Source: Sulfurovum sp. (GTDB lineage: Bacteria; Campylobacterota; Campylobacteria; Campylobacterales; Sulfurovaceae). Taken from it: 39,785 bases of DNA. Position numbers and translations under genes: made by a program. This document shows positions 1 to 39,785 of this stretch, one piece after another (the first letter of the stretch is position 1; every line of letters begins with the position of its first letter). The notes under the pieces are model-generated. The model worked only from the letters and a program-made list of their open reading frames with translations, was not told the origin of the DNA and made no database searches. The stretch is taken from positions 1 through 39,785 of the forward strand of contig JAMOSB010000025.1 of NCBI GenBank assembly GCA_027068485.1, written 5' to 3'.

Positions 1-42
1 GCCCTAACGGAATTGGATTATTAATCCTGTTATGCTATCATA

Positions 43-57
43 TGACTATCATTATCA
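43..57. promoter_or_regulatory. Fur-box-like operator in the fur leader
   Basis: The 15 bases TGACTATCATTATCA match the 7-1-7 Fur box TGATAATnATTATCA at 12 of the 14 specified positions, with the right half perfect. The site lies 14 bases before the fur start codon and just after a possible -10 (TATGCT at 31-36), where bound Fur could block transcription. Autoregulation of fur is common, so the position supports the call. Binding is inferred. Confidence 0.6.
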
Positions 58-70
58 AAAAGGTGGTCAT

Positions 71-535
71 ATGAAAAAGAACTTTGAAGAGATGAGTTAT
101 GATGAGCTTCTGACTGAATTTAAAAATATTATTAAAGCCAATGGACTTAAATTTACTTCACAAAGAGAAGCCATACTCCGTACACTCTATGACAACCCAC
201 AGCACTTTACTTCCGAAAATCTTTATATGCTGGTAAAACAAAGACACCCTGATCTTACCATAGGTATTGCAACAGTCTATCGTACCCTAGCGCTACTCGA
301 AGAGAATAGTCTTGTCAGTTCGATCTCTTTAGGTATACAGGGGAAAAAATTTGAAATAGCAAACAAGCCACACCATGACCATCTTATCTGCAAAGAGTGC
401 GGTAAAATTGTGGAGTTTGGAAATGAAAAAATCGAGAGTCTCCAACATCAGATTGCCAAAGAAAATGGTTTTGAATTGACGGATCATTTGATGCAACTTT
501 ATGGTGTTTGTTCTGAGTGCAAAAAGGAAACTTAA
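71..535 (+). CDS. fur: Ferric uptake regulator Fur
   Basis: Metal-dependent transcriptional repressor of about 154 residues, the usual Fur length. The N-terminal winged helix carries the Fur-type recognition segment [10 protein letters not shown]. The dimerisation domain has the metal-binding run [16 protein letters not shown] and a second Cys pair near the C-terminus (CSEC), which together form the Fur metal sites. By recall it is closer to Campylobacter Fur than to PerR or Zur, including the segment [10 protein letters not shown] chose the ATG at 71 because AAAAAGGTGG lies just upstream; an in-frame ATG at 32 would add about 13 residues unlike the family and would sit inside the operator region. 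A Fur-box-like site precedes the gene, so autoregulation by iron is likely. It converges on the thi operon. Confidence 0.95.
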
Positions 536-574
536 GATTCCATTGGATACGAACTTTATTTTGCATTTTATCCA

Positions 575-589
575 AGGAGATAGTCTCCT
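575..589. terminator. Inverted repeat between converging fur and thiD
   Basis: A 6-bp stem with a 3-base loop, AGGAGA-TAG-TCTCCT, lies between the convergent fur and thiD genes and overlaps the thiD stop codon. On the plus strand it is followed by A's rather than T's, and on the minus strand the T-run precedes the stem, so it is not a canonical intrinsic terminator for either gene. It may still be a bidirectional RNA 3' structure. Confidence 0.3.
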
Positions 590-1403
590 AAAAAATAGGT
601 TCGCGTCGTGTACGCGTCGTGTCGTGGTAGTGTAGCTGTAGCCTTGAGGCGGTCTGAAGCTTCTGGGAGAGAAAGACTTTGGCATCGGCCACACTCTGAG
701 CAAGGCTCTTGCCGTATGCGAGATAGGTGGCGATCGCAGAGGAGAGCAGACACCCCGTACCATGCGTGTGTGAGGTCTTGACCCATGGTGTAGCGAAGGA
801 TTGGGCGGGGTGGTTTGGCTGAAGGAGGTAGTCTATAGCGTGGGTGGGGCTACTCCCATGTCCCCCTTTGAGTAGGAGAGCAGTTGCCCCAAGTCCATAG
901 AGGTGTGAAGCGGTCGCTTCAATCTGCTCTGGACCCCCTCTGTAGCCTCCCCCTATGAGGTGGTTGACCTCAGGGATATTGGGGGTGATGAGTGTCGTCA
1001 GAGGGAAGAGTCGCTCGACCATCATCGTGACCGCCTTAGGCTCTAGTAGTGGTGTACCACTCGAGCTCACTAGCACCGTATCAAGCACCACCGTGGAGAT
1101 ACCATACTGCTCAATCATAGCAGCTACCACCTCGATGATCTGAGCATTGGCAAGCATACCGATCTTGATCGCATCGATCTGAATATCCTCCAAGAGGGTC
1201 TGGAGCTGTAGTTTGAAGTGTTCGATGGGAGTAGGTAGGAGGGCTTTGACCCCTGTGGAGTTTTGAGCGGTGAGTGCAGTGGTGACACTCAGAGCATACC
1301 CCCCTAGGGCGTGGATCGTCTTGCTATCGATCTGAACCCCTGCTCCACCATACGGGTCAGAACCCGCAATGCTCAAGATAGTAGGCGTATACCCCTTAGC
1401 CAT
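588..1403 (-). CDS. thiD: Hydroxymethylpyrimidine/phosphomethylpyrimidine kinase ThiD
   Basis: Phosphorylates HMP to HMP-P and HMP-PP, the pyrimidine half of thiamin, in the cytoplasm. The 271-residue protein shows the ribokinase-fold ThiD signatures: an N-terminal ILSIAGSDPYGGAGVQIDSK segment, the substrate region TTALTAQNSTGV, the TPNIPEVNHLIGG segment and a C-terminal anion-hole motif THGTGCLLSSAIA. The length fits the family (about 265). It is the last gene of the thi operon; its ATG lies 8 bases inside the 3' end of thiE, with GCGAGGAT upstream as ribosome-binding site, so translation is probably coupled. Expression should follow the TPP riboswitch far upstream. Confidence 0.95.
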   Translation of the reverse strand: MAKGYTPTILSIAGSDPYGGAGVQIDSKTIHALGGYALSVTTALTAQNSTGVKALLPTPIEHFKLQLQTLLEDIQIDAIKIGMLANAQIIEVVAAMIEQYGISTVVLDTVLVSSSGTPLLEPKAVTMMVERLFPLTTLITPNIPEVNHLIGGGYRGGPEQIEATASHLYGLGATALLLKGGHGSSPTHAIDYLLQPNHPAQSFATPWVKTSHTHGTGCLLSSAIATYLAYGKSLAQSVADAKVFLSQKLQTASRLQLHYHDTTRTRREPIF

Positions 1404-2049
1404 GATATCCTCGCCTAAACCCCTCCATCAACGCATGGGTCTTCTCCTCGGAGATCTCCCCCTCCTCTACTATCGCAGAGATCACCGCTACCCCATCAAC
1501 CACACCACTACGCACGACCGATTCGATACGCGTGACATCAATCCCACCAATCACAACAATAGGTGGGAGCAGAGGGGTTGCCCACGCCTGTAGAGCCCTC
1601 AGCCCTACCGTCTCATAGGCGAGTACTTTACTCTGTGTCTCATAGAGTGGACCAATGGCGATATAGGAGGGGTGAAGCGCCTCTATCTTCTCAATCTCCG
1701 CCAAGGTATGGGTACTCACCCCAAGACGCAGACCCGCTTTGCGTAGTCTCTCTAGGGGGGCGGTTTCGAGATCCTCTTGCCCTAAATGGACACCATAGGC
1801 GTGGTGCTTGAGAGCCAAATCCCAGTAGTCATTGATAAAAAGCTGTGCGTTGTACTCCCTAGAGATAGCAATCGCTTCAATAATCTCCGCTTCGATACAC
1901 TCAGCATCCAAATCCTTGATGCGTAGCTGTGCGGTGGTGATACCCACCTCATAGAGGAGGGAGAGCTTACACGCTCTATCTACCAGTGGATAGACCCCAA
2001 GTGGGCGTTGCACACACGGAGCAAACCCTTCAGTGGCTACTGGTGCCAA
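1396..2049 (-). CDS. thiE: Thiamin-phosphate synthase ThiE
   Basis: Joins HMP-PP and thiazole phosphate to make thiamin phosphate. The TIM-barrel protein shows the E. coli-like start LGVYPLVDR followed by TAQLRIKD, then GVHLGQEDL, a GVSTHTL segment, [10 protein letters not shown] and the phosphate-binding end VVIGGID with [12 protein letters not shown]. The longest form starts with TTG at 2049 and overlaps thiG by 13 bases. An in-frame GTG at 2013 preceded by GAAGGG would give a start closer to the E. coli protein, so the exact start is uncertain. It overlaps thiD by 8 bases, as expected in a tightly packed operon. Confidence 0.93.
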
Positions 2050-2825
2050 AAGGGGGTTCCCACCGTTGGAGTTGAGGGAGAAGCAAACTCCCGCTGTTGC
2101 ATCGCTCCTGCCTCATAACCCAAGCGTCCCGCCTCCACTGCCAACCGAAAGGCATCTGCCATCTTGACGGGGTCTTTGGCAAGGGCGATAGCGGAGTTGA
2201 GGAGTACCCCATCATACCCTAGCTCCATCGCTTGGGTTGCGTGAGAGGGCTTACCGATCCCCGCATCGATGATGAGCTGTAGCGTAGGGAACTGCTTACG
2301 AATTGCTCTCAAGTTGTCAGGGTTCATCAGCCCCTTACCTGAGCCAATCATCGACCCCCACGGCATGAGTATCTCACACCCCACATCTGCCAAGCGTTTG
2401 GCGACCACGAGATCATCGGTGGTGTAGGGGAAGACCTCAAAGCCCTCTTTGATGAGTACCTCCGCAGCCACAACTGTCTCAAAGGGGTCAGGCTGTAGGT
2501 TGTACTGATCACCTATCACCTCTAACTTGATCCAGTTGGTACCAAAGACCTCGCGTGCCATCTGAGCTGTGGTGATTGCCTCTCTCGCAGAGTGTGAGCC
2601 TGCGGTGTTGGGTAGCACCTCAATCCCTAGCTCTTTGATAATCTCCCAAAAGGCATTGCCTCCCCCCTCACCTGCGGATTGGCGACGCAACGAGACGGTG
2701 ACGATCTCTGATTTGGATACCCCTATCGCCTCTTGCATATTGGCAGGGCTTGGGTAGAGGGCAGAGCCGATAAGCAGTCTGCTTGAGAGGGTTTTACCCC
2801 CGATATTCCACTGATCTGTTTGCAT
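2037..2825 (-). CDS. thiG: Thiazole synthase ThiG
   Basis: Builds the thiazole phosphate ring from deoxyxylulose phosphate, dehydroglycine and the sulfur carried on ThiS-thiocarboxylate. The 262-residue protein has the ThiG hallmarks: [13 protein letters not shown] at the N-terminus, [14 protein letters not shown], the Schiff-base lysine Lys100 in NWIKLEV, the segment [13 protein letters not shown], the phosphate-binding [12 protein letters not shown] and VLLNSAIA. The start is well supported by a strong AAGGAGGATAAT site immediately before the ATG. It sits one base after thiS, its sulfur donor, and next to thiO, its dehydroglycine source. Confidence 0.96.
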
Positions 2826-2826
2826 A

Positions 2827-3030
2827 TTATCCTCCTTGGACAGGGGCTAGGATATCGATCTTATCCCCCTCATGAATCTGCGTCTTCTCATACTTGGCAA
2901 TGGGGACAAAAGTCATATTGACCGCGACAGCGACCCCCTTGCCTGTGTAACCCAACTGCTCCATCATCGCTGCGATAGAGAGTGCTTCTGCGAGTTGTTG
3001 CTTCTCACCATTGATAGAGACCGTTATCAT
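2827..3030 (-). CDS. thiS: Sulfur carrier protein ThiS
   Basis: Small ubiquitin-fold sulfur carrier (67 residues) whose C-terminal glycine is adenylated and converted to a thiocarboxylate that feeds ThiG. The sequence ends in the obligatory Gly-Gly (APVQGG) and begins with a typical MITVSINGE strand. Its ATG overlaps the thiO stop codon in an ATGA arrangement, with GAGGGG upstream. No ThiF-type adenylating enzyme is encoded in this window, so activation must be supplied from elsewhere in the genome. Confidence 0.95.
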
Positions 3031-4124
3031 GACTCGATCCCCTCCCTCAACGCCTTCTCTACAATAGCAGGAGCAAGAAGATAGCCGTGACGATAGAGTC
3101 CATTGATGCGGGTGAGTCCCGCTTCATTTTCGATGCGTGGGAGATTGTCTCTAAAGGCGGGACGGCAGTTGGTCTCAGAGTTGACCACCCGTGCCTCTCC
3201 AAAGTTTGGATGGAGTGCATAGAGAGCAGAGAGTAGCTCCATAGAGGAACGCACCGAGATATCAGAGGTATCTTCACTCTCTATCTCTGTAGCTCCGATA
3301 ATGTAGCGTTTGTAGCCTGAGGTTTGAGAGAGTTTACAATCTTTGCAGTACTCTAAGTCTATCCCCTCACACCCATTGCCTCGTGGAACCACATAGAGCT
3401 TATAGCGTGGGTGCATCAGACGGGTAGGACGGCTGATATCGATATCGTTCGCCTCGACCCATAGCACCTCTCCACGCACCCCACGCAGATCCGCAAAATG
3501 CTCTTTGGCACCCAACCCTCTCGCATCAAAGACCCAATCAAACGACTCAACACCCGCTTGGGTATAGACCCGATTTGGCTCTATCTTTGTTACAGGGGTA
3601 TACTCTCGTATGGTGACATTGCTGTAGCGATCGAAGTAGTTGACACTAAAGGCGATAAACCGCTGGGCATCGACAACCCCCTCAGAGGGGATAAAGAAGC
3701 CCTTTGGGTGGGTGTAGAGATCTGGCTCCAAGCGTTGCATCGCAGTACTATCGAGTCTCTCGATCTGCTTGGTGGTATCGACCTTGTGCTGAAGCATCCC
3801 GATAAAATGCTCCAACTCTCCCATATCTTGGGGGTGTGCGGTGATCATCGTCCCTTTTTGGATGTAGCCATCAAAGAGTCCTATCTCTTTGAGCAGTGCA
3901 GGCCATAGCTCAATAGAGCGATGCCCAAGCTCAAAGATCACCGACTCGGCAGTCTCTAGCTCCGCGTAGGGAGCGAGCATCCCCGCAGCGGTAAACCCTG
4001 CCGCGGTGACCCCCTCCTTGGAGTCCTTCTCAAAAAAGGTAATCGTATGCTCCGCATTGGAGCGTAGAAGATTGAGGGCGATAACGCGTCCGACCAATCC
4101 TGCCCCTACAATCGCGATATTCAT
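3027..4124 (-). CDS. thiO: Glycine oxidase ThiO (FAD-dependent)
   Basis: FAD-dependent amine oxidase that oxidises glycine to the imine used by ThiG, with O2 as electron acceptor. The 365-residue protein starts with the dinucleotide-binding fold IAIVGAGLVGRVIA (GxGxxG at residues 7-12), has the DAO-type segment GFTAAGMLAPYAE, FDWVFDARGLGAK, RGVRGEVLWVEA, and a C-terminal GLYRHGYLLAPAIVE typical of ThiO. AAAGGATAGAGA precedes the ATG. Its presence in place of thiH (the radical-SAM tyrosine lyase) suggests an O2-using route to the thiazole. Flanked by thiC (3-base gap) and thiS (4-base overlap). Confidence 0.93.
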   Translation of the reverse strand: MNIAIVGAGLVGRVIALNLLRSNAEHTITFFEKDSKEGVTAAGFTAAGMLAPYAELETAESVIFELGHRSIELWPALLKEIGLFDGYIQKGTMITAHPQDMGELEHFIGMLQHKVDTTKQIERLDSTAMQRLEPDLYTHPKGFFIPSEGVVDAQRFIAFSVNYFDRYSNVTIREYTPVTKIEPNRVYTQAGVESFDWVFDARGLGAKEHFADLRGVRGEVLWVEANDIDISRPTRLMHPRYKLYVVPRGNGCEGIDLEYCKDCKLSQTSGYKRYIIGATEIESEDTSDISVRSSMELLSALYALHPNFGEARVVNSETNCRPAFRDNLPRIENEAGLTRINGLYRHGYLLAPAIVEKALREGIES

Positions 4125-4127
4125 TCT

Positions 4128-6080
<1,953 letters not shown>

Positions 6081-6094
6081 TCAAGTCTCATACA

Positions 6095-6182
6095 AATCTC
6101 TTCCTTACGCCAGTGTTACCTAGGTCAAGTTCAACGGGTAGATCACGATGATCTTCTCAGCTGGTATTCAGCACCCCGAGAG
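6095..6182 (-). ncRNA. TPP riboswitch (THI element) of the thi operon
   Basis: Read on the minus strand, the leader of thiC contains the conserved TPP aptamer blocks in order: TCTCGGGGTGC, CTGAGA (plus-strand 6155-6160), ACCCGTTGAACTTGA (plus 6125-6139), a CTAGGTAACACTGGCGTA segment and GGAAGAGA. TCTC at the 5' end (6178-6181) pairs with GAGA at the 3' end (6097-6100) as helix P1. About 90 bases then separate the aptamer from the thiC start. I see no clear terminator hairpin with a T-tract there, so control may act on translation or through a structure I could not resolve. Confidence 0.95.
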
Positions 6183-6195
6183 TGATTGATAGAGA

Positions 6196-6201
6196 AATAT
6201 A
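6196..6201 (-). promoter_or_regulatory. Candidate -10 box of the thi operon
   Basis: On the minus strand the hexamer TATATT lies about 15 bases upstream of the start of the TPP aptamer, in an AT-rich stretch, which fits a transcript beginning just before the riboswitch. No convincing -35 box is present. Position and AT content are the only evidence. Confidence 0.45.
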
Positions 6202-6224
6202 CTCTAAATAAGATAAAAAGAGTC

Positions 6225-6267
6225 TTAATCATAAAGTTAAGATTAAAAGTAGTTTGAGAGACCTCAA
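6225..6267 (-). terminator. Candidate terminator region after the small acidic gene
   Basis: Downstream of the minus-strand gene that stops at 6280 there are two adjacent inverted repeats: TTGAG-GTCT-CTCAA (plus coordinates 6254-6267 region) followed on the minus strand by ACTACTTTT, then TTAATC...GATTAA (6225-6246) followed by a CTCTTTTT run. Either could end transcription before the thi promoter. Both stems are short and AT-rich. Confidence 0.35.
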
Positions 6268-6279
6268 GACACGCTTACG

Positions 6280-6540
6280 CTACGCCTCTTCACTCTTCAT
6301 ATCAATAAGCTCTGCTAGAAGCTCTTCGATCTCTTCGGCTTCGAGTTCATCGCGTCCTAGCTCTTCGACGATGGCAAAGCACTCGGTACGCATCTCACGC
6401 ATCTCTTCGAGATCCTCTTTCTGCTCTTTTGAGGCGTTTTTGCTCTTGTCTATCGCGGCAAAAAGCTCATCAATCGCCACTTCTAGATCAGGAATGATCT
6501 CAATCTCTAGGAGGTTTTTTAGTTTGTCTGCTGATGTCAT
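6280..6540 (-). CDS. Small acidic helical protein, unknown function
   Basis: An 86-residue protein very rich in Glu, Asp, Lys and Leu, with a heptad-like pattern that suggests one or two long helices or a short coiled coil. There is no signal peptide, membrane segment or cysteine pair; the single Cys lies in the middle (TECFAIVEEL). An AAGGAT site precedes the ATG at a normal distance, and the composition is consistent with a real soluble protein. It lies 54 bases downstream of the OmpA-domain gene on the same strand, so the two may be cotranscribed. I do not recognise a family. Confidence 0.7.
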   Translation of the reverse strand: MTSADKLKNLLEIEIIPDLEVAIDELFAAIDKSKNASKEQKEDLEEMREMRTECFAIVEELGRDELEAEEIEELLAELIDMKSEEA

Positions 6541-6594
6541 AGGGGTATCCTTAAGTTAATATGGCGTAATTATAGCCAAAAACTCTCTATCTTT

Positions 6595-7473
6595 TCACTC
6601 CTCATCAGCCGAAAAGGAGAGGAGTACGCGTCGGTTTTTAGCTCTATTGGCAGGGGTGGTATTGGGGAGGAGGGGGCGGGACTCTCCATAGCCTGCAAGG
6701 GTGATACGACTAGCCTCAAACCCCTCATACTCTATAAGGTAAGCTTTGACTGCTTTGGCACGCCTCAAGGAGAGGGCAAGATTATACGCCTCTCCTCCTC
6801 TATCATCGGTATGCCCTACGATACGCAGGTGCATCTTCCGATAGGTATCGCGTCTCAAAAGGCTATGGAGTTGGCTAAATGCGGAGGGTTTGAGGGTGTG
6901 CTTGCCTGTATCAAAGAGAAGCGTACTCGCCAATGAGAGCTGTACCGTTGAGCCGATCGCAGCGACCGCATCGATATCCGCCCCAGGGTAGCGTCCATGA
7001 CACGCAGACTTCAAGTCCACCAACCGTACAAAAGCAAACGCCTCATCGGGCTTCACAAACGGAGCGATATCGATCTGTGACTTCCCCCCAGCAACCTCCC
7101 CCACCTCTCGCCATACTTTCCCATCCATCGAGATTGCCACACTTGTCGGCTCAACCTTGGGACCTATCTCAAAGATATGGAGATCTGCCCCTTCGATATC
7201 GGTGAGGAGATTGTCACGAAATGCTACAACCACAGACCCCCCACAACTGAGTGCTAGACTCCGTCTATCAGGCACCCCAAGGGCATGCTCTGGGATACTG
7301 TTTTTGAGGCTATAGGGGGTACGCCTCTCAAAATGCACCACCGCATCCGCAAAGGAGCGATCCCCTAGAGGCAAGAGGAGCTCCCCTCCATGTCCATCAC
7401 GATAGAGCTTTGAGCTTTGAGCCACTACAACAAGCATAGCCATCCATAGTAGATAGGTAATAGGTCGATACAT
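6595..7473 (-). CDS. OmpA-domain envelope protein with an uncharacterised N-terminal domain
   Basis: Exported protein of about 292 residues. Residues 1-20 form a signal peptide (MYRPITYLLWMAMLVVVAQS). Residues about 24-172 form a domain I cannot name, with repeated beta-strand patterns, a Cys77...Cys158 pair and the repeated phrase DAV. Residues about 176-288 are a standard OmpA/MotB peptidoglycan-binding domain: LLFDTGKHTLKPSA, then GHTDDRGGEAYNLALSLRRA and NRAKNRRVLL. A longer reading from 7608 would overlap mrp and destroy the signal peptide, so I use the ATG at 7473 with GGGAG upstream. It likely anchors to peptidoglycan in the periplasm. The N-terminal domain resembles surface beta-sandwich domains only in general pattern. 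Confidence 0.8.
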   Translation of the reverse strand: MYRPITYLLWMAMLVVVAQSSKLYRDGHGGELLLPLGDRSFADAVVHFERRTPYSLKNSIPEHALGVPDRRSLALSCGGSVVVAFRDNLLTDIEGADLHIFEIGPKVEPTSVAISMDGKVWREVGEVAGGKSQIDIAPFVKPDEAFAFVRLVDLKSACHGRYPGADIDAVAAIGSTVQLSLASTLLFDTGKHTLKPSAFSQLHSLLRRDTYRKMHLRIVGHTDDRGGEAYNLALSLRRAKAVKAYLIEYEGFEASRITLAGYGESRPLLPNTTPANRAKNRRVLLSFSADEE

Positions 7474-7585
7474 CCTAAGACTCCCTAGAGAGATTTTTGT
7501 GATAATAGTATAGCGTTTTGGATAAAAGAGGGTTGAAAGAGGTCTACTCACCCCACCCATCGGTAGGGGGTAGGCGGGTTGAGGC

Positions 7586-8704
7586 TTATACCCCTGTACT
7601 ACAAGCACTCACACCAGGAGGTGTGGTAGGTTGGATCGCTTGGTTATCGGCTCCCCCCTCAGCTTGTACCTTATCGATAAACTGCAAGAGGCTACTCGCT
7701 GCCTCTTGGTATCGTTTGGCTGTTTGAGAGTCTGGTTGGAAGTAGGTGATTGGTTTCCCTGTATCTCCCCCTACTCTAATCGCTGGTTCTATCGGAATGC
7801 GTGCGATGAGTTCGGTATCGTACTCTTTTGCCACAGGGATCGTTGTCCCCATACCAAAGATATCAGACTCCGCCTCACACTCAGGACAGATAAACCCTGA
7901 CATATTTTCAATAATACCCGCAGTAGGAATATGAAGCTTCTGGAACATATCCAAAGAGCGTCTACTATCATCGAGTGAGACCTCTTGTGGTGTTGTCACA
8001 GTGATACCTGCTGTCACGGGTACAGACTGAGCCAAGGTAAGCTGTGCATCTCCTGTCCCAGGAGGCATATCGATCACCAATACATCGAGTTCACTCCACA
8101 AGATATCTCTTAGGAACTGCTCAATGGCTTTCATGATCATCGACCCTCTCCAGATGAGTGACTGTCCAGGCTCCATGAGTGATCCCATAGACATAATCTC
8201 TACACCATACGCCTTGAGTGGCATTACTTTGTTACCTTGGATCTCTGGCTTCTGATCGGCTACACCCATCATCCGAGGGATGTTTGGTCCATAGATATCC
8301 GCATCAAGCAGTCCCACTTTTTTACCCTGCATCGCCATAGCAACAGCGAGGTTCACCGAAGTAGTCGATTTTCCTACCCCACCCTTACCTGAACTCACCA
8401 TAACAAAGTTTTTGACATGGGGAGCGATATTTTTACCACTCACAGAGTTACTCATCTGCTGGGGTGCTTGGGGTGCATCGATATGTACCTCAACAGTAGC
8501 AAATCCAAGTTTTTTGAGCTCTGCTGTCGCCTCATCGGTGAGCTGTGCTTTGACCTCAGGTGCTGAAGAGGTGATATCGATCACAATCGCGACCTTCTCC
8601 CCCTCAATCACTACATTCTTCACAAATCCAAAGGTTACGATATCTTTCGTAAACCCTGGATAGGTGACATTTTTCAACGCTTCGAGTACATTTTCATTTG
8701 TCAT
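7586..8704 (-). CDS. mrp: Mrp/ApbC-type Fe-S cluster carrier ATPase
   Basis: P-loop ATPase of the Mrp/NBP35 family that carries Fe-S clusters to target proteins. Residues about 5-75 are a MIP18/DUF59-type domain. Residues about 100-350 form the ATPase, with the deviant Walker A SGKGGVGKS at 105-113, the switch segment GLLDADIYGPNIPRMMG, VLVIDMPPGTGDAQLT, and the cluster-binding CPEC motif at Cys273/Cys276. The last 20 residues are a low-complexity tail. I chose ATG 8704 with AAGGATGAG upstream instead of an in-frame GTG at 8722 that lies inside that ribosome-binding site. A perfect 7-4-7 palindrome lies in its leader. It is divergent from ispDF. Confidence 0.95.
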   Translation of the reverse strand: MTNENVLEALKNVTYPGFTKDIVTFGFVKNVVIEGEKVAIVIDITSSAPEVKAQLTDEATAELKKLGFATVEVHIDAPQAPQQMSNSVSGKNIAPHVKNFVMVSSGKGGVGKSTTSVNLAVAMAMQGKKVGLLDADIYGPNIPRMMGVADQKPEIQGNKVMPLKAYGVEIMSMGSLMEPGQSLIWRGSMIMKAIEQFLRDILWSELDVLVIDMPPGTGDAQLTLAQSVPVTAGITVTTPQEVSLDDSRRSLDMFQKLHIPTAGIIENMSGFICPECEAESDIFGMGTTIPVAKEYDTELIARIPIEPAIRVGGDTGKPITYFQPDSQTAKRYQEAASSLLQFIDKVQAEGGADNQAIQPTTPPGVSACSTGV

Positions 8705-8720
8705 GGTTATCTCATCCTTC

Positions 8721-8738
8721 ACTTAAATTTGTTTAAGT
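8721..8738. promoter_or_regulatory. Perfect palindrome in the mrp leader
   Basis: ACTTAAA-TTTG-TTTAAGT is a perfect 7-bp inverted repeat with a 4-base spacer. On the minus strand it lies between a candidate -10 (TATAAC, plus 8737-8742) and the mrp ribosome-binding site. It could be an operator for a dimeric repressor or an mRNA hairpin near the start of translation. No known regulator is assigned. Confidence 0.45.
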
Positions 8739-8834
8739 TATACCACTGAAATCTTAAACTAAAATGAAATAACCGCTAACTTTCAAATAAGAGTGATTAT
8801 CTCCTAAAAAAGTAACTATCAAGCTATCTAGGAG

Positions 8835-8840
8835 TATAAT
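8835..8840 (+). promoter_or_regulatory. -10 box of the ispDF operon
   Basis: A perfect TATAAT lies 28 bases before the TTG start codon of ispDF. The -35 region has no consensus hexamer, as is usual in Campylobacterota. The box directly follows the right arm of an inverted repeat CTCCTA (8801-8806) / TAGGAG (8829-8834). Confidence 0.65.
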
Positions 8841-8867
8841 GCGTTACTTTTTGATACAGGAAAACTT

Positions 8868-9989
8868 TTGTCAGACACTACACTTATACTACTAGGCGCA
8901 GGCAACTCCACACGATTTGGCACGACTGTTAAGAAACAGTGGCTTACTAGCCACGATATCCCTCTCTGGCTCCAAGTCGCAGAGCATTTTGAGCGTATGG
9001 GTGGCTTCAAGGAGATTATCATCGTCTCCTCCGCAGAGGATGTCACCCTTATGCAACGCTTCGCCTCCTACCGCTTTATTGTCGGAGGGGAGTCGCGTCA
9101 AGCCTCTCTCACCCATGCCCTCCAAGCCGTAGAGACCCCCTATGTACTGGTGAGTGATATCGCACGATGCTGTATCCCCACTTCGATGATAGAGAGGATT
9201 ATGGATGCCAAGGGTGTCGCAAGCTGTATCGTCCCAACCCTTCCTGCTACAGATACCCTCTACCTTGAGGGGAACCCTATCGATAGAGAGCAGGTCAGAC
9301 AGATACAGACCCCTCAGCTGAGTGTTACCCATATACTCAAACAAGCCCTCACCCAAGAGAGGCTCTTTAGTGATGAGAGTTCAGCTATCGCATCTCTTGG
9401 GGAGTCGATCCACTTTGTAGAGGGGTCACCCAACGCTCACAAGCTCACCCGTATCAGTGACCTTGCCCACCTCCCCTGTATCCAACCCCCTAGCAATCAA
9501 TCACGCGTAGGGTTTGGACTCGATACCCACCCCTTTGAGTCTGGCAAACCGATGCGACTCTGTGGGGTTACGATTGATGTGCCGTATGGATTTAAGGCAC
9601 ACAGTGATGGGGATGTGGCAATCCATGCCCTCATCGATGCCCTACTGGGTGCTGCGGGGATGGGAGATATCGGAGAACTCTACCCCGACACCGATAACAC
9701 CTATAGTGCTATCGACTCCACCAAGCTCCTCAGTGATACGATCAGACGCATCAAGACACATGGGTTTGTGATTGGTAATGTCGATATGACTATCGTCGCA
9801 CAAGCCCCCAAGCTCCTTCCCTATAGAGATACGATGCAGACCACCCTCGCCTCACTACTGGGCATACGACAACACTGTGTCAATATCAAAGCCACTACCT
9901 CAGAGAAGCTTGGCTTCATCGGACGCAAAGAGGGGGTCACTGTCCATGCAGTCGCCACCCTAACTTATTTTAACTGGAAAGCACTATGA
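8868..9989 (+). CDS. ispDF: Bifunctional IspD-IspF enzyme (MEP isoprenoid pathway)
   Basis: Fusion of MEP cytidylyltransferase (IspD, residues 1 to about 205) and 2C-methyl-D-erythritol 2,4-cyclodiphosphate synthase (IspF, about 212-373). IspD motifs: LLGAGNSTRFG, KKQWL, VGGESRQASL and QIQTPQLS. IspF motifs: GFGLDTHPFE with metal ligands Asp219/His221, AHSDGDVAIHALIDALLGAAGMGDIGE, and IKATTSEKLGFIGRKEG. The fusion and the ending YFNWKAL are characteristic of Campylobacterota. The best start is a TTG at 8868 behind CAGGAAAA, since no ATG exists that keeps the first IspD strand. Its stop overlaps the next gene by 4 bases, so it leads an operon. Confidence 0.96.
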   Translation: MSDTTLILLGAGNSTRFGTTVKKQWLTSHDIPLWLQVAEHFERMGGFKEIIIVSSAEDVTLMQRFASYRFIVGGESRQASLTHALQAVETPYVLVSDIARCCIPTSMIERIMDAKGVASCIVPTLPATDTLYLEGNPIDREQVRQIQTPQLSVTHILKQALTQERLFSDESSAIASLGESIHFVEGSPNAHKLTRISDLAHLPCIQPPSNQSRVGFGLDTHPFESGKPMRLCGVTIDVPYGFKAHSDGDVAIHALIDALLGAAGMGDIGELYPDTDNTYSAIDSTKLLSDTIRRIKTHGFVIGNVDMTIVAQAPKLLPYRDTMQTTLASLLGIRQHCVNIKATTSEKLGFIGRKEGVTVHAVATLTYFNWKAL

Positions 9990-10867
9990 AGATTATCATT
10001 GTAGAAAACGAACTCTATCTCGCCCAAAGTATCGCCTCTAAGCTCATCGAACACGGCTTTGAGACGGAGACCTTTAGTACCATTAAGGATGCGATGAAGA
10101 GTAGTGGCGATGTCTATCTCCTCTCCACCAACCTCCCTGGGCAAAACAGCACCCCCCTCATCAAGAAGTTCAAAGATAAGATTATTATCCTCATGGTAAG
10201 CTACATCAACAACGACACCGTGGGGGAACCCCTCAAACTGGGTGCCAAAGACTATATCGTCAAGCCCTTTATGATCGAGGAGTTGCTACGCAAAATTGAA
10301 CACTATCAAGAGTACCAAAACCTCAAAAAGCACACCATCCTCTACCAAGAGTATCTCCAAAATCTCCTCCAAGAGATCAAAACCGACTTCAACCCCAAGA
10401 AGCTCACCACCCCCATCGTCATCGAGACCAACTACCAACGCCTCGTCGATAAGATCGTCTTTGAGTATGCCCAAGCACACAACAAGCTCCTCACCTTTGT
10501 CCCGCTCAGTAGTGAGAGTTGGACAGAGAAGATTGAGGAGTCTTGTCATGAGAGCCTCCTCTATGTTACCGAGACCCACACCCTCAAAAAACTCGAACGA
10601 GAACAACTCCTGCTCCTCCTCAAAGATCGTCACTTTATCCTTACGACCACCACCACCCTCCAGAGTGACTTCCCTACCATCGTACTCAACACAGACTCCA
10701 AGCTCTACGACCAAAATGAGATACTCACCATCGATGACTATGTAAAGTTTATCGTCAATAGCTTTCAGTACAAGTTCCCCGATACGGAGCTGAGCAAAAA
10801 GCTTGGGATCTCACGCAAAAGCTTGTGGGAAAAAAGGAAAAAATATGGGCTCTTCAAAAAAAAATAA
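9986..10867 (+). CDS. cemR: Atypical orphan response regulator, HP1021/CemR family
   Basis: Transcriptional regulator of 293 residues in the same place as C. jejuni Cj1608 and H. pylori HP1021, directly after ispDF. Residues 1-115 are a receiver fold (MKIIIVENELYLA... GAKDYIVKPF), but the phosphoacceptor Asp is replaced by Ser47 (LLSTNLPG) and the acidic pair is Glu7/Glu9; only the Lys93 of KPF is kept. Residues about 245-293 form a Fis-type helix-turn-helix (ELSKKLGISRKSLWEKRKKYGL). By family knowledge these proteins work without phosphorylation and control energy metabolism and redox responses. A single Cys187 is present. It overlaps ispDF by 4 bases and the next gene by 23. The symbol rests on synteny and domain logic. 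Confidence 0.85.
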   Translation: MKIIIVENELYLAQSIASKLIEHGFETETFSTIKDAMKSSGDVYLLSTNLPGQNSTPLIKKFKDKIIILMVSYINNDTVGEPLKLGAKDYIVKPFMIEELLRKIEHYQEYQNLKKHTILYQEYLQNLLQEIKTDFNPKKLTTPIVIETNYQRLVDKIVFEYAQAHNKLLTFVPLSSESWTEKIEESCHESLLYVTETHTLKKLEREQLLLLLKDRHFILTTTTTLQSDFPTIVLNTDSKLYDQNEILTIDDYVKFIVNSFQYKFPDTELSKKLGISRKSLWEKRKKYGLFKKK

Positions 10868-12035
10868 CTCACTCTATATCGACAACGAAGCACTCTCCTC
10901 TCTGGCACTTGTAGCAGAGGGGTTGATCCTACCCGTGAGTCGACTCATGAACGAAAAAGAGGCACGAAAGGTCGATAAGACCAAGTTCTACAAGGGTGTT
11001 CCGTTTCCTTTTTCGTTTATCCTTGCTCCTGGGGGCAAGCAGAACCATGAAGTCCTCAAGAAGCTCAAAGCAGGGGATAGGGTCAATCTCGTCAATATGG
11101 GAAAAAAGATCGGAGAGATCATCGTCGAAGAGACCTTCCCTGTCGACCCCAAACAGCGTCTGTGTAACATCTACGGCACCTCTGACCCCTCTCACCCTGG
11201 GGTCAAAAACACCACCCTACGCCTAGGCAAAATCGCCGTGAGTGGGAGCTACCATGTCGACTACCCCCTCATCGCAGACAACAAAAAACGCATCACGCAG
11301 ATGATCTCTCAGACGGGTGCGAAGTTTATCACCTCGATGGTACTCAGTGCTGCCCCTCTCAACCGTGCCCATGAGCGGATGATACGCGAAGCCCTCTCTA
11401 CCTCTGACCTGCTCGTGATCTTCCTTCAGAAGCCCTTTCATGACCACACCTTGCGGTACGATATCCGCTACAATGCCCTCTCCACCTTTGTCGAGACCTT
11501 CCTTCCCCGCAACCGTGTCCTCATCATCCCCTTTGAGAACACCTATATCTTCGCAGGAGATAATGAACTCATTCTCGATGCCCTCCTCGCCAAAAACTAC
11601 GGCTGTAGCCAACTCGTCATCGGCAAAAACCACGGAGGTTTAGGACTCTACTACAACGAGAACCGCCTCAGCTCTATCTTCGATCAGTGTAGCAATATCG
11701 ATATTCACATCAAAACCATCGATGAGTATGTCTACTGCAATATCTGTAATACGCTAGTGAGTACACAGACCTGCCCTCATGGACAGCACCACCATGTCCA
11801 CTACCACTCAGGCTCTATCATGCAACTCATCACCCAAGGGGTCATCCCCCCTACCATCTTGGTACGCAAAGAGGTCTCAGCGAGTATCCTCTCCGCTCTC
11901 CACCCCAACCGCTTTGAAAACCTCCAAGAGCTTCTCTACACCATCACTCCAGGCTCAGGACTCCTAGAGCAACAGAGTGAAGAGCAGTTCTACCGTAAGC
12001 TTATCGAACTCTATCAGACCACATCACTCACCTAA
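10845..12035 (+). CDS. Sulfate-adenylyltransferase-like protein with degenerate active site
   Basis: A 396-residue protein with the layout of ATP sulfurylase: an N-terminal PUA-like part (GLILPVSRLMNEKEA, residues 27-40) and a nucleotidyltransferase part. The catalytic QTRNxxHxxH motif is replaced by LSAAPLNRAH at 167-176, which loses the Gln, Arg, Asn and first His; the GRDHAG motif is kept as GKNHGG at 260-265. Cys298, Cys301, Cys310 and a His-rich run (312-321) suggest a zinc site. It corresponds to Cj1609 in the conserved ispDF-regulator-Sat-like-pgpA cluster. ATG 10845 follows AAAAAGGAAAA. Whether it makes APS is doubtful; a regulatory or different nucleotidyl-transfer role is possible. 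Confidence 0.75.
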   Translation: MGSSKKNNSLYIDNEALSSLALVAEGLILPVSRLMNEKEARKVDKTKFYKGVPFPFSFILAPGGKQNHEVLKKLKAGDRVNLVNMGKKIGEIIVEETFPVDPKQRLCNIYGTSDPSHPGVKNTTLRLGKIAVSGSYHVDYPLIADNKKRITQMISQTGAKFITSMVLSAAPLNRAHERMIREALSTSDLLVIFLQKPFHDHTLRYDIRYNALSTFVETFLPRNRVLIIPFENTYIFAGDNELILDALLAKNYGCSQLVIGKNHGGLGLYYNENRLSSIFDQCSNIDIHIKTIDEYVYCNICNTLVSTQTCPHGQHHHVHYHSGSIMQLITQGVIPPTILVRKEVSASILSALHPNRFENLQELLYTITPGSGLLEQQSEEQFYRKLIELYQTTSLT

Positions 12036-12045
12036 AAGGAACACA

Positions 12046-12537
12046 ATGAACGCACAAAAACTCTTCTTGACATTTTTTGGATCGGGACTCAGCCCCAAAG
12101 CACCTGGCACGGTCGGTACCCTCGCCTCTCTCCCTCTAGGACTCGCTATTCTCTACTTCCTTGGGATGGAGAGCCTCTTTATGGTGACGCTTGCAGTGAC
12201 TATCATCGGAGTCTTTGAGATCAACAAATATGAGCGTCTCACAGGCATCCACGACCAACAGCATATCGTCATCGATGAAGCCGTGGGGATATGGCTCGCA
12301 CTGATGATCGCCCTCTCCACTGCCACCACCCTCTCCTACCCCTATGTCGAACCCCTAGCGATTGGACTCAGCTTTGTCACCTTCCGCCTCTTTGACATCT
12401 GGAAACCCTCCACCATCGGCTGGATCGACCGCGAACTCAAAGGAGGACTAGGTGTCATGCTCGATGATGTCGTCGCAGGGATAGCAGGCGGACTACTAAG
12501 CGTTGTAATTTTAATGGGGATTGCGAAGGTATTTTAA
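12046..12537 (+). CDS. pgpA: Phosphatidylglycerophosphatase A
   Basis: Inner-membrane phosphatase that removes phosphate from phosphatidylglycerophosphate to make phosphatidylglycerol. The 163-residue protein has the PgpA motifs GSGLSPKAPGTVGTL (residues about 12-26), IVIDEAVGIW, FRLFDIWKPSTIG and MLDDVVAGIAGG, plus several hydrophobic helices. AAAAGGAACACA precedes the ATG, 10 bases after the previous stop codon. It is the last gene of the ispDF operon and converges on the DUF3482 GTPase. An upstream in-frame ATG at 11977 lies within the preceding gene and is not used here. Confidence 0.93.
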   Translation: MNAQKLFLTFFGSGLSPKAPGTVGTLASLPLGLAILYFLGMESLFMVTLAVTIIGVFEINKYERLTGIHDQQHIVIDEAVGIWLALMIALSTATTLSYPYVEPLAIGLSFVTFRLFDIWKPSTIGWIDRELKGGLGVMLDDVVAGIAGGLLSVVILMGIAKVF

Positions 12538-12607
12538 GTTTTGCCAACTCAATAGTATAGTTAAGAGTTCTGTTATATATTTATGACAAAAGTAGAGGAG
12601 ATGAAAC

Positions 12608-14005
12608 CTAAAACGATACAATCCCCTCCAACATCCCTACTACCAACGCCTCATAGGCACGAATATCCTCTTTTTTGATAGGCTTACCACTACGAAACTT
12701 CTTGTGGTAGCCCTCTAGCTCTCCGCGAAGTGTACGGCTTAGCCACTGCTCCTTAAAGCCACTCTGCTCTGCGATATCGACCGCCTCTCGCTTGGCATGG
12801 GAGTGGTGGGCGATCTGGCGGGCGTGGTAGAGGGCGCGTCCTAATAGGATGTAGGGGAAGTTACGACTCTCCATTGGACCTACGGCTAGGGTGTAGCGTC
12901 CTAGACGGCTACCGAGAACCTTTATCTCTCCAAGCTCCGCAAACCCAAAGTACGCCCCCACACTCCCTACCACCGCACCAATCCCCGCACCTAGTAGCAT
13001 CGTATGCCCCCCAAAGAGCAGATCGATTCCTGCACCACTCACCGCACCACTCGTCGCAGAGGTGACAAGCAACTCTTGACGCGTCAATCCAAAGACCGCT
13101 TCACTCTCCTTGGAGAAGAGATCCATCCCCTCAAATGGGAGCGTGGGGGCAGACTTATTGAGTTTGGTATGACTCCAGATCTGCTCCACGCGTTTTTGGC
13201 TCGCCAACTCCAACTGACGCAACTGCGTCTGATAGCTATCGAGTAGCACCTCTCTCTGCTCCTCTGTCGCCTCTTTGGAGGGGAGGGTCTGCTCTGTGAC
13301 AAGACTGAGTGCCTCAGAGAGTAGTGCAGTGATTGCCGTGGCACTCTGTGTTAGCTTCTGATGCTGATAGGCTTGGAAGTGTTGGATAGACTCCTTAACT
13401 GGAGCGATCCACACCTCTTTGAGCTGTGCCATACTCTCCAAGATCGCGATATGCTTAGCAGGGGTGATCTCCATCGGGTTGAAGCTTCGTACCATCTTGA
13501 AGTAGTGGTCAAGTGCCAACCGCCACTCTGCACTATAGTCACTGCTCTCGATCTGATTCATCAGTGCCATGGAGGGTTCACCTGTCCAGCGGAGTATCTC
13601 CATCTCTATCTCATACTCCTTGCCATAGGGCTTCGAGGTATCGACCACATAGATGATCCCTGCCCCCTCCATAATGGGGCTGAGAAGCTCTATCTCATCA
13701 TTGAAGTAGGGGTCATTACGATACTTCTGAATAAATGCCAAGACCACCTCACGCTTCTTAGGGGCAGGGACATCGTGCTGTTGAAGCCACGCAAGTACCC
13801 GTCTAGCACGCTGAAACCCTGGGGTGTCGATCAGCTCATAGAGTACTTTTCCATCTACGCGTAGGGGGAAGCTTCGCTTTTTGGTCGTCGTCCCTGGAGT
13901 GTTGGAGATCTCTACAGAGTCATCAAAGGCTAAGGAGGCGACGATACTGCTCTTGCCTTTGTTGGGGTGTCCTACGACGGCAAATGTCGGGTGTGTTGTC
14001 TTCAT
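12608..14005 (-). CDS. DUF3482-type GTPase, membrane-associated
   Basis: Era/TrmE-like GTPase of 465 residues. Motifs: G1 GHPNKGKSS (residues 12-20), the G2 region NTPGTTTKKR, G3 DTPGF, and a G4-like ALMNQIES that departs from NKxD. The middle part (about 205-300) is helical and Glu/Gln-rich. Residues about 315-355 are a Gly/Ala-rich hydrophobic segment (SGAVSGAGIDLLFGG, GAGIGAVVGSVGAYFG) that could insert in or touch the membrane. The family is usually paired with a DUF2868 membrane protein, as here: the start ATG at 14005 overlaps the DUF2868 stop in an ATGA arrangement. The cellular role of the pair is not established. Confidence 0.85.
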   Translation of the reverse strand: MKTTHPTFAVVGHPNKGKSSIVASLAFDDSVEISNTPGTTTKKRSFPLRVDGKVLYELIDTPGFQRARRVLAWLQQHDVPAPKKREVVLAFIQKYRNDPYFNDEIELLSPIMEGAGIIYVVDTSKPYGKEYEIEMEILRWTGEPSMALMNQIESSDYSAEWRLALDHYFKMVRSFNPMEITPAKHIAILESMAQLKEVWIAPVKESIQHFQAYQHQKLTQSATAITALLSEALSLVTEQTLPSKEATEEQREVLLDSYQTQLRQLELASQKRVEQIWSHTKLNKSAPTLPFEGMDLFSKESEAVFGLTRQELLVTSATSGAVSGAGIDLLFGGHTMLLGAGIGAVVGSVGAYFGFAELGEIKVLGSRLGRYTLAVGPMESRNFPYILLGRALYHARQIAHHSHAKREAVDIAEQSGFKEQWLSRTLRGELEGYHKKFRSGKPIKKEDIRAYEALVVGMLEGIVSF

Positions 14006-15360
14006 TGTTTTAACCATACCTTGGAGTAGTTGAGGCTCTCAAGCCGTCTCGCCCAGACCTCAAGGGCTTGGGGGTGTGGGTGGTACCCCTCCGCTTCTAC
14101 CCCGATAGGCACTAGTGTGATACGATGAGCATGGCTAACAAGCCCCTCTAAGAAGTCGACAAAATCCATAATCGGTGGCTCCCACGACTTGACATAGAGC
14201 AGTAACTCCCCACGGCTACTCTCTACGATAGCCAACTCCTCCTCCAAGCTCATCACCCCCCCTACTGAGATAGACTCCGTGCTAGAGATCCCAAAGTGTT
14301 TATTGAGGTGTGCAATCTCCACACCATCCAATGCCCACCCCAAGACCCTATCATAGTGCGAGGAGAGTGCTTCACTCATCTGTAGGTAGTGTGCGGGTTG
14401 AGGGCTAAAGTGAGGCTCAGGGGTAGGTGCATGGGTCGTGATCTGTGGGGTGTTCATCTCGCTCAACACTCTCTCTACCCCCACCAGACGCAAAGTGGCA
14501 TCAGCTATGGCTCGCTTCAATCCCCACTGTGCAATCAACCATAGCACCCCACGCAACCCAATCGCATAGAGGAGTGTCACCCATGCCAAAAACTTCCACC
14601 ACTCCCCAAGCGTAGAGGCGTGGGCGACCATCTGACTATCTAGCCCCTCCCCTAGACGAAAGTAGTGACTCTGCTCAATCAGTCCCAAAGAGGGGGTCAT
14701 CCACTCCCCTAGCCCTATCCATACAAGTAGCTGATGAAACGCCTCAGGTGTCACCTGAAGTGTCGTACTCCAGACAAAGGCGATATCTGCCGTCACAATC
14801 ACTCCCAAGAGTGCTAGCAGTATCCCCACAGAGAAGAGCCATGAGAGCATCTGAGAACGAGAGAGTAACAACCACTTTACGACTTCGGGATCTTGACGCA
14901 GTACCAAAAGTCCCTTAGGTGTATGTTGACGAAAGTACAAAAGCACACGCTCCAACCAAAACGCAGGCACCAAGGAGAGAAACAGTGACTCACCTTTCGC
15001 ACGCCTTAGCATACTCACCACCGCAAAGAGCATCGTTAGGAGTGGAAGTAGTACCACCATACTCAAAAAGTAGAGGATATTGACAGGGTTATCTCCACTA
15101 TAGCTGAGCAGTCCAACACCTGTCATGATCCCCATCACCAGAGCAAAAATCCCCAAGAGTAGGTTTAGGTGGTGGAGGTAGTGTATCGTCTCATCTATAG
15201 CCTTATCTCTGTGCGGGGATTGTGCTACCCACAAGGAGAGCTGTTTGAGGGGAGGATAGAGCGTGCTAGGGTACTTTAGTCCAAATGCCCGTCGATCCTC
15301 CACACGAGTCGTACTCTCTCTCAACACACTATATAGCCCAATATAACCTCTTAGATCCAT
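14002..15360 (-). CDS. DUF2868 membrane protein, partner of the GTPase
   Basis: Integral membrane protein of about 452 residues. Hydrophobic segments are visible around LLLGIFALVMGIMTGVGLLSY and ILYFLSMVVLLPLLTMLFAVVSML, then LLSWLFSVGILLALLGVIV and WWKFLAWVTLLYAIGLRGVLWLI. A soluble C-terminal part (about 300-452) has no motif I can name, apart from strand-helix patterns such as ELLLYVKSWE. I start at ATG 15360 (MDLRGYIG) with AGAGAGGT upstream rather than six codons earlier. A TATAAT on the minus strand (plus 15387-15392) fits a promoter for the two-gene unit. By family association it forms a module with the DUF3482 GTPase. Confidence 0.82.
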   Translation of the reverse strand: MDLRGYIGLYSVLRESTTRVEDRRAFGLKYPSTLYPPLKQLSLWVAQSPHRDKAIDETIHYLHHLNLLLGIFALVMGIMTGVGLLSYSGDNPVNILYFLSMVVLLPLLTMLFAVVSMLRRAKGESLFLSLVPAFWLERVLLYFRQHTPKGLLVLRQDPEVVKWLLLSRSQMLSWLFSVGILLALLGVIVTADIAFVWSTTLQVTPEAFHQLLVWIGLGEWMTPSLGLIEQSHYFRLGEGLDSQMVAHASTLGEWWKFLAWVTLLYAIGLRGVLWLIAQWGLKRAIADATLRLVGVERVLSEMNTPQITTHAPTPEPHFSPQPAHYLQMSEALSSHYDRVLGWALDGVEIAHLNKHFGISSTESISVGGVMSLEEELAIVESSRGELLLYVKSWEPPIMDFVDFLEGLVSHAHRITLVPIGVEAEGYHPHPQALEVWARRLESLNYSKVWLKQ

Positions 15361-15386
15361 GCCTACCTCTCTGCTCAATTGGCGTG

Positions 15387-15392
15387 ATTATA
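15387..15392 (-). promoter_or_regulatory. -10 box of the DUF2868-DUF3482 operon
   Basis: A perfect TATAAT on the minus strand in the sequence GGTTATAATCACGCC lies 27 bases upstream of the DUF2868 start codon. No -35 consensus is seen. Confidence 0.6.
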
Positions 15393-15440
15393 ACCAAACT
15401 CTCTTTATAGCTCTCTCACAATCCCTACACAAAAAAACTT

Positions 15441-15446
15441 TATGAT
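15441..15446 (+). promoter_or_regulatory. Candidate -10 box of the Tyr/Arg-rich exported protein
   Basis: TATGAT lies 27 bases before the start codon and upstream of the AAAGGA ribosome-binding site. A second weaker candidate is TATAAA just before that site. It is divergent from the DUF2868 promoter. Confidence 0.4.
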
Positions 15447-15472
15447 ACACTATCACTATAAAGGAACTCATT

Positions 15473-16024
15473 ATGGAAAAGAGACGATACCCGACCCTAC
15501 TTCTACTTATTACGCTTCTACTTAGCACCCTGATGCTACACGCCAACAGTACCACCCAAGCCCCGATCACCGCACACAAGCTCAAGCGGATGGATCAACA
15601 GCTCACCCACCGCAAGACAACCCCTAAGCACTTCAAGAGCCAACGGGAGTTTGAGCAGATGAAGCGACGACACCACCGACGCACCTCGACCACACACCAT
15701 ACGGAGAGCTTTGATGAGGCATCGACCTACCACCGCCCAAGAGGAGAGCGTATCGAAGGGGCGAGTAGCTTTAAGCGAGGGTGGTATCTTGCCTACCTCC
15801 ATGATAGAGCTTCATTTGATGATCAGTATGGCTACCACTACGGCTACTTCAACCGCAACGGCTACTACTTTGAGCAGGTCTTCTACCGCTACGATAGAGA
15901 CTACACCTACCAAGATCGTCTACGGGGAAGAGGTCTCTTCGACCCACGCTACTACCTCCCAAGCAACTACCGCTACTATGGGTTTGAAGCCCCACGATCC
16001 TACCCGAGTCGCTACCGACGCTAG
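15473..16024 (+). CDS. Exported Tyr/Arg-rich protein, unknown function
   Basis: A 183-residue protein with a clear signal peptide (RRYPTLLLLITLLLSTLMLHA, about 5-24). The first half of the mature protein is basic and rich in Thr, His and Arg. The second half (about 100-183) is dominated by Tyr, Arg, Asp and Phe, with repeated aromatic pairs such as YGYHYGYFNRNGYYF and YRYYGF. The protein lacks cysteines. AAAGGA precedes the ATG. The composition suggests a secreted or periplasmic structural or surface protein, possibly intrinsically disordered. I do not recognise a family. The bases after its stop codon encode a protein-like tail in another frame, described as a separate finding. Confidence 0.75.
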   Translation: MEKRRYPTLLLLITLLLSTLMLHANSTTQAPITAHKLKRMDQQLTHRKTTPKHFKSQREFEQMKRRHHRRTSTTHHTESFDEASTYHRPRGERIEGASSFKRGWYLAYLHDRASFDDQYGYHYGYFNRNGYYFEQVFYRYDRDYTYQDRLRGRGLFDPRYYLPSNYRYYGFEAPRSYPSRYRR

Positions 16025-16093
16025 AGAGGTCATAGACTTTGTAGCGGGTAGGCTCAGCTCGGCGTTCACCAAAGATGATATCGGTAGCCTCTT

Positions 16094-17215
16094 TTAGACG
16101 CTACGCTTGACCAAAAATACCCCACTCTCGATATGCTCAGTGTGGGGAAACTGATCGTACATCGCCCCTGCGACCACCTCATGGGTCTGAGTCAGATTCA
16201 CAAGGTCGCGTGCGAGTGTCTCAGGGTTGCATGAGATATAGAGGATATGCTCAATGGTTGAGATAAGGGCTATTGTCGCCTCATCGAGTCCTGCTCTAGG
16301 AGGATCTACAAGTACCGTGGAGAAGTTGTAGGCTTGGAGGTCGATCGCTTTGAGTCGGGTAAAAGTGCGTTCACCATTGAGGGCTTGGGTCATCTCCTCT
16401 GAAGCCAACCGTGCAAAGGTGATAGTGGAGATAGCATTACGCTCACAGTTGATCAGAGCGGAGTGGATCGAACGCTTGCTGATCTCTGTGGCGAGGACTT
16501 TATCAAAGTAGCACGAGAGCGGTAGGGTGAAGTTACCTAGCCCACAATACGCCTCCAAGAAATCCCCATATCCTACCTTTTTGGCTTGGGTGATTGCCCA
16601 CTCGATCATCTTGACATTGACTGTGGGGTTGGGTTGTGTGAAGCCACTCTCATACTGCACATACTCAAAGAGCCGTCCATCAATCATCAACTTCTCAGTC
16701 ACATACTCCTCAGAGCAGATCACCTTCTGCTTACGACTCCGCCCCATGATACGACAAGAGAGTAGAGACTCCAAGGATTTTGCCTCTTCTCTCCAGACCT
16801 CATCGAGCTTACGGTGGTAGAGCATCGTCACCAAGACCTCATCCGTCGTCGTAGCCAAAAACTCTACCGCAAAGAGCTTGCGTTTGAGTACCGATTGGGA
16901 GGCGTTGATCTGCTTGAGAAGCTCCCACATACGCTTCTGGATAGGGGCGATCACCTTGGGACACTCCTCAATCGTAATCGCCCCATCTTTCGTAGCATTA
17001 CCCATAGCATAATCACAGCGATCCCCATCATGCCAGATACGGAACTCTGCTCTGGCACGATACGCCTCATCAGGGGAGTCAAACACCTCTAGGGGCTGGG
17101 TATAAAAGGGGGCAAGGAGTTGACTCACCCGTTGCTCTTTTTGGGCTAACTGCTCCTCATAACTCAACGCATAAAGTCCACATGACCCACAACTTCCAAA
17201 ATGTCTACACTGCAC
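16094..17215 (-). CDS. trmA: tRNA (uracil-54-C5)-methyltransferase TrmA
   Basis: SAM-dependent enzyme that makes m5U54 in the tRNA T-loop. The 373-residue protein has the SAM motif FLEAYCGLGNFT (about 219-230), the catalytic DPPRAG starting at Asp304, the nucleophile Cys329 in LYISCNPETL and the general base Glu363 in HTEHIES. The N-terminus has a CGSCG pair. Size and motif spacing fit TrmA rather than the longer RlmD or RlmC. The start is a GTG behind an excellent AAAGGAGCAGTATC site. Upstream on the minus strand a CCAAACT-GCTT-AGTTTGG type hairpin (17233-17250) lies in the leader. Confidence 0.93.
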   Translation of the reverse strand: MQCRHFGSCGSCGLYALSYEEQLAQKEQRVSQLLAPFYTQPLEVFDSPDEAYRARAEFRIWHDGDRCDYAMGNATKDGAITIEECPKVIAPIQKRMWELLKQINASQSVLKRKLFAVEFLATTTDEVLVTMLYHRKLDEVWREEAKSLESLLSCRIMGRSRKQKVICSEEYVTEKLMIDGRLFEYVQYESGFTQPNPTVNVKMIEWAITQAKKVGYGDFLEAYCGLGNFTLPLSCYFDKVLATEISKRSIHSALINCERNAISTITFARLASEEMTQALNGERTFTRLKAIDLQAYNFSTVLVDPPRAGLDEATIALISTIEHILYISCNPETLARDLVNLTQTHEVVAGAMYDQFPHTEHIESGVFLVKRSV

Positions 17216-17232
17216 GATACTGCTCCTTTAAG

Positions 17233-17250
17233 CCAAACTGCTTAGTTTGG
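17233..17250. promoter_or_regulatory. Inverted repeat in the trmA leader
   Basis: CCAAACT-GCTT-AGTTTGG is a perfect 7-bp stem with a 4-base loop, 17 bases upstream of the trmA start. It may be an mRNA hairpin or an operator. There is no T-tract that would make it a terminator. Confidence 0.4.
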
Positions 17251-17309
17251 TTACAACTATTTCATATTTTATCTTAAAATCCTCGTAAAGCCTACGCTTT
17301 TAGGCGATG

Positions 17310-17341
17310 TGACAATTTTTGTCATACTTTTTTACTATAAT
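17310..17341 (+). promoter_or_regulatory. Promoter with a TGACAA-TTT-TTGTCA operator
   Basis: A perfect 6-3-6 palindrome TGACAA-TTT-TTGTCA (17310-17324) ends 11 bases before a perfect TATAAT (17336-17341) and therefore covers the -35 region of the promoter for the lipoprotein gene at 17371. The geometry fits a dimeric repressor or activator. The regulator is unknown. Confidence 0.55.
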
Positions 17342-17370
17342 TAGAACATAGAATCATATAGGAGCAGACT

Positions 17371-18117
17371 ATGAGAAAACAACTACTACTCACTTCACTT
17401 ATCGCTACAACAGCACTGACCCTTGTCGGGTGTGGTGGTGGAGGCGGGTCGAGTGATAGCACCAAGACAACAATTGATGAGAAATACATCGGTGTCTGGT
17501 ACAATGAAGAGACACCTACAACCGTCGTCTATGTCTATAGTGATAGAGCCATTGTCTTTAGTGCGGTAGAGTCGACCAATAGCTGTACCCAGACAGAGGT
17601 ACTCTCTGCATCAGAGTTCAATGAGGAGATAGAGAAGGAGGAAGATGAGTTCTTAGATGCGAGTGAGTCAGGCTATCTGAGTCGTATTGAGTCTGCGTGT
17701 GGTACCTACACTTCACTCGCCAGTAGCACCACCCCCTCTACCCCCTCTACAGGGACTCCCTCTACCCCAACCAGTGGGAGTGACCTCACAGGAACAATAT
17801 GGAGTGTCACTGAGACAGGGCTAACCGAAAACTGTGGTGATGGACTGAGTAATGACAGCTATAGTATCAGCGTCCTCTCCTACACAGGAGGGATTATCAA
17901 GGTCAATACCACCGTAGGTGTACAGGTAGGACACTACTCAGGCAGTGACATCAGCTACAGTGGAAGCTACCCAGAGGATGGTGGTACCACTATCTCCACG
18001 AGTAACCTCACACTCAATAGCAGTAGTACCCAGCTTACGGGTATGGTGATCTGGAGTTGGTCAGATGGCACTATGAGCTGTAATGGTACCTCAAGCGTCA
18101 CCGCAACAAGAAACTAA
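17371..18117 (+). CDS. Lipoprotein with Thr/Pro linker, unknown function
   Basis: A 248-residue lipoprotein: signal peptide MRKQLLLTSLIATTALTLVG, lipobox LVGC with Cys21, then a run of five glycines. Residues about 35-115 form a small Cys-containing domain (KYIGVWYNEETPTTVVYVYS). A Ser/Thr/Pro linker (about 118-138) separates it from a beta-rich C-terminal domain that starts GTIWSVTETGLTENC. Four cysteines follow the lipid-modified one in the two domains and may form disulfides. AGGAG precedes the ATG. The domain style (lipocalin or META-like, starting with a 'GxW' strand) is only a resemblance. The next gene shares the signal peptide and poly-Gly start, so the two are a paralogous pair at least there. 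Confidence 0.8.
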   Translation: MRKQLLLTSLIATTALTLVGCGGGGGSSDSTKTTIDEKYIGVWYNEETPTTVVYVYSDRAIVFSAVESTNSCTQTEVLSASEFNEEIEKEEDEFLDASESGYLSRIESACGTYTSLASSTTPSTPSTGTPSTPTSGSDLTGTIWSVTETGLTENCGDGLSNDSYSISVLSYTGGIIKVNTTVGVQVGHYSGSDISYSGSYPEDGGTTISTSNLTLNSSSTQLTGMVIWSWSDGTMSCNGTSSVTATRN

Positions 18118-18187
18118 TGCACGCACTTATCACAGAAACAGCCTTTTTAGTGTAAACTACAATAACTATATATATAAGGAGAAAAAT

Positions 18188-19735
18188 ATGAAACAACAGA
18201 AACTAATGCTCTCACTCATCACCGCAACAGCACTCACACTCGTCGGATGTGGTGGTGGTGGAGGTGGTGACTCTGAGAGTAGCAACCCTACCAATAGCAC
18301 CGTTACAGGTATCTTCCAAGATGCCAATGTCTCAGGACTCAACTACAGCTGTAGCTCAGGCTCAACAGGCTTCACCAATACCAAAGGGGAGTTTACCTGT
18401 AAGCAGGGAGATACCGTAAGCTTTTCTCTTGGTAGCTATGTATTGGGAAGTGTGACTGCCTCTTCTGGGATAGTTACCCCTATGGCACTCTACCCCAATG
18501 ACCCTGAAGCGGTCACCAATATCCTTCAACTCCTTCAGACACTTGATGATGGATCTGATGGAACCATCACTATCCCAGAAAACTACACCACTCTCAATGG
18601 TATCACTACGCCTCCAACTGCTGCAGACTTTGATAGTGTTATAGAGCAACACCTAGGACACCCACTCGTTAGCCCTACCCATGCCCATGCCCATATGCTT
18701 CAGACCATTATAGCGGGGAACACCCTCTACACCACTATTGATGATCAGATGGGTACCCTAGAGAGCTGGTCTTTCAATAGTGATATCAGCAGTGTGACTT
18801 GGCAAGAGATGGTTGGAGGAAACGGTAGCGATACAGAGAGTGCCTCACTCAGTGGCAATGTCCTCACGATCGATGGCAATGCCACCATCACCTTCACCCA
18901 GACACTTAGTGACTATATGGTAGCTGAAGTGGTCGATGGCAACCACACTGAGCATCTACGCGTCTACTATAATGAAACAGCCGCAAGAGCCTACTTCTTG
19001 GCGACTACGCCTAGCACACCGACCACCCCCACTACCCCAACCACCCCAACCACCAACCTCGCTACACTCCTTGCGGGTAAAACCCTCTATACGACTATCT
19101 ATGATCAGATTAAGACGCTTGAGAGTTGGCAGTTTGATACGAATATGTCCCATACTAATTGGCAAGAGATGGAGGGGGGAAGTTGTACGGGTAATGGAGA
19201 ACTCGCCGTCAATGGGATGGTGATGACCTACACCAGTAGAAATGATAGCTGTGATCCACAAGATGTCAATGAGACCTCAACACTCACCGTCACACAAGTC
19301 AAGAAAGAGTACCTACTCATCTCGGCCGATGGGGATACCCCTCAGCGTGTCTACTTCGATGAGGCAAAAGCCAGAAACTTCTATATTGCCCATGCAGTTG
19401 AGAACTACTTCACAGGTCAAACACGCTACTTTGCCAATGTCAATGGGGACACAGGTGTACGCACCTACCAAGCCAACGGCACCTACACAGGCACCACAGG
19501 CAATAGCACGGTGGGAGGCTCCTACACTATTAGTGGGGATACCCTTACACTACACAATACCATGGCAAACCGCACCCTAACACTCACCCATACAGGGTAT
19601 GGCTATGAGGGTGAACTCTTCGATGTCGAAGTGACTGAGTCCAACGGAAGCAAACACAGCGTCAACTCCTACTCCTACCGTAGCCAATCGGCACGCGATG
19701 CGGGTAAAGTAGCCTATGAGGCTGACCACCCATAG
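18188..19735 (+). CDS. Lipoprotein with internal domain duplication, unknown function
   Basis: A 515-residue lipoprotein: lipobox LVGC with Cys21 followed by six glycines. Residues about 38-100 hold a small Cys-containing domain (YSCSSGSTGFTNTKGEFTC). Two similar modules follow, about 171-272 and 292-400, both opening with AG(N/K)TLYTTI(D/Y)DQ and containing (T/N)WQEM(V/E)GG and RVY(Y/F) (N/D)E. A TPTTPTTPTT linker joins them. The C-terminal part (about 405-515) has a repeated Thr/Gly/Asn strand pattern. AAGGAGAAAAAT precedes ATG 18188; a longer reading from 18083 lacks a signal peptide. It lies 70 bases after the preceding lipoprotein gene with no terminator seen, so they may be cotranscribed. 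Likely surface or periplasmic. Confidence 0.8.
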   Translation: MKQQKLMLSLITATALTLVGCGGGGGGDSESSNPTNSTVTGIFQDANVSGLNYSCSSGSTGFTNTKGEFTCKQGDTVSFSLGSYVLGSVTASSGIVTPMALYPNDPEAVTNILQLLQTLDDGSDGTITIPENYTTLNGITTPPTAADFDSVIEQHLGHPLVSPTHAHAHMLQTIIAGNTLYTTIDDQMGTLESWSFNSDISSVTWQEMVGGNGSDTESASLSGNVLTIDGNATITFTQTLSDYMVAEVVDGNHTEHLRVYYNETAARAYFLATTPSTPTTPTTPTTPTTNLATLLAGKTLYTTIYDQIKTLESWQFDTNMSHTNWQEMEGGSCTGNGELAVNGMVMTYTSRNDSCDPQDVNETSTLTVTQVKKEYLLISADGDTPQRVYFDEAKARNFYIAHAVENYFTGQTRYFANVNGDTGVRTYQANGTYTGTTGNSTVGGSYTISGDTLTLHNTMANRTLTLTHTGYGYEGELFDVEVTESNGSKHSVNSYSYRSQSARDAGKVAYEADHP

Positions 19736-19743
19736 CCGATAGC

Positions 19744-20871
19744 CTACACCAAGACCAAGACCTCCCCAAAGGGAGGCACTATCTGCTCAGGTACCACCCA
19801 TATCACATCATAGTGTGGCGGTGCGTGAGGAAAACTCCCCATACCATCTGTAAAGTAGAGGAGAAGTGTCGGATAGGCTCCCCTCTGCTCAATCCATTCA
19901 AATACAGGACGGAAGTCTGTCCCCCCTCCCCCTTTGACCTCATACGATAGCGGTTCACCCGTCACAAACTGCTCATGCGACTGGATACGACTATCAGCGG
20001 TGAGGAGTTCTATCTCATAGTGGGGGAAGTGTTGCATGATCGACTCCACCTCTGCCATAAACCCTGCCAAGAGACTCTGATCTATCGAGCCTGAGGTATC
20101 GATAGCGATCACAAGACGAAGCAGATCAGAGCTAAGCGTAGGCAGATAGATACCGCAGTAGAGATACTTTTGATTGGGTGGGAAGAAGCTGTAGGTACTC
20201 TTTGCATAGGCATCGATCGCACGGTGAAGCAGTGTCCGCCAATCGACACGACTCACAAAGAGTGTTGGGACAACCCATTTCAGATCCTTGGGGAGCGTTC
20301 CTTGACGCTGGCTCTTTTGAAAGAGCTGTTCAAACTGCTCTTGCATCGAGATACGCTCCACTTCCCCCTCTCTCTCACCCTGCCCACTAGCTGAGATAGG
20401 CTCTCTTCTGCTCTGCTCCTTAGAGAGATCACCCTGCGGGGATGACTCCTGCTCACTCTGAGGATTCTCCTCCATACTCTCATGTAAGATAGCGTAGATC
20501 TCCTCTGTGTACATCCCCTCAAACTGAGGCTGATAGGGAAGATACTCTGGACAGACCAGTCCATTTTTGACCAACATCGCATTGATCGCCAAATCACTCG
20601 CCTCCTGCCAGAGCCACCCGACCCGCTCTGCCCCACGCTCTTGGTGCTTGAGTAGTGCGTGCATCGCACCATTTGCCAAGACAAACTCCATCTCCTCCAC
20701 TGAGAGGCGTTGGATATACTCCTCATTGATAAAGAGCGTCACCCCATCACTTCGCAGGGTCATCTCTTGGTTATCGGGGACTACCTCTAGAGCTGAGGCG
20801 AGTGTCCCAAAGTAGGGATGCTCTAGCATCAGTTTAGACTTGGCTCGATTCAACTTGGTGTGGTAGGTCAT
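19744..20871 (-). CDS. DUF2201-type metallopeptidase-like/VWA protein with degenerate HExxH
   Basis: A 375-residue protein with two domains. Residues about 1-130 match the DUF2201 metallopeptidase-like domain: the strand LFINEEYI, then LANGAMHALLKHQERG and EASDLAINAML. Where relatives have HExxH this protein has Asn67-Gly68-Ala-Met-His71, so the first His and the Glu are missing. A charged Gln/Glu linker (about 132-175) follows. Residues about 250-375 are a VWA-like domain with MIDAS-type residues: DTSGS at 258-262, Thr318/Asp319 (GGGGTDF) and Asp342 (FTDG). VWA proteins of this kind are typical adaptors of MoxR ATPases, and one is encoded two genes upstream. GTAGGGTAC precedes the ATG. Confidence 0.85.
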   Translation of the reverse strand: MTYHTKLNRAKSKLMLEHPYFGTLASALEVVPDNQEMTLRSDGVTLFINEEYIQRLSVEEMEFVLANGAMHALLKHQERGAERVGWLWQEASDLAINAMLVKNGLVCPEYLPYQPQFEGMYTEEIYAILHESMEENPQSEQESSPQGDLSKEQSRREPISASGQGEREGEVERISMQEQFEQLFQKSQRQGTLPKDLKWVVPTLFVSRVDWRTLLHRAIDAYAKSTYSFFPPNQKYLYCGIYLPTLSSDLLRLVIAIDTSGSIDQSLLAGFMAEVESIMQHFPHYEIELLTADSRIQSHEQFVTGEPLSYEVKGGGGTDFRPVFEWIEQRGAYPTLLLYFTDGMGSFPHAPPHYDVIWVVPEQIVPPFGEVLVLV

Positions 20872-20884
20872 GATAGTACCCTAC

Positions 20885-21247
20885 TTACACCATCGCCTCT
20901 TTTGCCTCATCGAGTAGCTCCATCATCGACTCAGAGATCTCTTCGAGTGACTCCAGATAGTCTACGGCTCTCTGCTTGGTCTCCTCCGTGAGTGTGGTAG
21001 TCTGATAGAGGTTGAAGATCTGCATATACATATCATGGAGCATATGGTGAGCGAGGTCTATCTCCTCCATCGCCTCCTCATCGATCGCATTGAGTAGCCC
21101 CTCTTCGTGGAGAAGTTTGCCAAACTTACACGCTGTATCGGCTACGGGTACGACATCGGAGATGGTGTGTACCTCAACCATCGCTTGGGCATGACGCAAC
21201 CACTCAAGGTGTGCCGACTTGGCGGCTTCTAACTGTATACTACACAT
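20885..21247 (-). CDS. Stand-alone CZB-type zinc-binding protein
   Basis: A 120-residue helical protein that resembles the chemoreceptor zinc-binding (CZB) domain: HLEW (His13, Trp16), then CKFGKLL (Cys40) and HHMLH (His67 and His71), the expected His-Cys-His-His ligand set. CZB domains usually sit at the end of chemoreceptors or diguanylate cyclases and sense zinc or oxidants such as hypochlorous acid. Here the domain is alone, soluble, without signal peptide, and continues into a C-terminal acidic helix. It lies 14 bases upstream of the DUF2201/VWA gene and downstream of the MoxR gene, which suggests a sensor or structural subunit of that system. AGAGGAGTAGATAG precedes the ATG. Confidence 0.75.
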   Translation of the reverse strand: MCSIQLEAAKSAHLEWLRHAQAMVEVHTISDVVPVADTACKFGKLLHEEGLLNAIDEEAMEEIDLAHHMLHDMYMQIFNLYQTTTLTEETKQRAVDYLESLEEISESMMELLDEAKEAMV

Positions 21248-21329
21248 CTATCTACTCCTCTTTGGGTATGGATTTATTGTGCGACTATTCTATAGGAGCA
21301 TCACTTATAGGGGTATTAAATCCCCCAAC

Positions 21330-22334
21330 TTAACACAACAGGTAGGCAAACTGCTTCACCCACGCCCCCCACTCCGAGGATCCCTCTACACCGATGCCAC
21401 TCAGTTGCATATCTTTGACTAACATAATGGCAAACTCCCCTGGGAGTCTTAGGGAGAATCGTAAGAGGTGATCGATCGCCTCCTCACTGGGGTGGTCTCG
21501 AAGCTGGTTGACCACACCAATGACCAGTGCCATCAATACCTTAGGGTCATCACTCTCCACCCTTTCGATACGCCCCTCAATCACATCGGTGAGATTGGGG
21601 AGCTGATCCATCACCTTACAAAAACTCAGATACCCAATCGCCCCCTCACGCCCAACAGCACCCGTGAGGGTCTCAAGCAGGAGGTTCTCAGGGATCTTGG
21701 AGTCCATCAGCCGATCGACATACTCCCATGAGCGAGGGGTCGCAAAACTCTTTTGATTGGCAAGGGGGTCAAAGGTGAAGAGCATCGCCCTATCATACGC
21801 TAAGTAGGCGATGATACTACTCTGCACCCCACGGGCATACGCCCACTGCTTCCACTCCTCAAAGTCCACCTCCATCTCAAAGTGTACAAAACGATTGGCA
21901 AGGGGTGGGGGCATCTTGTAGACAACTCCCCTATCACTCTCCCGATTGCCCGCAGCGACGATACTCCACCCCTCAGGGAGCGTATACTCCCCCACCCTTC
22001 TATCCAAGATCAGCTGATAGGCAGAGGCTTGCACCGCAGGGGGAGCGGTGTTGATCTCATCGAGGAAGAGTACCCCACGACTCGTAGGATCACTAGGTAA
22101 GAAACTTGGCTTCGCCCAGACCCCCTCCTCTCGCTGAGGATCAAAAAAGGGAATACCCTTCAAGTCGGTGGGATCGAGAAGAGAGAGACGCAGATCCAAA
22201 AACTCCAACCCCTCCACTCTCGCAATCTCCTTGACGATAGAGGATTTACCTATCCCTGGGGCACCCCAGATAAAGAGGGGGAGTTTCTGCTCAATAAGCT
22301 GGGTCGCTACGGTGATAATATCAGTGGCTTTCAT
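21330..22334 (-). CDS. MoxR-family AAA+ ATPase
   Basis: A 334-residue AAA+ ATPase of the MoxR group, which act as chaperone-like remodelling enzymes with VWA partners. Walker A GAPGIGKSS (24-32), Walker B VLFLDEIN, sensor-1 IVAAGNRES and an arginine-finger-like PPLANRFVHFEME are all intact. The C-terminal lid domain contains FATPRSWEYVDRLM. There is no signal peptide. The start codon overlaps the stop of the repeat-protein gene (ATGA), and the CZB and DUF2201/VWA genes follow on the same strand, so all four are likely one operon. The substrate is unknown. Among described systems the closest analogies are RavA-ViaA and CbbQ-CbbO, by architecture only. Confidence 0.9.
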   Translation of the reverse strand: MKATDIITVATQLIEQKLPLFIWGAPGIGKSSIVKEIARVEGLEFLDLRLSLLDPTDLKGIPFFDPQREEGVWAKPSFLPSDPTSRGVLFLDEINTAPPAVQASAYQLILDRRVGEYTLPEGWSIVAAGNRESDRGVVYKMPPPLANRFVHFEMEVDFEEWKQWAYARGVQSSIIAYLAYDRAMLFTFDPLANQKSFATPRSWEYVDRLMDSKIPENLLLETLTGAVGREGAIGYLSFCKVMDQLPNLTDVIEGRIERVESDDPKVLMALVIGVVNQLRDHPSEEAIDHLLRFSLRLPGEFAIMLVKDMQLSGIGVEGSSEWGAWVKQFAYLLC

Positions 22335-23725
22335 CGTCTGATCTCCTTGGCTTCATACTGTAGTGCGGTGGCGTGTGCATCGATGAGGTGGGGGTTTTGG
22401 GCGAGGGCTTTTTGGAGTCGGGTATCTACTGTGAGGATATCGAGTAGCTCCCGTGGCAAAGCGGGGTTACTTGCTAGGGCTTGGTTGATCGCCAAAGACT
22501 CCTGCTCAAAGAGCCTACGCAGTAGCCCTTGAGGGAGTGCGGGGTTGCTAGCGAGTGCCACAGCTACTGCCTCTTCACCCTGCTCATAGAGTTCTTCTAG
22601 CCGTTGGGGGGAGAGGTTTGGGTTGCTCGCCAGTGTGACCGCACTCCCTGCTACACGGCGTAGATAGAGTGATTCGAGTTGTGCCGTAGAGAGGAGTCGA
22701 TTGCCCCCAAGATAGCACAAGAGGGTAGGGTTCTCCTGCTCAAGAAGTCGCTCCACTACCACCTTACTCAACTGCTCATTGGCACCCATCAGCCCAAATA
22801 GCTCCGCCTCAATACCCGCCAACTCCACAGATGCAAGTCGCTCAGAGTCGATGGGTTGACGCACTAGCAGGAGGGCTTTGGTCTGCTCCTCTCGCCTAAG
22901 TAGTCGCTCAAAGAGTGCCGTATCGAGTGCGGGGTTGACTGCTAACGCCTCATCAATCGCGGGATGATGCTTCTTAGCTAAGCCCCTTAGCACCTCTAGT
23001 GCCACGGTTCGATTGCCCGCTAGAGCAGTATCGATCGCCACGGAGGAGTGATGCAGCAACTTCTGCACCAAGACTGCATCGATCGCAGGGTTCTGGGCGA
23101 TAGTCTCTTGGAGTGTCACCTTTGCTCGCCCCCGCACCACAAACTCAAAGTTGGGAAAGCCCATCAGTGCCATCAACAACGCACTATCGGTCGCTTCACT
23201 CGCAAGCTGTCTAAGGGTGAGGTAGCTGTGTAGGATATCCTCCTCATTGGGGCGGATAGCGATATAGCGTCGCAGGGTGTGGATAATGACATCCCGATCC
23301 TCACGCCGATCCTCCTCACTATCTCCCCACTCATAGAGTCTTAGAAGCTTTACAAAGAGCGAATCGGAGAGATCCCCATTGCCAAGGAGTCGATGGATAC
23401 GGGCTTGGTCATTGGAGAGCTTGATCCCCATAAGGAGTTCATCATCATTGATCTGCTCCGAAAGGAGTCTCTCAAACACCCGCAAAGGGTAGCTTGGTAC
23501 CCCCTGTGCATAGAGCTGTTCACTGAGTTGCTCATCGAGGGGATTGAGTGCGTGATGCTCTATCATCGCCACCACCCCCTCACTATGTGCTTCGACTACA
23601 GAGAGCGTAAAACGCTTAAGAAAGTGGGCGATCTCCTCACGGGTGAAGCCCCCTTCTCGACCTAAAAAGAGCAGTTTTTTATCGGGGTTGGATGCAAGCA
23701 GTGCTTGTAGTGTTGGCTTTCTCAT
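22331..23725 (-). CDS. Leucine-rich-variant/HEAT-like repeat protein
   Basis: A 464-residue soluble protein made largely of alpha repeats of about 24 residues with the pattern LAxNPxLxxxLLxxL. Clear units include LASNPNLSPQRLEELYEQG, LASNPALPQGLLRRLFEQ, LASNPALPRELLDIL and LAQNPHL at the C-terminal end; weaker units run from about residue 200. Such leucine-rich-variant repeats form curved scaffolds for protein binding. The Cys cluster found in some LRV proteins is absent. ATG 23725 gives MRKPTLQALLAS; a GTG at 23743 is also in frame, and neither has a clear Shine-Dalgarno site. As first gene of the MoxR operon it may be the scaffold or substrate-recognition part. Confidence 0.75.
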   Translation of the reverse strand: MRKPTLQALLASNPDKKLLFLGREGGFTREEIAHFLKRFTLSVVEAHSEGVVAMIEHHALNPLDEQLSEQLYAQGVPSYPLRVFERLLSEQINDDELLMGIKLSNDQARIHRLLGNGDLSDSLFVKLLRLYEWGDSEEDRREDRDVIIHTLRRYIAIRPNEEDILHSYLTLRQLASEATDSALLMALMGFPNFEFVVRGRAKVTLQETIAQNPAIDAVLVQKLLHHSSVAIDTALAGNRTVALEVLRGLAKKHHPAIDEALAVNPALDTALFERLLRREEQTKALLLVRQPIDSERLASVELAGIEAELFGLMGANEQLSKVVVERLLEQENPTLLCYLGGNRLLSTAQLESLYLRRVAGSAVTLASNPNLSPQRLEELYEQGEEAVAVALASNPALPQGLLRRLFEQESLAINQALASNPALPRELLDILTVDTRLQKALAQNPHLIDAHATALQYEAKEIRR

Positions 23726-23810
23726 GATAGAACATTGTAACACAGGTATGATTAAATCGGAGGTTATTTATCTGATTTGTAATCATACACTACATTTTAG
23801 AATAATCTGA

Positions 23811-23816
23811 TAAAAT
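23811..23816 (+). promoter_or_regulatory. -10 box of the tatB operon
   Basis: TAAAAT within CTGATAAAATACCCC lies 28 bases before the tatB start codon, in an AT-rich intergenic stretch shared with the divergent MoxR operon. It departs by one base from TATAAT. Confidence 0.5.
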
Positions 23817-23843
23817 ACCCCTAATTCATTAAAAGGTATATCT

Positions 23844-24263
23844 ATGTTTGGAATCGGCTTTACCGAGTTAATTCTCATCGCGATTGTAGCGATACTCTTC
23901 TTAGGACCAGACAAGCTCCCTGAGACTATGGTACAGATCGCCAAGTTTATACGCGGGGTCAAAAAGAGTATCACTGATGCCAAAGGGGCATTGGATGAGG
24001 AGATGAAAATCGCAGACCTCAAAGAGGAGGCACTCAACTACAAAGCACAGCTTGACAACGCCACCAGTGAGCTTAAGAGTTTTAAAAACATCGATTTTGA
24101 TGAGGTAATGGAGAGTCGCCCTAACCCCTCACCAGCCCCCTCACCCTACGCGAGTGCCAAACCCGCTATCGCCGTAGAACCCCAAAGTGACCGTGTCACC
24201 TTTCCCAAGCCCGAACCCAAAACTCCCTCCAAAACTCCTACCCCAACAGAAGGTAACGCATAA
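23844..24263 (+). CDS. tatB: Twin-arginine translocase subunit TatB
   Basis: Membrane component of the Tat receptor complex. The 139-residue protein starts MFGIGFTELILIAIVAILFLGPDKLPE: one membrane helix with the conserved Glu8 and the FLGPDKLP hinge, followed by an amphipathic helix and an acidic helical region. A Pro/Ser-rich tail (about 93-139) ends the protein. Position before tatC, Glu8 and total length favour TatB over TatA. The AAAAGGTAT site precedes the ATG. The last base of its TAA stop is the first base of the tatC ATG. tatA is not in this window. Confidence 0.9.
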   Translation: MFGIGFTELILIAIVAILFLGPDKLPETMVQIAKFIRGVKKSITDAKGALDEEMKIADLKEEALNYKAQLDNATSELKSFKNIDFDEVMESRPNPSPAPSPYASAKPAIAVEPQSDRVTFPKPEPKTPSKTPTPTEGNA

Positions 24264-25255
24264 TGTTTGATGATCTCCGCCCCCACCTTGTCGAGCTACG
24301 CAAACGACTCGGACTCTCTGTCGCATCTGTCTTTGTCGCTTTTTTTATCGCCTTTATGTTTCATAATACTATCTTGACATGGATCACCCAACCCCTCAAT
24401 GACGCACTCACCGAAGTGGGACAGGTCATCGAGTCACAAAACAGCACCGCATGGGAGCTCAAAACCAAAGAGAGCAACACCACACAGCCCCAAGCCATCA
24501 CCCCCGCCTCACTTGCGACCCAGCTCCAACAGAACCTCACCGATGCCTCCAAGGTCGCTACCAATGAGCTAGCTACCCTCCTCCAAAAGGCAGCACACTC
24601 AGCTCACGCACTCAGCCAGAGCCTCGTCCACTACGATCTCAACCAGACCAAAACCTCTACCAAGAGCTTCGATGGGCAGATCACCACACACCAAGTGGGT
24701 GGGGCGTTTTTTGTAGCGATCAAGGTCTCTTTCTTTGCGGGGCTACTGGGTGCCTTGCCCTTTATCCTCTATCAGCTCTGGCTCTTTGTCGCTCCTGGAC
24801 TCTACTCCAATGAGAAGAAGATGGTGATCCCCTTTGTAGTAGGGGGGTCGACCATGTTCTTTATCGGGGTGGTCTTTGCCTACTATATCGTCACCCCATT
24901 TGGGTTTCAGTTTTTGATCACCTTTGGATCCTTCCTCTACACCCCTTTGATCAATATCGAGGATTATATCGGCTTCTTTAGCAAAATTATGATGGGCTTT
25001 GGGTTGGCGTTTGAGCTTCCTGTACTCACCTACTTTCTCGCCCTGCTTGGACTCATCACCGACCGTACCCTCATCGACTTCTTTAAGTATGCGGTACTCA
25101 TCATCTTTGTCTTGGCTGCCCTCTTGACCCCTCCTGATGTCTTGACACAGTTCTTGATGGCGATTCCGATGATACTCCTCTACGGGATCTCGATCCTTAT
25201 CGTCCGCTCAGTCAACCCTGAACCCAAAGCCGATACCCAAGAGGAGCGTGCCTAA
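24263..25255 (+). CDS. tatC: Twin-arginine translocase subunit TatC with an enlarged periplasmic loop
   Basis: Polytopic receptor for folded Tat substrates. Six membrane helices can be traced: about 20-40, 150-175, 190-215, 240-260, 275-295 and 297-315. Conserved features are HLVELRKRL, PFILYQLWLFVAPGLYSNEKK with Glu184, and FGLAFELPV with Glu251, plus LLTPPDVLTQ. Total length is 330 residues against about 250 usually, because the first periplasmic loop (about 46-143) carries an extra helical, Thr/Gln/Ala-rich segment of roughly 85 residues. The rest aligns with E. coli TatC. It overlaps tatB by one base and is followed two bases later by queA. Confidence 0.93.
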   Translation: MFDDLRPHLVELRKRLGLSVASVFVAFFIAFMFHNTILTWITQPLNDALTEVGQVIESQNSTAWELKTKESNTTQPQAITPASLATQLQQNLTDASKVATNELATLLQKAAHSAHALSQSLVHYDLNQTKTSTKSFDGQITTHQVGGAFFVAIKVSFFAGLLGALPFILYQLWLFVAPGLYSNEKKMVIPFVVGGSTMFFIGVVFAYYIVTPFGFQFLITFGSFLYTPLINIEDYIGFFSKIMMGFGLAFELPVLTYFLALLGLITDRTLIDFFKYAVLIIFVLAALLTPPDVLTQFLMAIPMILLYGISILIVRSVNPEPKADTQEERA

Positions 25256-25257
25256 CG

Positions 25258-26280
25258 ATGTCCGACGAACGCTTCACCAAAAACTACGACTACCACCTCC
25301 CCGAGGGGTATATCGCCACAAGTCCCGTACATCCACGAGATAGTGCCAAGCTTCTTGTCTATGACCGCAAGAGTGGCACCATCACCCACACCACCTTCGC
25401 CCACCTCTTAGAGTTTGTCCCCTCTGCGTGTGATGTCCTCCTCAATGACACCCGCGTCATCAAAGCACGCCTCTTTGGTACCAAGCCTACAGGGGGAGCA
25501 GTGGAGCTTCTACTCAACAAACCCCTCGATGCGACACGCTACCTTGTCCTTATCCGCGGGAAGGTCAAGATCGGGATGAAACTCTCCTTTGAAGCCAACC
25601 TCACTGCCACCGTAGAGAAGCTCAATGAAGATGGCTCCCGTGAGGTCTCTTTTAGTCAAGCAGATGAGGCGATCTCCTTTGAAGCACTCGTACTACTACT
25701 TGATACTATTGGGCATATCCCACTCCCCCCCTATATGCAACGCGATGATGAGCAGACCGATGAGCGAGACTACCAGAGCCTCTTTGCCAAGCATGCAGGT
25801 GCTGTGGCTGCTCCGACTGCCTCACTCCACTTCACCCCTCAACTCCTCGATGCACTCAAGGCACGACACCAGACCCACACCGTCACACTCCATGTCGGAG
25901 CGGGTACCTTCAAGCCTGTCGAGTCCGAAGAGATACTTGACCACCCGATGCACTCAGAGTACTTTCATATCAGCCCACGCACAGTAGAGGTCTTAAAGAG
26001 TGATCGCCCCATCTTGGCAGTCGGGACGACTGTGACACGCACCATCGAGGAGTATGCTAGAAGCCACAAGACCCAAGGGGAGTGTAGCCTGTTTCTCAAC
26101 CCCTACAACCCACCCAAACGCGTCACCCACCTACTTACCAACTTCCACCTCCCCAAGAGTACCCTCATTATGCTAGTGAGTGCGTTTATTGGACGGGAGC
26201 AGACACTTAAGCTCTACGCTGAAGCGATAGAGCATCACTATCGCTTCTTCTCGTATGGCGATGCCATGCTGATACTCTAG
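25258..26280 (+). CDS. queA: S-adenosylmethionine:tRNA ribosyltransferase-isomerase QueA
   Basis: Transfers and isomerises the ribosyl part of SAM to 7-aminomethyl-7-deazaguanine in tRNA, forming epoxyqueuosine. The 340-residue protein has the QueA signatures YHLPEGYIATSPVHPRDSAK, LLNDTRVIKARLFG, GHIPLPPYMQR, the motif GAVAAPTASLHFT, HVGAGTFKPV, MHSEYF, AVGTTVTRTIE and the C-terminal HLPKSTLIMLVSAFIG and FFSYGDAML. The length fits the family. It starts two bases after tatC, so it is in the same transcript. The gene downstream starts 12 bases after its stop. Confidence 0.97.
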   Translation: MSDERFTKNYDYHLPEGYIATSPVHPRDSAKLLVYDRKSGTITHTTFAHLLEFVPSACDVLLNDTRVIKARLFGTKPTGGAVELLLNKPLDATRYLVLIRGKVKIGMKLSFEANLTATVEKLNEDGSREVSFSQADEAISFEALVLLLDTIGHIPLPPYMQRDDEQTDERDYQSLFAKHAGAVAAPTASLHFTPQLLDALKARHQTHTVTLHVGAGTFKPVESEEILDHPMHSEYFHISPRTVEVLKSDRPILAVGTTVTRTIEEYARSHKTQGECSLFLNPYNPPKRVTHLLTNFHLPKSTLIMLVSAFIGREQTLKLYAEAIEHHYRFFSYGDAMLIL

Positions 26281-26291
26281 GAGATACCCCT

Positions 26292-27158
26292 ATGCGATAC
26301 ACCACCCTCCCCCTCGTGGGACTCTCACTACTACTGCTGATCGGGTGCAAACCCAACCCACACCCAAGCCACCCTGACTACAGTGTCAAGAAACCCAAAG
26401 TACGCTACACCCCAAGCAAACAGAGCCTCAAGACGATGGTCAAAGCACTCAAGGGCAAGCCCTATGTCTGGGCAGAAGAGGGACCCAACTACTTCGACTG
26501 CTCTGGCTACACCTACTATATGTATGGGAGTATGGGGATAGAGATCCCCCGTGTCGCACGCGATCAGGCAAAATCGGGAGAGCTTGTCGATCCTAGTCAA
26601 CTTCAGTATGGTGACCTCATCTTCTTTGATACAAGCAAAAACCTCAATGGTAAGATCGGACATGTAGGGATGTATATGGGGGATGGGTGGTTTACCCATG
26701 CGAGTACTACGAAGTATGAGATCGTCTACTCCAATCTCAACACCTCCACCTACTACAAAAAGCGAATGCGGGTCTGTCGACGCTACCTTCCTATGGGTTC
26801 AGACACCTCTGTCACTTCACTTCAGACATGGGAGTCCAAGCCTATCCCCGTTCCCGTGGTCAAGAAGCACCCCTCACGCCCTCTTGTGGCACTCTCCAAG
26901 CCTAGCACACCCACGCAAAGAGCAGGGGCATTCTATGTGCAGATTGGCTCCTTTGTGGGAGAGCCTAGTCGTGCCTTACGCTACAAGATCAAACGCAACG
27001 GCTACCGCTATAAAACCCTCGCCTTTAGAAAGGGAGATGGGACAAAGATCTCTAAGCTTCTCATTGGTCCCTATATGAACCGTACCGTTGCCCAGAATGC
27101 CCTAGGGAGTATCCGCACGACTCTTGAACCCTCCGCCTTTATCGCAGAGATACGCTAG
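26292..27158 (+). CDS. NlpC/P60 lipoprotein with SPOR domain
   Basis: Probable cell-wall endopeptidase of 288 residues. Lipobox LLIGC with Cys19 makes it a lipoprotein. Residues about 44-165 are an NlpC/P60 domain with catalytic Cys70 in YFDCSGY and His124 in KIGHVGMY; His136 in WFTHAS is also conserved. A Pro/Ser-rich linker joins it to a SPOR domain (about 212-286, starting FYVQIGSFVGEP) that binds denuded glycan strands at division sites. Together they predict a peptidoglycan hydrolase directed to septal wall. AGGAGATACCCCT precedes the ATG and overlaps the queA stop. Its TAG stop overlaps the GTG of the next gene. Confidence 0.9.
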   Translation: MRYTTLPLVGLSLLLLIGCKPNPHPSHPDYSVKKPKVRYTPSKQSLKTMVKALKGKPYVWAEEGPNYFDCSGYTYYMYGSMGIEIPRVARDQAKSGELVDPSQLQYGDLIFFDTSKNLNGKIGHVGMYMGDGWFTHASTTKYEIVYSNLNTSTYYKKRMRVCRRYLPMGSDTSVTSLQTWESKPIPVPVVKKHPSRPLVALSKPSTPTQRAGAFYVQIGSFVGEPSRALRYKIKRNGYRYKTLAFRKGDGTKISKLLIGPYMNRTVAQNALGSIRTTLEPSAFIAEIR

Positions 27159-27559
27159 TGGCAAAGCTCTCACCCAATGCCCCCTGCCCCTGTCATAGTG
27201 GGCAGAAGTACAAAAAGTGTTGCCAACGCTACCACAAGGGAGCCAATGCCTCCACACCACTGCTCTTGATGCGGTCACGCTATAGTGCTTACGCACTGGG
27301 GTTGAGTGGCTATATCATCAAGACCACCCACCCCGACAACCCAGACTACACCACCGATACCAAGGCGTGGGCGGAGTCTATAGCACTATTTACTCAAGAA
27401 AGTCACTTTTTGGGGTTGAAGATTTTGGAAGTAGCAGAGGGGGAGAAGGAGGGGTTTGTCACTTTTGAAGCGACACTCTCCTCAGGACTCCTTCATGAGA
27501 AGAGCCGATTTATCCGACACGCAACTGCATGGCTCTATGTCGATGGGGTTATTGACTGA
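27158..27559 (+). CDS. YchJ/UPF0225 family protein with SEC-C zinc motif
   Basis: A 133-residue protein starting with a SEC-C metal-binding motif, CPCHSGQKYKKCC (Cys10, Cys12, Cys21, Cys22), followed by YHKG and the YchJ-type core LLMRSRYSAYALG and IIKTTHPDN. The second half, with SHFLGLKIL and GFVTFEA, follows the nuclear-transport-factor-2-like fold expected for this family. The start is a GTG overlapping the preceding stop by one base; no other start keeps the zinc motif. The biochemical role of the family is not well defined. Its 3' end overlaps that of the convergent kinase-like gene by 11 bases. Confidence 0.88.
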   Translation: MAKLSPNAPCPCHSGQKYKKCCQRYHKGANASTPLLLMRSRYSAYALGLSGYIIKTTHPDNPDYTTDTKAWAESIALFTQESHFLGLKILEVAEGEKEGFVTFEATLSSGLLHEKSRFIRHATAWLYVDGVID

Positions 27560-29621
27560 TATACCCGCGTATTGCGACCTCTAGCTCATTGAGTGCAGTG
27601 GTGTAGCTCTTGGTGTAGTGTGGGAGGGTGATATACTCCCCACCTACAATCGCCTTATGGATCATCACCATCACCTCATGCATACGATCTGCCCCAATCG
27701 TCCCCGTAAGCCCCTTCATATCCAAGCAGAGCTTCTCCAACGCATCAAACTGCTCTGCTCTCACCAACTTCTCAAACTCTCGTCCACTCTTCCCATAGGC
27801 ATCCAAAAACTCTTTGAGTATCTCGATATAGAAGGCTCGATTGTTATTGGTGTTATCCACTCCGCGTTTGGTATCGAGTATCTCTTTTGCCTCAAGAGGG
27901 AGTACCTCCCCCTCCCCTTTGACTTGTGTAAAGCCATCGGAAAAGAGTTCAAAGACCGTGTAGAGCTTCCCAATATTGAGTGGTTTGCACAAGAAGGCAT
28001 TCATCCCCGCATCAAAGACCTTCTGCCGTTCACTCTCAAGTGCGAGTGCTGTAAAGGCGACGATAGGAAGCTGATCGAACTTTGCCTCTCTACGGATCTT
28101 CTTGGTCGCAACAAACCCATCCATAATAGGCATATTGATATCCATCAAAACAAAATCATACGCTTGTGTCGCTTTGCTTAAGATCTGTACCGCCTCTTGT
28201 CCATTGTTGGCTACAGTGATCTTCACCCCTGAGTGCTTTAAGACATTGAGCAGTACCTTTTGGTTGACGATATTATCCTCCGTAATCAACAACCGCATCC
28301 CTGCAAAGAGATTAAAACTCTCTTGGGTAATCCCCTTGGTCTCTTGTATCTCCCCATGATAGACCTTAACGAACGTTTCGGTATTGTGTGGGGTTTGGGA
28401 GGTAGACGAGAGAGGCTTCTCCCCTCTAAAGTAGAGATCAGTCGTCAGCTCAAAGATCCGCTCTTGGTTGAGAGGCTTAAGGAGTCGTCTATCAACAACC
28501 TCATGGAGTGGTGCCTCCTCTCGCATCCCAAGCTGAGAGTTGAGGACGATGAGTTTAAAGAGCTTTTTGGCTTTGATCTCAGAGAAGGTGACGATCAGAT
28601 CCCATGTCATCAACCCCTCATTGAGCAAGACGATATCATAGGGGCTAAAGTCTGTCTCAAGCTCCAAAAACTTCTCCTCTCGCACCACATCTACACTATA
28701 ACCAAAGTACAAGAAGAGCTTCTTAATCGCCTGAGCCGCACTATCACTACGATCAACGATGAGGACTCTCTTGGCACCTTGGAGCTTCTTAGGGAGGCGG
28801 TATTTGCGTTGGTTTTGACCATCACCCACCTCAAAAGGTAAGGAGAACTCAAACGAAGTCCCCTGCCCTACAACACTCTGCACACTAATCTCTCCCCCCA
28901 TAATCTCAATATGCTCTTTGACAACATAGAGACCAATCCCCTCATAAGATTTGGACTCTTCATTGTAGACAGGGGTAAAGAGCTGACTAAGTGCCAAAGC
29001 ACTCACGCCACTACTCGTATCACTGAGTCTAAAGCGTAACTTCATCTGATCAGAGGTAGCTTGATAGGTGGAGATTGAGAGTTTTACCTCCCCTTGTGTC
29101 GTCTGGTCAAGAGCATACTCCAAGAGTCCATTGAGGATCTTCTCTAGCTTGAGCGAATCCCCTACCAATAGACGCGGAACACTATGATCGATATCAAACA
29201 CCAGCTCAACTTTACTCCCTTTAAAGGTCGAAGAGATCTGCCCTGAGACCTCATTGAGTACATTGTTGAAGTTAAACGCTTCATTGACAATCTCTATCTT
29301 CTTAGATTTGAGTCGTAAGAAGTCGATCAGGGTACTAGAGGCGTTGAAGAGTCGCTCTCTACGGAGACTATCCTCCTCGGTGAGCTGACACGAAGTAGCA
29401 GAAGAGATTTGAAACTTCTCCTCTACAATCGAGTGCATATTCTCCCCAATATCCGCAAGGAAAAGTGCCTGTTTCGCCTCTACATCACGCTGTTGCTGAA
29501 GTACCTCTTGATGCTTCTTCTCTAGCATCTTCATCTTGCGTGAGTAGAATACCAGCATGATAAGCCCCACCAACCCCAAGGCAAAGAGGGCTATCCAAAT
29601 CCCAAAGCTATCTATCTCCAT
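27549..29621 (-). CDS. Degenerate membrane hybrid histidine-kinase-like protein
   Basis: A 690-residue protein with a hybrid sensor-kinase layout. A single N-terminal membrane helix lies at about 7-25, then a short coiled coil and a DHp-like region (51-115) without a recognisable SHE-R-TP box; the only His there is His63. The ATPase-like domain (about 116-265) has Tyr169 in place of the N-box Asn and DTSSG (201-205) for DxGxG, but keeps GIGLYVVK. The first receiver (about 284-395) has Asn334 for the phosphoacceptor Asp. The second (about 441-555) is canonical, with Asp494 in VLMDINMPIMDG and Lys546. The HPt-like end (575-690) has Leu633 where His is expected. AAGGAG precedes the ATG. Confidence 0.82.
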   Translation of the reverse strand: MEIDSFGIWIALFALGLVGLIMLVFYSRKMKMLEKKHQEVLQQQRDVEAKQALFLADIGENMHSIVEEKFQISSATSCQLTEEDSLRRERLFNASSTLIDFLRLKSKKIEIVNEAFNFNNVLNEVSGQISSTFKGSKVELVFDIDHSVPRLLVGDSLKLEKILNGLLEYALDQTTQGEVKLSISTYQATSDQMKLRFRLSDTSSGVSALALSQLFTPVYNEESKSYEGIGLYVVKEHIEIMGGEISVQSVVGQGTSFEFSLPFEVGDGQNQRKYRLPKKLQGAKRVLIVDRSDSAAQAIKKLFLYFGYSVDVVREEKFLELETDFSPYDIVLLNEGLMTWDLIVTFSEIKAKKLFKLIVLNSQLGMREEAPLHEVVDRRLLKPLNQERIFELTTDLYFRGEKPLSSTSQTPHNTETFVKVYHGEIQETKGITQESFNLFAGMRLLITEDNIVNQKVLLNVLKHSGVKITVANNGQEAVQILSKATQAYDFVLMDINMPIMDGFVATKKIRREAKFDQLPIVAFTALALESERQKVFDAGMNAFLCKPLNIGKLYTVFELFSDGFTQVKGEGEVLPLEAKEILDTKRGVDNTNNNRAFYIEILKEFLDAYGKSGREFEKLVRAEQFDALEKLCLDMKGLTGTIGADRMHEVMVMIHKAIVGGEYITLPHYTKSYTTALNELEVAIRGYISQ

Positions 29622-29674
29622 TCACATCTCCTTAATCAATCACCCCCCTCAAAAAGAGCAAGGCATAATCTAAA

Positions 29675-29690
29675 AGCATACTATAATGCT
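29675..29690. promoter_or_regulatory. Inverted repeat over a bidirectional promoter-like element
   Basis: AGCAT-ACTATA-ATGCT is an inverted repeat containing TATAAT on the plus strand (29682-29687) and TATAGT on the minus strand. It lies between the divergent kinase-like gene and the lipoprotein gene and could hold promoters in both directions. The arms are short. Confidence 0.4.
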
Positions 29691-29746
29691 CCTTAAAACT
29701 ATTGACGCTAGGAGAGGTAAAGGAGATTTTTCACTCTCTCCTCTAG

Positions 29747-29794
29747 TAACCATTAAGGTTAAGGTGATTCCTCCTATAATAGTCCTACTAGGAG
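29747..29794 (+). promoter_or_regulatory. Promoter of the helical lipoprotein gene with two inverted repeats
   Basis: A perfect TATAAT (29775-29780) lies inside an inverted repeat CTCCTA (29771-29776) / TAGGAG (29789-29794). A second repeat TAACC-ATTAA-GGTTA (29747-29761) occupies the -35 region. The downstream gene starts at 29810. The TAGGAG arm is also purine-rich like a ribosome-binding site, but a separate GGGGAG lies nearer the start codon. Confidence 0.5.
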
Positions 29795-29809
29795 ATGAAA
29801 GGGGAGTAG

Positions 29810-30784
29810 ATGAGGCGTATGGTATTGGGTCTTGGAGGGTTGTTGCTCATGACAGGGTGTGTGGGGACGACGACGGAGATAGCGACCTTTGGGGAGTCAA
29901 CACACGCCCTCACAGGGAAGATCGATCGTGTTATCGATAGCTACAACACCACCGCACTAGAGCGAGAGTTTACCGATCTTGCCTCTCTCTACTCAGACTC
30001 CCACACCAAAGATCTCACACGCGAAGCACTCTTGGAGATACGCAAGCCCATCACCCCCAAACAGAAGAAGAACTTCGCACTCTATCGAGCCAATCAAGCT
30101 CTAGGGGAGTATGCTCAGGCGTTGCGTGCCTTGTCGGTGGCGGGTTCGCAGGGGGAGTTGGATATGGCAATGGCTGATCTCTACGGCTCTATGAAAGACC
30201 TCAACAGCCACTACAAGACACTCAAAAAGAGCAAAACCCCACTCTTTGAGCCAGAGGATTTTGCCCTCTCGACCAAATTGGTTACCGCATTGGGAAGCCT
30301 CCTACTTCAAGAGCGACGCAATACGATGATCAAGCATATCGTCATCGAAGCAGATCCTAAAATCGCGACTATCTGTAAGGAGATCACACGACAACTACAT
30401 ACAAGTGGGATAGGCGAAGGGATCGCAGTAGCCAAGCAGTATATCTTCACTGAGGAGCTGATAGACTACCGCTCTCACACAGAGTCAACACTCGATTGGC
30501 GACGCGACAAGATCAAAAGACTCTATCAGCTACGCCGAGAGATCGCTACCTCTACCCTACTCATCCAAGAGGCTCAAAAAGCGATCAAGACGATCCAAGA
30601 GACCCACCATCTCCTCGCCAAGGAGCTTCAAGCCAATCGCTTCACAAGCCACGCAATCACCCAAGCAATGAGACGACTCAAAACACTCAACAAACACTAC
30701 AATAATTTCGAAAAGCTCCTCTTGGAGTGTAAGAAGATATCCCAAAACAAAGAGGGGGTCGTAAGTTGTAATGACCCAGTATAA
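29810..30784 (+). CDS. Helical lipoprotein, unknown function
   Basis: A 324-residue lipoprotein: short signal peptide MRRMVLGLGGLLLMTGC with Cys17. The mature part is almost entirely helical, rich in Lys, Glu, Leu and Thr, with long coiled-coil-like stretches near the C-terminus (TLLIQEAQKAIKTIQETHHL, then LQANRFTSHAITQAMRRLKT). Near residue 185 IATICKEITRQL holds one of few cysteines. GGGGAGTAG precedes the ATG. It is followed 23 bases later by a small helical protein on the same strand. I do not recognise a family; a periplasmic scaffold or adhesion role is speculation. Confidence 0.75.
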   Translation: MRRMVLGLGGLLLMTGCVGTTTEIATFGESTHALTGKIDRVIDSYNTTALEREFTDLASLYSDSHTKDLTREALLEIRKPITPKQKKNFALYRANQALGEYAQALRALSVAGSQGELDMAMADLYGSMKDLNSHYKTLKKSKTPLFEPEDFALSTKLVTALGSLLLQERRNTMIKHIVIEADPKIATICKEITRQLHTSGIGEGIAVAKQYIFTEELIDYRSHTESTLDWRRDKIKRLYQLRREIATSTLLIQEAQKAIKTIQETHHLLAKELQANRFTSHAITQAMRRLKTLNKHYNNFEKLLLECKKISQNKEGVVSCNDPV

Positions 30785-30807
30785 CCTACCCCAAAAGGAG
30801 CCATACC

Positions 30808-31143
30808 ATGACCAATGAAACCATTCGTAGACATCTTGTCGATGCCATCCAAGAACTCACCAGACTACTAGAGGTGTGTGAAGAGAGCAACCAACGCTTT
30901 GCAATCAGGATCAAAATCCGTGAACTCTTTCACAAGCTTGACCGTGTCATCATCGCCTCACTCAATGCCCAATCCCCCCAGTTTGCTGAGGCGATCACTG
31001 CACTCAAGGCACTCACCAAAGAGGCAAAAAAAGCCAGAACCAACCTCAACCGTGTCGCCTCCACCCTCAAAAAAGCCACCAAGGCTCTTGGAAAAGTCGA
31101 AAAGCTCATCAAAGGAGTCGCAGGAGTATTGGCTATCTTGTAG
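30808..31143 (+). CDS. Small basic helical protein, unknown function
   Basis: A 111-residue protein, probably all-helical. The N-terminal half has a leucine heptad pattern (IQELTRLLEVCEESNQRFAIR), the middle is Ala/Lys-rich (ALKALTKEAKKARTNLNRVA) and the end is amphipathic with a hydrophobic tip (VEKLIKGVAGVLAIL). There is no signal peptide. AAAAGGAG lies at normal distance before the ATG. It follows the helical lipoprotein by 23 bases and is likely in the same transcript, so the two may be partners. The hydrophobic C-terminus could touch the membrane. No family is recognised. Confidence 0.7.
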   Translation: MTNETIRRHLVDAIQELTRLLEVCEESNQRFAIRIKIRELFHKLDRVIIASLNAQSPQFAEAITALKALTKEAKKARTNLNRVASTLKKATKALGKVEKLIKGVAGVLAIL

Positions 31144-31276
31144 TCCATCCTCTATACTTAGTCGGGTGATGAGCTATTTGCCTCCTTACCTTTTGTAATA
31201 CCTGCTGATCCGAGGATAAAGCTCCCAAGATAGAGTCTACACAAGGTTTTTAGCTGGAGTTGGATAGAATTGTTCT

Positions 31277-31666
31277 ATGAAATTAGCCAGTATAGATGTA
31301 GGACTCAAACGCATTGGGGTGGCGATCTGCCTTGATGGGTCGATTGTCCTTCCCCAAAACGCCATTCTACGAAAAAACCGTAACCAAGCCGCACGCGATG
31401 TAAAGCAGTTTTTGGAGGAGTGGGAGATTGAGCATCTCATCGTAGGACTCCCCAAAGATGCCCGTAGTAGTGAGGAGATGGAGCGTCGTATCCGACACTT
31501 TGTCTCACTCCTTGCTCTCTCACTCCCCATCAGCTACCAAGATGAGCAGCGTAGCAGTATCGAAGCCAAAGAGCGTACCATGGGGGTCTTTCGCCACCAA
31601 AAAGATGGCAAGATCGACTCTGTAGCCGCACAGATTATCCTAGAGCGGTACCTCGCTACCCGCTAA
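31277..31666 (+). CDS. ruvX: Putative Holliday-junction resolvase RuvX/YqgF
   Basis: RNase-H-fold nuclease of 129 residues. The first strand ASIDVGLKRIGVAI carries the conserved Asp, followed by LIVGLPKDARSSEEMERRIRHF (the GLP loop), SYQDEQRSSIEAKERT with the second acidic residues, and KDGKIDSVAAQIILERYL with the C-terminal Asp. These are the YqgF signatures. By family knowledge the enzyme acts in rRNA 5' processing or Holliday-junction resolution. The ribosome-binding site is weak (GGAG about 20 bases upstream). Its stop overlaps the GH3 stop by 4 bases in a convergent arrangement. Confidence 0.92.
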   Translation: MKLASIDVGLKRIGVAICLDGSIVLPQNAILRKNRNQAARDVKQFLEEWEIEHLIVGLPKDARSSEEMERRIRHFVSLLALSLPISYQDEQRSSIEAKERTMGVFRHQKDGKIDSVAAQIILERYLATR

Positions 31667-32754
31667 AGGGTCTGCTTGAGTCTGCGGATGCGTTGGTAGG
31701 CTCGCTCTATCGTCTCACGCTTAACGGCTCCTCGCTTCACCAACTCCCTCACTGTCATTACCAGTCGCTTGGTAGTGACGATCTTCCGTGGGTCGAGTTG
31801 ATTACCAAAGAGCAAGATATCATCCCCCGCATTGATCGCAAGCTTAAGGGTGTTGCGAAGTCCATACTTCTTGGCAATCGCCCCCATCTGTAGATCATCG
31901 GTGATCACCACCCCCTCAAATCCAAGCTTTTGTCTCAAGAGTCCATTGACTGTCTTAGCCGAGAGGGTCGCGGGGTAGGTACTATCAAGCTGTTTGTTGA
32001 AGACATGGGCGACCATCACGGTATCTGCGGTGGAGTGAAGCAGGCGGTAGGGGGTGAGTTCTTGCTTCTGCCAGAGGTGGGTCACATCGACAAACCCTCT
32101 GTGCGTATCTCCTAGAGAGGAGCCATGTCCAGGGAAGTGCTTGAGTGCGGTGAGTACCCCATGGTGGTGCATCGCATCGATAAAGAGTGTCGCGTAGTGT
32201 GCGACCTGCTGAGGATCTCGCCCAAAGGAGCGTCCTAGCCCAAAGATAACATGGTTTTTGGGGTTGAGTGCGAGGTCCACTACAGGGGCGAGGTTGTAGT
32301 TTATCCCGACACGGTGAAGCTCTTTTGCCATCATACGGTAGCTACGGCGTACCACACTATCAGACATCGTTGCCACGCTCTTGGCTTTGGGGAACTGCCC
32401 ATAGAAGCCATACTTACGCTTGAGGCGTTGTACCCGTCCCCCCTCCTGATCGACTGCGATGAGGAGTTTACCATCATGGCTACACGCTTGAAGCTGTTGG
32501 GTGAGCTGGGCGAGTTGTTGTTTGGTGACGATATTTTTGGGTTGGTTTTTGTTGACAGGGTTATAGTCAAAGAGTATCACCCCACCAAGATGGTACTGCT
32601 GGATATCGCGACAGATTTGACTCCCCTTGGGGGCTATCGTCCCATGGAATCCCACCATCATCATCTCCCCTATCTTCTGAGTGAGGGGTACCTCTGCATG
32701 GAGGGTGGAGAGGAGTACCCCTACAATCCCTACGGACTTGATAAACTGTTTCAC
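31663..32754 (-). CDS. Exported glycoside hydrolase family 3 protein (NagZ-like)
   Basis: A 363-residue exported enzyme of the GH3 N-acetyl-beta-glucosaminidase type. Signal peptide residues about 1-20. Motifs: IGEMMMVGF, GGVILFDYNP, LIAVDQEGGRVQRL, LAPVVDLALNPKN, the substrate motif ALKHFPGHGSSLGDTH and the nucleophile Asp in VITDDLQMGAI. Cytoplasmic NagZ of other bacteria lacks a signal peptide, so this form may act on peptidoglycan or glycans in the periplasm. The start is a GTG behind GAAGGATAGTCTA. A minus-strand TATAAT lies upstream (plus 32783-32788). Confidence 0.88.
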   Translation of the reverse strand: MKQFIKSVGIVGVLLSTLHAEVPLTQKIGEMMMVGFHGTIAPKGSQICRDIQQYHLGGVILFDYNPVNKNQPKNIVTKQQLAQLTQQLQACSHDGKLLIAVDQEGGRVQRLKRKYGFYGQFPKAKSVATMSDSVVRRSYRMMAKELHRVGINYNLAPVVDLALNPKNHVIFGLGRSFGRDPQQVAHYATLFIDAMHHHGVLTALKHFPGHGSSLGDTHRGFVDVTHLWQKQELTPYRLLHSTADTVMVAHVFNKQLDSTYPATLSAKTVNGLLRQKLGFEGVVITDDLQMGAIAKKYGLRNTLKLAINAGDDILLFGNQLDPRKIVTTKRLVMTVRELVKRGAVKRETIERAYQRIRRLKQTL

Positions 32755-32782
32755 TAGACTATCCTTCTAAGTTGATAGTAGA

Positions 32783-32788
32783 ATTATA
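32783..32788 (-). promoter_or_regulatory. -10 box of the GH3 gene
   Basis: TATAAT on the minus strand in GGGGTATAATTCTAC, 28 bases before the GTG start codon of the GH3 gene, with no -35 consensus. Confidence 0.6.
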
Positions 32789-32828
32789 CCCCAACCTTAC
32801 TATTAGCATACGGTTAACCTAGGGTTAC

Positions 32829-32962
32829 TATAATTCTCCCATAAGAGCATCAGAAGGAACAGTAAACTCCTCCTAGATTTACTTTAGGTTTTCCTTTTTT
32901 TATAGATTTTTTCCTCCTCCTTTTAAACTTCTTGATGCTCTTTATCTTATCTTCGTTATAAT
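32829..32962 (+). promoter_or_regulatory. Two promoters with an internal terminator-like hairpin: candidate small RNA or leader
   Basis: A perfect TATAAT (32829-32834) preceded by GGTTAACCTAGGGTTAC starts a possible transcript near 32841. A hairpin AAGGAA (32854-32859)/TTCCTT (32891-32896) with an inner stem AGTAAA (32861-32866)/TTTACT (32878-32883) ends in a run of seven T's (32895-32901), as in an intrinsic terminator. A long-range stem GAGCATCA (32845-32852)/TGATGCTC (32933-32940) plus GAAG/CTTC encloses it. A second TATAAT (32957-32962) drives the thioredoxin-like gene. No protein-coding potential is apparent between the promoters. Confidence 0.5.
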
Positions 32963-32993
32963 TGTTTCAAATTAAACTCAAAGGTTTCTCACT

Positions 32994-33566
32994 ATGCAAA
33001 AACTACTCACAACACTTGTGATATTTCTGACTGTTACCCTCTCCCTTCATGCCACCCCTCTAACCCAATCAGCCGATGAGATCAAGATCACCGATATCCA
33101 TGGCAAACGCCTCACGATTGTTGGTACAGACAAGGGACTTGATATCAAAGGACTTGAGGGTAAGATTGTCTTTTTGGAGTTTTTTGGGCATCGTTGTCCC
33201 CCCTGTTTACGCTCTATCCCACACCTAATCAAGCTTCAAAAGAAGTACCAAGATAGACTCGCTATCATCGCAGTGGAAGTCCAAGGACTCACCAACGATA
33301 GACTCAAGCAGTTTGCTACCCAAAAAGGGATGAACTACACTGTTGTCTCTCAAGAGAAAGCAGGTATTCTAGTAGACTATATCGCCCAGAGAGCGGAGTG
33401 GAGTGGTGGAATCCCTTTCTTGATCGCTCTTGATGGTGGGGGAGATGTGCAGTTTGTCCAAGCGGGTATGGTACCTGAGTCCGCACTCGAAGGACTCATC
33501 AAAGAACTCACCCCAACACCTGAACAAAACAGTACAACCCCAGAGAGCAACACTACCAAAAAGTAA
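32994..33566 (+). CDS. TlpA-type periplasmic thioredoxin-like protein
   Basis: A 190-residue exported thiol-disulfide oxidoreductase. Residues about 1-20 form a signal peptide. The thioredoxin fold follows, with the active site CPPC at Cys68-Cys71 in FFGHRCPPCLRS, the strand LAIIAVEV and the cis-Pro loop GGIPFLIAL. A Thr/Pro/Asn-rich tail ends the protein. CPPC sites usually mark reducing periplasmic thioredoxins that act on cytochrome c maturation or other targets; the partner here is unknown. AAAGG lies before the ATG. It abuts the dprA stop in a tail-to-tail arrangement with no bases between. Confidence 0.88.
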   Translation: MQKLLTTLVIFLTVTLSLHATPLTQSADEIKITDIHGKRLTIVGTDKGLDIKGLEGKIVFLEFFGHRCPPCLRSIPHLIKLQKKYQDRLAIIAVEVQGLTNDRLKQFATQKGMNYTVVSQEKAGILVDYIAQRAEWSGGIPFLIALDGGGDVQFVQAGMVPESALEGLIKELTPTPEQNSTTPESNTTKK

Positions 33567-34343
33567 CTAGAGCAGTCGTACGATACCGTTGTGTATCGTC
33601 ACGATCCCCTCCAACTCCGCCTCATAGACCCGACTCCCAAACTTCGCAACCACCGCATCAAAAGTCGGTGCTGTCTGACAAAAGTAAAAAAACTCATCTC
33701 TCACCACATCAGACTCAACAGCTTGACCAAACTGTGATGCAAACTGCTCAATATCCCATATCGCTTGAGCATTACCCTCTTGGAGTAGACTACAGCTCCC
33801 TAGACTCTCGCCGAGTCGGTGCGGGAGGACATAGATCGCTTTTCCCATCTGTTGGGCATAGGCGACCGAACGCATCGAGCCACTCTTGAGATCTGCCTCG
33901 GTGACGATGAGGATATCCCCTAGAGCGACGACGAGTTCATTGCGAACCACAAAGCTCCAACTCGCAGGACGACTCCCCTCAGGAAACTGACTCAGCACCA
34001 GCCCCTGCGTCTCAATCGACTCGATGAGCTGTTTATTGACCGCGGGGTAACGGATATCCAAGCCATTGGCAACCACCGCGATGGTGTTGTCTGCTCCTGC
34101 TCCTGTATGTGCAAGGGCATCGACCCCCATCGCTGCCCCACTCACCACACAGACCCCTCGCTTGGCTAAGGCATGAGCGAGGAGACGGGTGGACTCTTGA
34201 GTATAGGGAGAGGGACGGCGTGTCCCCACGATAGAGACTTTGGGGCGGTCAAGTAGTCTCAAATCGCCTCGGTAGTAGAGAGATTTGGGGTACTTCTTCA
34301 TCGCATCGAGTGCGGGGATTGGTCTGGTTAGTGCTTGGGACAT
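33567..34343 (-). CDS. dprA: DNA-processing protein DprA (Smf)
   Basis: Single-stranded-DNA-binding protein that loads RecA during natural transformation. The 258-residue protein contains the Rossmann core SIVGTRRPSPYTQE, VVSGAAMGVDALAH, IAVVANGLDIRYPAVN, FPEGSRPASWSFVVRN and VTEADLKSGSMRSVAYAQQMG, all typical DprA motifs. The C-terminal part (about 200-258) may be a small winged-helix-like domain (FDAVVAKFG...YEAELEGIV). AAAGGAGTCCT precedes ATG 34343, which I prefer over an upstream start with an atypical extension. It is near ruvX and ilvC, as in other Campylobacterota. Confidence 0.93.
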   Translation of the reverse strand: MSQALTRPIPALDAMKKYPKSLYYRGDLRLLDRPKVSIVGTRRPSPYTQESTRLLAHALAKRGVCVVSGAAMGVDALAHTGAGADNTIAVVANGLDIRYPAVNKQLIESIETQGLVLSQFPEGSRPASWSFVVRNELVVALGDILIVTEADLKSGSMRSVAYAQQMGKAIYVLPHRLGESLGSCSLLQEGNAQAIWDIEQFASQFGQAVESDVVRDEFFYFCQTAPTFDAVVAKFGSRVYEAELEGIVTIHNGIVRLL

Positions 34344-34410
34344 AGGACTCCTTTGGGTGCTAGTATACCCACAAAACCACACCCCCTTACAAAATATATC
34401 ACACTGCCCC

Positions 34411-35745
34411 CTAAAGCATCCATCCCCACACGAGATAGGCGAGTGTGGAGAGGACGGTCACGCCGATAAAGTTGAGCTTCAAGCCTATGGTCGCCATCTC
34501 TTTGATACGAATCACCCGTGAACTCATCACAATAGCATTGGGTGGGGTTGCGATAGGGAGCATAAAGGCATAGGAGGCAGCAACCGTCGCGACCATCAGC
34601 AGCATCGCCCCCTCATTTTGGGGCATACTCTTGGCAAATTCATAGAAGATCGGGATCGCTATAGAGGTCAATGCTGTGTTACTCGTCACCTCTGTGGAAA
34701 AGGTGACAAAGAGTGCCACCACCACAAACATCCAAAAGAGCGGGAGAGCAGAGATAAAGCTGAGCTTCCCTGCGATATCCCCCGCAAGTCCCGTCTGAGA
34801 GAATGCCGTAGCGATACTAAACCCCGCCCCAAACAAGAAGATAATCTCATAGGGTAGACTACGGGTATCCTCCCACTCCAAAAACCCAATCCTAGGCATA
34901 AACATCAACAACCCAAAGCCCAACAGAAGCAACTTCTCATTGAGTGCCATACCCAAGAGCTGTTTGGTAAAGGTGTTGGCAATCAGCACCACCGCAAGGA
35001 GTCCAATGATACGATAGAGGCGTTTTTGGGGAGGGGTGAGGGGGTGGCTCTCATGATGGATATCCTCCACCCCTTCACCCTCTACCCCAAGTGAGAGCAG
35101 ATAGGGCATAATCAGCAACATCATCCCCACCACAGGGAGCATCACCATCACCCACTCCCCAAACGCCAACGCAAGGAGCTGATGCTCCTCCAGAAACCCC
35201 AATAAGATAAGGTTGGGAGCGGTGCCTATCGGGGTGAGTATCCCCCCCATTGATGCCCCATAAGCAGTCGCAAGCAAGAAGCGGACTTTGAGCTTTTTGT
35301 TCTCACTCAAAAACAGAGCGATAGGCATTAACATCAAGGTGATCGTTGTATTGGAGAGGATAGCACTCAGGAGTGCCGAGGTGATCGCCAAGGCGTAGAT
35401 AATCCCCCGAGGAGTCTTGGGGAAAAAGGAGAGAAGCTTCGCAGAGAAGTAGCGGTGTAGCTCGATCTTCTCTATCGCAATCGCAAGCATAAACCCACCT
35501 AAGAAGAGGAAGATAATCGACTTGGAGTAGTTGGCACTCACCGCATTGGTATCGAGTATCCCAAAGAGGGGGAAGAGTATCAACGGCAAGAGTGACACCA
35601 CCCCTAGAGGCAACGCCTCATTCGTCCAGAGTGTCACCAAAAACGCCACCAACCCGATAAGTAGCGCGTGCTGTAGTCCAAACCCTAGCAGTGCCAAGCC
35701 AAAAAACCCTATCCCCATACCCAATCCTATCCCGATACCTCTCAT
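34411..35745 (-). CDS. DASS/SLC13-type sodium:anion symporter
   Basis: A 444-residue membrane protein with about 11-12 hydrophobic segments and the two inverted SNT substrate/sodium-binding motifs of the DASS family: ILSNTTITLMLMPIA and VTSNTALTSIAIPI. The matching helix ends GTAPNLILLG and ATPPNAIVMSS are also present. Family members carry dicarboxylates, sulfate or other anions with Na+; the substrate cannot be read from sequence. AAAGGAGTAGAAG lies before the ATG, inside the 3' end of the preceding deacetylase-like gene (3-base gap), so the two are cotranscribed. Confidence 0.88.
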   Translation of the reverse strand: MRGIGIGLGMGIGFFGLALLGFGLQHALLIGLVAFLVTLWTNEALPLGVVSLLPLILFPLFGILDTNAVSANYSKSIIFLFLGGFMLAIAIEKIELHRYFSAKLLSFFPKTPRGIIYALAITSALLSAILSNTTITLMLMPIALFLSENKKLKVRFLLATAYGASMGGILTPIGTAPNLILLGFLEEHQLLALAFGEWVMVMLPVVGMMLLIMPYLLSLGVEGEGVEDIHHESHPLTPPQKRLYRIIGLLAVVLIANTFTKQLLGMALNEKLLLLGFGLLMFMPRIGFLEWEDTRSLPYEIIFLFGAGFSIATAFSQTGLAGDIAGKLSFISALPLFWMFVVVALFVTFSTEVTSNTALTSIAIPIFYEFAKSMPQNEGAMLLMVATVAASYAFMLPIATPPNAIVMSSRVIRIKEMATIGLKLNFIGVTVLSTLAYLVWGWML

Positions 35746-35748
35746 CTT

Positions 35749-36723
35749 CTACTCCTTTATCATCTCATCTATATAGACTACCTCAACCCCCTTGAGAAGT
35801 GGTTGAGCTACTTGAAGTGCCTGCATCGTCATCCGATGGGGGTGACCAATAGCGATGGCATAGCCCTGTTTTTTCGCCTCTTTGACCGCACGCCGTAGCT
35901 GTTTGTGTATGGCGTGTACGGTCTGGATATTATCTAGAAATACCGCCCGTCTCCAGTAGTGATCACCTAACTCCTTGGCGATGCGTTTGAGCTGGGTATT
36001 TTTGGTCGTGACACTATCGACAAAGATAAACCCCTCACTACGAAGTACCCCATAGAGTTGACGCATCGCAAGGTAGTCCGCAGTGAAGCGTGAGCCTGTA
36101 TGGTTGTTGATATAGCGTGCGGTGGGAAAGAGTCTGCGTAGCTCTTTAGCTCGCTCTACCATCACCTCAAAAGAGTCCGTACGCATCAGGGTCTTATACT
36201 GACTATTAAACTGCCGACTCCCCGACTCCATCGGAAGGTGTATCATATAGTGCGTGAGTCCCTTGGCTAGGGTGGGTGTCTTCATCGACCGCTCATAGGG
36301 TGGGAAGATTGAGGGGGTGACCTTGAAGGGGAGTGCTTTGATGCGTTTGAGCTGTGAGGCAAAGGTGACATCATCGATGATGATTGCTAACTGTGGTTTG
36401 GACTTTTTGTAGTAGAGCATCTGCTTTGGAGGGGTGGGTGGAGTGGAGGTGTGGATGTGAGAGAGGTCTTTGAGTAGCTCTTGGGTACTATACCCCTCCG
36501 TAAAGAGTCCAAACCTCCGACCCGATGTGTGGCTCGACTCACCCCAAAGATACCCGATAAAAATCCCCACAAACACAACCACCATCAAGAGTGCTACCAT
36601 CAGCTTCCATGAGATATGCCATACTGAAGGCTTTTGGGTAGCAGATTTTTTAGTTTTAGGTTTTTTAGTGGATTTTTTCACTGATTTTTTTGCGGTTGTA
36701 ACAGGGGTTGATTTGGGTGCCAT
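35749..36723 (-). CDS. Divergent polysaccharide deacetylase (DUF610/YibQ-like)
   Basis: A 324-residue protein with a Lys/Thr/Pro-rich cytoplasmic start, one membrane helix (VALLMVVVFVGIFIGYLW) and a periplasmic catalytic-like domain. The domain has IIIDDV (Asp-Asp), MIHLPMES, INNHTGSRFTAD, FVDSVTT and IAIGHPHRMT, the motif series of the divergent polysaccharide deacetylase family. Activity of the family is not well established. C. jejuni has a periplasmic protein in the same place between ilvC and dprA. The start ATG 36723 has only a weak GAGTG site; an in-frame GTG at 36732 is possible. A minus-strand TATAAT (plus 36751-36756) lies upstream. Confidence 0.85.
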   Translation of the reverse strand: MAPKSTPVTTAKKSVKKSTKKPKTKKSATQKPSVWHISWKLMVALLMVVVFVGIFIGYLWGESSHTSGRRFGLFTEGYSTQELLKDLSHIHTSTPPTPPKQMLYYKKSKPQLAIIIDDVTFASQLKRIKALPFKVTPSIFPPYERSMKTPTLAKGLTHYMIHLPMESGSRQFNSQYKTLMRTDSFEVMVERAKELRRLFPTARYINNHTGSRFTADYLAMRQLYGVLRSEGFIFVDSVTTKNTQLKRIAKELGDHYWRRAVFLDNIQTVHAIHKQLRRAVKEAKKQGYAIAIGHPHRMTMQALQVAQPLLKGVEVVYIDEMIKE

Positions 36724-36750
36724 AGCATTCACTCATATTAGATTTGAGCT

Positions 36751-36756
36751 ATTATA
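36751..36756 (-). promoter_or_regulatory. -10 box of the deacetylase-DASS operon
   Basis: TATAAT on the minus strand in TTGTTATAATAGCTC, 27 bases upstream of the ATG at 36723. No -35 consensus. Confidence 0.6.
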
Positions 36757-36810
36757 ACAAAGTATCGCTTTTTGATGGATAGGGAGAGAGAGGGTTTTTG
36801 GAAGGGGGAT

Positions 36811-36852
36811 AGCCCGCCCTAAGGCGAGACTACCTAGAGAGGCTAAGAGGTA
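36811..36852. terminator. Two inverted repeats after ilvC
   Basis: Downstream of the ilvC stop lie TACCT...AGGTA (36831-36852) and a GC-rich stem TAGCCCGCC-CTAA-GGCGAGACTA with one mismatch and one bulge (about 36809-36831). Neither is followed by a T-tract on the minus strand. They may stabilise or end the ilvC transcript by a non-canonical route. Confidence 0.35.
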
Positions 36853-36853
36853 C

Positions 36854-37882
<1,029 letters not shown>

Positions 37883-37910
37883 TTATCCTTGGCGTTAAAA
37901 AAATTTTGCG

Positions 37911-37916
37911 ATTATA
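37911..37916 (-). promoter_or_regulatory. -10 box of ilvC
   Basis: TATAAT on the minus strand in GGATATAATCGC, 31 bases before the ilvC ATG, between the stop of the M15 peptidase gene and ilvC. It suggests ilvC is transcribed independently of its upstream neighbour. Confidence 0.65.
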
Positions 37917-37928
37917 TCCAAATTATGC

Positions 37929-38567
37929 TTATTTTTTGGAAAAATGCTGATAATCCTTGATCGTTCGCCACGCACCACCCCACTTCCAACCATGTGCGAT
38001 AAAGAGCGTCGTGATGGTATCTTTGGGTAGTATCATCGCCCTATCTTCAGGGGTGTTTGCGTGGTGCTTTCGGGTACGATAGCGAAGTGACCGCTTGTGG
38101 CTAATCTTGCCCGTGCGTGAGATGTAGGGGTTCTCTAGGGGGTTGATATCGATAGCTCGTCCATAGGCGTGCTTTGACCACTTGGTCGTACCCGCTACGG
38201 TGCGACAGTTAAACGCCGAGGTGTTATCTGCCTCAATCGACCGATAGTCACTCCCCTTGTAGTCACTTACTAGACGCATCTTGCGGATGGGGTACTTGGC
38301 GTGGTAGAGATCACGGAAGATCTCTACGATATCTTGGGCAACGGCACGATGTACGATCAGCTCCCCTTGCTGACTCCTCCCCTCAAAATCCCAATAACTC
38401 ACCTCCACATAGCGAAGGGAGGCTATCGAGACAGGACACCCTTGCGTCCATGTATTGCCCTCTATCATCCGCTTTTTAGTGTAGGGGGTGATAGGGTGTA
38501 TCGTAGCGTGGTACTGGGCTAGTAGGAGTGTCACACTTACAACACACCAAATCATAACAACTCTCAT
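37929..38567 (-). CDS. M15-type D-Ala-D-Ala carboxypeptidase-like exported protein
   Basis: A 212-residue exported protein: signal peptide about 1-18 (MRVVMIWCVVSVTLLLAQ). The zinc-peptidase features of the M15/VanY-like group are visible: SDYRSIEADNTSAFNCR, then KHAYGRAIDINPLENPY with the His...Asp ligands, and the C-terminal HGWKWGGAW...DYQHF with the third His. By family it would cut D-amino-acid peptide bonds in peptidoglycan; substrate is inferred. AAAGGAGCCAAA precedes the ATG. It is divergent from the flavin-reductase-like gene and upstream of ilvC, which has its own promoter. Confidence 0.85.
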   Translation of the reverse strand: MRVVMIWCVVSVTLLLAQYHATIHPITPYTKKRMIEGNTWTQGCPVSIASLRYVEVSYWDFEGRSQQGELIVHRAVAQDIVEIFRDLYHAKYPIRKMRLVSDYKGSDYRSIEADNTSAFNCRTVAGTTKWSKHAYGRAIDINPLENPYISRTGKISHKRSLRYRTRKHHANTPEDRAMILPKDTITTLFIAHGWKWGGAWRTIKDYQHFSKK

Positions 38568-38630
38568 TTTGGCTCCTTTGAAGAGTAATGAGGCTATTAT
38601 ACTAAAAATTTATACCAAAGAGAGGCTACC

Positions 38631-39227
38631 ATGCGATTTGACCTAGACCAAGACACCACACTCAACGAAACCTACAAACTCATGGCACAGACCATTATCC
38701 CCCGCCCCATCGCATGGGTCGTCACAGAGGAGGACGGCATCATCAATATCGCCCCCTTTAGCTACTTTATCGGACTCTCCTCTGAGCCTGCTTCTCTCCT
38801 CATCTCTGTAGGACACAAACCCGATGGCACCCCAAAAGACACCCTCGCCAACCTACGCAAAACCAAGAAGTGTACCATCTGTATGGTCGAAGAGAAAGAC
38901 CTCACCAAGATGCACCACTCCTCCAAAGCCCTAGAGAAGAGCCAGAGTGAAGCGAGCCTCTTTGATATCCCGACCGAGCCAATGAAAGTGGACTACCCCC
39001 CTATCATCTCAGGGGTAGCCGCAGCCTACTTCTGTGACCTCCACCAAGAGATAGACCTAGGCGGAGGAAGCACCATCCCCCTCGTCCTCAGAGTCAAAGA
39101 GATCTTTGTCGATGACCGCTGTATTACCGATACCAAGCGTATGAGCATCTCCTTTGCCCCCGTCGCACGCATCGGAAAATCCTACGCCTTTTTAGGAGAA
39201 GAGCCTGAGACCCCGCAGATCCCGTAA
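38631..39227 (+). CDS. Flavin-reductase-like FMN-binding split-barrel protein
   Basis: A 198-residue cytoplasmic protein of the flavin reductase (DIM6/NTAB) group. Characteristic segments are IIPRPIAWVVTEEDG, INIAPFSYFIGLSSEPASLLISVG, KDTLANLRKTKKCTICMV, and PLVLRVKEIFVDD, which match the FMN-binding split barrel. The family reduces flavins or transfers electrons to partners; the partner is not known here. AGAGAGGCTACC precedes the ATG, and TATTATACT about 30-40 bases upstream is a possible -10. The C-terminus (GEEPETPQIP) is followed by a short protein-like reading frame in another frame. Confidence 0.87.
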   Translation: MRFDLDQDTTLNETYKLMAQTIIPRPIAWVVTEEDGIINIAPFSYFIGLSSEPASLLISVGHKPDGTPKDTLANLRKTKKCTICMVEEKDLTKMHHSSKALEKSQSEASLFDIPTEPMKVDYPPIISGVAAAYFCDLHQEIDLGGGSTIPLVLRVKEIFVDDRCITDTKRMSISFAPVARIGKSYAFLGEEPETPQIP

Positions 39228-39231
39228 GGGA

Positions 39232-39318
39232 GTGGAGGAGCAGGAGATGCGGGAGATCGCTACTTATGACTCGCTATTTGCCCCTGCCAAGAGCCTACGC
39301 CACCACCACACACACTAA
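39232..39318 (+). CDS. Possible 23-28 residue small ORF after the flavin-reductase-like gene
   Basis: A short frame with a GTG at 39232 and an ATG at 39247, the latter behind the purine-rich GGAGGAGCAGGAG, encodes EMREIATYDSLFAPAKSLR followed by HHHTH and a stop at 39316-39318. The next gene starts 12 bases later. It could be a real small protein, the remnant of a longer C-terminus of the flavin-reductase-like protein after a frameshift, or chance. Evidence is limited to the ribosome-binding site and composition. Confidence 0.25.
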   Translation: MEEQEMREIATYDSLFAPAKSLRHHHTH

Positions 39319-39329
39319 GGAGCCACCCC

Positions 39330-39731
39330 ATGTACCCACTCATCCTCTTCCTAGCCCTCAGCCTCTTTGGGTTTGCTCAGAGTATCACGGTCACACTCTC
39401 AGGCATCACCCCACCACTCGGAGAGGTCTATCTCGCCCTCTACAACTCCCCCAAGGGCTTCCTCAAGAGCCAATACGCCTACCAAAAAGTCACCCGACAC
39501 GCCACCCAAAACTTCCGCTACACCTTTAGAAATCTCCCTAAGGGGGAGTATGCTATCGCACTCTATCACGACCAAAACAGCAATGGAAAGCTCGATACCA
39601 ACCTCTTTGGTATCCCTAATGAGCCGACAGGTACCTCCCTCAATGCCCCTAGCCGTATGGGACCCCCACTCTATGAAGAGGCGTGCTTTGAAGTCATACA
39701 CAATCTTTCATTGACAATTAAACTTCATTAG
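39330..39731 (+). CDS. Exported DUF2141-type protein
   Basis: A 133-residue protein with a signal peptide (MYPLILFLALSLFGFAQS) and a small beta-sandwich-like domain matching the DUF2141 pattern: GEVYLALYNSPKGFLK, FRYTFRNLPKGEYAIALYHDQNSNGKLDTNLFGIPNEPTG. The DxNxNGxLD stretch resembles a calcium-binding loop. AAGGAGCCACCCC precedes the ATG. Function is unknown; a periplasmic location is inferred. It is the last gene in the window. Confidence 0.85.
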   Translation: MYPLILFLALSLFGFAQSITVTLSGITPPLGEVYLALYNSPKGFLKSQYAYQKVTRHATQNFRYTFRNLPKGEYAIALYHDQNSNGKLDTNLFGIPNEPTGTSLNAPSRMGPPLYEEACFEVIHNLSLTIKLH

Positions 39732-39785
39732 ACTTCTTGCATAACCTATCATTTAACCGCAAAACCTCTATCAAAGTTTACTAAA

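Follow-up and report, generated by a model that had tools for sequence, protein, structure and literature searches.

A conserved MoxR, DUF2201-VWA and LRV gene trio as a candidate ternary remodelling machine in Sulfurovum and its relatives

MoxR-family ATPases paired with VWA proteins are widespread, and to our knowledge only a few of these pairs have a known client. The best-studied pairs act on metalloenzymes, as with the FeB insertase NorQ-NorD (PMC9976466, PMC13036017), for which a finger-in-pore and twisting mechanism has been described (PMC13036017), and MoxR and vWA proteins also occur together in the ternary systems of Kaur et al. 2020 (PMC7159879). Here we describe a locus of a Sulfurovum sp. 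genome, lying in a window of 39,785 nucleotides (the whole of the analysed stretch, contig JAMOSB010000025.1), where a MoxR ATPase and a DUF2201 VWA protein are encoded together with an LRV repeat protein. This trio is a repeatedly conserved set whose description we did not find in the papers searched: literature searches that combined MoxR with DUF2201 or with the leucine rich repeat variant returned no paper, and none of the related papers, which were available mostly as titles and abstracts with subscription journals largely outside the scope, was recognised as describing it.

The locus comprises four genes on the minus strand in the order LRV protein, MoxR, CZB protein and DUF2201-VWA protein (Table 1); all four open reading frames were recovered and their Pfam matches agree with the initial annotation, which had named an LRV protein, an intact MoxR, a free CZB protein and a DUF2201/VWA protein. 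The spacing was described there as ATGA overlap or short gaps; the LRV/MoxR junction is the only one with an ATGA overlap, MoxR and CZB are separated by 82 bp, and 13 bp lie between the CZB and DUF2201 genes. A search of this 82-bp gap for a consensus promoter gave no match and its predicted folding was not above chance; a terminator-like stem is present at the end of MoxR, a kind of match hardly commoner there than in shuffled sequences. In GC3 the CZB gene (0.63) resembles its neighbours (0.56 to 0.62). The repeat protein has an alternative GTG start at 23743, 18 bp upstream of the ATG. On the plus strand, two adjoining lipoprotein-like genes with a common VGCGGGGG start motif lie at 17371 to 19735 of the window, the second of them convergent with the VWA gene.

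Table 1. Coordinates and supporting evidence for the features of the four-gene locus, numbered along the window
Feature	Positions	Strand	Evidence
BRCT-LRV repeat protein, 464 aa	22331..23725	minus	ATG at 23725; Pfam LRV_2 3.2e-10; AlphaFold; structure matches; orthologues
Predicted BRCT-fold domain, residues 8-91 of repeat protein	23453..23704	minus	Predicted model, structure matches
MoxR-family AAA+ ATPase, single AAA module, 334 aa	21330..22334	minus	Pfam AAA_3/AAA_5; invariant catalytic residues
Stand-alone CZB protein, 120 aa, putative ligands H13, C40, H67, H71	20885..21247	minus	Pfam CZB
DUF2201 VWA-type co-chaperone, 375 aa	19744..20871	minus	Pfam DUF2201_N/DUF2201; MIDAS; VWA fold

The ATPase carries an AAA_3 domain (1.2e-8, 35.3 bits against a cut-off of 27), and its sequence holds the MoxR-family elements Walker A, Walker B, sensor 1, arginine finger and sensor 2; residues K30/S31, D92/E93, N130, R148 and R201 do not vary among 30 aligned sequences. 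The solved structures closest to the alignment profile of this protein are those of midasin/Rea1 (best 4.1e-17). A phage origin was considered and rejected, the viral contigs holding no relative of the MoxR protein. MoxR relatives were seen in 754 phage records, some of large phages; identity was at most about 40% among the matches listed, and the two phage regions inspected around such relatives had no annotated VWA neighbour.

Its linked VWA partner, with matches to DUF2201_N (1.9e-30) and DUF2201 (2.1e-27), consists of a degenerate metallopeptidase-like N-terminal domain and a C-terminal VWA domain with an intact MIDAS, in which the DxSxS, T and D elements are complete in all 44 aligned Campylobacterota proteins. 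The predicted model has a VWA fold (Z about 12) and also matches the MIDAS structures of midasin. No HExxH motif was found among the 44 Campylobacterota sequences, which have an NGAMHxxLxH-like sequence instead; the motif is present in the Thermus DUF2201 protein, and its loss suggests that the N-terminal domain in Campylobacterota is probably not a peptidase. Residues 226 to 247, just ahead of the VWA domain, rank among the best conserved of the protein (0.74; mean 0.60) and are mostly of low confidence in the single-protein prediction, two properties that make this stretch a candidate docking element.

The LRV_2 match of the repeat protein scores 40.3 bits against a cut-off of 27, placing it in the LRV family, and its AlphaFold model (mean pLDDT 91) has an N-terminal beta-alpha-beta-beta-alpha-beta-alpha fold followed by a helical solenoid that matches the structure 1lrv (VIA Z 9.4). 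The topology of the first ~90 residues is that of a BRCT domain, so that the LRV protein is predicted to start with a BRCT fold, a feature new to this work. This assignment draws on the BRCT domain of LigA (VIA Z 9.3, rmsd 2.5 over 76 residues), further BRCT structures (Z 7.0 to 8.4) and a Foldseek probability of 1.00; VIA itself cautions that Z values under 8 can be common, a level that the LigA match exceeds, and several independent BRCT chains concur. Sequence support is thin, with a single orthologue (L059) giving a subthreshold Pfam match (E 0.096), and a search of solved structures by sequence with the LRV protein returned nothing significant. In an alignment of the orthologues with LigA from the same genome, none of them has the threonine of its TG pocket, Leu or a similar residue taking its place, and the pocket lysine position is not conserved; the domain therefore looks unable to bind phosphate, judging from these aligned residues, and a role as phosphate reader is unlikely. 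The most conserved part of the protein is the segment at residues 92 to 155 (0.65, compared with 0.53 for the BRCT domain and 0.50 for the solenoid), which sits between the two.

These three proteins are strongly linked by their joint presence across the family. Among 60 family genomes, with presence assigned from matches by E-value and identity, 30 have MoxR, VWA and LRV, 27 have none and 3 are mismatched. The mismatches are all fragmented drafts; G171 and G173, which lack LRV, are only 81 to 82% complete, and G156 lacks VWA. Taken pairwise, MoxR and VWA are both present in 32 genomes and both absent from 27, with MoxR alone in 1 and VWA alone in 0, and MoxR and LRV are both present in 31 and both absent from 27, with MoxR alone in 2 and LRV alone in 0; these counts and the associated Fisher values ignore shared ancestry. 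Since the trio-present and trio-absent states both occur within at least six genera, joint gain or loss has happened repeatedly. More broadly, 11 of 121 phylum genomes have a MoxR of the same type, and all 11 have the VWA protein and 10 the LRV protein (again uncorrected for ancestry). It could be that the operon simply holds independent genes and that the LRV protein is a co-transcribed passenger, as operons of this group readily take up unrelated genes, but LRV tracks MoxR and VWA even when they are unlinked: in the complete genomes G141, G159 and G122, VWA lies about 104 kb, 474 kb and 949 kb from an adjacent LRV-MoxR pair, and 63 kb separate LRV from MoxR in G047. The adjacency of LRV and MoxR also recurs in other phyla, several times with overlapping genes, and we give the passenger explanation almost no credence. 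The earlier suggestion that the repeat protein is a third component of a MoxR-VWA machine is thus borne out by joint presence in the family and by recurrence beyond it.

The CZB gene behaves differently. Its product has a Pfam CZB match (8.4e-8, 32.9 bits against a cut-off of 29.4), has all four ligands of a putative 3-His/1-Cys zinc site, and is the genome's only protein to match the CZB profile. The initial annotation read it as a metal or redox gate, that is, a free zinc or oxidant switch controlling the MoxR-VWA pair in a four-component chaperone. Its position between MoxR and VWA, the intact ligands and its being the sole CZB protein would suit such a switch, as would the location of VWA beside the zinc-uptake genes znuA/B(C) in four relatives and the greater frequency of CZB relatives in trio genomes (11/33 against 1/27, p 0.007, a statistic that ignores shared ancestry). 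However, CZB adjoins VWA at 1 of 45 loci, this genome's own, and at none of the 44 others, and the other 77 genomes of the genus hold no CZB homologue above 44% identity. Relatives at or below that identity are found in 12 of the 60 genomes of the family and in 34 of the 78 of the genus (the window's genome being counted in both); they are mostly ~153-aa proteins encoded elsewhere, beside genes that by eye resemble unrelated antiporter, aminopeptidase or tRNA synthetase genes. Further, 22 of 33 trio-bearing genomes have no relative detectable with the window's single CZB protein as query, a search that would leave room for a more distant CZB protein there; these include G122, G132 and G150, near-complete genomes of the same genus that keep the trio. 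The same operon in other genomes holds other inserts (a short-chain dehydrogenase-like gene, ThiD-like and thioredoxin-like genes, or a 4-kb stretch). As a conserved component the CZB protein is rejected on adjacency and co-occurrence, and the gated chaperone is highly improbable. The weak positive association with the trio could stem from ancestry, and we judge the CZB gene to be a lineage-specific local insertion rather than a core part, at most an accessory of one species. A free CZB protein is also less unusual than was first supposed: CZB-only proteins make up 27.1% of known CZB sequences (PMC8262984), and what sets the window's protein apart from them is that it is encoded within a MoxR operon, an arrangement seen at no other locus examined. 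Checked across genomes, then, the four-gene set divides, with the repeat gene co-occurring with the MoxR-VWA pair and CZB not co-located with it.

LRV upstream of MoxR-DUF2201 is not confined to Campylobacterota, and its presence in Cyanobacteria, Chloroflexota, Deinococcota, Burkholderiales and a Verrucomicrobiota MAG is new here. Among the best 80 matches in named genomes, 31 loci lie outside the gammaproteobacterial group, and 16 of these have LRV immediately upstream of MoxR; one of the 16 LRV proteins is short, at 171 aa, and matches weakly, and contig ends truncate several of the loci that remain. By record title the carriers belong to Cyanobacteria, Ktedonobacteria and other Chloroflexota, Deinococcales and Burkholderiales, with one Spartobacteria MAG, and a Thermus plasmid (pTHEOS01) has LRV, MoxR and DUF2201 in the same gene order. 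All eight upstream proteins of other phyla that were tested passed Pfam LRV at 3.1e-24 or better. One LRV protein upstream of MoxR (L153:2387-4975) has an N-terminal WGR domain. In the MoxR tree the Campylobacterota group is separate from the LRV-bearing group of other phyla (the branches of L087, L133 and L135 are too long to place), so that the pairing with LRV is either ancient and was lost in some lineages or has two separate origins.

An LRV neighbour is missing from about half of the loci of the other-phyla clade, from a whole sister subfamily in Campylobacterota and from the whole gammaproteobacterial group, which indicates that MoxR-DUF2201 pairs in general can function without LRV. 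A gamma- and betaproteobacterial family of ~385 aa follows VWA at 21 loci, mostly within 200 bp, set against 36 loci that have enough downstream sequence, and the second Campylobacterota subfamily has neighbours of about 187 and 230 to 240 aa that look helical by eye. The ~385-aa family is found at L168-L216 in sulfur- and iron-oxidising gamma- and betaproteobacteria, and the one member scanned had no Pfam match. A large BspA-type LRR_5 protein (L087:2918-5119, Pfam 9.3e-123) adjoins a divergent MoxR-VWA pair, and a 592-aa protein on a Sphaerotilus plasmid (L132:3079-4857), LRR-like by eye and with no Pfam match at E 0.05, overlaps the MoxR-DUF2201 start. We entertain, at a little under even odds, a widespread and undescribed class of ternary MoxR-DUF2201 AAA+ remodellers in which the adaptor would differ from lineage to lineage: Campylobacterota would use BRCT-LRV; Cyanobacteria, Chloroflexota, Deinococcota and Burkholderiales an LRV protein that in some cases carries WGR; others LRR proteins; and sulfur- and iron-oxidising proteobacteria the ~385-aa family.

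The surroundings of the trio bear on what it might act on. Around the 45 Campylobacterota loci the commonest families are MoxR, VWA and LRV themselves, the next reaching 6 of 45, and no client gene recurring beside the trio was found; the neighbours read as mostly housekeeping. The VWA gene has zinc-uptake genes nearby (znuA and znuB-like; ZnuA Pfam 5.5e-68) at L048, L052, L060 and L070. These znu genes and an ExbB/OmpA-like pair each occur in four related loci and look like inherited synteny. Were the trio a metal or cofactor insertase for a single metalloenzyme recognised by LRV, in the manner of NorQ-NorD or CoxD-CoxE, the metalloenzyme clients of the best-studied pairs, the znu neighbours in four relatives and the many gammaproteobacterial-group carriers that are sulfur or iron oxidisers by name would all fit; no metalloenzyme gene recurring beside the trio was found, though, and carriers span differing metabolisms, and we consider this role fairly unlikely. 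Membership in a conflict or defence system akin to those of Kaur et al. 2020 (PMC7159879), also raised in the initial annotation, would account for the ternary MoxR-vWA design, the patchy presence inside genera and the plasmid copies that adjoin DUF262 or helicase genes. Against it, Pfam and NCBIfam searches found no VMAP, iSTAND, FtsH or beta-propeller domains, the bpMoxR profile reached 20.1 bits (cut-off 27), the best PADLOC match was no stronger than E 0.002, and the 78 neighbours in other phyla gave isolated PADLOC matches only. Around the Campylobacterota loci no family outside the trio exceeds 6 of 45. The idea has found no positive support in this lineage and is improbable.

We favor a ternary remodelling machine composed of a MoxR motor, a DUF2201 VWA co-chaperone and a BRCT-LRV adaptor or scaffold, to which we assign a probability of roughly 0.6. 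What we observe is that the three genes co-occur and recur together, that ATPase and MIDAS motifs are intact, that DUF2201 has lost its peptidase motif and that the LRV protein has a predicted BRCT fold; complex formation, remodelling and the adaptor role are inferred. If the machine works as NorQ-NorD does, its MoxR ring would bind the VWA protein and move it against a client (PMC9976466, PMC13036017), and ATP hydrolysis would twist or pull the bound client, which may thereby be matured, activated or disassembled. Client choice would fall to the LRV protein, which may dock via its conserved segment at residues 92 to 155 and could serve as a lineage-specific adaptor or client-recruiting scaffold, a role suggested by its shape as a solenoid, by its co-occurrence with MoxR and VWA and by the exchange of third proteins from one lineage to another. 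A third protein that travels with a MoxR-VWA pair offers a concrete handle on client selection, and such an adaptor could be used as bait; the result also corrects a tempting redox-gate story.

The trio fits none of RavA-ViaA, NorQD, CbbQO and the published ternary conflict systems. It shares a MoxR-VWA pair with RavA-ViaA, but its VWA partner matches only DUF2201_N and DUF2201 in Pfam and is not of the ViaA type, and the 334-aa MoxR shows none of the extra domains that we take to be specific to RavA. Midasin/Rea1 likewise combines an AAA motor with a MIDAS domain, in one giant chain, whereas motor and VWA are separate proteins in the trio. The resemblance to NorQ-NorD (PMC9976466, PMC13036017) extends to a single-module MoxR and a VWA partner with an intact MIDAS and a separate N-terminal domain, but that partner is DUF2201 rather than NorD and the trio has an LRV protein as its third member; inspection of the loci revealed no nor genes nearby, and no NCBIfam model, including any NorQD or CbbQO equivalog, came near its cut-off for the DUF2201 protein or MoxR. 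The main text of Kaur et al. 2020 (PMC7159879) contains no mention of LRV, BRCT or WGR; their systems similarly have three genes, a MoxR, a vWA and a third component, which in the trio is BRCT-LRV and not VMAP, iSTAND, FtsH or a beta-propeller. Other MoxR-DUF2201 lineages, in turn, differ from the trio in having a third protein other than LRV.
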